A DNA stretch of 37,401 nt from Lachnospiraceae bacterium (GTDB taxonomy: Bacteria; Bacillota; Clostridia; Lachnospirales; Lachnospiraceae): contig JAEEXY010000029.1 of assembly GCA_016288005.1 (NCBI GenBank), forward strand, positions 1 through 37,401. The letters are read 5' to 3'. Under the pieces are notes generated by a model. The model was not told the origin of the DNA and did not search any database. It worked only from the letters and a program-made list of their open reading frames with translations. Position 1 is the first letter of the stretch. Every line of letters starts with the position of its first letter. This document shows positions 1 to 37,401 of the stretch, one piece after another. The position numbers and the translations under genes are program-made.

Positions 1-169
1 ATTTTTATATGTGAACCATTTTTTTAAGTTTTTTTGAAAATTTATTTTATGACCCTAAAACCCTTGATTTTACTGCATTTGTTGGTTGACTCAGAGAGAG
101 AATTTTGTCTATTGTATATACAACTCCGCGCTCCTGCCATAGTTGCTTATATAGCTCGGAATTTTCGGT
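1..169. other. AT-rich stretch without a supported gene
   Basis: This left edge is AT-rich and follows the 3' end of the minus-strand DUF5711-type gene. It contains a perfect 12-bp palindrome, TTGTATATACAA, at 112-123. I see no terminator hairpin with a U-tract, no convincing promoter pair and no ORF with a ribosome-binding site. A plus-strand reading frame at 34-219 lacks a Shine-Dalgarno and resembles no family I know. Confidence 0.5.
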
Positions 170-1345
170 TTATTCTGACACTGTATCTTCTCCCGTTTTC
201 AGCCGGATCACCTCCGTGAACCCGTCCTCAACGGCAGTATACTCGGCATCCGCTCCCGAAGGAATGACCAGCGCTATAGTGCCGCCGAGTCTCGACCTGA
301 ACTTCTCTTTGCCGTTCTTTCTGTAGATGACGCAGGAATCTCCTCCGGTGAGTATCAGCTCACCGTTCTCGACATTCATGGTATCGTATACGAGCCCGGT
401 CTCCACCGAAGCCGTCTCGCCGCCGTTGTTATTATATACGGTAATATTGCAGATACCGTCGTTAAGCTTCTTCGCGATGGCGAAATATCCGCCGCGCCCG
501 GTGACGGATGCTGTAACTCCGTCGCCCCCGTATCGCTTGATCTCTTCGGGAACCTCCCTGAACTTATAGAGAACGCTCTGCTTATCATCCGAGATCAGCA
601 CCCTGTCATTGCCGAGGAACCTCACATCGGGGATCAGACTGTCCTCAAAAGAATAACTGCCGACTATCTTGTCCGCATAGCTCTGTCCGACATCGCCGAA
701 ATTGTAGAAAGTGATCCATGCAGCCTGGGTCTGTCCCGCCTGCAGATAAGATGTGACCAGTTTTCTGCCGTCGTTCGACAGGGCCATGGTCACGGGAAAT
801 CCCGACTTGCGTACCTCGGTCTTGATATCCAGCAGCATATTGCCGGAATAATCATATATATAAATATGATCGTAGTCCCCGCCGTCCGTCCTTATCGCCG
901 TGACTCCCTGCGAAGCGACGCAGAGCCCCGCGATCTTTTCCGACACGTTGATCACATTGTTCGAGCCGCTCCCGTCGGTAACATGCACGGTATTCGCTCC
1001 CCTGTCGGCGAATGCGGCATAGTCACCGCCCGCCGCGGCGATCGGAGATGTCAGGTCATAGCTGATCTTCCAGATTACATGACCGCCCGCATCATGACCT
1101 TCGGCGCCGTCATTATTATAAAGAATGTATCCCTTATCGGTTTCCATGCAGACGGCATTCGGGATATTTTCGTTCCTGCCGAGCGACTCCCATGAGGTAT
1201 AGGTCGACTTCCTCATGATCACCGTCCAGATAATAAGCGCGATTATTCCGATCGCAAGTACCGCCATCACAACGATAGCGCCCCTGCTTCGGGGGCGCCT
1301 CGTCGTCTCATATTCACTTTCGTAGTTCTCGTCTGTTTCTCTCAT
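170..1345 (-). CDS. DUF5711-type membrane-anchored beta-propeller protein
   Basis: The 391-residue protein has an acidic then Arg-rich N-terminus (about 1-22), one transmembrane helix (about 23-43) and a long extracytoplasmic part. That part is rich in repeated beta-strand blades of the kind seen in PQQ/WD-like propellers (for example YIYDYSGNMLLDIKTE and ITVYNNNGGETASVET). The overall pattern matches the DUF5711 family of Clostridia, whose function is unknown to me. The ATG overlaps the stop of the upstream coiled-coil gene as ATGA, so translation is probably coupled. Being anchored outside and next to a two-TM coiled-coil protein suggests an envelope role, which is inference only. Confidence 0.75.
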   Translation of the reverse strand: MRETDENYESEYETTRRPRSRGAIVVMAVLAIGIIALIIWTVIMRKSTYTSWESLGRNENIPNAVCMETDKGYILYNNDGAEGHDAGGHVIWKISYDLTSPIAAAGGDYAAFADRGANTVHVTDGSGSNNVINVSEKIAGLCVASQGVTAIRTDGGDYDHIYIYDYSGNMLLDIKTEVRKSGFPVTMALSNDGRKLVTSYLQAGQTQAAWITFYNFGDVGQSYADKIVGSYSFEDSLIPDVRFLGNDRVLISDDKQSVLYKFREVPEEIKRYGGDGVTASVTGRGGYFAIAKKLNDGICNITVYNNNGGETASVETGLVYDTMNVENGELILTGGDSCVIYRKNGKEKFRSRLGGTIALVIPSGADAEYTAVEDGFTEVIRLKTGEDTVSE

Positions 1346-2673
1346 ACTGTTCCGGTCAGATTATTCTTATAATAGGTTATTGCTTCGGCAACATTCTTTG
1401 CGTTGCCCTTGTCGATGATATCCGTGAGGCTGTCGAGCATCGGAACGCTTAAGTTCTCCTTGCCCAGATATGTCTCATACTTTGATGAAATGTCAACGGA
1501 GAGTGATTTGATCTTTGACTCGGCCTCCGCCTGCTGCTTATAAGCGGCCGCGTTTTCACTCTTCATGCGCTCCAGCTCCTCTGAGAAGCGGGCCTTGATC
1601 TCTTCGGTTATATCCTTCTTCGCGGTGTTCTCAAACTCCGAGAGCGCCTGCTTTTTGCGGTTGATGACATCATCGAGCTCATGCTCGAGTCCGCTCAGCT
1701 CCTCATCGTACTCCTCGAGTCCATACTGGCTCTCGTCCTTATCCTTGCGGATGCTCTTTTCCATCTTGCGGATGCGCTTCTTCAGACGCTCGATCTTGTC
1801 GCGGAGGAGCTTCGCCTGCTTGAGGGCCTCGGCGTGCTTTTCCTTAACAAACTTGAAGATAAGCGTGAAGATAAGGAGCGCGAGAACGATCACGCCAGCA
1901 TAGATCGCAACCAGCACGATAGGCTTCTTGGCCGCCTCGGGCAGGAATCTGTAAACTCCGAACGGGAGCGCCAGCAGGATCACAACCGACAGAAGGATGA
2001 TGAGGAAATCACCCAGACCGTCCGGCATGTACATCGTAAAGAAATAATTATTATTGAAGATCCTCGAGATATGCTCGCGTGAGAATATCCCGCGCACATC
2101 CTGCTTCAGGCCGCGTATCTGCTCGTTAAGCTCGGCAGTCTCGGCCGAAACTCTCTCGTCAACTTTTGTGCCTTTGAACTTGTCACGCTTTGCCTTGACG
2201 TTTTTAAGGCGTCCGCGGGTCTGCTCGATGGTCTCGTCAAAGCTCTTTTCAACCTCGGCACGGCGCTTTGTAACTACCGATGAGATTTCGGAATCCATGG
2301 CCTTCTGCTTTGCGCCGATCTCCTTATCCAGCTGCTGCTGTTTTTCGGACAGATCCCCGACCCTGACCTTCAGTTCGTCAAGCTCGAGCACTCTGGCCTT
2401 GATCTCGCGAAGCACCTCGGCACCCGCGTTCAGGATATTGCCTGTCTCAACGGGAGCGGACGGGAACTCCGGAACGACCGGAGCCTCATATGCAGGAGCC
2501 TCATAAGCGGGCGCCGCCGCGGTCTCCTCCGTAAAAGGCTGTGCCGGCATATCCGCGGGAACCCCATAATTCCCAGTCACTTCAACAACCTCATCGGCCG
2601 CAGTGGCTGCAGCCTCCGTGATCTCTGTAATCTCTGCCGCATTCTGATCAAATAATTCGTCACCCATATACAT
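1342..2673 (-). CDS. Two-TM coiled-coil membrane protein, function unknown
   Basis: The 443-residue protein starts with an acidic, Ala/Pro-rich segment that includes a short AYEAP-AYEAP duplication. A long charged coiled coil follows (about 85-195), then two adjacent transmembrane helices (about 218-272), and a second Lys/Glu-rich coiled coil runs to about residue 400. I do not recognise a named family. The topology suggests a short hairpin in the membrane with both coiled coils in the cytoplasm. A Shine-Dalgarno AAGGAGAT is only 3 nt from the first ATG and about 9 nt from a second in-frame ATG at 2667, so the true start may be MGDELFD. It lies downstream of recR and is coupled to the DUF5711-type gene. 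Confidence 0.75.
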   Translation of the reverse strand: MYMGDELFDQNAAEITEITEAAATAADEVVEVTGNYGVPADMPAQPFTEETAAAPAYEAPAYEAPVVPEFPSAPVETGNILNAGAEVLREIKARVLELDELKVRVGDLSEKQQQLDKEIGAKQKAMDSEISSVVTKRRAEVEKSFDETIEQTRGRLKNVKAKRDKFKGTKVDERVSAETAELNEQIRGLKQDVRGIFSREHISRIFNNNYFFTMYMPDGLGDFLIILLSVVILLALPFGVYRFLPEAAKKPIVLVAIYAGVIVLALLIFTLIFKFVKEKHAEALKQAKLLRDKIERLKKRIRKMEKSIRKDKDESQYGLEEYDEELSGLEHELDDVINRKKQALSEFENTAKKDITEEIKARFSEELERMKSENAAAYKQQAEAESKIKSLSVDISSKYETYLGKENLSVPMLDSLTDIIDKGNAKNVAEAITYYKNNLTGTV

Positions 2674-2700
2674 TATCTCCTTACGTACCAGTCTGCTTTT

Positions 2701-2764
2701 CAGGGCCGGCCCTCAGCCGGTCCCGATCCTGCCGGACAAATGACTTACGTCCGGTGCACCTCCG
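2701..2764 (-). other. Two GC-rich hairpins between recR and the coiled-coil gene
   Basis: The gap holds two inverted repeats: CCGGC/GCCGG around 2705-2720, and CCGGAC/GTCCGG around 2733-2754. Neither is followed by a run of T on the minus strand, so they do not look like standard intrinsic terminators. They could slow RNA decay or processing between recR and the downstream pair; this is inference. Confidence 0.4.
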
Positions 2765-3361
2765 TTAAAGTTCCACTCTGCCGTCCAGAGCCCGCAGCAA
2801 TGTTACCTCGTCAATATTCTCCAGATCGCCGCCGACCGGAATGCCGGTCGCTATCCTGCTGATCTTGATCCCGGTGGGCTTGATGAGCTTTGAGATGTAC
2901 ATGGCCGTTGCCTCGCCTTCGAGGCTCGAGTTCGTGGAAATGATGACCTCATCCACGTCCTTCTGCAGCCTGACCATCAGCTCCTTCAGCCTGATGTCAG
3001 CAGGCCCGATCCCGAGCATCGGAGAGATCGCTCCGTGCAGTACATGATATACTCCGTCGTATTTGCCGGTCTTTTCATATGCCGCCAGGTCACGGGAATT
3101 CTCAACGACCATTATCACCCGCTTGTTTCTGCCGGGGCTCGCGCATATCGGACAGATATCGCTGTCCGTCAGCGTGCAGCACTCCTTGCAGTAACGGATA
3201 TTCTCCTTTGCCTCAGTGATCGCCCCCGTCAGCGCCTGCACCTGCTCCTTAGGCATGTTCAGTATATGAAATGCCAGCCGCTGTGCCGATTTGCGCCCGA
3301 CGCCGGGAAGCCTCCCGAGTTCTTCGATCAGTTTGTTTATCTTATCGCTGTAATACTCCAT
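2765..3361 (-). CDS. recR: Recombination mediator RecR
   Basis: The 198-residue protein is full length for RecR. It shows the N-terminal helix-hairpin-helix (about 5-35, with LPGVGRKSAQRLAFH), the four-Cys zinc finger (C58, C61, C70, C73), a Toprim domain starting near 81 (VIMVVENSRDLAAYE) and the usual C-terminal tail. RecR works with RecO (and RecF) to load RecA on SSB-coated single-stranded DNA in gap repair. It is the third gene of the conserved dnaX-ybaB-recR operon, with its ATG 6 nt after the ybaB stop. No strong Shine-Dalgarno is visible, so coupling to ybaB is likely. Confidence 0.97.
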   Translation of the reverse strand: MEYYSDKINKLIEELGRLPGVGRKSAQRLAFHILNMPKEQVQALTGAITEAKENIRYCKECCTLTDSDICPICASPGRNKRVIMVVENSRDLAAYEKTGKYDGVYHVLHGAISPMLGIGPADIRLKELMVRLQKDVDEVIISTNSSLEGEATAMYISKLIKPTGIKISRIATGIPVGGDLENIDEVTLLRALDGRVEL

Positions 3362-3367
3362 GTTCGC

Positions 3368-3733
3368 TTAGAAAGGGAATCCTCCGCCAAGTCCTCCGAG
3401 TCCGCCGAGTCCGCCCGCAAGTGAACCGTACGCCTCGGACTGCTCATCCTCCATCTTGCGGAAAGCCTCATTGGCCGCCGCCATGATCAGATCCTGCAGC
3501 ATCTCGATATCGTCGGGATCGACAACCTCGGGCGCAAGCTTGATCGCCGTGATCTCCTTTTTGCCCGAAACCTTAACGGTAACGGCTCCGCCGCCCGCTG
3601 CGGCCTCCCATTCCTTTGTCTCCAGTTCCTTTTGCTTTTCTTCCATCTGTCTCTGCATGCGCTGAGCCTGTTTCATCAGGTTAGTCATGCTTCCGGGCAT
3701 TCCGCCTCCGGGGAATCCGCCTTTTTTACCCAT
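3368..3733 (-). CDS. YbaB/EbfC family nucleoid-associated protein
   Basis: The 121-residue protein has the YbaB core ([22 protein letters not shown], a beta-hairpin with [14 protein letters not shown], and a closing helix around the [15 protein letters not shown] segment). It also has Gly-rich ends: GGFPGGG at the start and [13 protein letters not shown] at the end. YbaB/EbfC dimers bind DNA as tweezers and are thought to shape the nucleoid. It sits between dnaX and recR as in most Firmicutes. The start is supported by AGGAGG 7 nt upstream of ATG. Confidence 0.95.
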
Positions 3734-3749
3734 TTTAAACCTCCTGTGT

Positions 3750-5312
3750 TTATTCTTCCGAATCTGTATATTCTACGGACATGTTTTTGATAAGCTGCGT
3801 AATGTCGACCACCTTGCCGGCCTTTTTCTTATCCGAGAGCTCCAGCTCGATCTCGACATCCTTGCCGGTGAGGCTCGCAATACTGCGTTTGAGCTCAGCA
3901 AAACGCTCCTCTTTTGCCACCGCGCCCATGTCGTAATCGTTCGTGAACACGATCTTTAATTTGTCGCCCTCGCCAACGGTAGGCTTTGCCGTGATGAGAG
4001 AGTTCCTGATGAGCGGCGGCTGCTTATTTATCACGCTGTTCCAGTTCTCCGCGATCTTACGGATGTCGTCGGTCAGCGGCTTTGCCAGTATCTGCGGTTC
4101 CGGCTCTTCATCCTGCCCCGCCTCATCATCAGCCGCCTCTTCCGCGGTCTTAAATACACCGTGCTCGAGCTTCTCCTCGAGGACCCTGATCCTGTCGGAA
4201 AGCGTATCGTCCCTGGTCTCGGTGTCGGGCCTGCACATCTTGATGAGCTCCACCTCAACCATCAGCCTCTTTTGCGAAGCGTATCTGATGCGGTTCGAAA
4301 GCTCCGAGAGAATGCGGATATACCTGATGATCGTCGCCTCGTCCATGGCCTCCGCCTCACTCAGCAGCAGCTGCATATTGTCGGCCGAGAACTCAAGTAC
4401 CTCAGCCGGGTCCTCAGCTGTTTTGGCCACGAGCAGGTTCCTCAGGTACCATGCGAAATCATTGACGAACTGGGTCAGCTCCCTGCCCTGCATGACGATG
4501 TCGTCGAGCAGCGAAAGACAGGTATCCACGCTGCCCTTAAGTATATATCTGAGAAGCACCGAGAAAACATCGATGTCTACGGCGCCGAGCACCTCAAGGA
4601 CCTTTTCGTAGGTAAGTTTCTGTCCCAGGTAAAACGCGATGCACTGATCCAGCAGGCTCTGCGCGTCACGCATCGATCCGTCGGCCGCCTTCGCGATGTA
4701 GCGGAGCGCCTTTTCCTCGGTCTCGATCCCCTCCTGCCGCATCAGATCCGCCAGACACGCGCTGATCGTATCTACCGTGATCCGCTTGAAATCGTAGCGC
4801 TGGCAGCGCGAGAGAATGGTAACGGGGATCTTGTGGACTTCGGTTGTAGCCAGTATGAAAATGACATATGACGGGGGCTCCTCGAGCGTCTTGAGCAGAG
4901 CGTTAAAAGCTCCCGACGACAGCATATGCACCTCGTCAATGATATAGACCTTATATTTGCCTTCGGTCGGGGAATACCTCACCTCATCGATGATGTCGCG
5001 GATATTGTCGACGCCGTTGTTCGAAGCGGCATCGATCTCGATGACATTCATCGAGGTCCTCGCGTCTATCGCCCGGCAGACCGCGCATTCGCCGCAGGGA
5101 CTGCCGTCTGTCGGATGCTCGCAGTTAACGGCCTTTGCGAAAAGCTTGGCAACAGAAGTCTTACCCGTACCTCTGGTTCCGCAGAAAAGATAGGCATGAC
5201 CGATACGTCCGGCGTTCATCTGGTTTTTGAGCGTCGTAACGATATGGTCCTGTCCCTTGACCTTGTCAAAGGACGAAGGCCTGTATTTCCTGTATAAAGC
5301 CAGATAAGACAT
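3750..5312 (-). CDS. dnaX: DNA polymerase III subunit gamma/tau
   Basis: The 520-residue clamp-loader ATPase carries Walker A GTRGTGKT (45-52), a zinc finger (C64, C73, C76, C79), the Walker B/DEAH-like DEVH (126-129) and the sensor-1 SRC motif (168-170). Domain III and a moderate tau-like C-terminal region follow, the latter after an acidic linker near residue 390. It loads the beta sliding clamp at the replication fork. The start has GGAGG 7 nt upstream and lies about 30 bp below a near-consensus promoter. I see no SRP RNA gene directly upstream, which some Firmicutes have there. Confidence 0.97.
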
Positions 5313-5344
5313 CCGCCCGCCTCCGTATGCCGAATAATACAGAT

Positions 5345-5373
5345 ATTATAAAATATCACGGGCAGGAATGCAA
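5345..5373 (-). promoter_or_regulatory. Sigma-A-type promoter of the dnaX operon
   Basis: Read on the minus strand, TTGCAT (5368-5373) and a perfect TATAAT (5345-5350) are separated by exactly 17 bp. The predicted start of transcription is about 25 nt upstream of the dnaX ATG. Confidence 0.8.
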
Positions 5374-5406
5374 TCGTGGTTTCCGCTTTTCTATCCCGAA
5401 AACTTG

Positions 5407-5445
5407 TGATAGAATCTATAAGAAGCCGCCGTCATGACCGGGCGG
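5407..5445 (+). promoter_or_regulatory. Extended -10 promoter and leader hairpin of the small plus-strand gene
   Basis: The plus strand carries TG-A-TAGAAT (5407-5415), an extended -10 element, with no good -35. It is followed by a hairpin with arms GCCGCC/GGCGGC (5424-5445) that encloses the palindrome GTCATGAC. The hairpin is upstream of the Shine-Dalgarno and not followed by a T-run, so it is probably a leader structure rather than a terminator. Confidence 0.45.
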
Positions 5446-5470
5446 CAAAACACTTTCGAGGAGGAGTACC

Positions 5471-5731
5471 GTGAGAATATGGTTCAGGCTTTCCCGTGAC
5501 AGTCGTACGGTAAAAGAAACGGTCGTCGAGAATAACGAAAACATCTCCCGCACCGCAAAGGTATTCGCGTCTCTCGAAAAGGCCTGTCACGACTGGGATC
5601 TGGCAGTCCCCGTCTGGCTCGAGCCCACTATAGAGGAGTTCAAATACCGCGCCCGGGCACGTTTCCCGCGCGACAGCTTCCACGAGGAGGTTGATTTCGA
5701 TTACATGGAAATAAGGGTCCTGGAAGAATAA
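5471..5731 (+). CDS. Small hypothetical protein (86 aa)
   Basis: This is the only convincing plus-strand gene. It starts with GTG preceded by a strong GAGGAGG about 6 nt away, and it ends at a bidirectional terminator. The 86-residue product is soluble and mixed charge. It has a basic N-terminal strand (MRIWFRLSRDSR), a helix and an acidic end (FHEEVDFDYMEIRVLEE). I do not recognise a domain. The RBS, correct terminator placement and lack of a competing minus-strand gene support it as real. It is divergent from dnaX and convergent with the flavodoxin/SCP2 gene. Confidence 0.7.
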   Translation: MRIWFRLSRDSRTVKETVVENNENISRTAKVFASLEKACHDWDLAVPVWLEPTIEEFKYRARARFPRDSFHEEVDFDYMEIRVLEE

Positions 5732-5732
5732 A

Positions 5733-5758
5733 AACGCCGGAGCAGCCGCCCCGGCGTT
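5733..5758. terminator. Bidirectional intrinsic terminator
   Basis: A perfect 8-bp stem, AACGCCGG/CCGGCGTT, with a 10-nt loop has A-rich sequence on the left and TTAATTTAT on the right. It can stop both the plus-strand 86-aa gene and the minus-strand unit ending at 5784. Confidence 0.85.
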
Positions 5759-5783
5759 AATTTATCCCAATATCGGAACCGTA

Positions 5784-6779
5784 TCATTCAAACCTGAAGA
5801 ACTGGTCGAAGCTCCTGAGCAGCTTAAAGTCGCCCTTGCAGGTCAGCTGGCTCGACATGAACGCGCCCTGGAAGGTCACGCGTCCGCTCACGATCTTATT
5901 GACAATGTCTCGAGTGGTCTTGGCCAGAACGTTGGGGGACTGCACGGTCCCGTAGTAAACCTTGAGCTTTCCGTTCTCGACCTCAAGCACCAGATCCCTG
6001 TCAACATCCGTCATCATGATCTGGTAAACCGCGGCAAAATCAGGCTCGGGCGTGACGAAAGCCTTTTTGAACTCCGCTATGAACTCCTGCTTGTCCTCGT
6101 CTCCGGTCTGATCGAGCTTATCCAGATAGAACTTCGTAAGCTGCGCCACGTCTTCTTTTTGTTTCTTGACAAAGGTCTCATCCGAAACATAGATCGAGAG
6201 CTGCTCGCTCTCCTGCGGAGTAAGATCGATCGGCGATCCGCTCACCGCCGCCGTGGCCCCGGCAGCCGTACTCGAAGGATATGCGACAACCTTATGGTTG
6301 ACGGTCCTGTACATATTCTCGGCGGCCTGCTCGATCATCTTGCCGTAAGCCGCATTGGTCTCAAACTCAACATGGTCCTCCGCGTATGCGCAGATCCCCG
6401 GGAAAGCGACGCCTCCGAGGAGCTCCCATGAGCGGATCAGGTGATACTCCGCTTCCCGCTCTCCGAGAGATGTGGAGATAACAACGGGGAACATATAAAG
6501 CTTCTTGAGCTTATTCTTATCGGCGTAAAGCCAGCATGCGTCCAGAAACTGCTGCATGAGTCCGCCTATCCCGTACCACTCAACGCTGACTGCCAGAACG
6601 GCCGCGTCCGCGTCCTTTAAGGTGTTCGGAAGCATGGCGATGCCGCCTTTCTGCTCGTAGAGATTGAACCTGTTTACATCGACACGGATCTCCTTTAAGA
6701 CCTCAGTGATCTTATTGAGCACATAGAGGGTCGGATCTTCGATGAGTCCGCGTCCGCCGTAATAGATGTTGATCTTCAT
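5784..6779 (-). CDS. Flavodoxin-like protein fused to an SCP2-type lipid-binding domain
   Basis: The N-terminal part (about 1-155) has a flavodoxin/NADPH-FMN-reductase-like fold: it opens MKINIYYGGRG, continues with DAAVLAVSVEWYGIGGLMQQFLDACW and has a VVISTSLGE strand. After a Ser/Ala-rich linker, the C-terminal part (about 215-331) resembles SCP2 sterol-carrier domains (DLVLEVENGKLKVYYG, VSGRVTFQGAFMSSQLTCKGDFKLL). No catalytic residues are obvious. It might bind a flavin or a hydrophobic ligand, but the substrate is unknown. The ATG overlaps the rhomboid stop by 4 nt, so it is the last gene of the glpP-rhomboid unit. Confidence 0.75.
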   Translation of the reverse strand: MKINIYYGGRGLIEDPTLYVLNKITEVLKEIRVDVNRFNLYEQKGGIAMLPNTLKDADAAVLAVSVEWYGIGGLMQQFLDACWLYADKNKLKKLYMFPVVISTSLGEREAEYHLIRSWELLGGVAFPGICAYAEDHVEFETNAAYGKMIEQAAENMYRTVNHKVVAYPSSTAAGATAAVSGSPIDLTPQESEQLSIYVSDETFVKKQKEDVAQLTKFYLDKLDQTGDEDKQEFIAEFKKAFVTPEPDFAAVYQIMMTDVDRDLVLEVENGKLKVYYGTVQSPNVLAKTTRDIVNKIVSGRVTFQGAFMSSQLTCKGDFKLLRSFDQFFRFE

Positions 6780-7411
6780 GCAAAACCTCCGCGCCTGTCA
6801 TATAAAATCATCGCACTCAGAATACCGAAAGCCGCGCCCGCGATATGTGCGGTATTATCTATGCCCGTACTCGTAACTCCCGCATATATCGACAGAAACA
6901 TGAACAAAACGATCTGCCTTAAGCTGATGCCCGCGACTCTTCCGCGGTTGACCAGAACTATCCAGAGCAGCACACCGGTTATGCCGAATACGGCACCCGA
7001 CGCTCCGAGGCTGTAGGTGTAAAACCCGCCCGCTTCGGATGCGTTGGCGAAGCACCATCTGTTGTACACCGCCGATGCAAGTCCCGCGACCAGTCCGCTG
7101 CCGATATAGGCCGCCGCGTATTTAAAACTCCCGAGCATGCGCTCCGCCGTGCTCCCGACAAACCCGAGGACCAGCATATTGTTGAAGATATGTCCGAGGC
7201 TCGCGTGCAGGAACATATACGTAAACAGCCTGTAATACTGATGCTCCTCGAATATCAGCCACCACGCCAGGGAAAAGGAATAGGTCCCCGCCTCTTCTCC
7301 GACGGCATTGTCCGCTATGATCTGCACGATGAAGCAGACGATCGTGATCACCATGATCGCCGTGTTCACCGGCGTAAGGTATTTCTTTATCTCTCTCAAA
7401 AACTCTCTCAT
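6776..7411 (-). CDS. Rhomboid family intramembrane serine protease
   Basis: This is a 211-residue, six-TM rhomboid. It has the HASLGHIFNN motif (69-78), the nucleophile in GASGAVFG (Ser138) and the general-base His in NTAHIAGAAFG (His189). An RxFTYMFLH stretch is also present. Rhomboids cleave transmembrane substrates within the bilayer; the substrate here is unknown. I chose the internal ATG at 7411 rather than the longer reading (7465). It gives a normal N-terminus, has GGGAG about 7 nt upstream and lies 1 nt after the GlpP stop (TGAGATG), which indicates coupling. Confidence 0.93.
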   Translation of the reverse strand: MREFLREIKKYLTPVNTAIMVITIVCFIVQIIADNAVGEEAGTYSFSLAWWLIFEEHQYYRLFTYMFLHASLGHIFNNMLVLGFVGSTAERMLGSFKYAAAYIGSGLVAGLASAVYNRWCFANASEAGGFYTYSLGASGAVFGITGVLLWIVLVNRGRVAGISLRQIVLFMFLSIYAGVTSTGIDNTAHIAGAAFGILSAMILYDRRGGFA

Positions 7412-7412
7412 C

Positions 7413-7979
7413 TCAAAGCTCCCAGACTTCGCGCTTTGTGGTCGAAACCGCGACCGCTCCCGCATCCAGTGCCGAGATGACGTCTTCCTTGTCCGAGATC
7501 AGGCCTCCGGCGATAACGGGAATATTGATCATCCCGGTGATCCGGGAAATGATCTTCGGCATAACTCCGGGCAGGATCTCTATCAGATCCGTATTGTGAA
7601 CATCCGTCTGCTTTGAAATATTCTCAAGCGCCAGCGAATCAAGCACGAAAAAGCGCTGTATCGTAAACAACCCAAGCTCCTTCGCGCGCTTAATCAGCAT
7701 CGGTTTGGTTGAGATGATGCCGTCCGCGCTGGTCATCCGCTTTATATAATCAACCGCTATCTCCTTTGAGCCGAGACCGGTGATCAGATCGATATGGACC
7801 ATGGCCGTCTTCCCATGCTCCTTCAGAGTGTTCACAATGTCCGAAATGCTGCATATATCGCCAAACAGTACAAAAACGATGCCTATATCCGTATCGAGAC
7901 AATTCTCGAGCCCCGCCTCGTCTTTGATCGCCGCTATGACCGGACATTCTTCAACCATGTTTCTGAGTGAGTAGTTCAT
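7413..7979 (-). CDS. glpP: Glycerol-3-phosphate-responsive antiterminator GlpP
   Basis: The 188-residue protein matches the GlpP family along its length: a TIM-barrel-like fold with the typical strands PVIAAIKD, FVLFGDICSI, MVHIDLITGLG, DGIISTKPMLIKRAK, IEILPGVMPKII and PVIAGGLISDKEDV. In Bacillus subtilis, GlpP with glycerol-3-phosphate antiterminates glpD mRNA. No glpF/K/D gene is in this window, so its targets must lie elsewhere. AGGAGG is 6 nt from the ATG and partly inside a stable hairpin. It is co-transcribed with the rhomboid and flavodoxin/SCP2 genes. Confidence 0.92.
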   Translation of the reverse strand: MNYSLRNMVEECPVIAAIKDEAGLENCLDTDIGIVFVLFGDICSISDIVNTLKEHGKTAMVHIDLITGLGSKEIAVDYIKRMTSADGIISTKPMLIKRAKELGLFTIQRFFVLDSLALENISKQTDVHNTDLIEILPGVMPKIISRITGMINIPVIAGGLISDKEDVISALDAGAVAVSTTKREVWEL

Positions 7980-7986
7980 GCGCGCC

Positions 7987-8008
7987 TCCTTGGACGATAT
8001 TCCAAGGA
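7987..8008 (-). promoter_or_regulatory. Leader hairpin reaching into the glpP ribosome-binding site
   Basis: A perfect 8-bp inverted repeat, TCCTTGGA/TCCAAGGA, with a 6-nt loop lies directly upstream of glpP. On the minus-strand RNA the 3' arm ends AAGGA and runs into GG, so part of the AGGAGG Shine-Dalgarno is base-paired. It could reduce translation or be the site of a regulator, perhaps GlpP itself; that last idea is speculation. Confidence 0.6.
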
Positions 8009-8011
8009 TTA

Positions 8012-8040
8012 ATTATACACTAACGCAGATTTAATTACAA
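8012..8040 (-). promoter_or_regulatory. Sigma-A-type promoter of the glpP unit
   Basis: Read on the minus strand, TTGTAA (8035-8040) and TATAAT (8012-8017) are 17 bp apart. The -35 box overlaps the last codons of the FHA gene (stop at 8031-8033). The initiation site would fall at the start of the leader hairpin. Confidence 0.75.
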
Positions 8041-9359
8041 TAAAATGTACAGGCCGCGATGCGTATCTCATCGCCTCTTCTGACCGCCTGAGGCTTGTAA
8101 GGGTCGAGTTTTCTGCCGTTTATATAGGTACCGTTCGTGGAGCCGAGATCGGAGATGACATACGCGTCCCCGTTCTTGTCGATCTTTACGTGATACCTGC
8201 TGACTCCGGCCTTGTTAAGGACATAATCCGCGGTGTTGGGGTCCTTGCCGACAAAAAACGGCGTTTTTGCGACAGCTATCGCCGGGTACTCGTCGGAGAC
8301 AAGCGAAAACGGATATCTGGCCATCCCGTCGCTGCACAGCAGCAGTGTCGCCTCGTCCTCCGCTGCGGCCGCGCTCCGGCAGCTCTCCCTGACAGCCGCG
8401 GCAAAACGGCTCCACAAGAGTCTCTCCGCGGCAACGCACAGTATAACCCCGATTCCTGCGCAGAGCAGCGTCTTTGCCACATCCGGCCTGCCCGTAACCC
8501 GGTTCATGATCGCTCCGGTTTTTATCAGTACAGCCGGGATCAGGATCATCACCGCGGGGATGAGCAGCGAAGTAATGATCAGGCCTTTCGGCGCCGCCCT
8601 GAAGATATCCGCCGGCGAAACCCGCACATCTCCGTCATCCGGCTTTATCTCTCTGAATGCCGCGTTTTCGGCCATAGCCGCCGCGCGTTCCTCACCTGAC
8701 CGGTGCCGCGGCTCCTCTCTGAGAACAACAGGGGGCTGCATTTCAGCCGTTTTATTCTGTGTTTCCCTGCTTCCCCGGTCCTCACGGCTTTCATGCCGTT
8801 CCTCTCTGTCACGCGGAGTGCCGTTAACTATACCCATCAGGTCCTCGATCGAGCAGCTCTCCTCCTTCGTTTTCATGTAGAACGTGTAGATCATCAGTAC
8901 CGCGTCGTCGTCTTTGTAGTCGATATTGTCCATCATATATTCCGACAGCGCGCGCAGCTGCCCCCGCAGCGGCTTCCCATAACCGGAATAATAGGCGACC
9001 TCGGTCTTGCCCGCCGCGTCCGTATATACAGTCTCCGGAGTAACGACATAATCGTCTTCGAGCAGCATGAATTCATGGCCGTGATATACGCTTTTCAGCA
9101 GCTCGCCGAAAACTGTCTTCAGTTCTTCCGCGCGCAGCTTTTTCCGGGCACAGAGGCTCTTTAAGGTCTCCATTCCCATGACCGAGTATTCGTATATGCG
9201 CTGCCCGTTCTCGCTGATGATCTCAAACGGCAGAATACCCTCGACCCGGTTATGTATCAGCATCTGTTCCCTGAAATCGCTGTGTTCTCCCGAATACTCC
9301 GTCTCACTTATCCGCATGCTCTGCCGTCCCAGACTCCTGCACTGTTCAATCTGCATCAT
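8031..9359 (-). CDS. DUF6382/FHA-domain membrane protein of the Tad locus
   Basis: The 442-residue protein has an N-terminal cytoplasmic domain (about 1-180) like DUF6382, a charged linker rich in Arg/Glu (180-240), two transmembrane helices (about 258-281 and 297-316) and a C-terminal FHA domain (365-440). The FHA motifs are GK (371-372), SRYH (387-390) and LGSTNGT (405-411), so phosphothreonine binding looks intact. Both ends should face the cytoplasm. It is the last gene of the Tad operon and its start overlaps the TadE gene. A role as phospho-reader or scaffold for pilus assembly is inferred. No Ser/Thr kinase is in the window. Confidence 0.88.
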   Translation of the reverse strand: MMQIEQCRSLGRQSMRISETEYSGEHSDFREQMLIHNRVEGILPFEIISENGQRIYEYSVMGMETLKSLCARKKLRAEELKTVFGELLKSVYHGHEFMLLEDDYVVTPETVYTDAAGKTEVAYYSGYGKPLRGQLRALSEYMMDNIDYKDDDAVLMIYTFYMKTKEESCSIEDLMGIVNGTPRDREERHESREDRGSRETQNKTAEMQPPVVLREEPRHRSGEERAAAMAENAAFREIKPDDGDVRVSPADIFRAAPKGLIITSLLIPAVMILIPAVLIKTGAIMNRVTGRPDVAKTLLCAGIGVILCVAAERLLWSRFAAAVRESCRSAAAAEDEATLLLCSDGMARYPFSLVSDEYPAIAVAKTPFFVGKDPNTADYVLNKAGVSRYHVKIDKNGDAYVISDLGSTNGTYINGRKLDPYKPQAVRRGDEIRIAACTFYCN

Positions 9360-9798
9360 TCCACCATCCTTCGATAACTTCCCTGCCCGCTCTTATCAGG
9401 CGCATTTTTCTTTCCCTGTCCTCAACTACCGTATATGACACGACCTTTGATATCCCCGGTGCCCTTAATCCGGCGATGCCTGCAGGGCTTCTCATCAGTA
9501 TCACCGCAAAAACCGTTATCTTTTCTCCCTCGACCGTTACCCGCGCGTCTGTCACATCACACAGCAGATACCCGGAAGTCAGCTTTTCCGAGAGCAAGCT
9601 TTCAAGCTCATCAGCATCAACCCTTTTCCCCGCACCGGCCTGTGCCCTCCCGTATTCCAGTACGCTCGCGATGTCACCGTGCAGCTTCATCCGGTCATAC
9701 AGCATAAGGATCAGGACTATCAGCGCAAGCGTGACAAAAAAGACGAACGGCACGATATAAGCGGCCTCAACCGTCGCCGAAGCATTTAATCTTTTCAT
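9346..9798 (-). CDS. TadE-like pseudopilin/pilus assembly protein
   Basis: About 150 residues. It has the class-III signal-like start MKRLNASATVEAAYIVPF followed by a hydrophobic helix (VFFVTLALIVLILML) and an exported domain, which is the TadE/TadG pattern. Glu in the TVEAA segment is at the place expected after prepilin-type processing. I prefer the ATG at 9798 (GGAGG 12 nt upstream); a GTG at 9807 is an alternative with short spacing. It overlaps or abuts the prepilin peptidase stop upstream and the FHA gene downstream. Confidence 0.87.
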   Translation of the reverse strand: MKRLNASATVEAAYIVPFVFFVTLALIVLILMLYDRMKLHGDIASVLEYGRAQAGAGKRVDADELESLLSEKLTSGYLLCDVTDARVTVEGEKITVFAVILMRSPAGIAGLRAPGISKVVSYTVVEDRERKMRLIRAGREVIEGWWNDAD

Positions 9799-9803
9799 GT
9801 GCG

Positions 9804-10253
9804 TCACACACCTCCGACCCGCATGAACTGCGTCAGCACATACCCCGCGAAAAGGAACGGCAGAAATGGTACCCTGCTCTTTTTGTTAAGCCGCCCCTTG
9901 GCGAGCATGGTGACCGAGTAAGCAAGGAGCAGGAACAGCGACACGGCCGTCATTACCGCCGTCATCCCGAGCCCTGCTGCCGTCCCCGTGATGCAGAATA
10001 CCGCCGCGTCCCCGTATCCGATCATCTCTTTGCTGAGCTTTGCCGCCAGCAGCAATATCAACCCCACGGACAGCCCGAGCAGCCTGTCTGCCGGCGTCGG
10101 CCGCGTTCCGCAAAAAAACGACAGTACCGTCGGTATCATGCCTGCCGCCAGCAGCGCGAGCGGAACGCTCTTTTTAAACATGTCGTCTGCCGCGAGCACC
10201 AGCAGATATATCCCCATTATCACCGAAAAACTCAATCTCCCTTTTCTCCGCAT
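9804..10253 (-). CDS. Prepilin peptidase, A24 family (TadV/CpaA-like)
   Basis: The 149-residue polytopic protein has the two aspartates of the A24 aspartyl peptidases: AADDMFKKSVP near the first helix and GYGD in the middle (KEMIGYGDAAVF). It is the short form without the cytoplasmic methyltransferase domain, as in Tad systems. It should cleave the Flp1 pilin and TadE-like leaders. The frame is open up to 10406, but that part overlaps the upstream gene. I chose ATG 10253, whose RBS is weak, so the start is uncertain. Confidence 0.85.
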   Translation of the reverse strand: MRRKGRLSFSVIMGIYLLVLAADDMFKKSVPLALLAAGMIPTVLSFFCGTRPTPADRLLGLSVGLILLLAAKLSKEMIGYGDAAVFCITGTAAGLGMTAVMTAVSLFLLLAYSVTMLAKGRLNKKSRVPFLPFLFAGYVLTQFMRVGGV

Positions 10254-11077
10254 CTCTTGCACGGCCTGAGTCCGTCCGCCTCCGACAGTTTTATCTCGGT
10301 TATCGTACGTTTCAGTCCGCTGCAGTCTATCCTGTAGTGATATCTGTCTCCGTCCGTCGTGATGTATATTGTGTCCGGCGCCGTCCCCGATGCGCATTTT
10401 TCGCACGGATAATACTTTGCCCCGTACTCATTCCTTTTCCCGGACACCTCGGCTGCCGTAGTCATCATGATATTGAGCTTCAGCGCCGGACAGGTCAGCC
10501 TGACGTGATATACGGTTCCCGTTTCGGTCTTGTATACCGTTTTTTCCTCTGCCCCGGGTTCGCTCTCCGGCCCGCTCTCTTCAAGCAGGCTTTCCGCCGC
10601 CGTTCCCGTAAAATACCTGTATCTGAGCTCACGGCTGCCCTTTATTCCCGGGAGTGCAAAACCGGCGACCGGAGATCTGAACTCGTAAGAGCACACCAGA
10701 CGGATGCATCCGTCATCGGTGCAAAAGTCCGACCCTTCAAGCGAAATCCCCGAAAGCCCTCCGGCGATCGTTCCCGCAGCCACGGGATGCGCTTTCAGGT
10801 GCCGGTGCAGTATCGCGGCGACTGCTGCGCCTTCAAGGATATCTTCCGCAGTCTCCGCCAAAATACCTTCTTCCCCGAGCTTTTCCTCCGCTTCCGCGAC
10901 AATATCGCCGTAAACGCTCAGCCCTCTGGCCGTTTCCAGCATGGCTTCCCCTATCACCGTTTCCGCTTCCATATACAAAAACAGGCAGCAGAGCGCCATA
11001 ACGGCAAAAAAGAATACGGGAAACGCAAGCGCGGCCTCAGCTGTAAGTGAGGCCATTAAGTTCTTTCTGTGTCTCAA
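10232..11077 (-). CDS. TadE-like protein with two C-terminal Ada-like Cys/His modules
   Basis: The N-terminus reads RHRKNLMASLTAEAALAFPV then a hydrophobic helix, matching TadE/pseudopilin leaders. The best start is TTG at 11077, five nt after GGGGAG. After an exported middle region, the end holds a tandem duplication: a first unit with YHVRLTC...YPCEKC and a second with YHYRIDC...RPCKRC. Each has a His, a Cys and a CxxC, the spacing of small Ada-type zinc-binding modules found at the ends of some secreted Firmicute proteins. Metal binding is inferred. The protein probably sits in or on the pilus base. Confidence 0.8.
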   Translation of the reverse strand: MRHRKNLMASLTAEAALAFPVFFFAVMALCCLFLYMEAETVIGEAMLETARGLSVYGDIVAEAEEKLGEEGILAETAEDILEGAAVAAILHRHLKAHPVAAGTIAGGLSGISLEGSDFCTDDGCIRLVCSYEFRSPVAGFALPGIKGSRELRYRYFTGTAAESLLEESGPESEPGAEEKTVYKTETGTVYHVRLTCPALKLNIMMTTAAEVSGKRNEYGAKYYPCEKCASGTAPDTIYITTDGDRYHYRIDCSGLKRTITEIKLSEADGLRPCKRCGEKGD

Positions 11078-11203
11078 TGTTCTCCCCGTGAGGATAATGA
11101 CCCATAACTGTCTTGATTTGCAGTACCCCACCGGAGAGAGATGATTTAAGTAGAATTGGGAGACTTGCCTGCAGATCAAGGACAGATATCGATCATTATC
11201 CCG

Positions 11204-13618
11204 TCAATATGATCCGTGAACACTTACCGTGACCGAGTAACCGCCGGGTGCACGGTCTTTGCCGCGTCCCGGAAAATTCGTCAGATATACCGCATCGGAG
11301 GTAAAACCGGCCGAGGCCTCAAATCCGACCACGCAGTTTCCTATAAGAAAAGCATCTCCGTAAGCGTATCTGATGTTTTCCTGTATGAGATCCAGCGCTC
11401 TTCCCGCAAGTGTTTCGTTATTTCTGATAAGCAGCAGCGCGTAAATGTATTCCTCGTAGGAAAGCGACGGTCCGCCTTCACGGAATCCTCCCGCTTTCCG
11501 GCTGACCAGCTCTTTTGAGAACGAGAGCAGTTCGTTCAGTTCCACGCAGAACGATTCCCTGTTCGTGATCACCGGAACCTTTTTCCCGCGGGCGATCGCG
11601 GCCGTTTCGACCACCGCCTGCTCAAAGGCCCAGACCGTCAGGATCAGGTATTTCAGGGCCGCAGTCAAAAAAGGCAGTCCTGCAAACCCGACGGCGGCGT
11701 TTGCCGCAGTGCCGGCCTTCGCGCTTATTTCCGCATCCGTAAAAACAAAAATGCCCGTCGATACCATTCTCAGCAGCAGTATCTGCGCCATCGCTCCGGC
11801 CAGATTCACCCTGTCGTTCGTATTTCCGCAGAGCAGATACTCCTGCTCGTATTTCAGTACGGTTGCCCGCTTCCGGTCCTGCTTTGCGAAGCTGTTGAAG
11901 TGATCATGCATATACATGCAAAAAACCGCCTTGTCATATATTTGTGCGATCCCTTCACGCAACACGCCGGAAAGCGCCGCAAGAGCCGATCCGCCGTCAT
12001 ATCCGCTGTCTGATCCGGGCTCGTCCTTACCTTCGATCTGCGGCAGGAGGAAGGTCTTCAGTTCCGCGTCGGACAGCCCCCCGGGATCCTCTGTGATAAA
12101 CCCGAGCCATATATCCGAGAGCGGTTCGAGCACAAAAGCGTTGAGCCCGTCGAGTGCCATATCCCCGGCATCATATGCTTCAAACGAAGAATAGTCGAAC
12201 AGCATCCCCTCGTACGAAAAAGCTGTCATGCGCTCCGCAAGGACTTTAAGCTCCCGGCTCCATTTGCTTACCGCTTCGGAAGTCCTTTCGGGGATCTCGA
12301 GCCTTTCGACCGCCAGATTGCCGTCAAGGAGCTGCCTGTCCGCGAGCGCCGTTTCCCCGATGGTTTTGAAGTCAACGGCAGGGTCACTGTCAAGCCCGAC
12401 ATATTCCTTCATCGTTAAGACCGATTCTCCGAGCTGCGCCAGCAACTCTTCGTCGATCACTCCCTGCATCGATGAAAGCAATGCCTCGAAGCTCTCTACC
12501 TTTGAGCGCAGCCCCTCGGACAGTTCCGCACCCGCGCGGGCCGTCTCCTCGGTCTGCCTCAGGCATGAGACCGTCTCCAGATACAGTGTTTTCAAATCCT
12601 CCGCCAGTTCTTCGCATTTACGCCCCGATGCGGATGCTTTCGCCCGAACCTCCGAAATCTCCGTTTCCAGCACCCCTGTCTGTGCGGACAGTTCCGCAGC
12701 AGCCGCCTTCAGTGACTTAAGTTCTTCGCTTTCGTCGGAGTTCTCCGCGCTGAATGCCTCCGCGACCGCGATCTGCCCGAGCAGCTCATCGAGAGCCTCT
12801 TTAAGCGGCAGCAGCTCTGCCTCCTTCGCCTCGGCTTCGGACAGCAGCTCCGCGTATTCTTCGGCAAGCGCGCCAAGCTCTGCGGTCTTCCCTACCGGAT
12901 CGTCATAGCGCTCCTTAAGCTTTGCGTACAGCTTCGGACTGTTGATCCCCGTGAAAATGCTGTCCGTCCCGGCCACCATAAAGCGTTTTACGAATGTGTT
13001 TCTGATGCGGTACGTGCCCTTTCCTTCAAGGATCAGTCCGGTATCGATCTCCACCCCATCGATCAGGCCCATAAGCTGCGCCGTACAGATATCCACCCCG
13101 GCCAGCTCTTCTTCCAGCTCCGCCTTTCTCGTAAGCACGGTGTTCACATCCTCCTGCTCCGCGAGCAGACCGAGCTTTTCGCCGATGCTTTCGATCAGGC
13201 CTTCGACCATTGCCGCTTCCTCTGCTTCAACTGCCTGCTGCCTGAAATACCTGCCGCCGGCAGACGCGATCGGATATGTTTCGCCTACCCGGCACGAGGT
13301 CACGGCACAGCGCCCCGAATTGATATCCGCGTAACGGGATATCCTGTTTTCAAGTTCCCGCTTATTTGCCCTTTTTTCTCCGTAACCCAGATCGAGCGCG
13401 AATAACCCGTATTCGTCAAAAAGAGGCCTGTAATAATCCGCGAGCGCGCTCTCGATCCCCGACGCAAGCGCCGCCCCGGCTTTGCTCCTCAGCGTCGCAG
13501 CAGCCGCCGCTTCAAGGCTTACCGCGACCAGCGACAGTATCAGCACAAATACCAGTGCCAGATACACGGTTATGCTGCCGGAGAGCCTCCTGCCCGCCCC
13601 GTCAGTCAATGATCGCAT
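11204..13618 (-). CDS. DUF5702 (TadG-like) exported protein of the Tad locus
   Basis: The 804-residue protein starts with a TadE/G-type leader (RRLSGSITVYLALVFVLILSLVAVSLEAAAA) and continues with a large extracytoplasmic region. That region is rich in acidic coiled coils (about 240-370) and ends with a hydrophobic patch (about 640-670) and a compact C-terminal domain. This matches DUF5702 proteins, which accompany Gram-positive Tad loci. The ATG lies 17 nt inside the end of the Flp1 pilin gene and has no clear Shine-Dalgarno, so it probably depends on coupled translation. Confidence 0.85.
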   Translation of the reverse strand: MRSLTDGAGRRLSGSITVYLALVFVLILSLVAVSLEAAAAATLRSKAGAALASGIESALADYYRPLFDEYGLFALDLGYGEKRANKRELENRISRYADINSGRCAVTSCRVGETYPIASAGGRYFRQQAVEAEEAAMVEGLIESIGEKLGLLAEQEDVNTVLTRKAELEEELAGVDICTAQLMGLIDGVEIDTGLILEGKGTYRIRNTFVKRFMVAGTDSIFTGINSPKLYAKLKERYDDPVGKTAELGALAEEYAELLSEAEAKEAELLPLKEALDELLGQIAVAEAFSAENSDESEELKSLKAAAAELSAQTGVLETEISEVRAKASASGRKCEELAEDLKTLYLETVSCLRQTEETARAGAELSEGLRSKVESFEALLSSMQGVIDEELLAQLGESVLTMKEYVGLDSDPAVDFKTIGETALADRQLLDGNLAVERLEIPERTSEAVSKWSRELKVLAERMTAFSYEGMLFDYSSFEAYDAGDMALDGLNAFVLEPLSDIWLGFITEDPGGLSDAELKTFLLPQIEGKDEPGSDSGYDGGSALAALSGVLREGIAQIYDKAVFCMYMHDHFNSFAKQDRKRATVLKYEQEYLLCGNTNDRVNLAGAMAQILLLRMVSTGIFVFTDAEISAKAGTAANAAVGFAGLPFLTAALKYLILTVWAFEQAVVETAAIARGKKVPVITNRESFCVELNELLSFSKELVSRKAGGFREGGPSLSYEEYIYALLLIRNNETLAGRALDLIQENIRYAYGDAFLIGNCVVGFEASAGFTSDAVYLTNFPGRGKDRAPGGYSVTVSVHGSY

Positions 13619-13775
13619 CAGTGTTCGCGGTAATGCTTTGGAATGCCTTTTCCACGATCGCGGCGATCTGGTCCTTGAATATCACCACAAGCGCTATGAT
13701 GACCACGAGAATTAACACGATCTCGATCGATGTTATGCCTCTGCTGTCCGCCCAAAAACCTTTTTTCTCTTTCAT
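13602..13775 (-). CDS. Flp1-type type IVb pilin, major pilin candidate
   Basis: The 57-residue product begins MKEKKGFWADSRG, then ITSIEIVLILVV and a hydrophobic helix, and ends ITANTDAIID. The basic start, Gly just before a hydrophobic helix and the Glu at +5 of that helix (G|ITSIE) are the features of Flp1/type IVb prepilins processed by A24 peptidases. It is shorter than most gene-finder cut-offs. It sits between the TadC-like gene (stop 13809) and DUF5702, and its 3' end overlaps DUF5702 by 17 nt. A GGGAGAAG Shine-Dalgarno is a few nt upstream of the ATG. Confidence 0.9.
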   Translation of the reverse strand: MKEKKGFWADSRGITSIEIVLILVVIIALVVIFKDQIAAIVEKAFQSITANTDAIID

Positions 13776-13808
13776 GTCTTCTCCCTTTCTGTCTGAATAT
13801 CGAGCTGT

Positions 13809-15167
13809 TTATCCTCCGAATGCCGAAAATGCCGGCACCATGATGATCGCGAAGACCAGGCACAGCATCCCGAACATCGGCAAAAGAAGTTTTGTTCCGG
13901 CTTCCGCAGCCTGCCTGCGCACATCGGCAGTCCTGCTTTCCAGGGCTTCGACCGCCTCCTGCTCCAGCACCGCCGTCAGATCCCTGCTGCCTCTTTTAAG
14001 ATTGTTCGCCAGCAGTACGCCGAATTTTCTGTACGCAGGTATGCCGCAGCGTTTGCCGAAATCCTCATACACCTTTGCCTCACTCGCGCCGAATCGCAAT
14101 TCGTGCGCGCTCCTCAGCATTTCCTCATAGGCGTAACGCATCTTCCCGCCTGCTTTCGAGTAGTCCCCGCATATCTTTTCCCATGCGGCCCGGCAGGTCA
14201 TCCCTGCGGTAACGAGCAGGACAAATTTGGTTATGATGTCCGGATAGTCCCGGAGCATTTCCTGCTCCCGCTTTTTCTCTCTTGCCGAAAGCTCTGACCT
14301 CACGGCAGGCACCACCGCCGCGATCGCGCCGAGCCCGAGCAGCAGTATCCAAATATGCCTATTCCCGGCCTTTTCGCCCCAGTCTATGTTCTCTCCTTCT
14401 ACAGCTGTAGGAAGAATGAACCACGGACTGCCGGCACTGCTCTTATCCTCTTCGGTCAGCAGCTCGTTCAGCTTTTTCGTAAAGGACGTACCCGCATCCT
14501 CTTTCTCGGGAACAAGCCGTACGGGAAACGAATATATCCGCACTTCATCGTAATATTCGAGCCTGGCCGTCAGATACACGATGACCGGTTCGGTGACCGC
14601 TTCTCTGACGACCGCTCCGGAGGAATAAAAATATGTGCTGTCGATATCGGGCCATGTCACTTTTATCCGGGTCCCCTCGATCGTTTCGACAAAGTTCAGC
14701 TTCCCGCTGACTTCCTCCGCCGAGCGGCTGCCGGCCAGAACAACCTCCTCCAGTTTTGCATATGCGGTTTCAAAGAACTGCTCAAGTGCCGCTCCCTCAT
14801 ACCTCTGCTCACTGACATTCACCGTGATCTGTGCCGGATCCTGCCCTTCCCTCGCATACTCCAGCTCATAGCCGCTGCTGCCTTCTCCTGCTTTGTTCCT
14901 GGCCAGCCGGCCCCTGTCGATGACAGCGCTCCGCCCGGCCAGCACTCCTGCCGCGATCACGACCGCCGCAAACGCGATGACAAGCATATACGCTATGCAT
15001 CTGCAGGCCTGCTCCTCCTGCTCCCCGTCAGCGTCCCCGCCGGCGCACAGCCGCTCAAAGACCTCTCTTTTTTCGGGGAAATCGCGAACACCCAGCCTTT
15101 TGAACAGCTTCAGTATCCGCCTGCACAGCGGCAAAAGGAACGGCAGCGGAAAACCCTTTTTCTTCAA
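13809..15167 (-). CDS. TadC-like platform protein with a large extracytoplasmic insertion
   Basis: The 452-residue protein has a T2SF/GspF-like C-terminal half (about 290-452) with the conserved helices around YEEMLRSAHELRFGASE, LLANNLKRGSRDL and AGTKLLLPMFGMLCLVFAI. Its N-terminal half is unusual: a basic amphipathic start, one transmembrane helix (about 62-80) and about 180 residues of beta-rich, probably extracytoplasmic sequence before the next membrane helix (about 272-290). Typical TadC proteins are nearer 300 residues. The start is TTG, overlapping the tadB stop by 4 nt (ATTGA), so it is translationally coupled. Confidence 0.85.
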   Translation of the reverse strand: MKKKGFPLPFLLPLCRRILKLFKRLGVRDFPEKREVFERLCAGGDADGEQEEQACRCIAYMLVIAFAAVVIAAGVLAGRSAVIDRGRLARNKAGEGSSGYELEYAREGQDPAQITVNVSEQRYEGAALEQFFETAYAKLEEVVLAGSRSAEEVSGKLNFVETIEGTRIKVTWPDIDSTYFYSSGAVVREAVTEPVIVYLTARLEYYDEVRIYSFPVRLVPEKEDAGTSFTKKLNELLTEEDKSSAGSPWFILPTAVEGENIDWGEKAGNRHIWILLLGLGAIAAVVPAVRSELSAREKKREQEMLRDYPDIITKFVLLVTAGMTCRAAWEKICGDYSKAGGKMRYAYEEMLRSAHELRFGASEAKVYEDFGKRCGIPAYRKFGVLLANNLKRGSRDLTAVLEQEAVEALESRTADVRRQAAEAGTKLLLPMFGMLCLVFAIIMVPAFSAFGG

Positions 15168-15880
15168 TGCTCTATCTTCACCAGCCTTTCCGAAAGCTCC
15201 GAGAGGAATACATACAGCACAAGTATGACAGTCATGAATACGGCTCCCGAAACACTGCCGTACAGCGGGGCTGTCATCCCCGGAGAAAATATCCGCAGAT
15301 AGAGCAGCACTCCGAACGGAACGAGCTTCATGATGTCGGATTCGTATTTCGCGGCAGACATCGCCGTCCTGATATCCCTCTTGAGCTCGATCCCTTTCCT
15401 GATCATGTCGGTCGTGGAGCGTATGATCGCGATGATATTTCCTCCGGTACGCTTCGCAGTGGCAAACACGTCGGCAAAACCCGCGATATCGTCCACCCCG
15501 CTCCTTGCCGCAAACCCGGCCAGGGCATCCTCTACCGGCACGTTGTTCCTTATCTCACCCATAAGCGCCCGCAGCTCCGTCATTATCAGATCGTCTTTGT
15601 CATAGGTGACCGACAGATCCCTGTATGCCTCGGCCAGTCCGTTTTCCACCGAATACCCCGCTTCGAGCGCCGCGCTGAGGCTCCTGATCGCATCCGCAAA
15701 CTGCAGATCGAGCTGCCATTTCCGGGCCTCTTTTTTCCCGGCGGTCTTCTTTTTGAGATAGAACAGCATGTAGGGAGAAAGCAGGATCATCGCGAAGAGG
15801 CTGTTATAGCACAGAACCGCCGCCGCTGCCAGGATCAGTGCGCAGATCGCGGCCGAAAATATGGTCTCACGCGTGCTCAT
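15164..15880 (-). CDS. tadB: TadB-like type II secretion F family platform protein
   Basis: The 238-residue polytopic protein has the T2SF pattern: an N-terminal TM pair (about 7-50), a central helical domain (LQFADAIRSLSAALEAGYSVENGLAEAY, ALAGFAARSGVDDIAGFADVFATAKRTGGN) and two C-terminal TMs. It is the inner-membrane partner of the TadC-like protein and anchors the TadA ATPase. The frame is open up to 16057 inside tadA. I chose the ATG at 15880, ten nt after the tadA TGA, because the extra N-terminus would be non-homologous. Confidence 0.9.
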   Translation of the reverse strand: MSTRETIFSAAICALILAAAAVLCYNSLFAMILLSPYMLFYLKKKTAGKKEARKWQLDLQFADAIRSLSAALEAGYSVENGLAEAYRDLSVTYDKDDLIMTELRALMGEIRNNVPVEDALAGFAARSGVDDIAGFADVFATAKRTGGNIIAIIRSTTDMIRKGIELKRDIRTAMSAAKYESDIMKLVPFGVLLYLRIFSPGMTAPLYGSVSGAVFMTVILVLYVFLSELSERLVKIEH

Positions 15881-15890
15881 GCGATAGTTT

Positions 15891-17120
15891 TCATAATCCG
15901 GCAGCCCTGAATTTACCGGGTCTTGCGAGCGGATTTCCGGTCGGAACAAGCCTGCCTTCGACGCGTCCTTCTTTTTCGCCCGTTTCTTCAAATCTGTAAA
16001 GCGTATTAAGAATGATCTCGTCATGCTCAAATCCGGCCACCTCCGTAATCTCCGCAACCTTTCTCGTTTTATCTCTGAACCTGCCCAGATGGATCATGAG
16101 GTCAACGGCCGAGGCGATCTGTCTCCTGACCGCCATGATCGGTATATCCGCCCCGAGCAGACACATCGTCTCCATCCTCGAGAGCATATCCGCCGTCGAA
16201 TTCGCGTGTCCCGTAGACATCCCCGAATGGCCTGTATTCAGCGCCTGCAGCATGTCTATGCACGCCCCGTCGCGGACCTCCCCGACCACGATCCTGTCCG
16301 GCCTCATCCTCAGCGAAGTTTTGATCAGGTCCCTGATGGAAACCTCGTTTTTCCCGTCCACATTGGAATTGCGCGCTTCAAGCGTTACGAGATTCGCTAT
16401 CCCGTTCAGCTGCAGTTCCGCCGAATCCTCGATCGTTATGACTCTCTCATCCGGCGGAATACAGCCCGAGAGCGCATTAAGGAATGTCGTCTTGCCTGTG
16501 CCGGTGCCGCCGGAGATCATGATATTCATTTTGGCCGCGATCGCTTTTCTCAAAAAGTCCGCAGCCTCCGCGTCTAAGGAGCCCAGCTCGATCAGGCGGT
16601 CCAAGGTCATGATCTCCTGCGGGAACTTCCTGATCGTGACGATCGGTCCGTTAAGCGCGACCGGCGGTATAACCAGGCTGACGCGTGACCCGTCGCCAAG
16701 CCTCGCATCGGCGATAGGGCTCGCCTCGTTTATCACTCTGTTCGCTCCCGCCGCTATTTTCTGCGTAATATCGTTCAGCTGTCCGATGTCCTCGAATTCG
16801 CCGTCAAAGCGGCTTATCCTGCCGTCTTTTTCATAAAATATATTCTCCGGCCCGTTTATCATGATCTCCGTAATGTCGCGGTCCTCGAGCAGCTCCTGTA
16901 TCGTTCCGAAACCGCGGATCGAGGCATAGACCTGCTTTCGGGCCCTGATCCTCTGCGTGAGCGTCAGATGGGCGGTCCTTGCGTATTCGCATATCACCTC
17001 ATCTATGAGCGCGCAAAGGCGGTCATCATCACCGCTCCCCGCCGCGCGCAGGTCGCTCCGCTCCATCACACGTCTGCGCAGTTCGGCATACAGCTCTTTA
17101 TCCGAAATATCCAAAGTCAA
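15891..17120 (-). CDS. tadA: TadA/CpaF family pilus assembly ATPase
   Basis: The 409-residue secretion ATPase carries Walker A GGTGTGKTT (204-212), the Asp box ITIEDSAEL (about 228-236), Walker B RIVVGEVRDG (276-285) and the His box GHSGMSTGHANS (298-309). The N-terminal domain has the CpaF-type ITEIMING motif. It powers Flp pilus assembly or retraction. Two TTG codons (17120 and 17114) follow an AAGGAAG; the second has the better spacing. The start lies inside the end of the tadZ-like gene (23-nt overlap). Confidence 0.95.
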   Translation of the reverse strand: MTLDISDKELYAELRRRVMERSDLRAAGSGDDDRLCALIDEVICEYARTAHLTLTQRIRARKQVYASIRGFGTIQELLEDRDITEIMINGPENIFYEKDGRISRFDGEFEDIGQLNDITQKIAAGANRVINEASPIADARLGDGSRVSLVIPPVALNGPIVTIRKFPQEIMTLDRLIELGSLDAEAADFLRKAIAAKMNIMISGGTGTGKTTFLNALSGCIPPDERVITIEDSAELQLNGIANLVTLEARNSNVDGKNEVSIRDLIKTSLRMRPDRIVVGEVRDGACIDMLQALNTGHSGMSTGHANSTADMLSRMETMCLLGADIPIMAVRRQIASAVDLMIHLGRFRDKTRKVAEITEVAGFEHDEIILNTLYRFEETGEKEGRVEGRLVPTGNPLARPGKFRAAGL

Positions 17121-18156
17121 CCACTTCCTTCACAAAACCGCCCAGGCTCCCAGTAAGCAGCATGCCGCGTTCGGGCACTCCGTCGGCAAACAGCCTGTCG
17201 GTCGGCACCGTCCGCTCGATCATCCGCTCCGCAATTTCCGCCATGCCCGAAGCCTTAAGCTGCCTCTTCCACTCGGCGATCACAGCCTCGTCATGCTTTG
17301 TTTTCCCCCGGGTCACATAAATGTCCGTGCAGATTCGGAGCAGCTCCGTCGCGGCAGTCTGGGGTCTTCCGAGGTCGAACACCGCGCACTCATAGCCTGC
17401 GTTCCCGATCAGACGTGCGAGTCTGCAGAGGGCGTCCCTGTCCAGGTTCTCCAGATCGAGCCAGTGCGACGGGCCTTTGATGTAATCCGCGCCTCCGTCC
17501 GCGCGGACATAGTCCGCCAGTTCCGGAGCGCCCTCTGCCCCATGGGTCTCTAAAAAGTAGATCAGCTCTGACAGGTCACGCGCTTCGGGTTCTCTGCTCC
17601 CATTCAATGAAAAAAACGGGTCCATACTCACGAACAGCGTCGCACCTTTCCCGGCCAGATGATCCGCGAGCGCGAGCGAAAGAGTCGAGCACCTGCTGCC
17701 CCCGATCGGCGAGCACACCCCGATCAGCCTGAAACGGCTGGCAGGCTCTGCCGCCGGAACCGCAAAGCCGAGGCACTCCGCTGGGTCCGAAAGCTTCGGA
17801 CGCCTAGGTATCTGCCTTGCCTTATCCTCCGTACCCAGGCATGAAAGAATGTCCTGCATCAGTCTCTCGCTCGACTGATACTTAAAGATGCTGCCGCGCC
17901 CGCCCTCATCCTCGCCGACGGTGCTGTATTCGCTCAGGATACAGATCTTTTTCGGTGCTTCCGGCCGCTCGCCGGGTTCCATCCCCCGGTCGCAAAGCAG
18001 CAGATCGACGCTGTTTTCCCGCTCAAATCTCAGATATGCCTGAACATCCGTAAACGTTACGGGCTTATACAAAAACTCCTCCTTAGAAGACAGGAAAGCG
18101 GCCAGCTCGCGGGCATACGCGGCCTCCCCCGTCAGAATTGCCATAATTTTTTCCAA
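17098..18156 (-). CDS. TadZ/CpaE-like protein with a degenerate P-loop
   Basis: This is the first gene of the Tad operon (352 residues). The N-terminus (about 1-115) has a receiver-like alpha/beta pattern (TFTDVQAYLRFERENSVDLLLCD, KKICILSEYS), and the rest resembles the MinD/ParA-like ATPase part of TadZ/CpaE. The expected Walker A lysines are missing: the loop reads CSPIGGSRCSTLSLALA. ATP hydrolysis is therefore doubtful, although a localisation role for the pilus machine remains likely. The best start is TTG at 18156, 6 nt after AGGAGG; the ATG at 18162 touches the Shine-Dalgarno and the one at 18144 is too far away. Confidence 0.82.
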   Translation of the reverse strand: MEKIMAILTGEAAYARELAAFLSSKEEFLYKPVTFTDVQAYLRFERENSVDLLLCDRGMEPGERPEAPKKICILSEYSTVGEDEGGRGSIFKYQSSERLMQDILSCLGTEDKARQIPRRPKLSDPAECLGFAVPAAEPASRFRLIGVCSPIGGSRCSTLSLALADHLAGKGATLFVSMDPFFSLNGSREPEARDLSELIYFLETHGAEGAPELADYVRADGGADYIKGPSHWLDLENLDRDALCRLARLIGNAGYECAVFDLGRPQTAATELLRICTDIYVTRGKTKHDEAVIAEWKRQLKASGMAEIAERMIERTVPTDRLFADGVPERGMLLTGSLGGFVKEVVDFGYFG

Positions 18157-18204
18157 ACACATCCTCCTATTCAGGTTATTCGATAAAGGAATCAAAAATG
18201 AAAT

Positions 18205-18273
18205 AAAAGAATACGGCAGAACCGATGAATTGATTTAAGAACAAAAAAAGAATACGACGGATCCGATAAATTG
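18205..18273 (-). repeat. Imperfect 28-bp direct repeat in the Tad promoter and leader
   Basis: Two copies (18205-18232 and 18246-18273) match at 24 of 28 positions with a 41-bp period. The upstream copy (18246-18273) contains the -10 box and most of the spacer of the Tad promoter; the other lies in the 5' untranslated region. The core AATACGACG also recurs inverted at 18305-18313 just upstream of the promoter. Repeated cores of this kind usually mark binding sites for a regulator. Confidence 0.75.
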
Positions 18274-18277
18274 TCAA
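18249..18277 (-). promoter_or_regulatory. Sigma-A-type promoter of the Tad pilus operon
   Basis: Read on the minus strand, a perfect TTGACA (18272-18277) and TATTCT (18249-18254) are 17 bp apart. The inferred mRNA would have a leader of about 85 nt before the TTG start of the tadZ-like gene. The promoter is flanked by inverted copies of AATACGACG (18251-18259 and 18305-18313). Confidence 0.82.
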
Positions 18278-18365
18278 TACAATTAAGTGCAATTCAATCA
18301 AATTCGTCGTATTGTATATAATATTTAAAAATAATGTACAAGTTGCACAAAATCAGTTCCGGCAA

Positions 18366-18381
18366 CCGTGCCGCCGCACGG
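18366..18381. other. GC-rich hairpin just after metG
   Basis: A perfect 6-bp stem, CCGTGC/GCACGG, with a 4-nt loop lies 12 nt beyond the metG stop. It lacks a clear U-tract on the minus strand (next bases TTGCCGG), so it is at best a weak terminator; metG transcripts may read into the Tad promoter region. Confidence 0.4.
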
Positions 18382-18392
18382 GACGGCTATTT

Positions 18393-20372
18393 TCAGCAGA
18401 TTTCGCTGCCGCCCGCAAAAGGCTTCTCGGGAACCATGATCGCGAGGTCGCCTTCTTCGTTCTCTGCGCAGAGGATCATGCCTTCGGAAATCAGGCCGGC
18501 CAGAGTCGCAGGCTTAAGGTTAACGACAACCATTACACGCTTTCCGACCATCTGCTCGGGTGTGTAATGCGACTTGATGCCCGAAACGATCTGCTTAATG
18601 TCGCTGCCGATCTTAACCTGGCTGCAGAGAAGCTTTTTCGACTTCGGAACCTCCTCGCATTTGATGATCTCGCCCACGCGGAACTCGAGCTTCGCGAAGT
18701 CATCGTAAGTGATCTCGGGCTTGGTGGGAACATGCAGTTCCTTTTCTTCTACTGCTGTAGAAGAATTGTCCGCTGCAGGCTTTTCTTCTTCCTTCGGAGC
18801 ATCCTTTAACAGGATCGCGTTGAGCTCCTCGATCTCCTTATCCACATCGATGCGGGGGAACAGGATCTCACCCTTATGAACGGTCACATCAAGAGGCAGC
18901 ACATTGAATTTCTGCGCGTTCTCATAGGTCGTATCCGCAGCGGTCGCACCAATCTGCTCCCATACCTTGGGCATGGTCGTGGGCATAAATGACGAGAGCA
19001 GCGTCGATGTGATGCGGATGGTTTCGAGCAGGTTGTACAGTACGGTCGCGAGACGTGCCTTTTTGCTCTCGTCTTTGCCGAGTACCCACGGCGTTGTCTC
19101 ATCGATGTATTTGTTTGCCCTGTCAACAAGCGTGAAAATGGTCTCGAGTGCCTGCTTTATTTGGGTATTGTCGATAAACTCATCCACCTTCGGGCAGATT
19201 GAGAGCGCAAGATCGATCAGTTCCTTATCGACCGGAGCCTCTTCTCTCTCCTTCGGCAGAGTGCCGCCAAAGTACTTATCCGCCATCGCAACGGTACGTG
19301 AAACCAGATTGCCGAAACCGTTTGCGAGGTCGGAATTGATGCGGTTGATCAGGATCTCGTTCGAGAAATCCGAATCCGCGCCGAGCGCCATCTCTCTGAG
19401 GATATGATAGCGGATGGCATCGCAGCCGTAGCGCTCACCGAGGATGAACGGATCTACGACATTGCCCTTCGACTTGGACATCTTGTCACCGTTAAAGGTG
19501 ATCCAGCCGTGCACCGCGAGATGCTGCGGCAGCGGCTCTTCGAGCGCCATCAGCATAGCGGGCCAGATGAGAGCATGGAATCTCATGATATCCTTTGCGA
19601 CCATGTGCACATCCGCGGGCCAGAAGGTTTTGTAATCGTCATACCTCTCATTGTCGAATCCGAGCGCGGTGATATAGTTGGAGAGCGCGTCTATCCATAC
19701 ATACACAACATGTTTGGTATCAAATGAAACAGGAACTCCCCATGTAAATGAAGTACGCGAAACGCACAGATCCTCAAGTCCCGGTTTGATAAAGTTATTT
19801 ACAAGCTCGATCGCTCTGGTCTTGGGTCTTAAATAATCGGTATTTAAGAGAAGATCTTCAAGGCGGTCAGCAAACAGGGACATTTTGAAGAAATATGCCT
19901 CCTCCTCGGCATCGATAACGGGTCTGCCGCAGTCAGGGCATTTGCCGTTCTTAAGCTGCGAAGGGGTCCAGAAGCTCTCGCAGGGAGTGCAGTATTTTCC
20001 GACATATTTGCCCTTGTAGATATAGCCCTTGTCGTAAAGTGTCTTAAATATCTTCTGAACGCTCTCTACGTGATAATCGTCTGTTGTGCGGATATATCTG
20101 TCGTAGCTGATGTTCATGTAGCTCCAGAGCTTTTTGAATATCTCAACGATATTGTCAACATACTGCTTGGGCGTAATGCCTGCTTCCTTCGCCTTCTGCT
20201 CGATCTTGAGGCCGTGCTCGTCGGTACCGGTCAGGAACATTACATTATGTCCCTGCATTCTCTTATAACGCGCGATCGAATCGCATGCCACCGTCGTATA
20301 ACAGTGTCCGATGTGCGGATTCCCCGAAGGATAGTATATCGGGGTAGTGATGTAAAAGGGTTTCTTCTCCAT
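18393..20372 (-). CDS. metG: Methionyl-tRNA synthetase
   Basis: The 659-residue class I synthetase charges tRNA-Met. It has the HIGH motif as PHIGH (19-23), a Cys cluster in the connective domain (CTPCESFWTPSQ...CPDC), the KMSKS loop (DKMSKSKGN, near 296-300), an anticodon-binding helical domain and a C-terminal OB-fold tRNA-binding domain (about 555-659). The start has AGGAGG 8 nt upstream of ATG. It is preceded by a T-box leader that fits control by uncharged tRNA-Met. Confidence 0.98.
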   Translation of the reverse strand: MEKKPFYITTPIYYPSGNPHIGHCYTTVACDSIARYKRMQGHNVMFLTGTDEHGLKIEQKAKEAGITPKQYVDNIVEIFKKLWSYMNISYDRYIRTTDDYHVESVQKIFKTLYDKGYIYKGKYVGKYCTPCESFWTPSQLKNGKCPDCGRPVIDAEEEAYFFKMSLFADRLEDLLLNTDYLRPKTRAIELVNNFIKPGLEDLCVSRTSFTWGVPVSFDTKHVVYVWIDALSNYITALGFDNERYDDYKTFWPADVHMVAKDIMRFHALIWPAMLMALEEPLPQHLAVHGWITFNGDKMSKSKGNVVDPFILGERYGCDAIRYHILREMALGADSDFSNEILINRINSDLANGFGNLVSRTVAMADKYFGGTLPKEREEAPVDKELIDLALSICPKVDEFIDNTQIKQALETIFTLVDRANKYIDETTPWVLGKDESKKARLATVLYNLLETIRITSTLLSSFMPTTMPKVWEQIGATAADTTYENAQKFNVLPLDVTVHKGEILFPRIDVDKEIEELNAILLKDAPKEEEKPAADNSSTAVEEKELHVPTKPEITYDDFAKLEFRVGEIIKCEEVPKSKKLLCSQVKIGSDIKQIVSGIKSHYTPEQMVGKRVMVVVNLKPATLAGLISEGMILCAENEEGDLAIMVPEKPFAGGSEIC

Positions 20373-20387
20373 TTTCTGCTCCTCCTG

Positions 20388-20660
20388 AAAAAAATAGCTC
20401 CCGTCTTATTAAAGACGAGAGCATAAACTCACGTGGTTCCACTTTAATTCAGCCGTACCTCACGATACGACCCTTTGCGGCTGTCAATCAACAGTCTGTC
20501 CTGTAACGGGGACACCCGTCGGATACTAAGGCTGCGCGTTCGTACCCGCGGCTCCGGGACCATCTTCAAACGTTTCGGCTCCGCCCGCTCTCAGCAAAAT
20601 ACGGGCTCTCTGTGGGAGTTTCCGCGATCTACTCTTCCCTTCATCGCTTTTAACTGCGGT
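20388..20660 (-). promoter_or_regulatory. T-box leader of metG, with terminator
   Basis: The minus-strand RNA contains the T-box core GTGGAACCACGTGAG (about 20428-20442). This is followed by a terminator hairpin with arms GCTCTCGTCTT and AAGACGGGAGC (20397-20422) and seven U. Upstream stem-I features include AGAGAG, a long GC-rich stem and an ATG triplet in TGAAGATGGTCC (20561-20563), a good candidate for the Met specifier. Uncharged tRNA-Met would stabilise the antiterminator and allow metG transcription. This explains the gene-free stretch 20373-20681. Confidence 0.93.
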
Positions 20661-20662
20661 AA

Positions 20663-20692
20663 AGTATATCATGCGGAGCGCTTATTTGTCAA
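20663..20692 (-). promoter_or_regulatory. Promoter of the T-box/metG unit
   Basis: On the minus strand a perfect TTGACA (20687-20692) and TATACT (20663-20668) are 18 bp apart. The -35 box lies inside the last codons of the DUF4097 gene (TTTGACAAATAA). Confidence 0.8.
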
Positions 20693-21725
20693 ATGATATT
20701 CTGATGCCGCCGCTGGTGGTGCTTACGTCGAGGGTCTTTTCGCCGTCCCTGCTCGCCGCCAGATTGCACGAACCTGAGGTGGTTGAGGTGATGACCGAGT
20801 AATCCGACTCTTTTCCGTTGATATTGCCGTTGATGCTGCCGCTGCGGCTCATGAACTTAAGCGCGTCGCCCGCAACATCGTCGAGTCTGATGCCGCCCGA
20901 AGTGTTCTCCGCCTCAATGCTCTTTGAGGATACGTTTGTGAGCTTGATCGAACCCGAAGTGTTCCTTGCAAAAAGCTCATCGCAGGCGATCTTCGTTAAG
21001 CCCATCCCGCCCGAACTGTTCTGCGCGCTGATATTGCCGCAGCTCACATCCGTAGCCCTGATATATCCGGAAGTGTTCTTTAAGAAAACCTCTCCGCCGG
21101 CCGCCAGCCGCTCAACCGTGATATAGCCGGAAGTATTCTCTATTTCTGCCCTGCCCGCGCACTCCGTGTCGTTGAGCTTGATCGAGCCGGACGTAGCCTT
21201 CATGGTAAGATTGTCCGCCTTGAGATTCTCAGCAACCACATAGCCCGAGTTTGCCTTGAGGGTCATATCCTTACCGGTTGTGACTCCGGTCGCCATTACC
21301 CTGCCGCTGGTAGCTGTTGCCGTGATCGGTCCGTTATAATCTTCGGGCAGTGTAACGACAGTGGAAGTGTCCTCAAAATTCATGCTGAAGAATACGACCT
21401 TCACCGAGTGCTTGTCTTCTCTCTTAAAGGTCAGCTTACCGTCCTTTTCGGTAATGACGATCTCATCCTTCTCGCCCTCTCTGTACCAGTACTCGATAAC
21501 GGGCTTGTCCACGCTTCCGATCCTGATCTCGATGTTTTCGGAACGCTCTCCGATCTCGATCTCATCGATCTTTCCGCTGCATCTGTATTCATCCTTTTCA
21601 TATCTGGACGCGGCATTTCTGCCGTTGAATTTGGTAAAATCACCTCTGACAAGCAGGAATCCGAGGCCGATCAGCAGCAGTCCCGCTATTAATCCGAGAA
21701 TCGCAACAATTATACTTTTATTCAT
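20682..21725 (-). CDS. DUF4097 family beta-solenoid membrane-anchored protein
   Basis: The 347-residue protein has an N-terminal transmembrane helix (about 5-27), a short beta-rich region and then about ten repeats of roughly 20 residues with the recurring core TSG-x-I (ENTSGYITVERL, KNTSGYIRATDV, ARNTSGSIKLTNV, AENTSGGIRLDDV). This is the DUF4097/adhesin-like right-handed beta-helix pattern. It is the last gene of the padR-DUF1700-DUF4097 unit, a common trio in Firmicutes. GGGGG lies 7 nt before the ATG. The function is unknown; an envelope-stress sensor or effector is a reasonable guess. Confidence 0.88.
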   Translation of the reverse strand: MNKSIIVAILGLIAGLLLIGLGFLLVRGDFTKFNGRNAASRYEKDEYRCSGKIDEIEIGERSENIEIRIGSVDKPVIEYWYREGEKDEIVITEKDGKLTFKREDKHSVKVVFFSMNFEDTSTVVTLPEDYNGPITATATSGRVMATGVTTGKDMTLKANSGYVVAENLKADNLTMKATSGSIKLNDTECAGRAEIENTSGYITVERLAAGGEVFLKNTSGYIRATDVSCGNISAQNSSGGMGLTKIACDELFARNTSGSIKLTNVSSKSIEAENTSGGIRLDDVAGDALKFMSRSGSINGNINGKESDYSVITSTTSGSCNLAASRDGEKTLDVSTTSGGIRISFDK

Positions 21726-21737
21726 GATGTCCCCCTT

Positions 21738-22343
21738 TTATACGAACTTACGCTTGATAGATCTGACAATGTCGGCAAAGAACCTGCCGGCGGCCTTGCT
21801 GAAGCTGATCATGGGTCTCCACAGGAGTACGACTATACTGGTGAGCGCCAAAGCCCCGCCGAGCGCGACTAAGAGCGACGGACCGCTTATCCACCCGAAG
21901 GGGAATGTGATCGCTGCCGCAAGGCACGCAGCCGCCGAAAGCGCAAGACTGGCCATAACGATGAAAACGGTTCCGACCAGGATCCAGAAAACCAGGAACA
22001 GTACAAACCCGATTATCGCAACGGAGAGCAGCACCGGGAACCATACCGGGAATCCCAGTACCACAAGCGTGATCCAGAGAGCTCCGTGACCCTTCTTTTC
22101 CGCCTTGTCCTTACTCTTTTTAACCCGATCCCTTACTATGGTGGACATGGGCCTGTCGACCAGTGCCTCACGAACGATATCCTCTATGCTTCCCAGCGAA
22201 GCAACGGCCTCTTCCTCGCTCATGCCGTCTTCCATGCGGTCGCAGATCATCTCGTCATAATACTCGGTCATATTATCCGCGCCGCTGATATACTGTCTTT
22301 CAAGCTCCGCTCTCAGTGCCGAAAGAAATTCCGCTTTGTTCAT
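21738..22343 (-). CDS. DUF1700 (HAAS domain) membrane protein
   Basis: The 201-residue protein has an N-terminal HAAS helical domain (1-75: MNKAEFLSALRAEL, YYDEMICDRMEDGMSEEEAVASLG) and three to four transmembrane helices (about 95-185). HAAS proteins typically follow a PadR gene and are thought to pass its signal to the membrane. The start is inside the 3' end of padR (44-nt overlap), with GAGGAG 7-8 nt upstream of ATG, so the overlap looks genuine. Confidence 0.9.
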   Translation of the reverse strand: MNKAEFLSALRAELERQYISGADNMTEYYDEMICDRMEDGMSEEEAVASLGSIEDIVREALVDRPMSTIVRDRVKKSKDKAEKKGHGALWITLVVLGFPVWFPVLLSVAIIGFVLFLVFWILVGTVFIVMASLALSAAACLAAAITFPFGWISGPSLLVALGGALALTSIVVLLWRPMISFSKAAGRFFADIVRSIKRKFV

Positions 22344-22659
22344 GACTTTCTCCTCTCTCCGTAACGATAAACTGATAAACCTTAACTATCTCTTCCCACT
22401 CATTAAGTAATTCCGTAATGCGGTCACGTCCCGCAGGAGTGATCCTGTAATATTTCCGGAGCCTTCCGTTATGTTCCTGCGTGAAGACTTCCAGCATGGC
22501 AGTCTGTTCAAGCCTCTTCAGTATCGGATAAAGCGTGGACTCGGTTATCGTGATAAACTGACTGATATCCTTGACCAGTTGGTATCCGTAGGATTCGCCC
22601 TTCTCGAGAACTGCCAGCACACATGCGTCAAGTATGCCGCGTCTGAATTGAGAATCCAT
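22300..22659 (-). CDS. PadR family transcriptional regulator
   Basis: The 119-residue protein is a short PadR winged-helix repressor: an N-terminal helix (MDSQFRRGILDACVLAVLEKGESYGYQLV), the recognition helix segment ITESTLYPILKRLEQ and the wing with LRKYYRITPAGRDRI. It ends with a single C-terminal dimerisation helix. AGGAGG lies 6-7 nt before the ATG. It probably represses its own operon through the palindrome at 22727-22783. The C-terminal residues are encoded in the region that also starts DUF1700. Confidence 0.92.
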   Translation of the reverse strand: MDSQFRRGILDACVLAVLEKGESYGYQLVKDISQFITITESTLYPILKRLEQTAMLEVFTQEHNGRLRKYYRITPAGRDRITELLNEWEEIVKVYQFIVTERGESHEQSGISFGTESGA

Positions 22660-22726
22660 TCGATTCCTCCTTTTGTATATTTTAAAACAACTTAATCCTG
22701 TTTAGGGTACATACTTCGCGACGTGT

Positions 22727-22783
22727 AATACCCCTCAACACGTCATACTATACAACGCATAGTATAATGTGTCAAGGGGTATT
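22727..22783 (-). promoter_or_regulatory. padR operon promoter inside a 57-bp nested palindrome
   Basis: The promoter is TTGACA (22770-22775), 17 bp, TATAGT (22747-22752). It sits inside dyad symmetry centred on 22755: inner perfect arms ATACTAT/ATAGTAT (22745-22751 and 22759-22765) and outer arms AATACCCCTCAACA/TGTCAAGGGGTATT (22727-22740 and 22770-22783). Over the two 28-bp half sites, 22 positions match. Placement over both promoter boxes fits an autorepressed PadR operator. Confidence 0.85.
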
Positions 22784-22850
22784 TTTAAAAATTTTCTTTT
22801 TTCGATCAGACTGACTCCTGCCCGATCTGAATAGTCATCTCACGCGAAAA

Positions 22851-22882
22851 CCCGCCGCCGATCACTTAAGACCGGCGGCGGG
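22851..22882 (-). terminator. Terminator after the HAD hydrolase
   Basis: A 10-bp GC-rich stem, CCCGCCGCCG with CGGCGGCGGG, has a loop of about 11 nt. It is followed on the minus strand by TTTTCGCG. It lies 19 nt downstream of the HAD gene stop. Confidence 0.75.
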
Positions 22883-22900
22883 TCTTGCATCAATGCAGTC

Positions 22901-23743
22901 TCAAATCAGCCCGAAATGACGCATCGCGTTCATTAACCCGTCATCATGTATATCCGTTGTTATCCAGTCCGCGGCCTGTTTCGCTGGCTCGGTCGCATTG
23001 CCCATCGCGATCGCCGTACCCGCCGCCTCGAACATCTCGAGATCGTTGACGCTGTCTCCGACCGCGATCGTATCCTCGGGAGCGATCCCGAGTCTTTCGC
23101 AGATCTTCTTCAGCCCGACGCCTTTTGAAAGTCCCTTCGGCACCGCCTCTATGACTCCGATTATCTCGAGCGGCTTGCCCTTGTGCGCGGCCTCCTGCAG
23201 CACATCGGGCGTCACGCCGTGTTCGATGAAATTATAATAGTCGCCAAGCTCCGCCCTGATGCTGCGGTAATCGGTCTGCCCGAGTATGTCCGCCGAGAAT
23301 TTGTTGATCTCGATCCCGTCGTCGTAGCCCTTAAAGACTATCGCGTCGTCCTTTAACAGTTCGAAAAGGTTCGCGACATAGTCGTCCCTGTCGAACCCCC
23401 AGTCCGATACCCAGTGCTTTACGGGTCCCTCGAGTACGAAGGGCATCCTGCATCTGTCGAGGACTTCGACGGTTTTCTTAACCTGCTCATGCTCGATGAG
23501 ACGGTTGTATATTATCTCGCCCTCATGCTCGATATAGGCTCCGCAGGCCGCGATCATCCCGTCAAAACCGATGTCGAGAAGCCACGGCGCCCTGATGTTT
23601 CCCTTTGCCCTGCCGCTGCAGATATACGCCATGTGTCCATTTTCACGCATACGGCGTATCGCTTCGCGCGCGGAATCGGGGACAACTCTCTGCCAGTCCC
23701 ATATCGTGCCGTCTATATCAAAGAATACCAGTTTCTTTTCCAT
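22901..23743 (-). CDS. Cof-type HAD superfamily hydrolase
   Basis: The 280-residue phosphatase has HAD motif I FFDIDGTI (nucleophile in DID), motif II CSGR, a C2-type cap and motif III/IV (KGVGLKKICERLGI, then VGDSVNDLEMFEAAG). Cof-type enzymes dephosphorylate sugar phosphates, nucleotides or cofactors; the substrate cannot be read from sequence. Its start is 10 nt after the M18 peptidase stop, so it is the last gene of the glycosyltransferase-M18-HAD unit. Confidence 0.92.
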   Translation of the reverse strand: MEKKLVFFDIDGTIWDWQRVVPDSAREAIRRMRENGHMAYICSGRAKGNIRAPWLLDIGFDGMIAACGAYIEHEGEIIYNRLIEHEQVKKTVEVLDRCRMPFVLEGPVKHWVSDWGFDRDDYVANLFELLKDDAIVFKGYDDGIEINKFSADILGQTDYRSIRAELGDYYNFIEHGVTPDVLQEAAHKGKPLEIIGVIEAVPKGLSKGVGLKKICERLGIAPEDTIAVGDSVNDLEMFEAAGTAIAMGNATEPAKQAADWITTDIHDDGLMNAMRHFGLI

Positions 23744-23753
23744 AAGATCCTTA

Positions 23754-25031
23754 TCATTCCATAAATACGCGTATCAGTTTTTCCAGCTCGTCCTGATCGG
23801 CCGCTCCCATAAGCTCCCTCGCGGAATGCATCGCGAGGATCGGAACTCCGATATCTACCGTATACATCGGCAGCCACGACGAGATGATCGGGCCGAGTGT
23901 CCCGCCTCCGGGCATATCCGAATGGTTGACGAACTTTTTATATTTTATCTTGTTTTTGTCGCAAAGCTGCTGCAGCGAAGCCACGGCTACGGCGTCGTAG
24001 GAATAGCGCTGGTTCGCGCTGAGCTTAAAGGTGACGCCTTCTCCCATCAGCATGCAGTTATGCCTGTCGAACTTCTCGGTCTTGGCGGGATGGAGCGCAT
24101 GAGCCACATCGACCGAGAGCAGGAAGCCCTTCTGTATATCGTTCTCGAGCTCTGTTTCGCTCTTTCCGAACGCAGTGTAGATGCGCTTCAGTATGCCGTT
24201 GAGCAGCGCCGAGTCCGCGCCCTGCTTGGTACCCGAACCGATCTCCTCGTTGTCAAAGAGAGCAATGAGGTTAACGCCTGCCGCCTTCGTTTCGTTTCCG
24301 ATCCCCTCGACCAGGGCAAAGCACGAAGTGATGTTGTCCAGTCTCGGGCACGAGAGCATATCCGCGTTCATTCCGACAAAAACGGGCGCCTCGGGATTAT
24401 ATACGATCAGGTCGAAATCAAGGATATCCGATGCCTTCTCGCCGATCTCCTTTGCCAGCATTTCGACAAAGTAATTGTCCTTATCGAGGTCTTCGCTCAT
24501 CATCCCGAGCAGGGGGAGCATATCATTCTGCTTTGTGAGCTCCACGCCCTTATTGACCTCACGGTTGTAGTGGATCGCCAGATTCGGGATCGTGACTACC
24601 GGTCTTTCGAAATCAACCAGCACCTCGCGGGGCTCGTAGACCTTTTTGCTCTTTAATAGCACGCGGCCGGCCAGCGAGAGCGGACGGTCCATCCACGTAT
24701 TCAGTATCGGGCCGCCGTAAACCTCGGTGTTCAGGCGCATGTAGCCCGCGCTTTCCTGCTCAGCCTTAGGCTTTAAATGCAGGCAGGGAAAATCCGTGTG
24801 CGCTGCCGCGATGTGCAGTCCGCGTGATGTCCTGCCCGCAGGCAGCGTAAACGCGAATATGGCTGTCTTAAACGGGATAACGTAGTATTTGCCGCCTTTT
24901 GCGAGCTTCCAGTCTTCTCCGGCCTCCAGCCTCTTAAAGCCCTTTTTCTCAAGTATCTTTCGCGACTCCTCGACCGTATGATATGGGGAAACCGCCTTTT
25001 TAATGAATTCCGCCAGTTTTTTTGCCGACAT
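23754..25031 (-). CDS. M18 family aminopeptidase
   Basis: The 425-residue protein matches M18 aminopeptidases. It has an N-terminal segment with SPYHTVEESRKILEKKGF, the first zinc-ligand region HIAAAHTDFPCLHLKP, the bridging Asp in RLDNITSCFALVE, the Glu pair in ALFDNEEIGSG and a C-terminal His region (FVNHSDMPGGGTLGP). M18 enzymes are large cytosolic oligomers that remove N-terminal residues from peptides. GGAGG is 5 nt from the ATG. It is 68 nt downstream of the glycosyltransferase and 10 nt upstream of the HAD gene. Confidence 0.95.
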   Translation of the reverse strand: MSAKKLAEFIKKAVSPYHTVEESRKILEKKGFKRLEAGEDWKLAKGGKYYVIPFKTAIFAFTLPAGRTSRGLHIAAAHTDFPCLHLKPKAEQESAGYMRLNTEVYGGPILNTWMDRPLSLAGRVLLKSKKVYEPREVLVDFERPVVTIPNLAIHYNREVNKGVELTKQNDMLPLLGMMSEDLDKDNYFVEMLAKEIGEKASDILDFDLIVYNPEAPVFVGMNADMLSCPRLDNITSCFALVEGIGNETKAAGVNLIALFDNEEIGSGTKQGADSALLNGILKRIYTAFGKSETELENDIQKGFLLSVDVAHALHPAKTEKFDRHNCMLMGEGVTFKLSANQRYSYDAVAVASLQQLCDKNKIKYKKFVNHSDMPGGGTLGPIISSWLPMYTVDIGVPILAMHSARELMGAADQDELEKLIRVFME

Positions 25032-25099
25032 ATATCCTCCATCTCTTCCCTGCGCTAACGTCCCTGCCTTTTAGCCGGACGATCGCCGCACGGGCATTT

Positions 25100-27592
25100 T
25101 TATCGTTGGCCGCCGCGACGCAAAGCCGTAAGCCTTCCGACCATATCCTCAAAGCTTTGTACCGCCTCGCGGTTATACTGCTCGTAATCTACCTTCAGCG
25201 TCCTTGTGACTTTGCCTGCCAGACAGTCCCTGATGCCTCCCTCGATGCCTTCTGTCGAATCGTCTACCAGCATGCCGCCGTACTTTTCCATAAAAAGCGT
25301 CGGTCCGACGATGCGCGGCGAAAAGCACGGAATACCGAGAATGTCCGCCTCGCAGAGCACCAGTCCGAAGCCCTCGTAGATCGACGAGAGTACGAAGTAA
25401 TCGCATCTTTTCAGCAGCGGGAACGGGTTCGACATGAATTTGATCACGGTGATCCGGTCTCCGATCGGCGATGCCTTTACGCGCTCGCAGATATTCGGGT
25501 ATTCGGGGCCGTATGAGCCGAGGATTATCAGCCTCGCGTCACTGTCATCGGCCGCCGCGCGCTCGAACGCCTCGATCAGCCGCATCTGTCCCTTCTCATA
25601 GGAAAATCTGCCGATATTTATGAAAACCTTATAGCGTCCGTCGGTCAGGTCTTTGAGCCTCTCAAGCGTAATACCGGTCTCGGTGGTCTCGTCAAAACGC
25701 AGCTCTTTTCCGGCTTTTTCGAGCACCGACTTATAGTCTATGATATTCGGGACAACGGTAAAATCGTGTCGCTCCCACCCGGCGGACTTAATAAAATGCT
25801 CCATCCGGGGCTTCAGCTCATCGGTAACAGGCACCACCTCATCATACGCGCAGTAGGCGTCAGCGAGGAGTTTCTTGGGGACCGCGAAGCTCTTGCGGTT
25901 CTCACCGTTCATGTCATTGTGGACAAATATCGCGCGCCCGCAGTCCATGAGCTTGAACATCTCGATAATGTCCGGGAAATACCCGTTGAACTGCACCGCG
26001 GCATCGATCCTTGCCATACCGAAGGTCTTTATGACTTCGCGCCTCGCGATGCGCTCGTACGCGCGTTTTGAAAGCTTAAACGGCAGGTTCGGGAATATCC
26101 TCTGCAGGCGCTTCCAGCCCTTTGACCAGATCAGCTCCCACCAGGTCCCGCAATGGGGATTCGTGATGCCGAGAGTCGCTATGCCCTCAGGGATATCGTC
26201 GAGCGCCGGCTCATGATATCCGGGCGTGTTGTTCGTCTTCGGGCTCAGCTTGTACAGCACCAGATAATTGTATTTTCCGGGGTCAACGTTCTGCATCAGA
26301 CTGCCGAGCGCTGTCGCGATACCGTTCCTGATAAAGTCGCCTCCGTAGACGGCCACGTTTTTCTTTCCGTTTGACGGCATCTGCGGGTATTTTTCGAGCT
26401 TTCCGCCGATAAAATCGCGCATCAGCTCTTTGGTCACGCCCACTCCCTCGTACGGGCAGAATCGCGTGATAAAGGCGCTGTCATCGTATGCTGAGGGGTG
26501 CGTCAGCTCCCTCGCCAGTCCCGCGATATCGGCCACGCGCGGGAACGGCAGCTCATCGAGGGAAAACGTCAGACCGCGGTCCCTAACATATTCCGCCTCA
26601 TCGTATGTATACAGGATTATAGGCCTGTGAGTGACCGCATAGTCGAACATTATGCTGGAATAATCCGTGATGAGTCCGTCGGTCGCCTGCAGGAAATCAT
26701 AGGAAAACACATCCTCCGGGAAGGTCCTGATATGCTTAAAGCCGTCCGTAGGCATGCTCCCGCGAAGCATCGGGTGGAGCTTGATATATACCAGGATGTC
26801 ATCGGGCAGGCGCCCGTCGAGGTCCTTAAGGGACGCGGCCAGATCGTGTTTCTGGCTCTCTTTGTCCACCTTTCCGACTATGCCTCTCCAGGTCGGCAGA
26901 TACGCGTAAACGCGCTTATCCGCCATGCCGAAGCGCCCGCGCACCGCTCTGCGGGTCTCATCGGAGAAAAATACCTCATTGCGCGGATAACCGGTCATCG
27001 CCATCCTGCCGGTGCCGAAATTTTCTATCATGTAATCGCGCATCAGCACATCGCGCGTGTGCTCATTCGGGAACAGCATCAGGTCCGCCGTGAGGAAATT
27101 ACGCTGCGCGTTGCCGATCGCGAAACGCTCGCCCTTGATGCCCTTTCCGAGAGTCTTGAGAGGCGTCCCGTGCCAGGTATTGAGATAGAGCTGTCCGGGT
27201 TTTTTCATGAACATCGGCATGAATGTATTGTCGTTGATCAGCCTGCCCGCGCTCGCGAGCACGCGGAAATACGCGCGTGAATCGAACCTGACCGTTTTTA
27301 CCCGCTCCGATGCTCCGGGAAATCCCGCCCACTGGGCCTTTAGCTTCTCCTCGGTATCCTTGCGGACCGTAACGTATATCTTAAGGTTTGAAAACTCGTC
27401 TTCCTCGCAGAGCGTCTTTAAGATCGCCGCGATATTGCCGCCGAGAGCGGTGCCGTGCTGCGATTCGAGCAGCACCGTATCCTGCTGCACCGGAAGCCTG
27501 TCGTACATGCCTATATAAGCCCTGTGCGAATAAAAGTCTGCAGAAAACAGACGCTTTATAAATGTTAATCTCCTGTCCAATCTCCTGCCCAT
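25100..27592 (-). CDS. Fused CDP-glycerol glycerophosphotransferase and GT4 glycosyltransferase
   Basis: One 830-residue polypeptide combines two enzymes. The first half (about 30-390) resembles the TagB/TagF CDP-glycerol:polyol-phosphate glycerophosphotransferase family, with NTWHGTPLKTLGKG, YLPTWRG and TDYSSIMFDYAVTHRPII. The second half (about 420-810) is GT-B family 4, with NIGRFSYEKGQMRLIEAF and SIYEGFGLVLCEADILGIP (the E-x7-E region). This suggests a cell-wall teichoic-acid or other glycerol-phosphate polymer. I chose the ATG at 27592 (GGGAGG 9 nt upstream) over an upstream ATG (27610). No signal peptide is present, so it should work at the inner membrane face. Confidence 0.88.
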   Translation of the reverse strand: MGRRLDRRLTFIKRLFSADFYSHRAYIGMYDRLPVQQDTVLLESQHGTALGGNIAAILKTLCEEDEFSNLKIYVTVRKDTEEKLKAQWAGFPGASERVKTVRFDSRAYFRVLASAGRLINDNTFMPMFMKKPGQLYLNTWHGTPLKTLGKGIKGERFAIGNAQRNFLTADLMLFPNEHTRDVLMRDYMIENFGTGRMAMTGYPRNEVFFSDETRRAVRGRFGMADKRVYAYLPTWRGIVGKVDKESQKHDLAASLKDLDGRLPDDILVYIKLHPMLRGSMPTDGFKHIRTFPEDVFSYDFLQATDGLITDYSSIMFDYAVTHRPIILYTYDEAEYVRDRGLTFSLDELPFPRVADIAGLARELTHPSAYDDSAFITRFCPYEGVGVTKELMRDFIGGKLEKYPQMPSNGKKNVAVYGGDFIRNGIATALGSLMQNVDPGKYNYLVLYKLSPKTNNTPGYHEPALDDIPEGIATLGITNPHCGTWWELIWSKGWKRLQRIFPNLPFKLSKRAYERIARREVIKTFGMARIDAAVQFNGYFPDIIEMFKLMDCGRAIFVHNDMNGENRKSFAVPKKLLADAYCAYDEVVPVTDELKPRMEHFIKSAGWERHDFTVVPNIIDYKSVLEKAGKELRFDETTETGITLERLKDLTDGRYKVFINIGRFSYEKGQMRLIEAFERAAADDSDARLIILGSYGPEYPNICERVKASPIGDRITVIKFMSNPFPLLKRCDYFVLSSIYEGFGLVLCEADILGIPCFSPRIVGPTLFMEKYGGMLVDDSTEGIEGGIRDCLAGKVTRTLKVDYEQYNREAVQSFEDMVGRLTALRRGGQR

Positions 27593-27643
27593 CTCAAGGC
27601 TCCCTCCCATGACAAACTCACTGCGCCGCCGGCTGCGACTCCC

Positions 27644-27652
27644 ATTATAACA
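27644..27652 (-). promoter_or_regulatory. Extended -10 promoter of the glycosyltransferase unit
   Basis: The minus strand reads TG-T-TATAAT, an extended -10 with a perfect hexamer. No -35 is recognisable because the region is occupied by the terminator hairpin of the upstream ABC operon. Confidence 0.55.
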
Positions 27653-27654
27653 CA

Positions 27655-27687
27655 AGAAGAAGGAGGGCGAAACACCCTCCTTCTTCT
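27655..27687. terminator. Perfect 13-bp stem-loop after the ABC exporter operon
   Basis: AGAAGAAGGAGGG and CCCTCCTTCTTCT form a perfect 13-bp stem around a 7-nt loop. On the minus strand it is followed by TGTGTT, a poor U-tract, but its placement after the ABC permease and directly before a new promoter supports a terminator role. Confidence 0.6.
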
Positions 27688-27805
27688 ATTTCGCAAACGA
27701 CAGGGGAGACACGGGGACGGTTCTTCCGTCTCTGTATCCGACTACTACCGGCACGGGCGGCAACGAGTAAAACTTCCGGAGACACGCTCCCGCGTCTGCA
27801 GCATC

Positions 27806-28597
27806 TCAGCTCGCGAGATCCCTGCGGTCGTAATACCAGAAAGCGAAGAATACGGCACACAGGGTTACCGCCGCGGCCACGATGAACGCGGGCGCGGATG
27901 CGGTCCTGCCCGAGAATATCTCTGACGCGTTGACATACGAGTAAGGTCCTATGAACAGGTAATCCTTCATGTCGGGGACCGCCCTGCCGATGAGGTCGTA
28001 TGCGTAAAACAGCAGCGCCATGCCGAGTCCCGCGCCCATCCTGTTTTTCCCGGAGATCGACGAGATCGCGAAGCACACCGCCGCAACCTCGATATTCATC
28101 AGGAACTGCCCGCACATGAATTTCATGAACTCACCGCCCGGCAGCGACTCACCCATCGAAGCAAACCCGAGCGCGTACAGACATCCGCAGATGACCGTAA
28201 ATGCCGCGAGCATGCAGATCACGCAGAGCCCCTTTGCCGCCACGACCTTTTTCCGTGACACCGGCATCGAGAGCAGGAATTCTCCGCTGTGCCGCTCCTC
28301 TTCCTTCGAGATTATCCCGATAGCGGTAAGCGCCGCGAACATGCCTCCGCCCAGGCCGTGCACCGTTCCGACCTCCACAGCGAAATACCCGGCAAGCGTT
28401 GCCATGCTGAGCGTGCTCATGCCGAACGCGTCCGAGAAAAATCCCATATCGGAAAATGCGTCCCCAAGTTCGGCGATCTCGCCCTGCATGCTCCGATACA
28501 GCAGTATGCACGCAAGTCCCACTCCGCCTACTGCCAGGCTCCAGATCAGCAGGTTTTTGAAATTAAGCTTTATCTCTTTCAGAAATATCGTTTTCAT
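27806..28597 (-). CDS. ABC-2 type transporter permease
   Basis: The 263-residue protein has six hydrophobic segments in the ABC-2 pattern, starting MKTIFLKEIKLNFKNLLIWSLAVG. It also has the cytoplasmic GIISKEEERHSGEFLLSMPVSRKKVV loop that marks exporters of the NatB/YhaP class. It should pair with the ATPase encoded just upstream (start 3 nt after the ATPase stop region, GGAGGG 8 nt before the ATG). The substrate is unknown; drug, peptide or ion export is possible. Confidence 0.92.
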   Translation of the reverse strand: MKTIFLKEIKLNFKNLLIWSLAVGGVGLACILLYRSMQGEIAELGDAFSDMGFFSDAFGMSTLSMATLAGYFAVEVGTVHGLGGGMFAALTAIGIISKEEERHSGEFLLSMPVSRKKVVAAKGLCVICMLAAFTVICGCLYALGFASMGESLPGGEFMKFMCGQFLMNIEVAAVCFAISSISGKNRMGAGLGMALLFYAYDLIGRAVPDMKDYLFIGPYSYVNASEIFSGRTASAPAFIVAAAVTLCAVFFAFWYYDRRDLAS

Positions 28598-28600
28598 CCG

Positions 28601-29293
28601 TCAGCCCTCCTCATCCTCGTAAAAGCTCAGGAACGTATCGTCGTCGATCCTGGGCGAATCGAGCATCATAAGCCGGCCCTCCCTCATGATCGCAGCGTTC
28701 CTGCAGTACTTGTTCACCTCGGAGAGTACATGCGTCGAGAGCAGGCAGGTGGCTCCCTTGTCCACGTATTCGTTTATCAGCTCAAAGAAATGCTTCTGCA
28801 TCAGCGGGTCGAGTCCGCCCGTGGGCTCATCGAAAATGAACAGCTTCGGCTTATGCTGCATCGCGCACACAATACTGACCTTTTTGCGGTTTCCCAGAGA
28901 GAGCTCCCTGATCCGTTTTTCGGTATCGACTTTGAGCCTGGCGCATATCTTTGCCGCCTCCTCAGAGCAGTCGAGGCCTCTGACATCGGCCGCGTATCTT
29001 ATCACGTCCGAAACCTTCATCGCATCGTAAAACCAGGCCTCCGAAGGCATATAGCCCACGTTTTTCATTATTTCCACATGATCCTTTACGCTGTCCATAC
29101 CGAGCAGCTTTATGCTGCCCTCCCTGAATTTCAGAAAGCCCAGCATCGATCTGATCGTTGTCGATTTGCCGGCGCCGTTCGGTCCGATAAATCCGAATAT
29201 GTCGCCTTCCTTAACCTTGAGCGAGACATCGATCACGCCGCGGTTCTTTCCGTAGCTTTTCGTCAGATGCTCTATCTCTATCGCATTAGCCAT
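28601..29293 (-). CDS. ABC transporter ATP-binding protein
   Basis: The 230-residue nucleotide-binding subunit has Walker A GPNGAGKS (37-44), a slightly unusual signature LSLGN (131-135, in place of LSGGQ), Walker B LFIFDEP (151-157) and the D-loop GGLDP, with H-loop STH. It energises the adjacent ABC-2 permease. The start is ATG 29293 with GGGAGGT 6 nt upstream. The reading frame is open 63 nt further, but that part is leader sequence. Confidence 0.94.
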   Translation of the reverse strand: MANAIEIEHLTKSYGKNRGVIDVSLKVKEGDIFGFIGPNGAGKSTTIRSMLGFLKFREGSIKLLGMDSVKDHVEIMKNVGYMPSEAWFYDAMKVSDVIRYAADVRGLDCSEEAAKICARLKVDTEKRIRELSLGNRKKVSIVCAMQHKPKLFIFDEPTGGLDPLMQKHFFELINEYVDKGATCLLSTHVLSEVNKYCRNAAIMREGRLMMLDSPRIDDDTFLSFYEDEEG

Positions 29294-29329
29294 TGAGTAC
29301 CTCCCTGCAGTCTGCTTTTTCCGTGATAT

Positions 29330-29382
29330 GGGTGTTCCCACCCTTTTCTGCCTCAATATTACGCGCAGGCCGGTTCGCCTGC
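29330..29382 (-). other. Structured leader of the ABC exporter
   Basis: Between the DUF3021 terminator and the ABC ATPase are two clean hairpins: GCAGGC/GCCTGC with a 6-nt loop (29365-29382) and GGGTG/CACCC with a 4-nt loop (29330-29343). A 12-codon ATG ORF (starting near 29395, ending TAA) overlaps the first hairpin, without a clear Shine-Dalgarno. No strong promoter is visible. Function is unknown; it may be an intergenic repeat. Confidence 0.35.
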
Positions 29383-29411
29383 CCTTGCCCTATTCATAAC
29401 AGAAAAAACAA

Positions 29412-29434
29412 ACGGGAGCAATATCCGCTCCCGT
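29412..29434 (-). terminator. Intrinsic terminator after DUF3021
   Basis: ACGGGAGC and GCTCCCGT form a perfect 8-bp stem with a 7-nt loop, followed on the minus strand by TTGTTTTTTCT. Confidence 0.92.
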
Positions 29435-29456
29435 AAGATGCACAAAAACACCCTTA

Positions 29457-29924
29457 TCATTCACTTTTCCGGTGCTCGGTCTGGAACATACGCAGCTCCT
29501 CGTTGAGTTTTTTATCATCGATCCTGCGCTTCGATCTGTAGATCAGGAAGACACACAGATACGTGATCAGGATGTACCCCGCAAGTATCAGCGTGACCGC
29601 GATCCTCTTTTCAAACCAGCCCCCGAAATACGAGACCAGGCAGTAGAGCACCGTGCAGACCACTATCCCGGTGCATTCCCTGAGCCCGAGCGAATCGGAC
29701 TCGTCGAAATTGCCGAACAGGTAAACCTGCAGATAACCGATGATATAGCAGGTAAAGATCATCTCCGCCATATGAGATATCTCTGCGGAAAACGAGCCCT
29801 GCAGCATCCTGTAGACGCAGTAGAAGAACAGGATCGCGAAGAAATACAGGCAGGCCTTGAACTCGATCCCGATCTCTTTTGTCAGATATCTTTCCCAAAG
29901 GGATAGCTTGTTATCATTCTTCAT
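29457..29924 (-). CDS. DUF3021 family membrane protein
   Basis: The 155-residue protein has four transmembrane helices (about 22-42, 52-75, 85-103, 112-132) and a charged C-terminal tail. This is the DUF3021 pattern. Such genes are regularly paired with a LytTR-domain regulator, and here the ATG follows the LytTR stop directly (TAAATG) with GGGGG 8 nt upstream. The pair probably works as a membrane-controlled regulator, with the membrane protein holding or inhibiting the LytTR protein; this is inference from other such pairs. Confidence 0.85.
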   Translation of the reverse strand: MKNDNKLSLWERYLTKEIGIEFKACLYFFAILFFYCVYRMLQGSFSAEISHMAEMIFTCYIIGYLQVYLFGNFDESDSLGLRECTGIVVCTVLYCLVSYFGGWFEKRIAVTLILAGYILITYLCVFLIYRSKRRIDDKKLNEELRMFQTEHRKSE

Positions 29925-30365
29925 TTATCTGTCCCCCTTCAAAAATCTCCGAAACTCCGAGGCGTATCTCCTGGAGATGATTATGTGCTCGCCGCCTTCC
30001 ATCGTGGCGTCGATCCGGTTCGACGCGAGACTTTTCAGCGACATCACGCGGTTCACGTTTATCACGATCGATTTGCTGCATCTGAAAAAAATGTCTTCGC
30101 CGTTCTCCGACATAAATGAATTCAGCGTCCCGTCGATCCTGACGACCTTATCAGCGGTGTACGCAAACAGCCTGTCGTCCACCGACTCCAGATACAGCAC
30201 GTCTTCAAGACCGATACAGACATTGCCTTCATCGGTCCTTCCCCAGAGTTTGTCGCCTTCGCCGCGCAGTATCCCGATGATCCTGCCGACCGTCGGGTTG
30301 GGCTCCCGGTAGCGGATATTTATGCTCTCCTCGCCCTCGGTGATCTGTTTTATGTCAATCTTCAT
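29925..30365 (-). CDS. LytTR family DNA-binding regulator (no receiver domain)
   Basis: The 146-residue protein is mostly a LytTR DNA-binding domain (about 45-140), with the motifs DVLYLESVDDRLFAYTAD, FFRCSKSIVINVNRV and a closing IISRRYASEFRRFL. No receiver domain is present. It is the first partner of the LytTR-DUF3021 pair and likely controls its own operon and perhaps the adjacent ABC exporter. The Shine-Dalgarno is weak. The gap to the AlkD-like gene upstream is 30 nt, so it may be expressed with the alkylation-repair genes. Confidence 0.88.
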   Translation of the reverse strand: MKIDIKQITEGEESINIRYREPNPTVGRIIGILRGEGDKLWGRTDEGNVCIGLEDVLYLESVDDRLFAYTADKVVRIDGTLNSFMSENGEDIFFRCSKSIVINVNRVMSLKSLASNRIDATMEGGEHIIISRRYASEFRRFLKGDR

Positions 30366-30395
30366 ATGCCTGTGCCGTCCGTTTACGTTTTATCG

Positions 30396-31067
30396 TTACC
30401 TGAGCGTCTTTAAATATTCCTTGTGTTCATCCGAAACACGGAAGCTCTCGATCGCCTTCTGTATCGCCTTTTTATGGGTCCAGGGCTCGAGCCTGCGCTC
30501 CTCGATGAACTTTACGCTCGCGTCGTACTGCTTTGCGAGCGCGGTCGCGAAATACCAGGCGACCATCATTTTGATATAATAGTCCTCTCCGTTTACACCT
30601 GCTGCCCATTCGAGGTATTCAGGCTTAAAATCCGCTCCGAGATATTCGTTCATCAGCATCCTGAGACCGAATCTGGCCGTGTAGACATACGCCGACTCCA
30701 TCCATTTTTTGATGAACGGGAGCAGCTTTTCATGGTTTTTCGAGAAAACCTTGGGGCTGGCCTGATCGCTAACCGGCCAGCAGTCGACATACGGAAGGAA
30801 AGTCTCCACCGCTTTTACGCACTCGTCGAAGTCCTTTATCATCGCGATCAGGAAGAAATGCACGAGATTCTCCTCGTAGTACCTGTGAGGCAGTTCGCGC
30901 AAAAATTCCTCCGCCTCCTTCGTGCCCTTTATTTCCTTTGCGATATTACGCATGTCGGGAGTCTTGACCCCCAGGATCGTATCCGCCGGAATATTGGGTA
31001 CGAGCTTACTCTGAAAATCCCTGTATTTTTCGCTGCCGCACGCGGCCAGCCTTTCGTAAACAGCCAT
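30396..31067 (-). CDS. DNA alkylation repair enzyme, AlkD-like HEAT-repeat glycosylase
   Basis: The 223-residue all-helical protein matches the AlkC/AlkD DNA alkylation repair family. Conserved stretches are ILGVKTPDMRNIAKEI, FLPYVDCWPVSDQAS and YTARFGLRMLMNEY, with a final ALAKQYDASVKFIEE helix. AlkD proteins release bulky or cationic N3/N7-alkyl purines without flipping the base. The start is ATG 31067 with GAGGAGG about 8 nt upstream; the longer reading to 31127 overlaps the MGMT gene. It is 49 nt downstream of the MmcQ-MGMT gene. Confidence 0.9.
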   Translation of the reverse strand: MAVYERLAACGSEKYRDFQSKLVPNIPADTILGVKTPDMRNIAKEIKGTKEAEEFLRELPHRYYEENLVHFFLIAMIKDFDECVKAVETFLPYVDCWPVSDQASPKVFSKNHEKLLPFIKKWMESAYVYTARFGLRMLMNEYLGADFKPEYLEWAAGVNGEDYYIKMMVAWYFATALAKQYDASVKFIEERRLEPWTHKKAIQKAIESFRVSDEHKEYLKTLR

Positions 31068-31116
31068 TATACTACCCTCCTCTTTGCGCAAAGCGCGGTG
31101 TTTTATCCGTATATCA

Positions 31117-31755
31117 TCATGTTTCAAAGCCTGATCCGCAGCCGTATTTCCCGAGATCTACCCGTCCGTCCTTAACCTCTATGCCCTCGGCCTCGAGCAG
31201 CTTTGCCTGCGCTCCGGGCCCGCCGAACGCGAATTCTCCGGCCAGCTCACCCTTTGCGTTTACCACACGAAAACACGGGATATGCTCCGGGTCGGGATTC
31301 TTATGCAGAGCGTTGCCGACCGCCCGGGCCATATTGCGGTCAACGGCGGCCTCCGCGACCTGTGCGTAGGTCGCGACGTGTCCGTACGGAATACGCTTAA
31401 CGGCCTCGTAGATCCGCTTTGACGGGCTGTCGCTGATCAGGTCGTAGCTCTCGGCTATCATCTGCCTGACATCCTTATCCGGTATCGTCCCGTCCAGGAT
31501 CACGGTATTCCAGTGCTCCTTGTTCTGATGATAGCCGGGTACGACGGACTTATATATCTCCCTCCAGAAAAAAGCCTTTTCGGGATCTACCTTAACGTTC
31601 AGGTTGACAAAGCCGTCCTTCTCGTAGGTCCAGAGGAATGCCTTTTTATTGCCCGCAAACCTCACGAGCTGCCAGTTTTCATCATGAAACGGCGCGTCCC
31701 GGTATGTGTCCGGAAATGTCAGTCCGTATTCCAGTGCCTCTTCTCTGGTCTTCAT
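31117..31755 (-). CDS. MmcQ/YjbR domain fused to an MGMT-like DNA-binding domain
   Basis: Residues 1-105 form an MmcQ/YjbR (CyaY-like) domain (EEALEYGLTFPDTYRDAPF, WNTVILDGTIPDKDVRQMI). Residues 112-205 form an O6-alkylguanine methyltransferase-type domain with YGHVATYAQVAEAA, RAVGNAL and IPCFRVVN. The acceptor Cys (161) is present, but the following His of the usual PCHR motif is Phe162. GGGAG lies 7-8 nt before ATG. The gene begins 4 nt downstream of the GNAT-RsgA fusion gene and is followed by the AlkD-like gene, which suggests an alkylation-damage role. Confidence 0.87.
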   Translation of the reverse strand: MKTREEALEYGLTFPDTYRDAPFHDENWQLVRFAGNKKAFLWTYEKDGFVNLNVKVDPEKAFFWREIYKSVVPGYHQNKEHWNTVILDGTIPDKDVRQMIAESYDLISDSPSKRIYEAVKRIPYGHVATYAQVAEAAVDRNMARAVGNALHKNPDPEHIPCFRVVNAKGELAGEFAFGGPGAQAKLLEAEGIEVKDGRVDLGKYGCGSGFET

Positions 31756-31759
31756 TTTT

Positions 31760-33343
31760 TTACTCCCACATGTTTCGCTTATTGCTCTTTTTGTAAGCTT
31801 TCGCCCATTTGGATATCTCTTTTTTCATGGCATGGTTATTGGTATTCTCCCTGCCAAGCCTTTTATACAGTTCATAACGCTCAGCGGACAGCTCCCCGCT
31901 TGCCAGGGCAGCCTTTACCGCGCAGCCCGGCTCCGTTTCGTGCCTGCAGTTGCCGAATCTGCATCTCGCCTCGAGTTCCACGATATCCGAGAAAGTCTCA
32001 TCGATCCCATCCTGCACATTCGCCATGCCGACCTCACGCATGCCGGGAGTATCGATGATCGTAACCCCGCCGGGCAGCTCGATCAGTTTTCTGTACGTGG
32101 TGGTATGCCTGCCCTTGTCGTCGTCTTCCCTGATCGCGGATGTCTTCATGGTCTCTTCGCCGGTTATTGAATTGATCAGTGTCGATTTCCCCGCGCCCGA
32201 AGAACCCATCAGGCAGATGGTGGTTCCGGGAGTCATGTATTCCTTAAGCTCATCCAGTCCGATCCCGCAGAGCGCCGATATGGCATGGACGCGTACATTG
32301 TCGGAAATCTGCTCCGCTTCCCTCACATACCTTCCCACATTCGCGCAAAGGTCCGATTTCGTGAGGATCACGACAGGCACTGCCCCGCCCTGCACGGCGA
32401 TGCTCGCGTACCTTGCTATACGATTATAATTGTAATCCTCATTGAGGGATGTAACAATAAAAAGATAATCCACATTGGCCGCCATATACTGCATGACCCC
32501 TGTTTTGGCCTGATCTGGCCGCTGCAGAAAGCTCTTCCTCTCGCAGACCGACAGGATCACGGAATCTCCGTGACGGTTATACAGAAATGTCACATAGTCA
32601 CCCACGACAGGCAGCTTTTCGGCATCCTCTTCGTAAAAATGCCCCTTCAGCTTCGCCGGCAGCTCCTGCTCCCAGAACCTGATCTTATAACCGTTTTTGT
32701 TTACTTCACAAATCCTGCCCAGTTTTTCGACATGAAGCCACTGGCAGGAAAGCTTTAACGGCTTGTAATAGGGAAAGCCCTTCGTAAACTCTTCCGTTTC
32801 CTTTTCATCCTCGCATGTCTCAAAGACAGGCGCTTCATAAAAATATCCGTGGATCTCTTCAAACCCCTCATTCAGCGGAAGTGCCATAAAAGCATCGGCA
32901 TTCCCAAAGGCCGGATGATGAATATCAAAGTGATCACAGGTCACAAAACCGTGTTTCGGATAATACTCCGGCTCACCGCAGATCACGATCCCCTTATATC
33001 CGGCTTTTTTTGCCAAAGGCAGCGTTTCTTTCAGAAGAAGCGAGCCTATTCCCATACTGAAGCATGTCGGCTCCACCGCAAGCGGCCCGAATGTTAATAC
33101 TTCATACTTTTTATCGCCGTCAACCACCGCGGCCTTTGAATAGAAAATAGCCCCTGCTATCTTTCCGTCAAGCTCTGCCACGCGGCTCAGTTCCGGCAAA
33201 TACTCCCCGGCGCCGCGAAGCTTATGCACGAGCAGATGCTCATTGCATCCGGGATCGTGTATGTTCCAGAAAGCCCGCATCGTCATAAGTTCAGTGGCAT
33301 AGTAGTCTTCTTCTGTTTCTTTTCTGATGATTATATTATTCAA
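31760..33343 (-). CDS. GNAT acetyltransferase fused to ribosome-assembly GTPase RsgA
   Basis: The 527-residue protein has two domains. Residues 1-160 are GNAT-like, with the acyl-CoA loop in SMGIGSLLL (96-104) and EYYPKHGF. Residues about 200-527 are RsgA, with an OB-fold and then a circularly permuted GTPase: G4 TKSD (328-331), G5 SALCG, G1 GSSGAGKST (380-388), switch GRHTTT, G3 DTPG (431-434) and a zinc site (C461, C466, H468, C474). RsgA helps mature the 30S subunit. The fusion suggests acetylation linked to the small subunit or to something bound there, which is inference. GGAG is 8 nt before ATG. A structured leader with a short ORF precedes it. Confidence 0.93.
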   Translation of the reverse strand: MNNIIIRKETEEDYYATELMTMRAFWNIHDPGCNEHLLVHKLRGAGEYLPELSRVAELDGKIAGAIFYSKAAVVDGDKKYEVLTFGPLAVEPTCFSMGIGSLLLKETLPLAKKAGYKGIVICGEPEYYPKHGFVTCDHFDIHHPAFGNADAFMALPLNEGFEEIHGYFYEAPVFETCEDEKETEEFTKGFPYYKPLKLSCQWLHVEKLGRICEVNKNGYKIRFWEQELPAKLKGHFYEEDAEKLPVVGDYVTFLYNRHGDSVILSVCERKSFLQRPDQAKTGVMQYMAANVDYLFIVTSLNEDYNYNRIARYASIAVQGGAVPVVILTKSDLCANVGRYVREAEQISDNVRVHAISALCGIGLDELKEYMTPGTTICLMGSSGAGKSTLINSITGEETMKTSAIREDDDKGRHTTTYRKLIELPGGVTIIDTPGMREVGMANVQDGIDETFSDIVELEARCRFGNCRHETEPGCAVKAALASGELSAERYELYKRLGRENTNNHAMKKEISKWAKAYKKSNKRNMWE

Positions 33344-33424
33344 TTTTGCAGTCTCCTTTTGATTCTTTCTTTGTTCAACACGCGATTACTCTTATAGTAT
33401 GGAGACCCGGTGTAACGGAAAACT

Positions 33425-33467
33425 GCCCGAAAAGGGCAAAAGAAAACCGTGACAGCCAAGCCACGGT
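33425..33467 (-). terminator. Terminator and overlapping hairpin in the GNAT-RsgA leader
   Basis: On the minus strand, ACCGTG/CACGGT (33446-33467) is followed by TTTTCTTTT, a standard intrinsic terminator inside the leader. Immediately after it, GCCC/GGGC (33425-33437) forms a small second hairpin followed by AGTTTTCC. The GGGC arm can instead pair with the end of the leader ORF (GGGCAG with CTGCCC at 33504-33509), so the two structures exclude each other. Confidence 0.7.
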
Positions 33468-33498
33468 CATAAAGCCATATTAATATATCCCTATAGGA

Positions 33499-33564
33499 TC
33501 AAAGGGCAGAAACCGAGGTCATCATACTATATTCACTTACAATCTCAAATCTTGCGACACGCAT
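33499..33564 (-). CDS. Putative 21-residue leader peptide upstream of the GNAT-RsgA gene
   Basis: The ORF has 21 codons, beginning MRVARFEIVSEYS and ending MMTSVSAL. It has an ATG start with AGTGAGGT 8 nt upstream and lies about 40 nt after the predicted transcription start. It is the only ORF in a leader of about 260 nt and is followed by a terminator. Codons 12-14 (TATAGTATG) are perfectly complementary to 33393-33401 near the end of the leader, and codons 19-21 pair with 33423-33428. I do not recognise the peptide. The arrangement fits translation-dependent attenuation. Confidence 0.7.
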   Translation of the reverse strand: MRVARFEIVSEYSMMTSVSAL

Positions 33565-33606
33565 TATGATTACCTCACTTTCCTCAAAAATTTAATGAAC
33601 ATGTAT

Positions 33607-33635
33607 TTTATACCACAGTTAGGGCATTACGTCAA
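33607..33635 (-). promoter_or_regulatory. Sigma-A-type promoter of the GNAT-RsgA leader transcript
   Basis: On the minus strand TTGACG (33630-33635) and TATAAA (33607-33612) are 17 bp apart. With the leader ORF and attenuator it accounts for the gene-free stretch 33344-33678. Confidence 0.82.
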
Positions 33636-33678
33636 GCGGCCGGATTACTGTTCGTGCTCTTCAATGATCTGCCTTTTT

Positions 33679-34428
33679 CTATTCCCTTATTACCGCGCGT
33701 CCTGCCTTGCGGACCCGGACCACTCTGTAGCCGCCTTCTTCATATATTCTTTTGGGCGTCTCACCGTCCGGCCATATATAGACATTATCAATACCGTTTT
33801 GCCTGCACCATTCCACATAGTAATAAAACAGAGCACGACCGACACCTGCTTTTCTGTGTTTCTTGGAAACAAGAAGATAATCCACCCGGCAGGCTCTTTC
33901 TGAAATATGTCCGTACAATAATCCGACTGTCTTACCGTTCATACTTGCTGCAAACATCCATGCTTCCGGGCAGTCCAGCGTTTTCTTCGCAACCTTGATC
34001 TCCCATGGTTCTTCCGCTTCAATAAATACATTCTCTATCCCATCGCTCCATTCCGAAACTATTCTGACTGTAATATCAGGGTTGGGAATGATCCTGTTCT
34101 TGTCCGCTTGGAGCATATACTCCTGATCTTCGATCCAGCTCCTGAATCCGGCCGCCGTGAGTTCTTCCTGTATTTCGTCGAACCAGTTATCATCCAGCAT
34201 GGATTGATATATGATCGGTCTGCTTCCCTTTTCCTGATAAAAAGCGATAATATCTGATAGCACCTGCTGAAGATCATGAATCTTATCCTTATAGATCACC
34301 GCATGGTTAGAATCATAAGAATCTTTATTATCTGTATTAAAGAAAAGGATTCCGTATTCCCTCTCTTCATGATCGGTAAAGATTTTGGGAAAAAGATCCT
34401 CTTCAACGTAGCAATCCTGTAGGTTCAT
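33679..34428 (-). CDS. GNAT family N-acetyltransferase
   Basis: The 249-residue protein has a less conserved N-terminal half (about 1-115) and a C-terminal GNAT core with the acetyl-CoA loop in LVSKKHRKAGVGRALFYYY and a final IYEEGGYRVVRVR strand, typical of small-molecule acetyltransferases. The substrate is unknown. It is the last gene of the AT-rich unit with the condensation-like and isomerase-like genes, 8 nt downstream of a 34-codon ORF. No terminator is visible before the next promoter. Confidence 0.88.
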   Translation of the reverse strand: MNLQDCYVEEDLFPKIFTDHEEREYGILFFNTDNKDSYDSNHAVIYKDKIHDLQQVLSDIIAFYQEKGSRPIIYQSMLDDNWFDEIQEELTAAGFRSWIEDQEYMLQADKNRIIPNPDITVRIVSEWSDGIENVFIEAEEPWEIKVAKKTLDCPEAWMFAASMNGKTVGLLYGHISERACRVDYLLVSKKHRKAGVGRALFYYYVEWCRQNGIDNVYIWPDGETPKRIYEEGGYRVVRVRKAGRAVIRE

Positions 34429-34435
34429 AAATCTG

Positions 34436-34540
34436 TTACTCCTGTTTTTGTTTCTTTTTCACTTCATCCATTTCCGCAATGAGTTCCTCTATCGGGTGGT
34501 ATTCACCGCCCCACCATTCAAATACGTGCATCGATGCCAT
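34436..34540 (-). CDS. Small ORF (34 aa) between the condensation-like and GNAT genes
   Basis: The ORF encodes MASMHVFEWWGGEYHPIEEL followed by a Lys/Gln-rich helix. It starts 4 nt after the condensation-like stop and ends 8 nt before the GNAT ATG, filling the gap. No strong Shine-Dalgarno is visible, so translation would rely on coupling. The aromatic EWWGGEYHP segment followed by an amphipathic, basic helix is not random-looking, but I do not know the family. It could be a real small protein or the remnant of a longer gene. Confidence 0.45.
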   Translation of the reverse strand: MASMHVFEWWGGEYHPIEELIAEMDEVKKKQKQE

Positions 34541-34544
34541 TGAT

Positions 34545-35753
34545 TTACTTTGACTGTATTGAACAAATCCTCATCTTATTGTTTATCGTCAGAACGCCCC
34601 ACGCCTTCCTGTTTGCGGGAGATGCCGGCGGAATGAATACACCCTCTCTTATAGTGTTGCTCTCTGCTCTTCCAAGGTTCGTGATACAATGGCCGTCGCG
34701 CTTTTCATAACCGAACATCTTGCTGCCGACAAATCTGCCGGCCTTGCTCTCAAAACTTCCAAGAGTCGATATAGCTATGGCATCGAGGAGTTCCGGATCC
34801 ATATTGAAATAACACGAGAGAACGAGCATCTCCCTATCCGGCTTACTTATTATGCTCCTGACTTCATGATCTACAGCCCTGGCGAGTTCCATGATCTCAG
34901 AGGTTTTCTTCTTAACCACCACGCTGAATGCTGTAGCATAGTTTCCAAGCGAGCCTTCCTTATAGTTTTTAATCTTATTCCTTATGTCAGAAGCTATGAC
35001 CACCTTATTTGTTTTCTCATCGATCATCATCTTAGCAACAAGATAGTCATTGAGCGATACCCCGTTTTCTCTGCATAAACCCAGGAGCGTATCAAGCTCT
35101 TCTCCGTCAACTCTCTTTATCTCACGCTTTATATCCTGTTTGCGATCATGATCACGCTCAAACTCAAGATACTCGTCGTAGCTGACCCTATGCCCTTCTT
35201 TACGCCACTTCTTATTGGCATCTCTGATCAGCGCCCTGCTGATAAACCTAAGGTCGCTGCCATTCGGAAGATCATCAAGGCTTTCCATCAGCTTCTCATC
35301 AACCAGGTGCGGCCTGGCACCGCTAGTATAATGATCCGCAAACTCCTGCACCAACTGTAGAAGCCCTCTCCCGTCGCAAAGAAGATGATGCGTTATAAAA
35401 AGGACTCTCGTTCCGCTCTCGGATGGATAAGCATAGACCTTGAGCAGCGCTTCCTTCTGAACATTCCATCCAGCTGAAGATACCGCCTCATAATCAGTCT
35501 GCCAGTTATCGTCTGCCTCTTTTATCGTTATCGGAATCTCAAGTTCAGGATGCTCCTCATAATATATCATTGAACTTCCCTCCTCCTCGGCTATCAGACT
35601 TCTCATAAGCGGATGAGCCGATCTAAGAACACCAATGCTCTCGATGATACCGTCCGCATCGAACTCCGATCCGATTTCCGCCATGATACCGAAGTGCATG
35701 TTCGGGGACATATAGTGCGCCCTTTCCGTATATAAGTATTTCCTACCCGGCAT
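34545..35753 (-). CDS. Condensation-domain/alcohol acetyltransferase-like acyltransferase
   Basis: The 402-residue protein resembles the chloramphenicol acetyltransferase/NRPS-condensation superfamily. It has the catalytic HHxxxDG motif as HHLLCDG (122-128) and a second half with NGVSLNDYLVAKMM and YKEGSLGNYATAFSVVV. The DFGWG-type second motif of NRPS domains is not clear, so a stand-alone acyltransferase (alcohol acetyltransferase or PapA-like) fits better. I chose ATG 35753 (AGAGGAAAG about 9-10 nt upstream); the longer frame overlaps the isomerase-like gene. Substrates are unknown. Confidence 0.75.
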   Translation of the reverse strand: MPGRKYLYTERAHYMSPNMHFGIMAEIGSEFDADGIIESIGVLRSAHPLMRSLIAEEEGSSMIYYEEHPELEIPITIKEADDNWQTDYEAVSSAGWNVQKEALLKVYAYPSESGTRVLFITHHLLCDGRGLLQLVQEFADHYTSGARPHLVDEKLMESLDDLPNGSDLRFISRALIRDANKKWRKEGHRVSYDEYLEFERDHDRKQDIKREIKRVDGEELDTLLGLCRENGVSLNDYLVAKMMIDEKTNKVVIASDIRNKIKNYKEGSLGNYATAFSVVVKKKTSEIMELARAVDHEVRSIISKPDREMLVLSCYFNMDPELLDAIAISTLGSFESKAGRFVGSKMFGYEKRDGHCITNLGRAESNTIREGVFIPPASPANRKAWGVLTINNKMRICSIQSK

Positions 35754-35778
35754 AAATCTCTCTTTCCTCTGATTTACT

Positions 35779-36675
35779 TTATTTATGTGTTTCAGTATGT
35801 CGCAGCAGGTTCCGAATCCTGTCAAAACATGCATTCAGCATATCGTAATCCACTTCACCGGTTTCCCTGCAAATAGCAGTCGCTTCCACCGTGAAGTCAC
35901 CTGCATAGTCATATTGTGCAAGCTTATCAAAAAAGCCTGTAAAATCAATCTTTCCCGCTCCGACGGGAAGTGTTTTCAGATTGCTCCAGTCCATGTACCC
36001 GCCATTATAGTCATTAATGTGCATGTGCGATACCAGACACTCGCGAAGCAGCCAGTCCCACTCAGAGGAAAACAGTTCCATGGTCTGATTGTGAAACTCA
36101 GACATCTTGGTGTCATAGACAAAAGTGGCGCATCGGTATGCTTCGTGTACTCTTCTTATGTTTTCGAGAGGATTCTTGTGGTTACATACCACATTTTCAA
36201 TCATCAGTTCTACCCGGGAAGCTCTCGCCAGTTCATTTAACACGCCAAAGCGTTCGATGTTTTTGGAAAGATTCTTATCAGATACAATACCGTTCCAGAG
36301 GTGGAGCACCATTTTGTCAGCACCGAAGGCACCTGCAATCTCCAAATTCACTCGAAAGCGTTCTATCCCGTTTTGGAAGGCTGTCCGATCCTCCTCATCC
36401 GTCATTCTGTATTCATGATATCCTGTCCCGTCAAACCAAGCTTTCATACCACATAAAGATTCCCCCAGCGATTTCTGACAGTGCACCACCGGAATCCATA
36501 ACTTCAGTGGCTTAACGATTTGAATTAGCTTGTGCACATTTTCATACATCGTACTGTCCACCATGAACTCAAATCCATCACAGTTCAGTTTATCCGCCAT
36601 ATCACCAAGCGCCGCATATTTTTCGGGGGTTGTCCGCGGAAACAATGCCCCTGTTGAACATAGTATTTTTCTCAC
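35779..36675 (-). CDS. Sugar phosphate isomerase/epimerase-like TIM-barrel protein
   Basis: The 298-residue protein matches the xylose-isomerase-like/AP-endonuclease-2 TIM-barrel superfamily: DKLNCDGFEFMVDSTMY, IPVVHCQKSLG, GADKMVLHLWNG, ELMIENVVCNHKNP (Glu ligand), HMHINDYNGG and DFTVEATAI near the C-terminus. Metal-dependent isomerisation or epimerisation of a sugar-like compound is likely, but the substrate is unknown. The start is GTG at 36675 with GGAG 6 nt upstream. It is 25 nt upstream of the condensation-like gene, so the two are probably co-expressed. Confidence 0.85.
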   Translation of the reverse strand: MRKILCSTGALFPRTTPEKYAALGDMADKLNCDGFEFMVDSTMYENVHKLIQIVKPLKLWIPVVHCQKSLGESLCGMKAWFDGTGYHEYRMTDEEDRTAFQNGIERFRVNLEIAGAFGADKMVLHLWNGIVSDKNLSKNIERFGVLNELARASRVELMIENVVCNHKNPLENIRRVHEAYRCATFVYDTKMSEFHNQTMELFSSEWDWLLRECLVSHMHINDYNGGYMDWSNLKTLPVGAGKIDFTGFFDKLAQYDYAGDFTVEATAICRETGEVDYDMLNACFDRIRNLLRHTETHK

Positions 36676-36797
36676 AAGATGCTCCTATATTTCATCTCAT
36701 CCATATCCAGCTTCACACTCACATAATGCTTTGCTTCACGAAGTTTGGACAAAAGACATACCGTCTCGTGCGTTGGAAACTTTTCCAAGGGCAAATC
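36672..36797 (-). pseudogene. Remnant resembling the C-terminal part of a RumA-type rRNA methyltransferase
   Basis: Between the kinase and the isomerase-like gene, one minus-strand frame reads FPTHETVCLLSKLREAKHYV and then SVKLDMDEM before a stop that overlaps the isomerase GTG. From memory it resembles the FPxTxHVETVCLLSKL segment of 23S rRNA (uracil-5-)-methyltransferase RumA/RlmD proteins common in Clostridia. The catalytic part is missing and no start codon with an RBS is present, so it looks like a decayed fragment, perhaps left by an insertion or recombination event. Confidence 0.5.
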
Positions 36798-36817
36798 AGC
36801 ACTGCTTGCGAATATTC

Positions 36818-37401
36818 TTAACCTGTGCTCTGCACGTGCAACAGATAAAAATCATCCGCATATATGCGCTCTCCCTGCACATACGGTTCCAGGTTTTCCT
36901 TATGCCACCGTACCATTCTGGGCACAAACCATTCCTGCTTACCCCACTGTTCATAATGAATTCCGATACAATCTAACAACGAAAGTATAAAACAAGCATC
37001 TAGCACGTCATAACGGATTGTTCCGCCTGCATTCCGATAGCCTTCTGCCATTTGTTGTCTGCGTACCAATCCGCTGATATTCCCAAACAGAACTGCAAGA
37101 TCATACATCGGATGTCCCATTCCGAAAAACGAAAAATCAATAGGCACCAGCCCTCCAGGTGTTTGCAGGATATTTGACACAGACAGATCACCATGGATCA
37201 TATGAAATTCATCCCGCGCTTTTTCCAATACTGTCCCGGCATGGTCACAGCACTTTTGCATGATCGCCGAATACTCAGTACTCAACTCCAGATTTTCCAA
37301 CGCCTGTATTCTTTTTTTCGTACATTCACAATGTTCCTTACCGTATGATTTTACCGGAGATGCCCGGAAACCCTTTGCATTCTGATGCAAACATGCGAGC
37401 A
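36818..37401 (-). CDS. Aminoglycoside phosphotransferase-like kinase, cut by the window edge
   Basis: The frame is open to the right edge, so the N-terminal part, including the nucleotide-binding lobe, lies outside. The visible part has the catalytic loop HGDLSVSNIL, the metal-binding PIDFSFFGMGHPMYDLAVLFG and C-terminal helices with WFVPRMVRWHKENL. This is the APH/choline kinase fold. It could phosphorylate an aminoglycoside or another small molecule; sequence alone does not decide. It is 142 nt upstream of the isomerase-like gene, and the gap carries the RumA-like remnant. Confidence 0.85.
   Translation of the reverse strand, partial: LACLHQNAKGFRASPVKSYGKEHCECTKKRIQALENLELSTEYSAIMQKCCDHAGTVLEKARDEFHMIHGDLSVSNILQTPGGLVPIDFSFFGMGHPMYDLAVLFGNISGLVRRQQMAEGYRNAGGTIRYDVLDACFILSLLDCIGIHYEQWGKQEWFVPRMVRWHKENLEPYVQGERIYADDFYLLHVQSTG

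Follow-up and report, generated by a model that had tools for sequence, protein, structure and literature searches.

A GNAT-RsgA fusion gene of a Lachnospiraceae bacterium is probably preceded by a ribosome-mediated attenuator that controls both the transcription and the translation of what would be a second, stress-type RsgA GTPase. The gene and its leader lie on the minus strand of the 37,401-nucleotide stretch of DNA analysed here (contig JAEEXY010000029.1), referred to below as the window. The features of the locus are as follows.

33607..33635 (-), promoter TTGACG-17-TATAAA, read from the sequence; relatives share the layout
33566..33582 (-), segment 1, GAAAGTGAGGTAATCAT (GAAAGNGAGGTAATCAT), ribosome-binding site of the leader ORF and putative anti-antiterminator strand, by 1:2 pairing
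33499..33564 (-), leader ORF, 21 codons plus stop, MRVARFEIVSEYSMMTSVSAL, preceded by GAGGAAAGTGAGGT, by frame conservation
33509..33531 (-), segment 2, TATAGTATGATGACCTCGGTTTC (TATAGTATGATGACCTCGGTTT), codons 12-19; predicted partners are segment 1, the terminator 5′ arm or segment 3
33460..33468 (-), terminator 5′ arm (T5), GACCGTGGC; predicted second role as partner of segment 2 (antiterminator)
33437..33453 (-), terminator 3′ arm (T3), GTCACGGTT, with U-rich tract
33423..33439 (-), second small hairpin, GCCCTTTTCGGGC, with U-rich tract; lacking in some relatives
33393..33408 (-), segment 3, GGGTCTCCATACTATA (AGGTCTCCATACTAT); predicted to pair with segment 2 (ON) or with the ribosome-binding site of the gene (OFF)
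33351..33360 (-), segment 4, AAAAGGAGAC (AAGGAGAC), ribosome-binding site of the GNAT-RsgA gene
31760..33343 (-), putatively regulated gene, GNAT-RsgA fusion, 527 aa, TTG start, by Pfam and TIGR00157

By default, when the leader ORF is read through or is not read at all, segment 1 would pair with segment 2 (1:2) and the terminator would form; in transcripts escaping the terminator, segment 3 would cover the ribosome-binding site of the gene (3:4). A ribosome held at the start codon or the first codons of the leader ORF would cover segment 1, and segment 2 would then pair first with T5 (2:T5), allowing RNA polymerase to read on, and subsequently with segment 3 (2:3), releasing the ribosome-binding site of the gene. 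The likely input is whatever holds ribosomes at start codons or in the first steps of elongation, for example ribosome-targeting antibiotics, and the output would be more GNAT-RsgA, restoring or protecting 30S function. The kinetic order of these steps, the inducer and the task of the protein are those that we infer.

The leader and the fusion gene

Rereading of the sequence placed the promoter, the ORF, the terminator, the pairings and the fusion gene at the positions given in the original prediction, which was made from the window alone. The promoter consists of TTGACG (33635-33630), a 17-nt spacer and TATAAA (33612-33607). Promoters with at least 10 of 12 matches were found in 33 of 63 leaders vs. 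about 3% of mononucleotide shuffles. A separate motif scan of the window did not list the promoter, because its rule requires T as the sixth base of the second hexamer. The intrinsic terminator, with a stem at 33468-33445 followed by a U-rich tract, lies between the leader ORF and the gene and is separated from the latter by ca. 100 nt. TATAGTATG (codons 12-14, 33531-33523) is a perfect complement of 33401-33393, and CTGCCC (33509-33504) is complementary to GGGCAG (33428-33423). These 9-bp and CTGCCC/GGGCAG pairings, which had been proposed to nest into one long stem, are present, and the long nested stem is part of the minimum-free-energy fold of the window leader. The z-score of this fold is -1.31 (27 of 200 shuffles equal or better), and 21 of 200 dinucleotide shuffles reach a perfect helix of 9 bp or more whose arms are at least 40 nt apart. 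The evidence from the window alone is thus modest and does not clearly beat chance; it is the comparison with homologues that makes it strong.

The protein contains an N-terminal GNAT acetyltransferase domain followed by an RsgA GTPase domain (Pfam RsgA_GTPase, 9e-47, in addition to GNAT domains) and scores 145.3 bits against TIGR00157 (cut-off 100). It carries GSSGAGKST, DTPG, TKSD, KGRHTTT and C-x4-C-x-H-x5-C, i.e., the elements of an RsgA GTPase domain and zinc motif. The genome from which the window derives encodes one ordinary rsgA and the GNAT-RsgA paralogue above the family cut-off with a long match; ordinary and paralogue RsgA proteins are ca. 30% identical. No further convincing copy of the leader was found in this genome (other matches, E 0.07).

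The GNAT-RsgA gene is followed, 4 nt past its stop codon, by a gene (31117-31755, minus strand) for a YjbR-like domain fused to an O6-methylguanine methyltransferase domain (Ogt), and then by an AlkD-like DNA repair gene (30396-31127, minus strand). A conserved operon of GNAT-RsgA with alkylation-repair genes was considered and rejected, since YjbR-Ogt genes are present in the flanks examined of only 9 of 80 related loci and AlkD-like genes of only 4 of 80. Immediately upstream of the leader there is a separate GNAT acetyltransferase gene (33679-34428, minus strand), relatives of which were absent from the flanks examined of the 80 related loci.

Conservation and covariation of the leader

The best 80 of 184 relatives retrieved by a protein search were kept; they come mostly from Butyrivibrio and other Lachnospiraceae of rumen and gut. 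Within this set, the leader is present upstream of 77 of the 79 GNAT-RsgA or RsgA-paralogue genes for which upstream sequence is available (L076 has none). In 72 cases the leader ORF and the terminator were located by anchor motifs, and in five (L051, L057, L091, L094 and L104) the leader was recognized by a covariance model; the leaders of L051, L057 and L094 are truncated by the contig end. Neither procedure revealed a leader at L096 and L108. The covariance model gave no match at the 23 ordinary rsgA loci of the genus, at three GNAT-only loci (L005, L015 and L029) or at the fragment L025; the two further paralogue loci of the genus, L003 and L004, were both matched. Comparison of the relatives supports a conserved promoter, ORF and terminator as well as a covarying 2:3 pairing.

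Several loci deserve separate mention. L103, from a contig titled Myxococcales, encodes a GNAT-RsgA protein (64% identical) preceded by the leader; since both leader and protein are close to those of the Lachnospiraceae loci L101 and L102, the title may be a binning error. In L109, L110, L178 and L184, RsgA paralogues follow the same leader and retain the initial GNAT residues (IRKET) while the remainder of the domain is gone, which suggests that the acetyltransferase part was lost later. L114 has IIIREE, and L111 has neither IRKET nor IIIREE.

The reading frame of the leader ORF is kept. Although no frame condition was imposed on the search, every one of the 95 anchored rows, including all 64 non-redundant ones, has a distance of 42, 45, 48 or 51 nt from the ATG to a conserved ACC, and the ORF stops 6 codons past the ACC in 60 of the 64 non-redundant rows. 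Five of six divergent RsgA leaders outside the anchored set are also in frame, the exception being L164, and in the PF09818 leaders L146 and L167 the ACCTCGG is read in another frame.

The peptide is a different matter. Over codons 2-11, the first, second and third codon positions show 69, 121 and 87 parsimony steps, respectively (46 rows), so that there is no excess at third positions and change is fastest at second positions. Since a selected protein would vary most at position 3, the amino acids appear largely unimportant, and a conserved drug-stalling peptide of the ErmC type is not apparent from these counts. A run of regulatory codons, as in attenuators of amino-acid biosynthesis, was not found in the leader ORFs either. 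What matters is that an ORF ends just past segment 2; judged by these comparisons, it is probably a ribosome track rather than an arrest peptide. The "leader peptide" of the original prediction therefore stands as an ORF and largely falls as a peptide.

Covariation was analyzed by comparing observed pairing with that of swapped strands; eight of the 95 rows had been removed beforehand for a poor segment 3, and of the 43 RsgA-type leaders obtained in the genome searches 20 were left out, which tilts the test towards our reading. The anchor motifs GAGG, CCG[TC]GG and GGAG are present in every row by construction. In the 64 non-redundant rows, segments 2 and 3 are paired at 86.9% of positions vs. 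82.9% for swapped strands, a value reached by 0 of 2000 swaps. At the codon-13 base the pair is AT in 29 rows, GC in 7, TA in 6 and CG in 5 (49 of 64 rows paired, including G-U, and 15 unpaired); two bases beyond it is TA in 52 and CG in 7 of the 64 rows. On the protein tree of 63 rows, the 2:3 pair types require 29 parsimony steps, i.e., they change recurrently. For 1:2, pairing is 79.0% vs. 77.7% for swapped strands and again 0 of 2000 swaps reach it, in a helix that is largely invariant and whose GAGG:CCTC core served as an anchor. The terminator helix T5:T3 is 99.2% paired, with changes on both sides at three of eight pairs (45 leaders). Each of the six 3:4 pairs (GTCTCC:GGAGAC) is kept in 43 to 59 of 59 rows; the swap test for 3:4 covariation was not significant (414 of 2000), GGAG being an anchor motif.

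For the 2:T5 helix (CC-U-CGGUU with AACCG-U-GG), covariation among RsgA leaders is uninformative because both of its strands were located by fixed, nearly invariant motifs (1256 of 2000 swaps reach the observed pairing). Two observations give hints in its favour. The terminator retains a G-U pair in 42 of 45 leaders at the position where 2:T5 needs the G, and the PF09818 leaders differ on both sides of the putative helix (CGGAA/TTCCG in L167 and CGGGAA/TTTCCG in L146). Among 15 leaders of several gene classes, the observed pairing was equalled by 163 of 5000 swaps for 1:2 and by 220 of 5000 for 2:T5.

The ORF and the long-range pairing on which the original prediction depended are thus both found in homologues; the second small hairpin (33439-33423), which includes GGGCAG, is not general, being absent from several relatives, e.g., L045, L047 and L053 (noted by eye and uncounted).

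The predicted switch and alternative readings

The switch and its dependence on ribosome position are predicted by equilibrium folding of leaders from related species with an assumed ribosome footprint. Fifty-nine leaders were folded in three states: as free RNA, with a ribosome covering segment 1 up to codon 8 ("early") and with a ribosome at the stop codon. In RNA ending just after T5, the mean probability of 2:T5 was 0.10 in free RNA, 0.88 with the early ribosome and 0.00 with the stop-codon ribosome, and the early value exceeded the free one in 59 of 59 leaders. Segment 2 is shared by 1:2 and 2:T5, and in these folds all 59 leaders switch between them. In the full leader, the corresponding values for 2:3 were 0.11, 0.78 and 0.27, and the ribosome-binding site of the gene was unpaired with probabilities of 0.13, 0.53 and 0.21, the early ribosome giving a higher value than free RNA in 53 of 59 leaders. 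The terminator hairpin was not lost in full-length equilibrium folds (0.98, 0.98 and 0.96 in the three states); antitermination would thus need 2:T5 to be formed first and held while RNA polymerase passes. In six divergent RsgA leaders the gain in 2:T5 ranged from 0.28 to 0.96, the lowest values being those of L131 (0.28) and L119 (0.29).

When a 31-nt footprint was moved along 30 leaders, the predicted state was ON at codons 1-3 (0.76, 0.79 and 0.60) and OFF at codons 5-8 (0.10-0.17) and 13-22. A second ON peak appeared at codons 10-11 (0.47 and 0.51; 0.90 and 0.96 in the window), with the ribosome-binding site of the gene staying closed. These folds predict that the leader senses ribosomes held at its start codon.

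Ribosome-mediated attenuation from the leader ORF, as originally proposed, is well supported by conservation; its direction and anatomy need correcting. A ribosome on the ORF had been expected to disrupt the long stem, but a ribosome held upstream of segment 2 should favour it. Moreover, since the terminator lies inside the long stem (codons 12-16 with 33408-33393) and precedes its completion, termination cannot be prevented by this stem itself. We read the stem as the ON-state helix that would free the ribosome-binding site of the gene, and we read the pairing of codons 16-18 with T5 as the probable antiterminator. Besides this pairing of segment 2 with the terminator 5′ arm, the original prediction had missed the OFF-state hairpin in which the leader's own ribosome-binding site pairs with codons 14-19, as well as the helix formed by GGTCTCC and the GGAGAC of the gene.

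If the helices were incidental, the ORF untranslated and the conservation that of a plain terminator and promoter, one could understand why the window alone does not clearly exceed shuffles and why the frame of ACCTCGG is shifted in L164, L146 and L167; the frame kept in every anchored row and the covarying 2:3 pairs make this account hardly credible. A starvation attenuator of the trp/his kind, which would likewise have its leader ORF overlap alternative hairpins, is about as improbable, there being no run of a single amino acid and most early residues differing between relatives. RsgA functions in 30S maturation, and one may imagine autoregulation by ribosome supply, whereby a shortage of competent 30S subunits leaves the leader ORF untranslated and RsgA rises; this is very unlikely, because untranslated, i.e., free, RNA is predicted to be OFF.

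Arrest by the nascent peptide (the ermC or RLR type), where peptide sequence and one drug class together stall the ribosome within the ORF, would fit the short ORF with its good ribosome-binding site, the early basic residues of some leaders (RVAR, RVEK) and the second folding peak for ribosomes at codons 10-11. It is nevertheless an unlikely explanation: residues 2-6 are highly variable, codons 2-11 change fastest at second positions, and folding gives OFF for ribosomes at codons 5-8. The preferred reading, a switch responding to ribosomes held at the start of the ORF, has points against it too, namely the shifted frame of L164, the lack of a 2:T5 gain in L160 and the peak at codons 10-11, for which it offers no explanation.

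Known systems and the wider family of leaders

The kind of control proposed here is already known; the leader family and its RsgA target appear to be new. The vmlR gene of Bacillus subtilis is subject to dual transcription and translation attenuation, with inducers that are drugs expected to stall initiation (PMC9226507). Its leader, as described, shares with the predicted anatomy of ours a short ORF within an anti-antiterminator hairpin, an intrinsic terminator, a hairpin over the ribosome-binding site of the gene and an antiterminator that also frees this site, and differs in that the vmlR ORF has 3 codons rather than the 21 of the window, its ribosome-binding site is single-stranded before the hairpin, whereas here it is a strand of the hairpin, and the gene encodes an ABC-F factor (PMC9226507). 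In Listeria, hflXr (rli80) is, as proposed here for GNAT-RsgA, an extra copy of a ribosome-acting GTPase gene under ribosome-dependent transcription attenuation, with the ordinary copy elsewhere; it encodes HflX and not RsgA, its 14-codon ORF contains an RLR motif, and its description mentions no helix at the ribosome-binding site (PMC6310831). The bmrB leader of bmrCD in B. subtilis is a case of attenuation by a leader ORF preceding the genes of a multidrug ABC exporter, a position also held by some relatives of our leader; it precedes another gene than GNAT-RsgA and is likened by its description (PMC4191407). The uORF switch toiL of topAI-yjhQ in E. coli is opened when tetracycline stalls ribosomes at the start codon, and retapamulin opens it as well; it differs in acting through Rho-dependent termination inside the gene, in a model with no intrinsic terminator (PMC12121999). 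According to the same account, both drugs act at the start codons of E. coli, tetracycline by holding ribosomes and retapamulin by trapping those that initiate (PMC12121999). Finally, in work on the WblC/WhiB7 regulon of Streptomyces, an RsgA/EngC pair, SCO6149 and SCO5211, is listed with other paralogues of which one is WblC- and tetracycline-dependent, and the regulon includes GNATs and ABC transporters, like the genes of the leader family; its control is by a transcription factor (PMC7157823).

The main text of an attenuator survey mentions neither rsgA, engC nor GTPase (PMC2965389), and searches of the open-licence literature gave no report of an attenuator before rsgA and, in titles and abstract openings, nothing on such leaders in Butyrivibrio or Lachnospiraceae. 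Rfam contains no family matching the GNAT-RsgA leader at gathering score, nor any credible weak match (best E 0.18); the sole Rfam match of the window at gathering score is a T-box leader at 20408-20653 (minus strand; 109.9 bits, gathering 93). The leader would link an RsgA paralogue, a member of a ribosome-assembly family, to a control RNA known from antibiotic-resistance factors, which makes it a testable claim that some assembly GTPases have been duplicated as inducible stress factors. It also provides a sequence signature for finding more candidate translation-stress genes in gut and rumen bacteria.

Genome samples were searched with the covariance model R1 and stricter filters were applied. 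In the family sample the model matched at 42 places in 39 of 397 genomes, in the order sample at 46 places in 38 of 392, and in the phylum sample in 8 of 398 genomes, with six phylum matches lying outside the family (E 9e-5 to 9e-4). All 42 family places were read, as were the 37 order places that they did not already include; genes other than RsgA were named by Pfam for one or two members per class and by resemblance for the others. The family places precede RsgA paralogues (21, window included), GNAT genes (5), ABC exporters (7) and a PF09818 ATPase (1); the rest are a GNAT-like leader before another gene (L132), three unclassified (L135, L145 and L151) and four with a terminator only. L120 with its cut gene (RsgA paralogue) and L133 (GNAT) were assigned by eye. 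The order places comprise 22 RsgA paralogues, 2 GNAT genes, 2 M3 peptidases, 2 hydrolase-like genes, 1 PF09818 gene, 1 remnant (L166, judged by appearance) and 7 with a terminator only. The R1 matches L147, L148, L153, L155 and L168-L174 were rejected as terminators without a leader. In L119 a small gene stands between the leader and the RsgA paralogue, and in L141 there is a stop early in the GNAT gene.

Covering segment 1 with a ribosome raised 2:T5 by at least 0.3 in 13 of the 18 non-RsgA leaders with usable anchors, among them L165, L161 and L146, in which 2:T5 starts at 0.55-0.69; such a gain was absent in L137, L139, L140, L152 and L160. The ribosome-binding site of the gene opened by more than 0.2 in only three of the 16 that were scored (L152, L161 and L162), and the transcription half of the switch therefore seems to be shared more widely than the translation half. 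From these comparisons, we infer that related bacteria of rumen and gut carry similar switches upstream of several further genes. More tentatively, we suggest a modular "start-codon stall" RNA cassette of Lachnospiraceae and their order, set in front of six or more unrelated gene families (RsgA paralogues, GNAT acetyltransferases, ABC exporters, M3 peptidases, PF09818 ATPases and hydrolase-like proteins), that might be an RNA-only counterpart of the WhiB7 translation-stress regulon, with GNAT-RsgA as a new kind of inducible 30S ribosome-protection factor parallel to HflXr.

Membership is least certain for the leaders of ABC exporter genes. In L134, L136, L137, L140, L150, L152 and L154 a related leader ORF, 23-34 codons long, stands upstream of such a gene, and folding supports a switch in L134, L136 and L150 only. 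In L159 and L160 the leader lies upstream of an M3-family peptidase gene, and its peptide ends in EYCVMTSVCVL, very like that of the window; L159 folds as a switch and L160 does not. In L132, the gene following the GNAT-type leader is, by its appearance, presumably an IS200/IS605-type transposon gene standing in place of the acetyltransferase.
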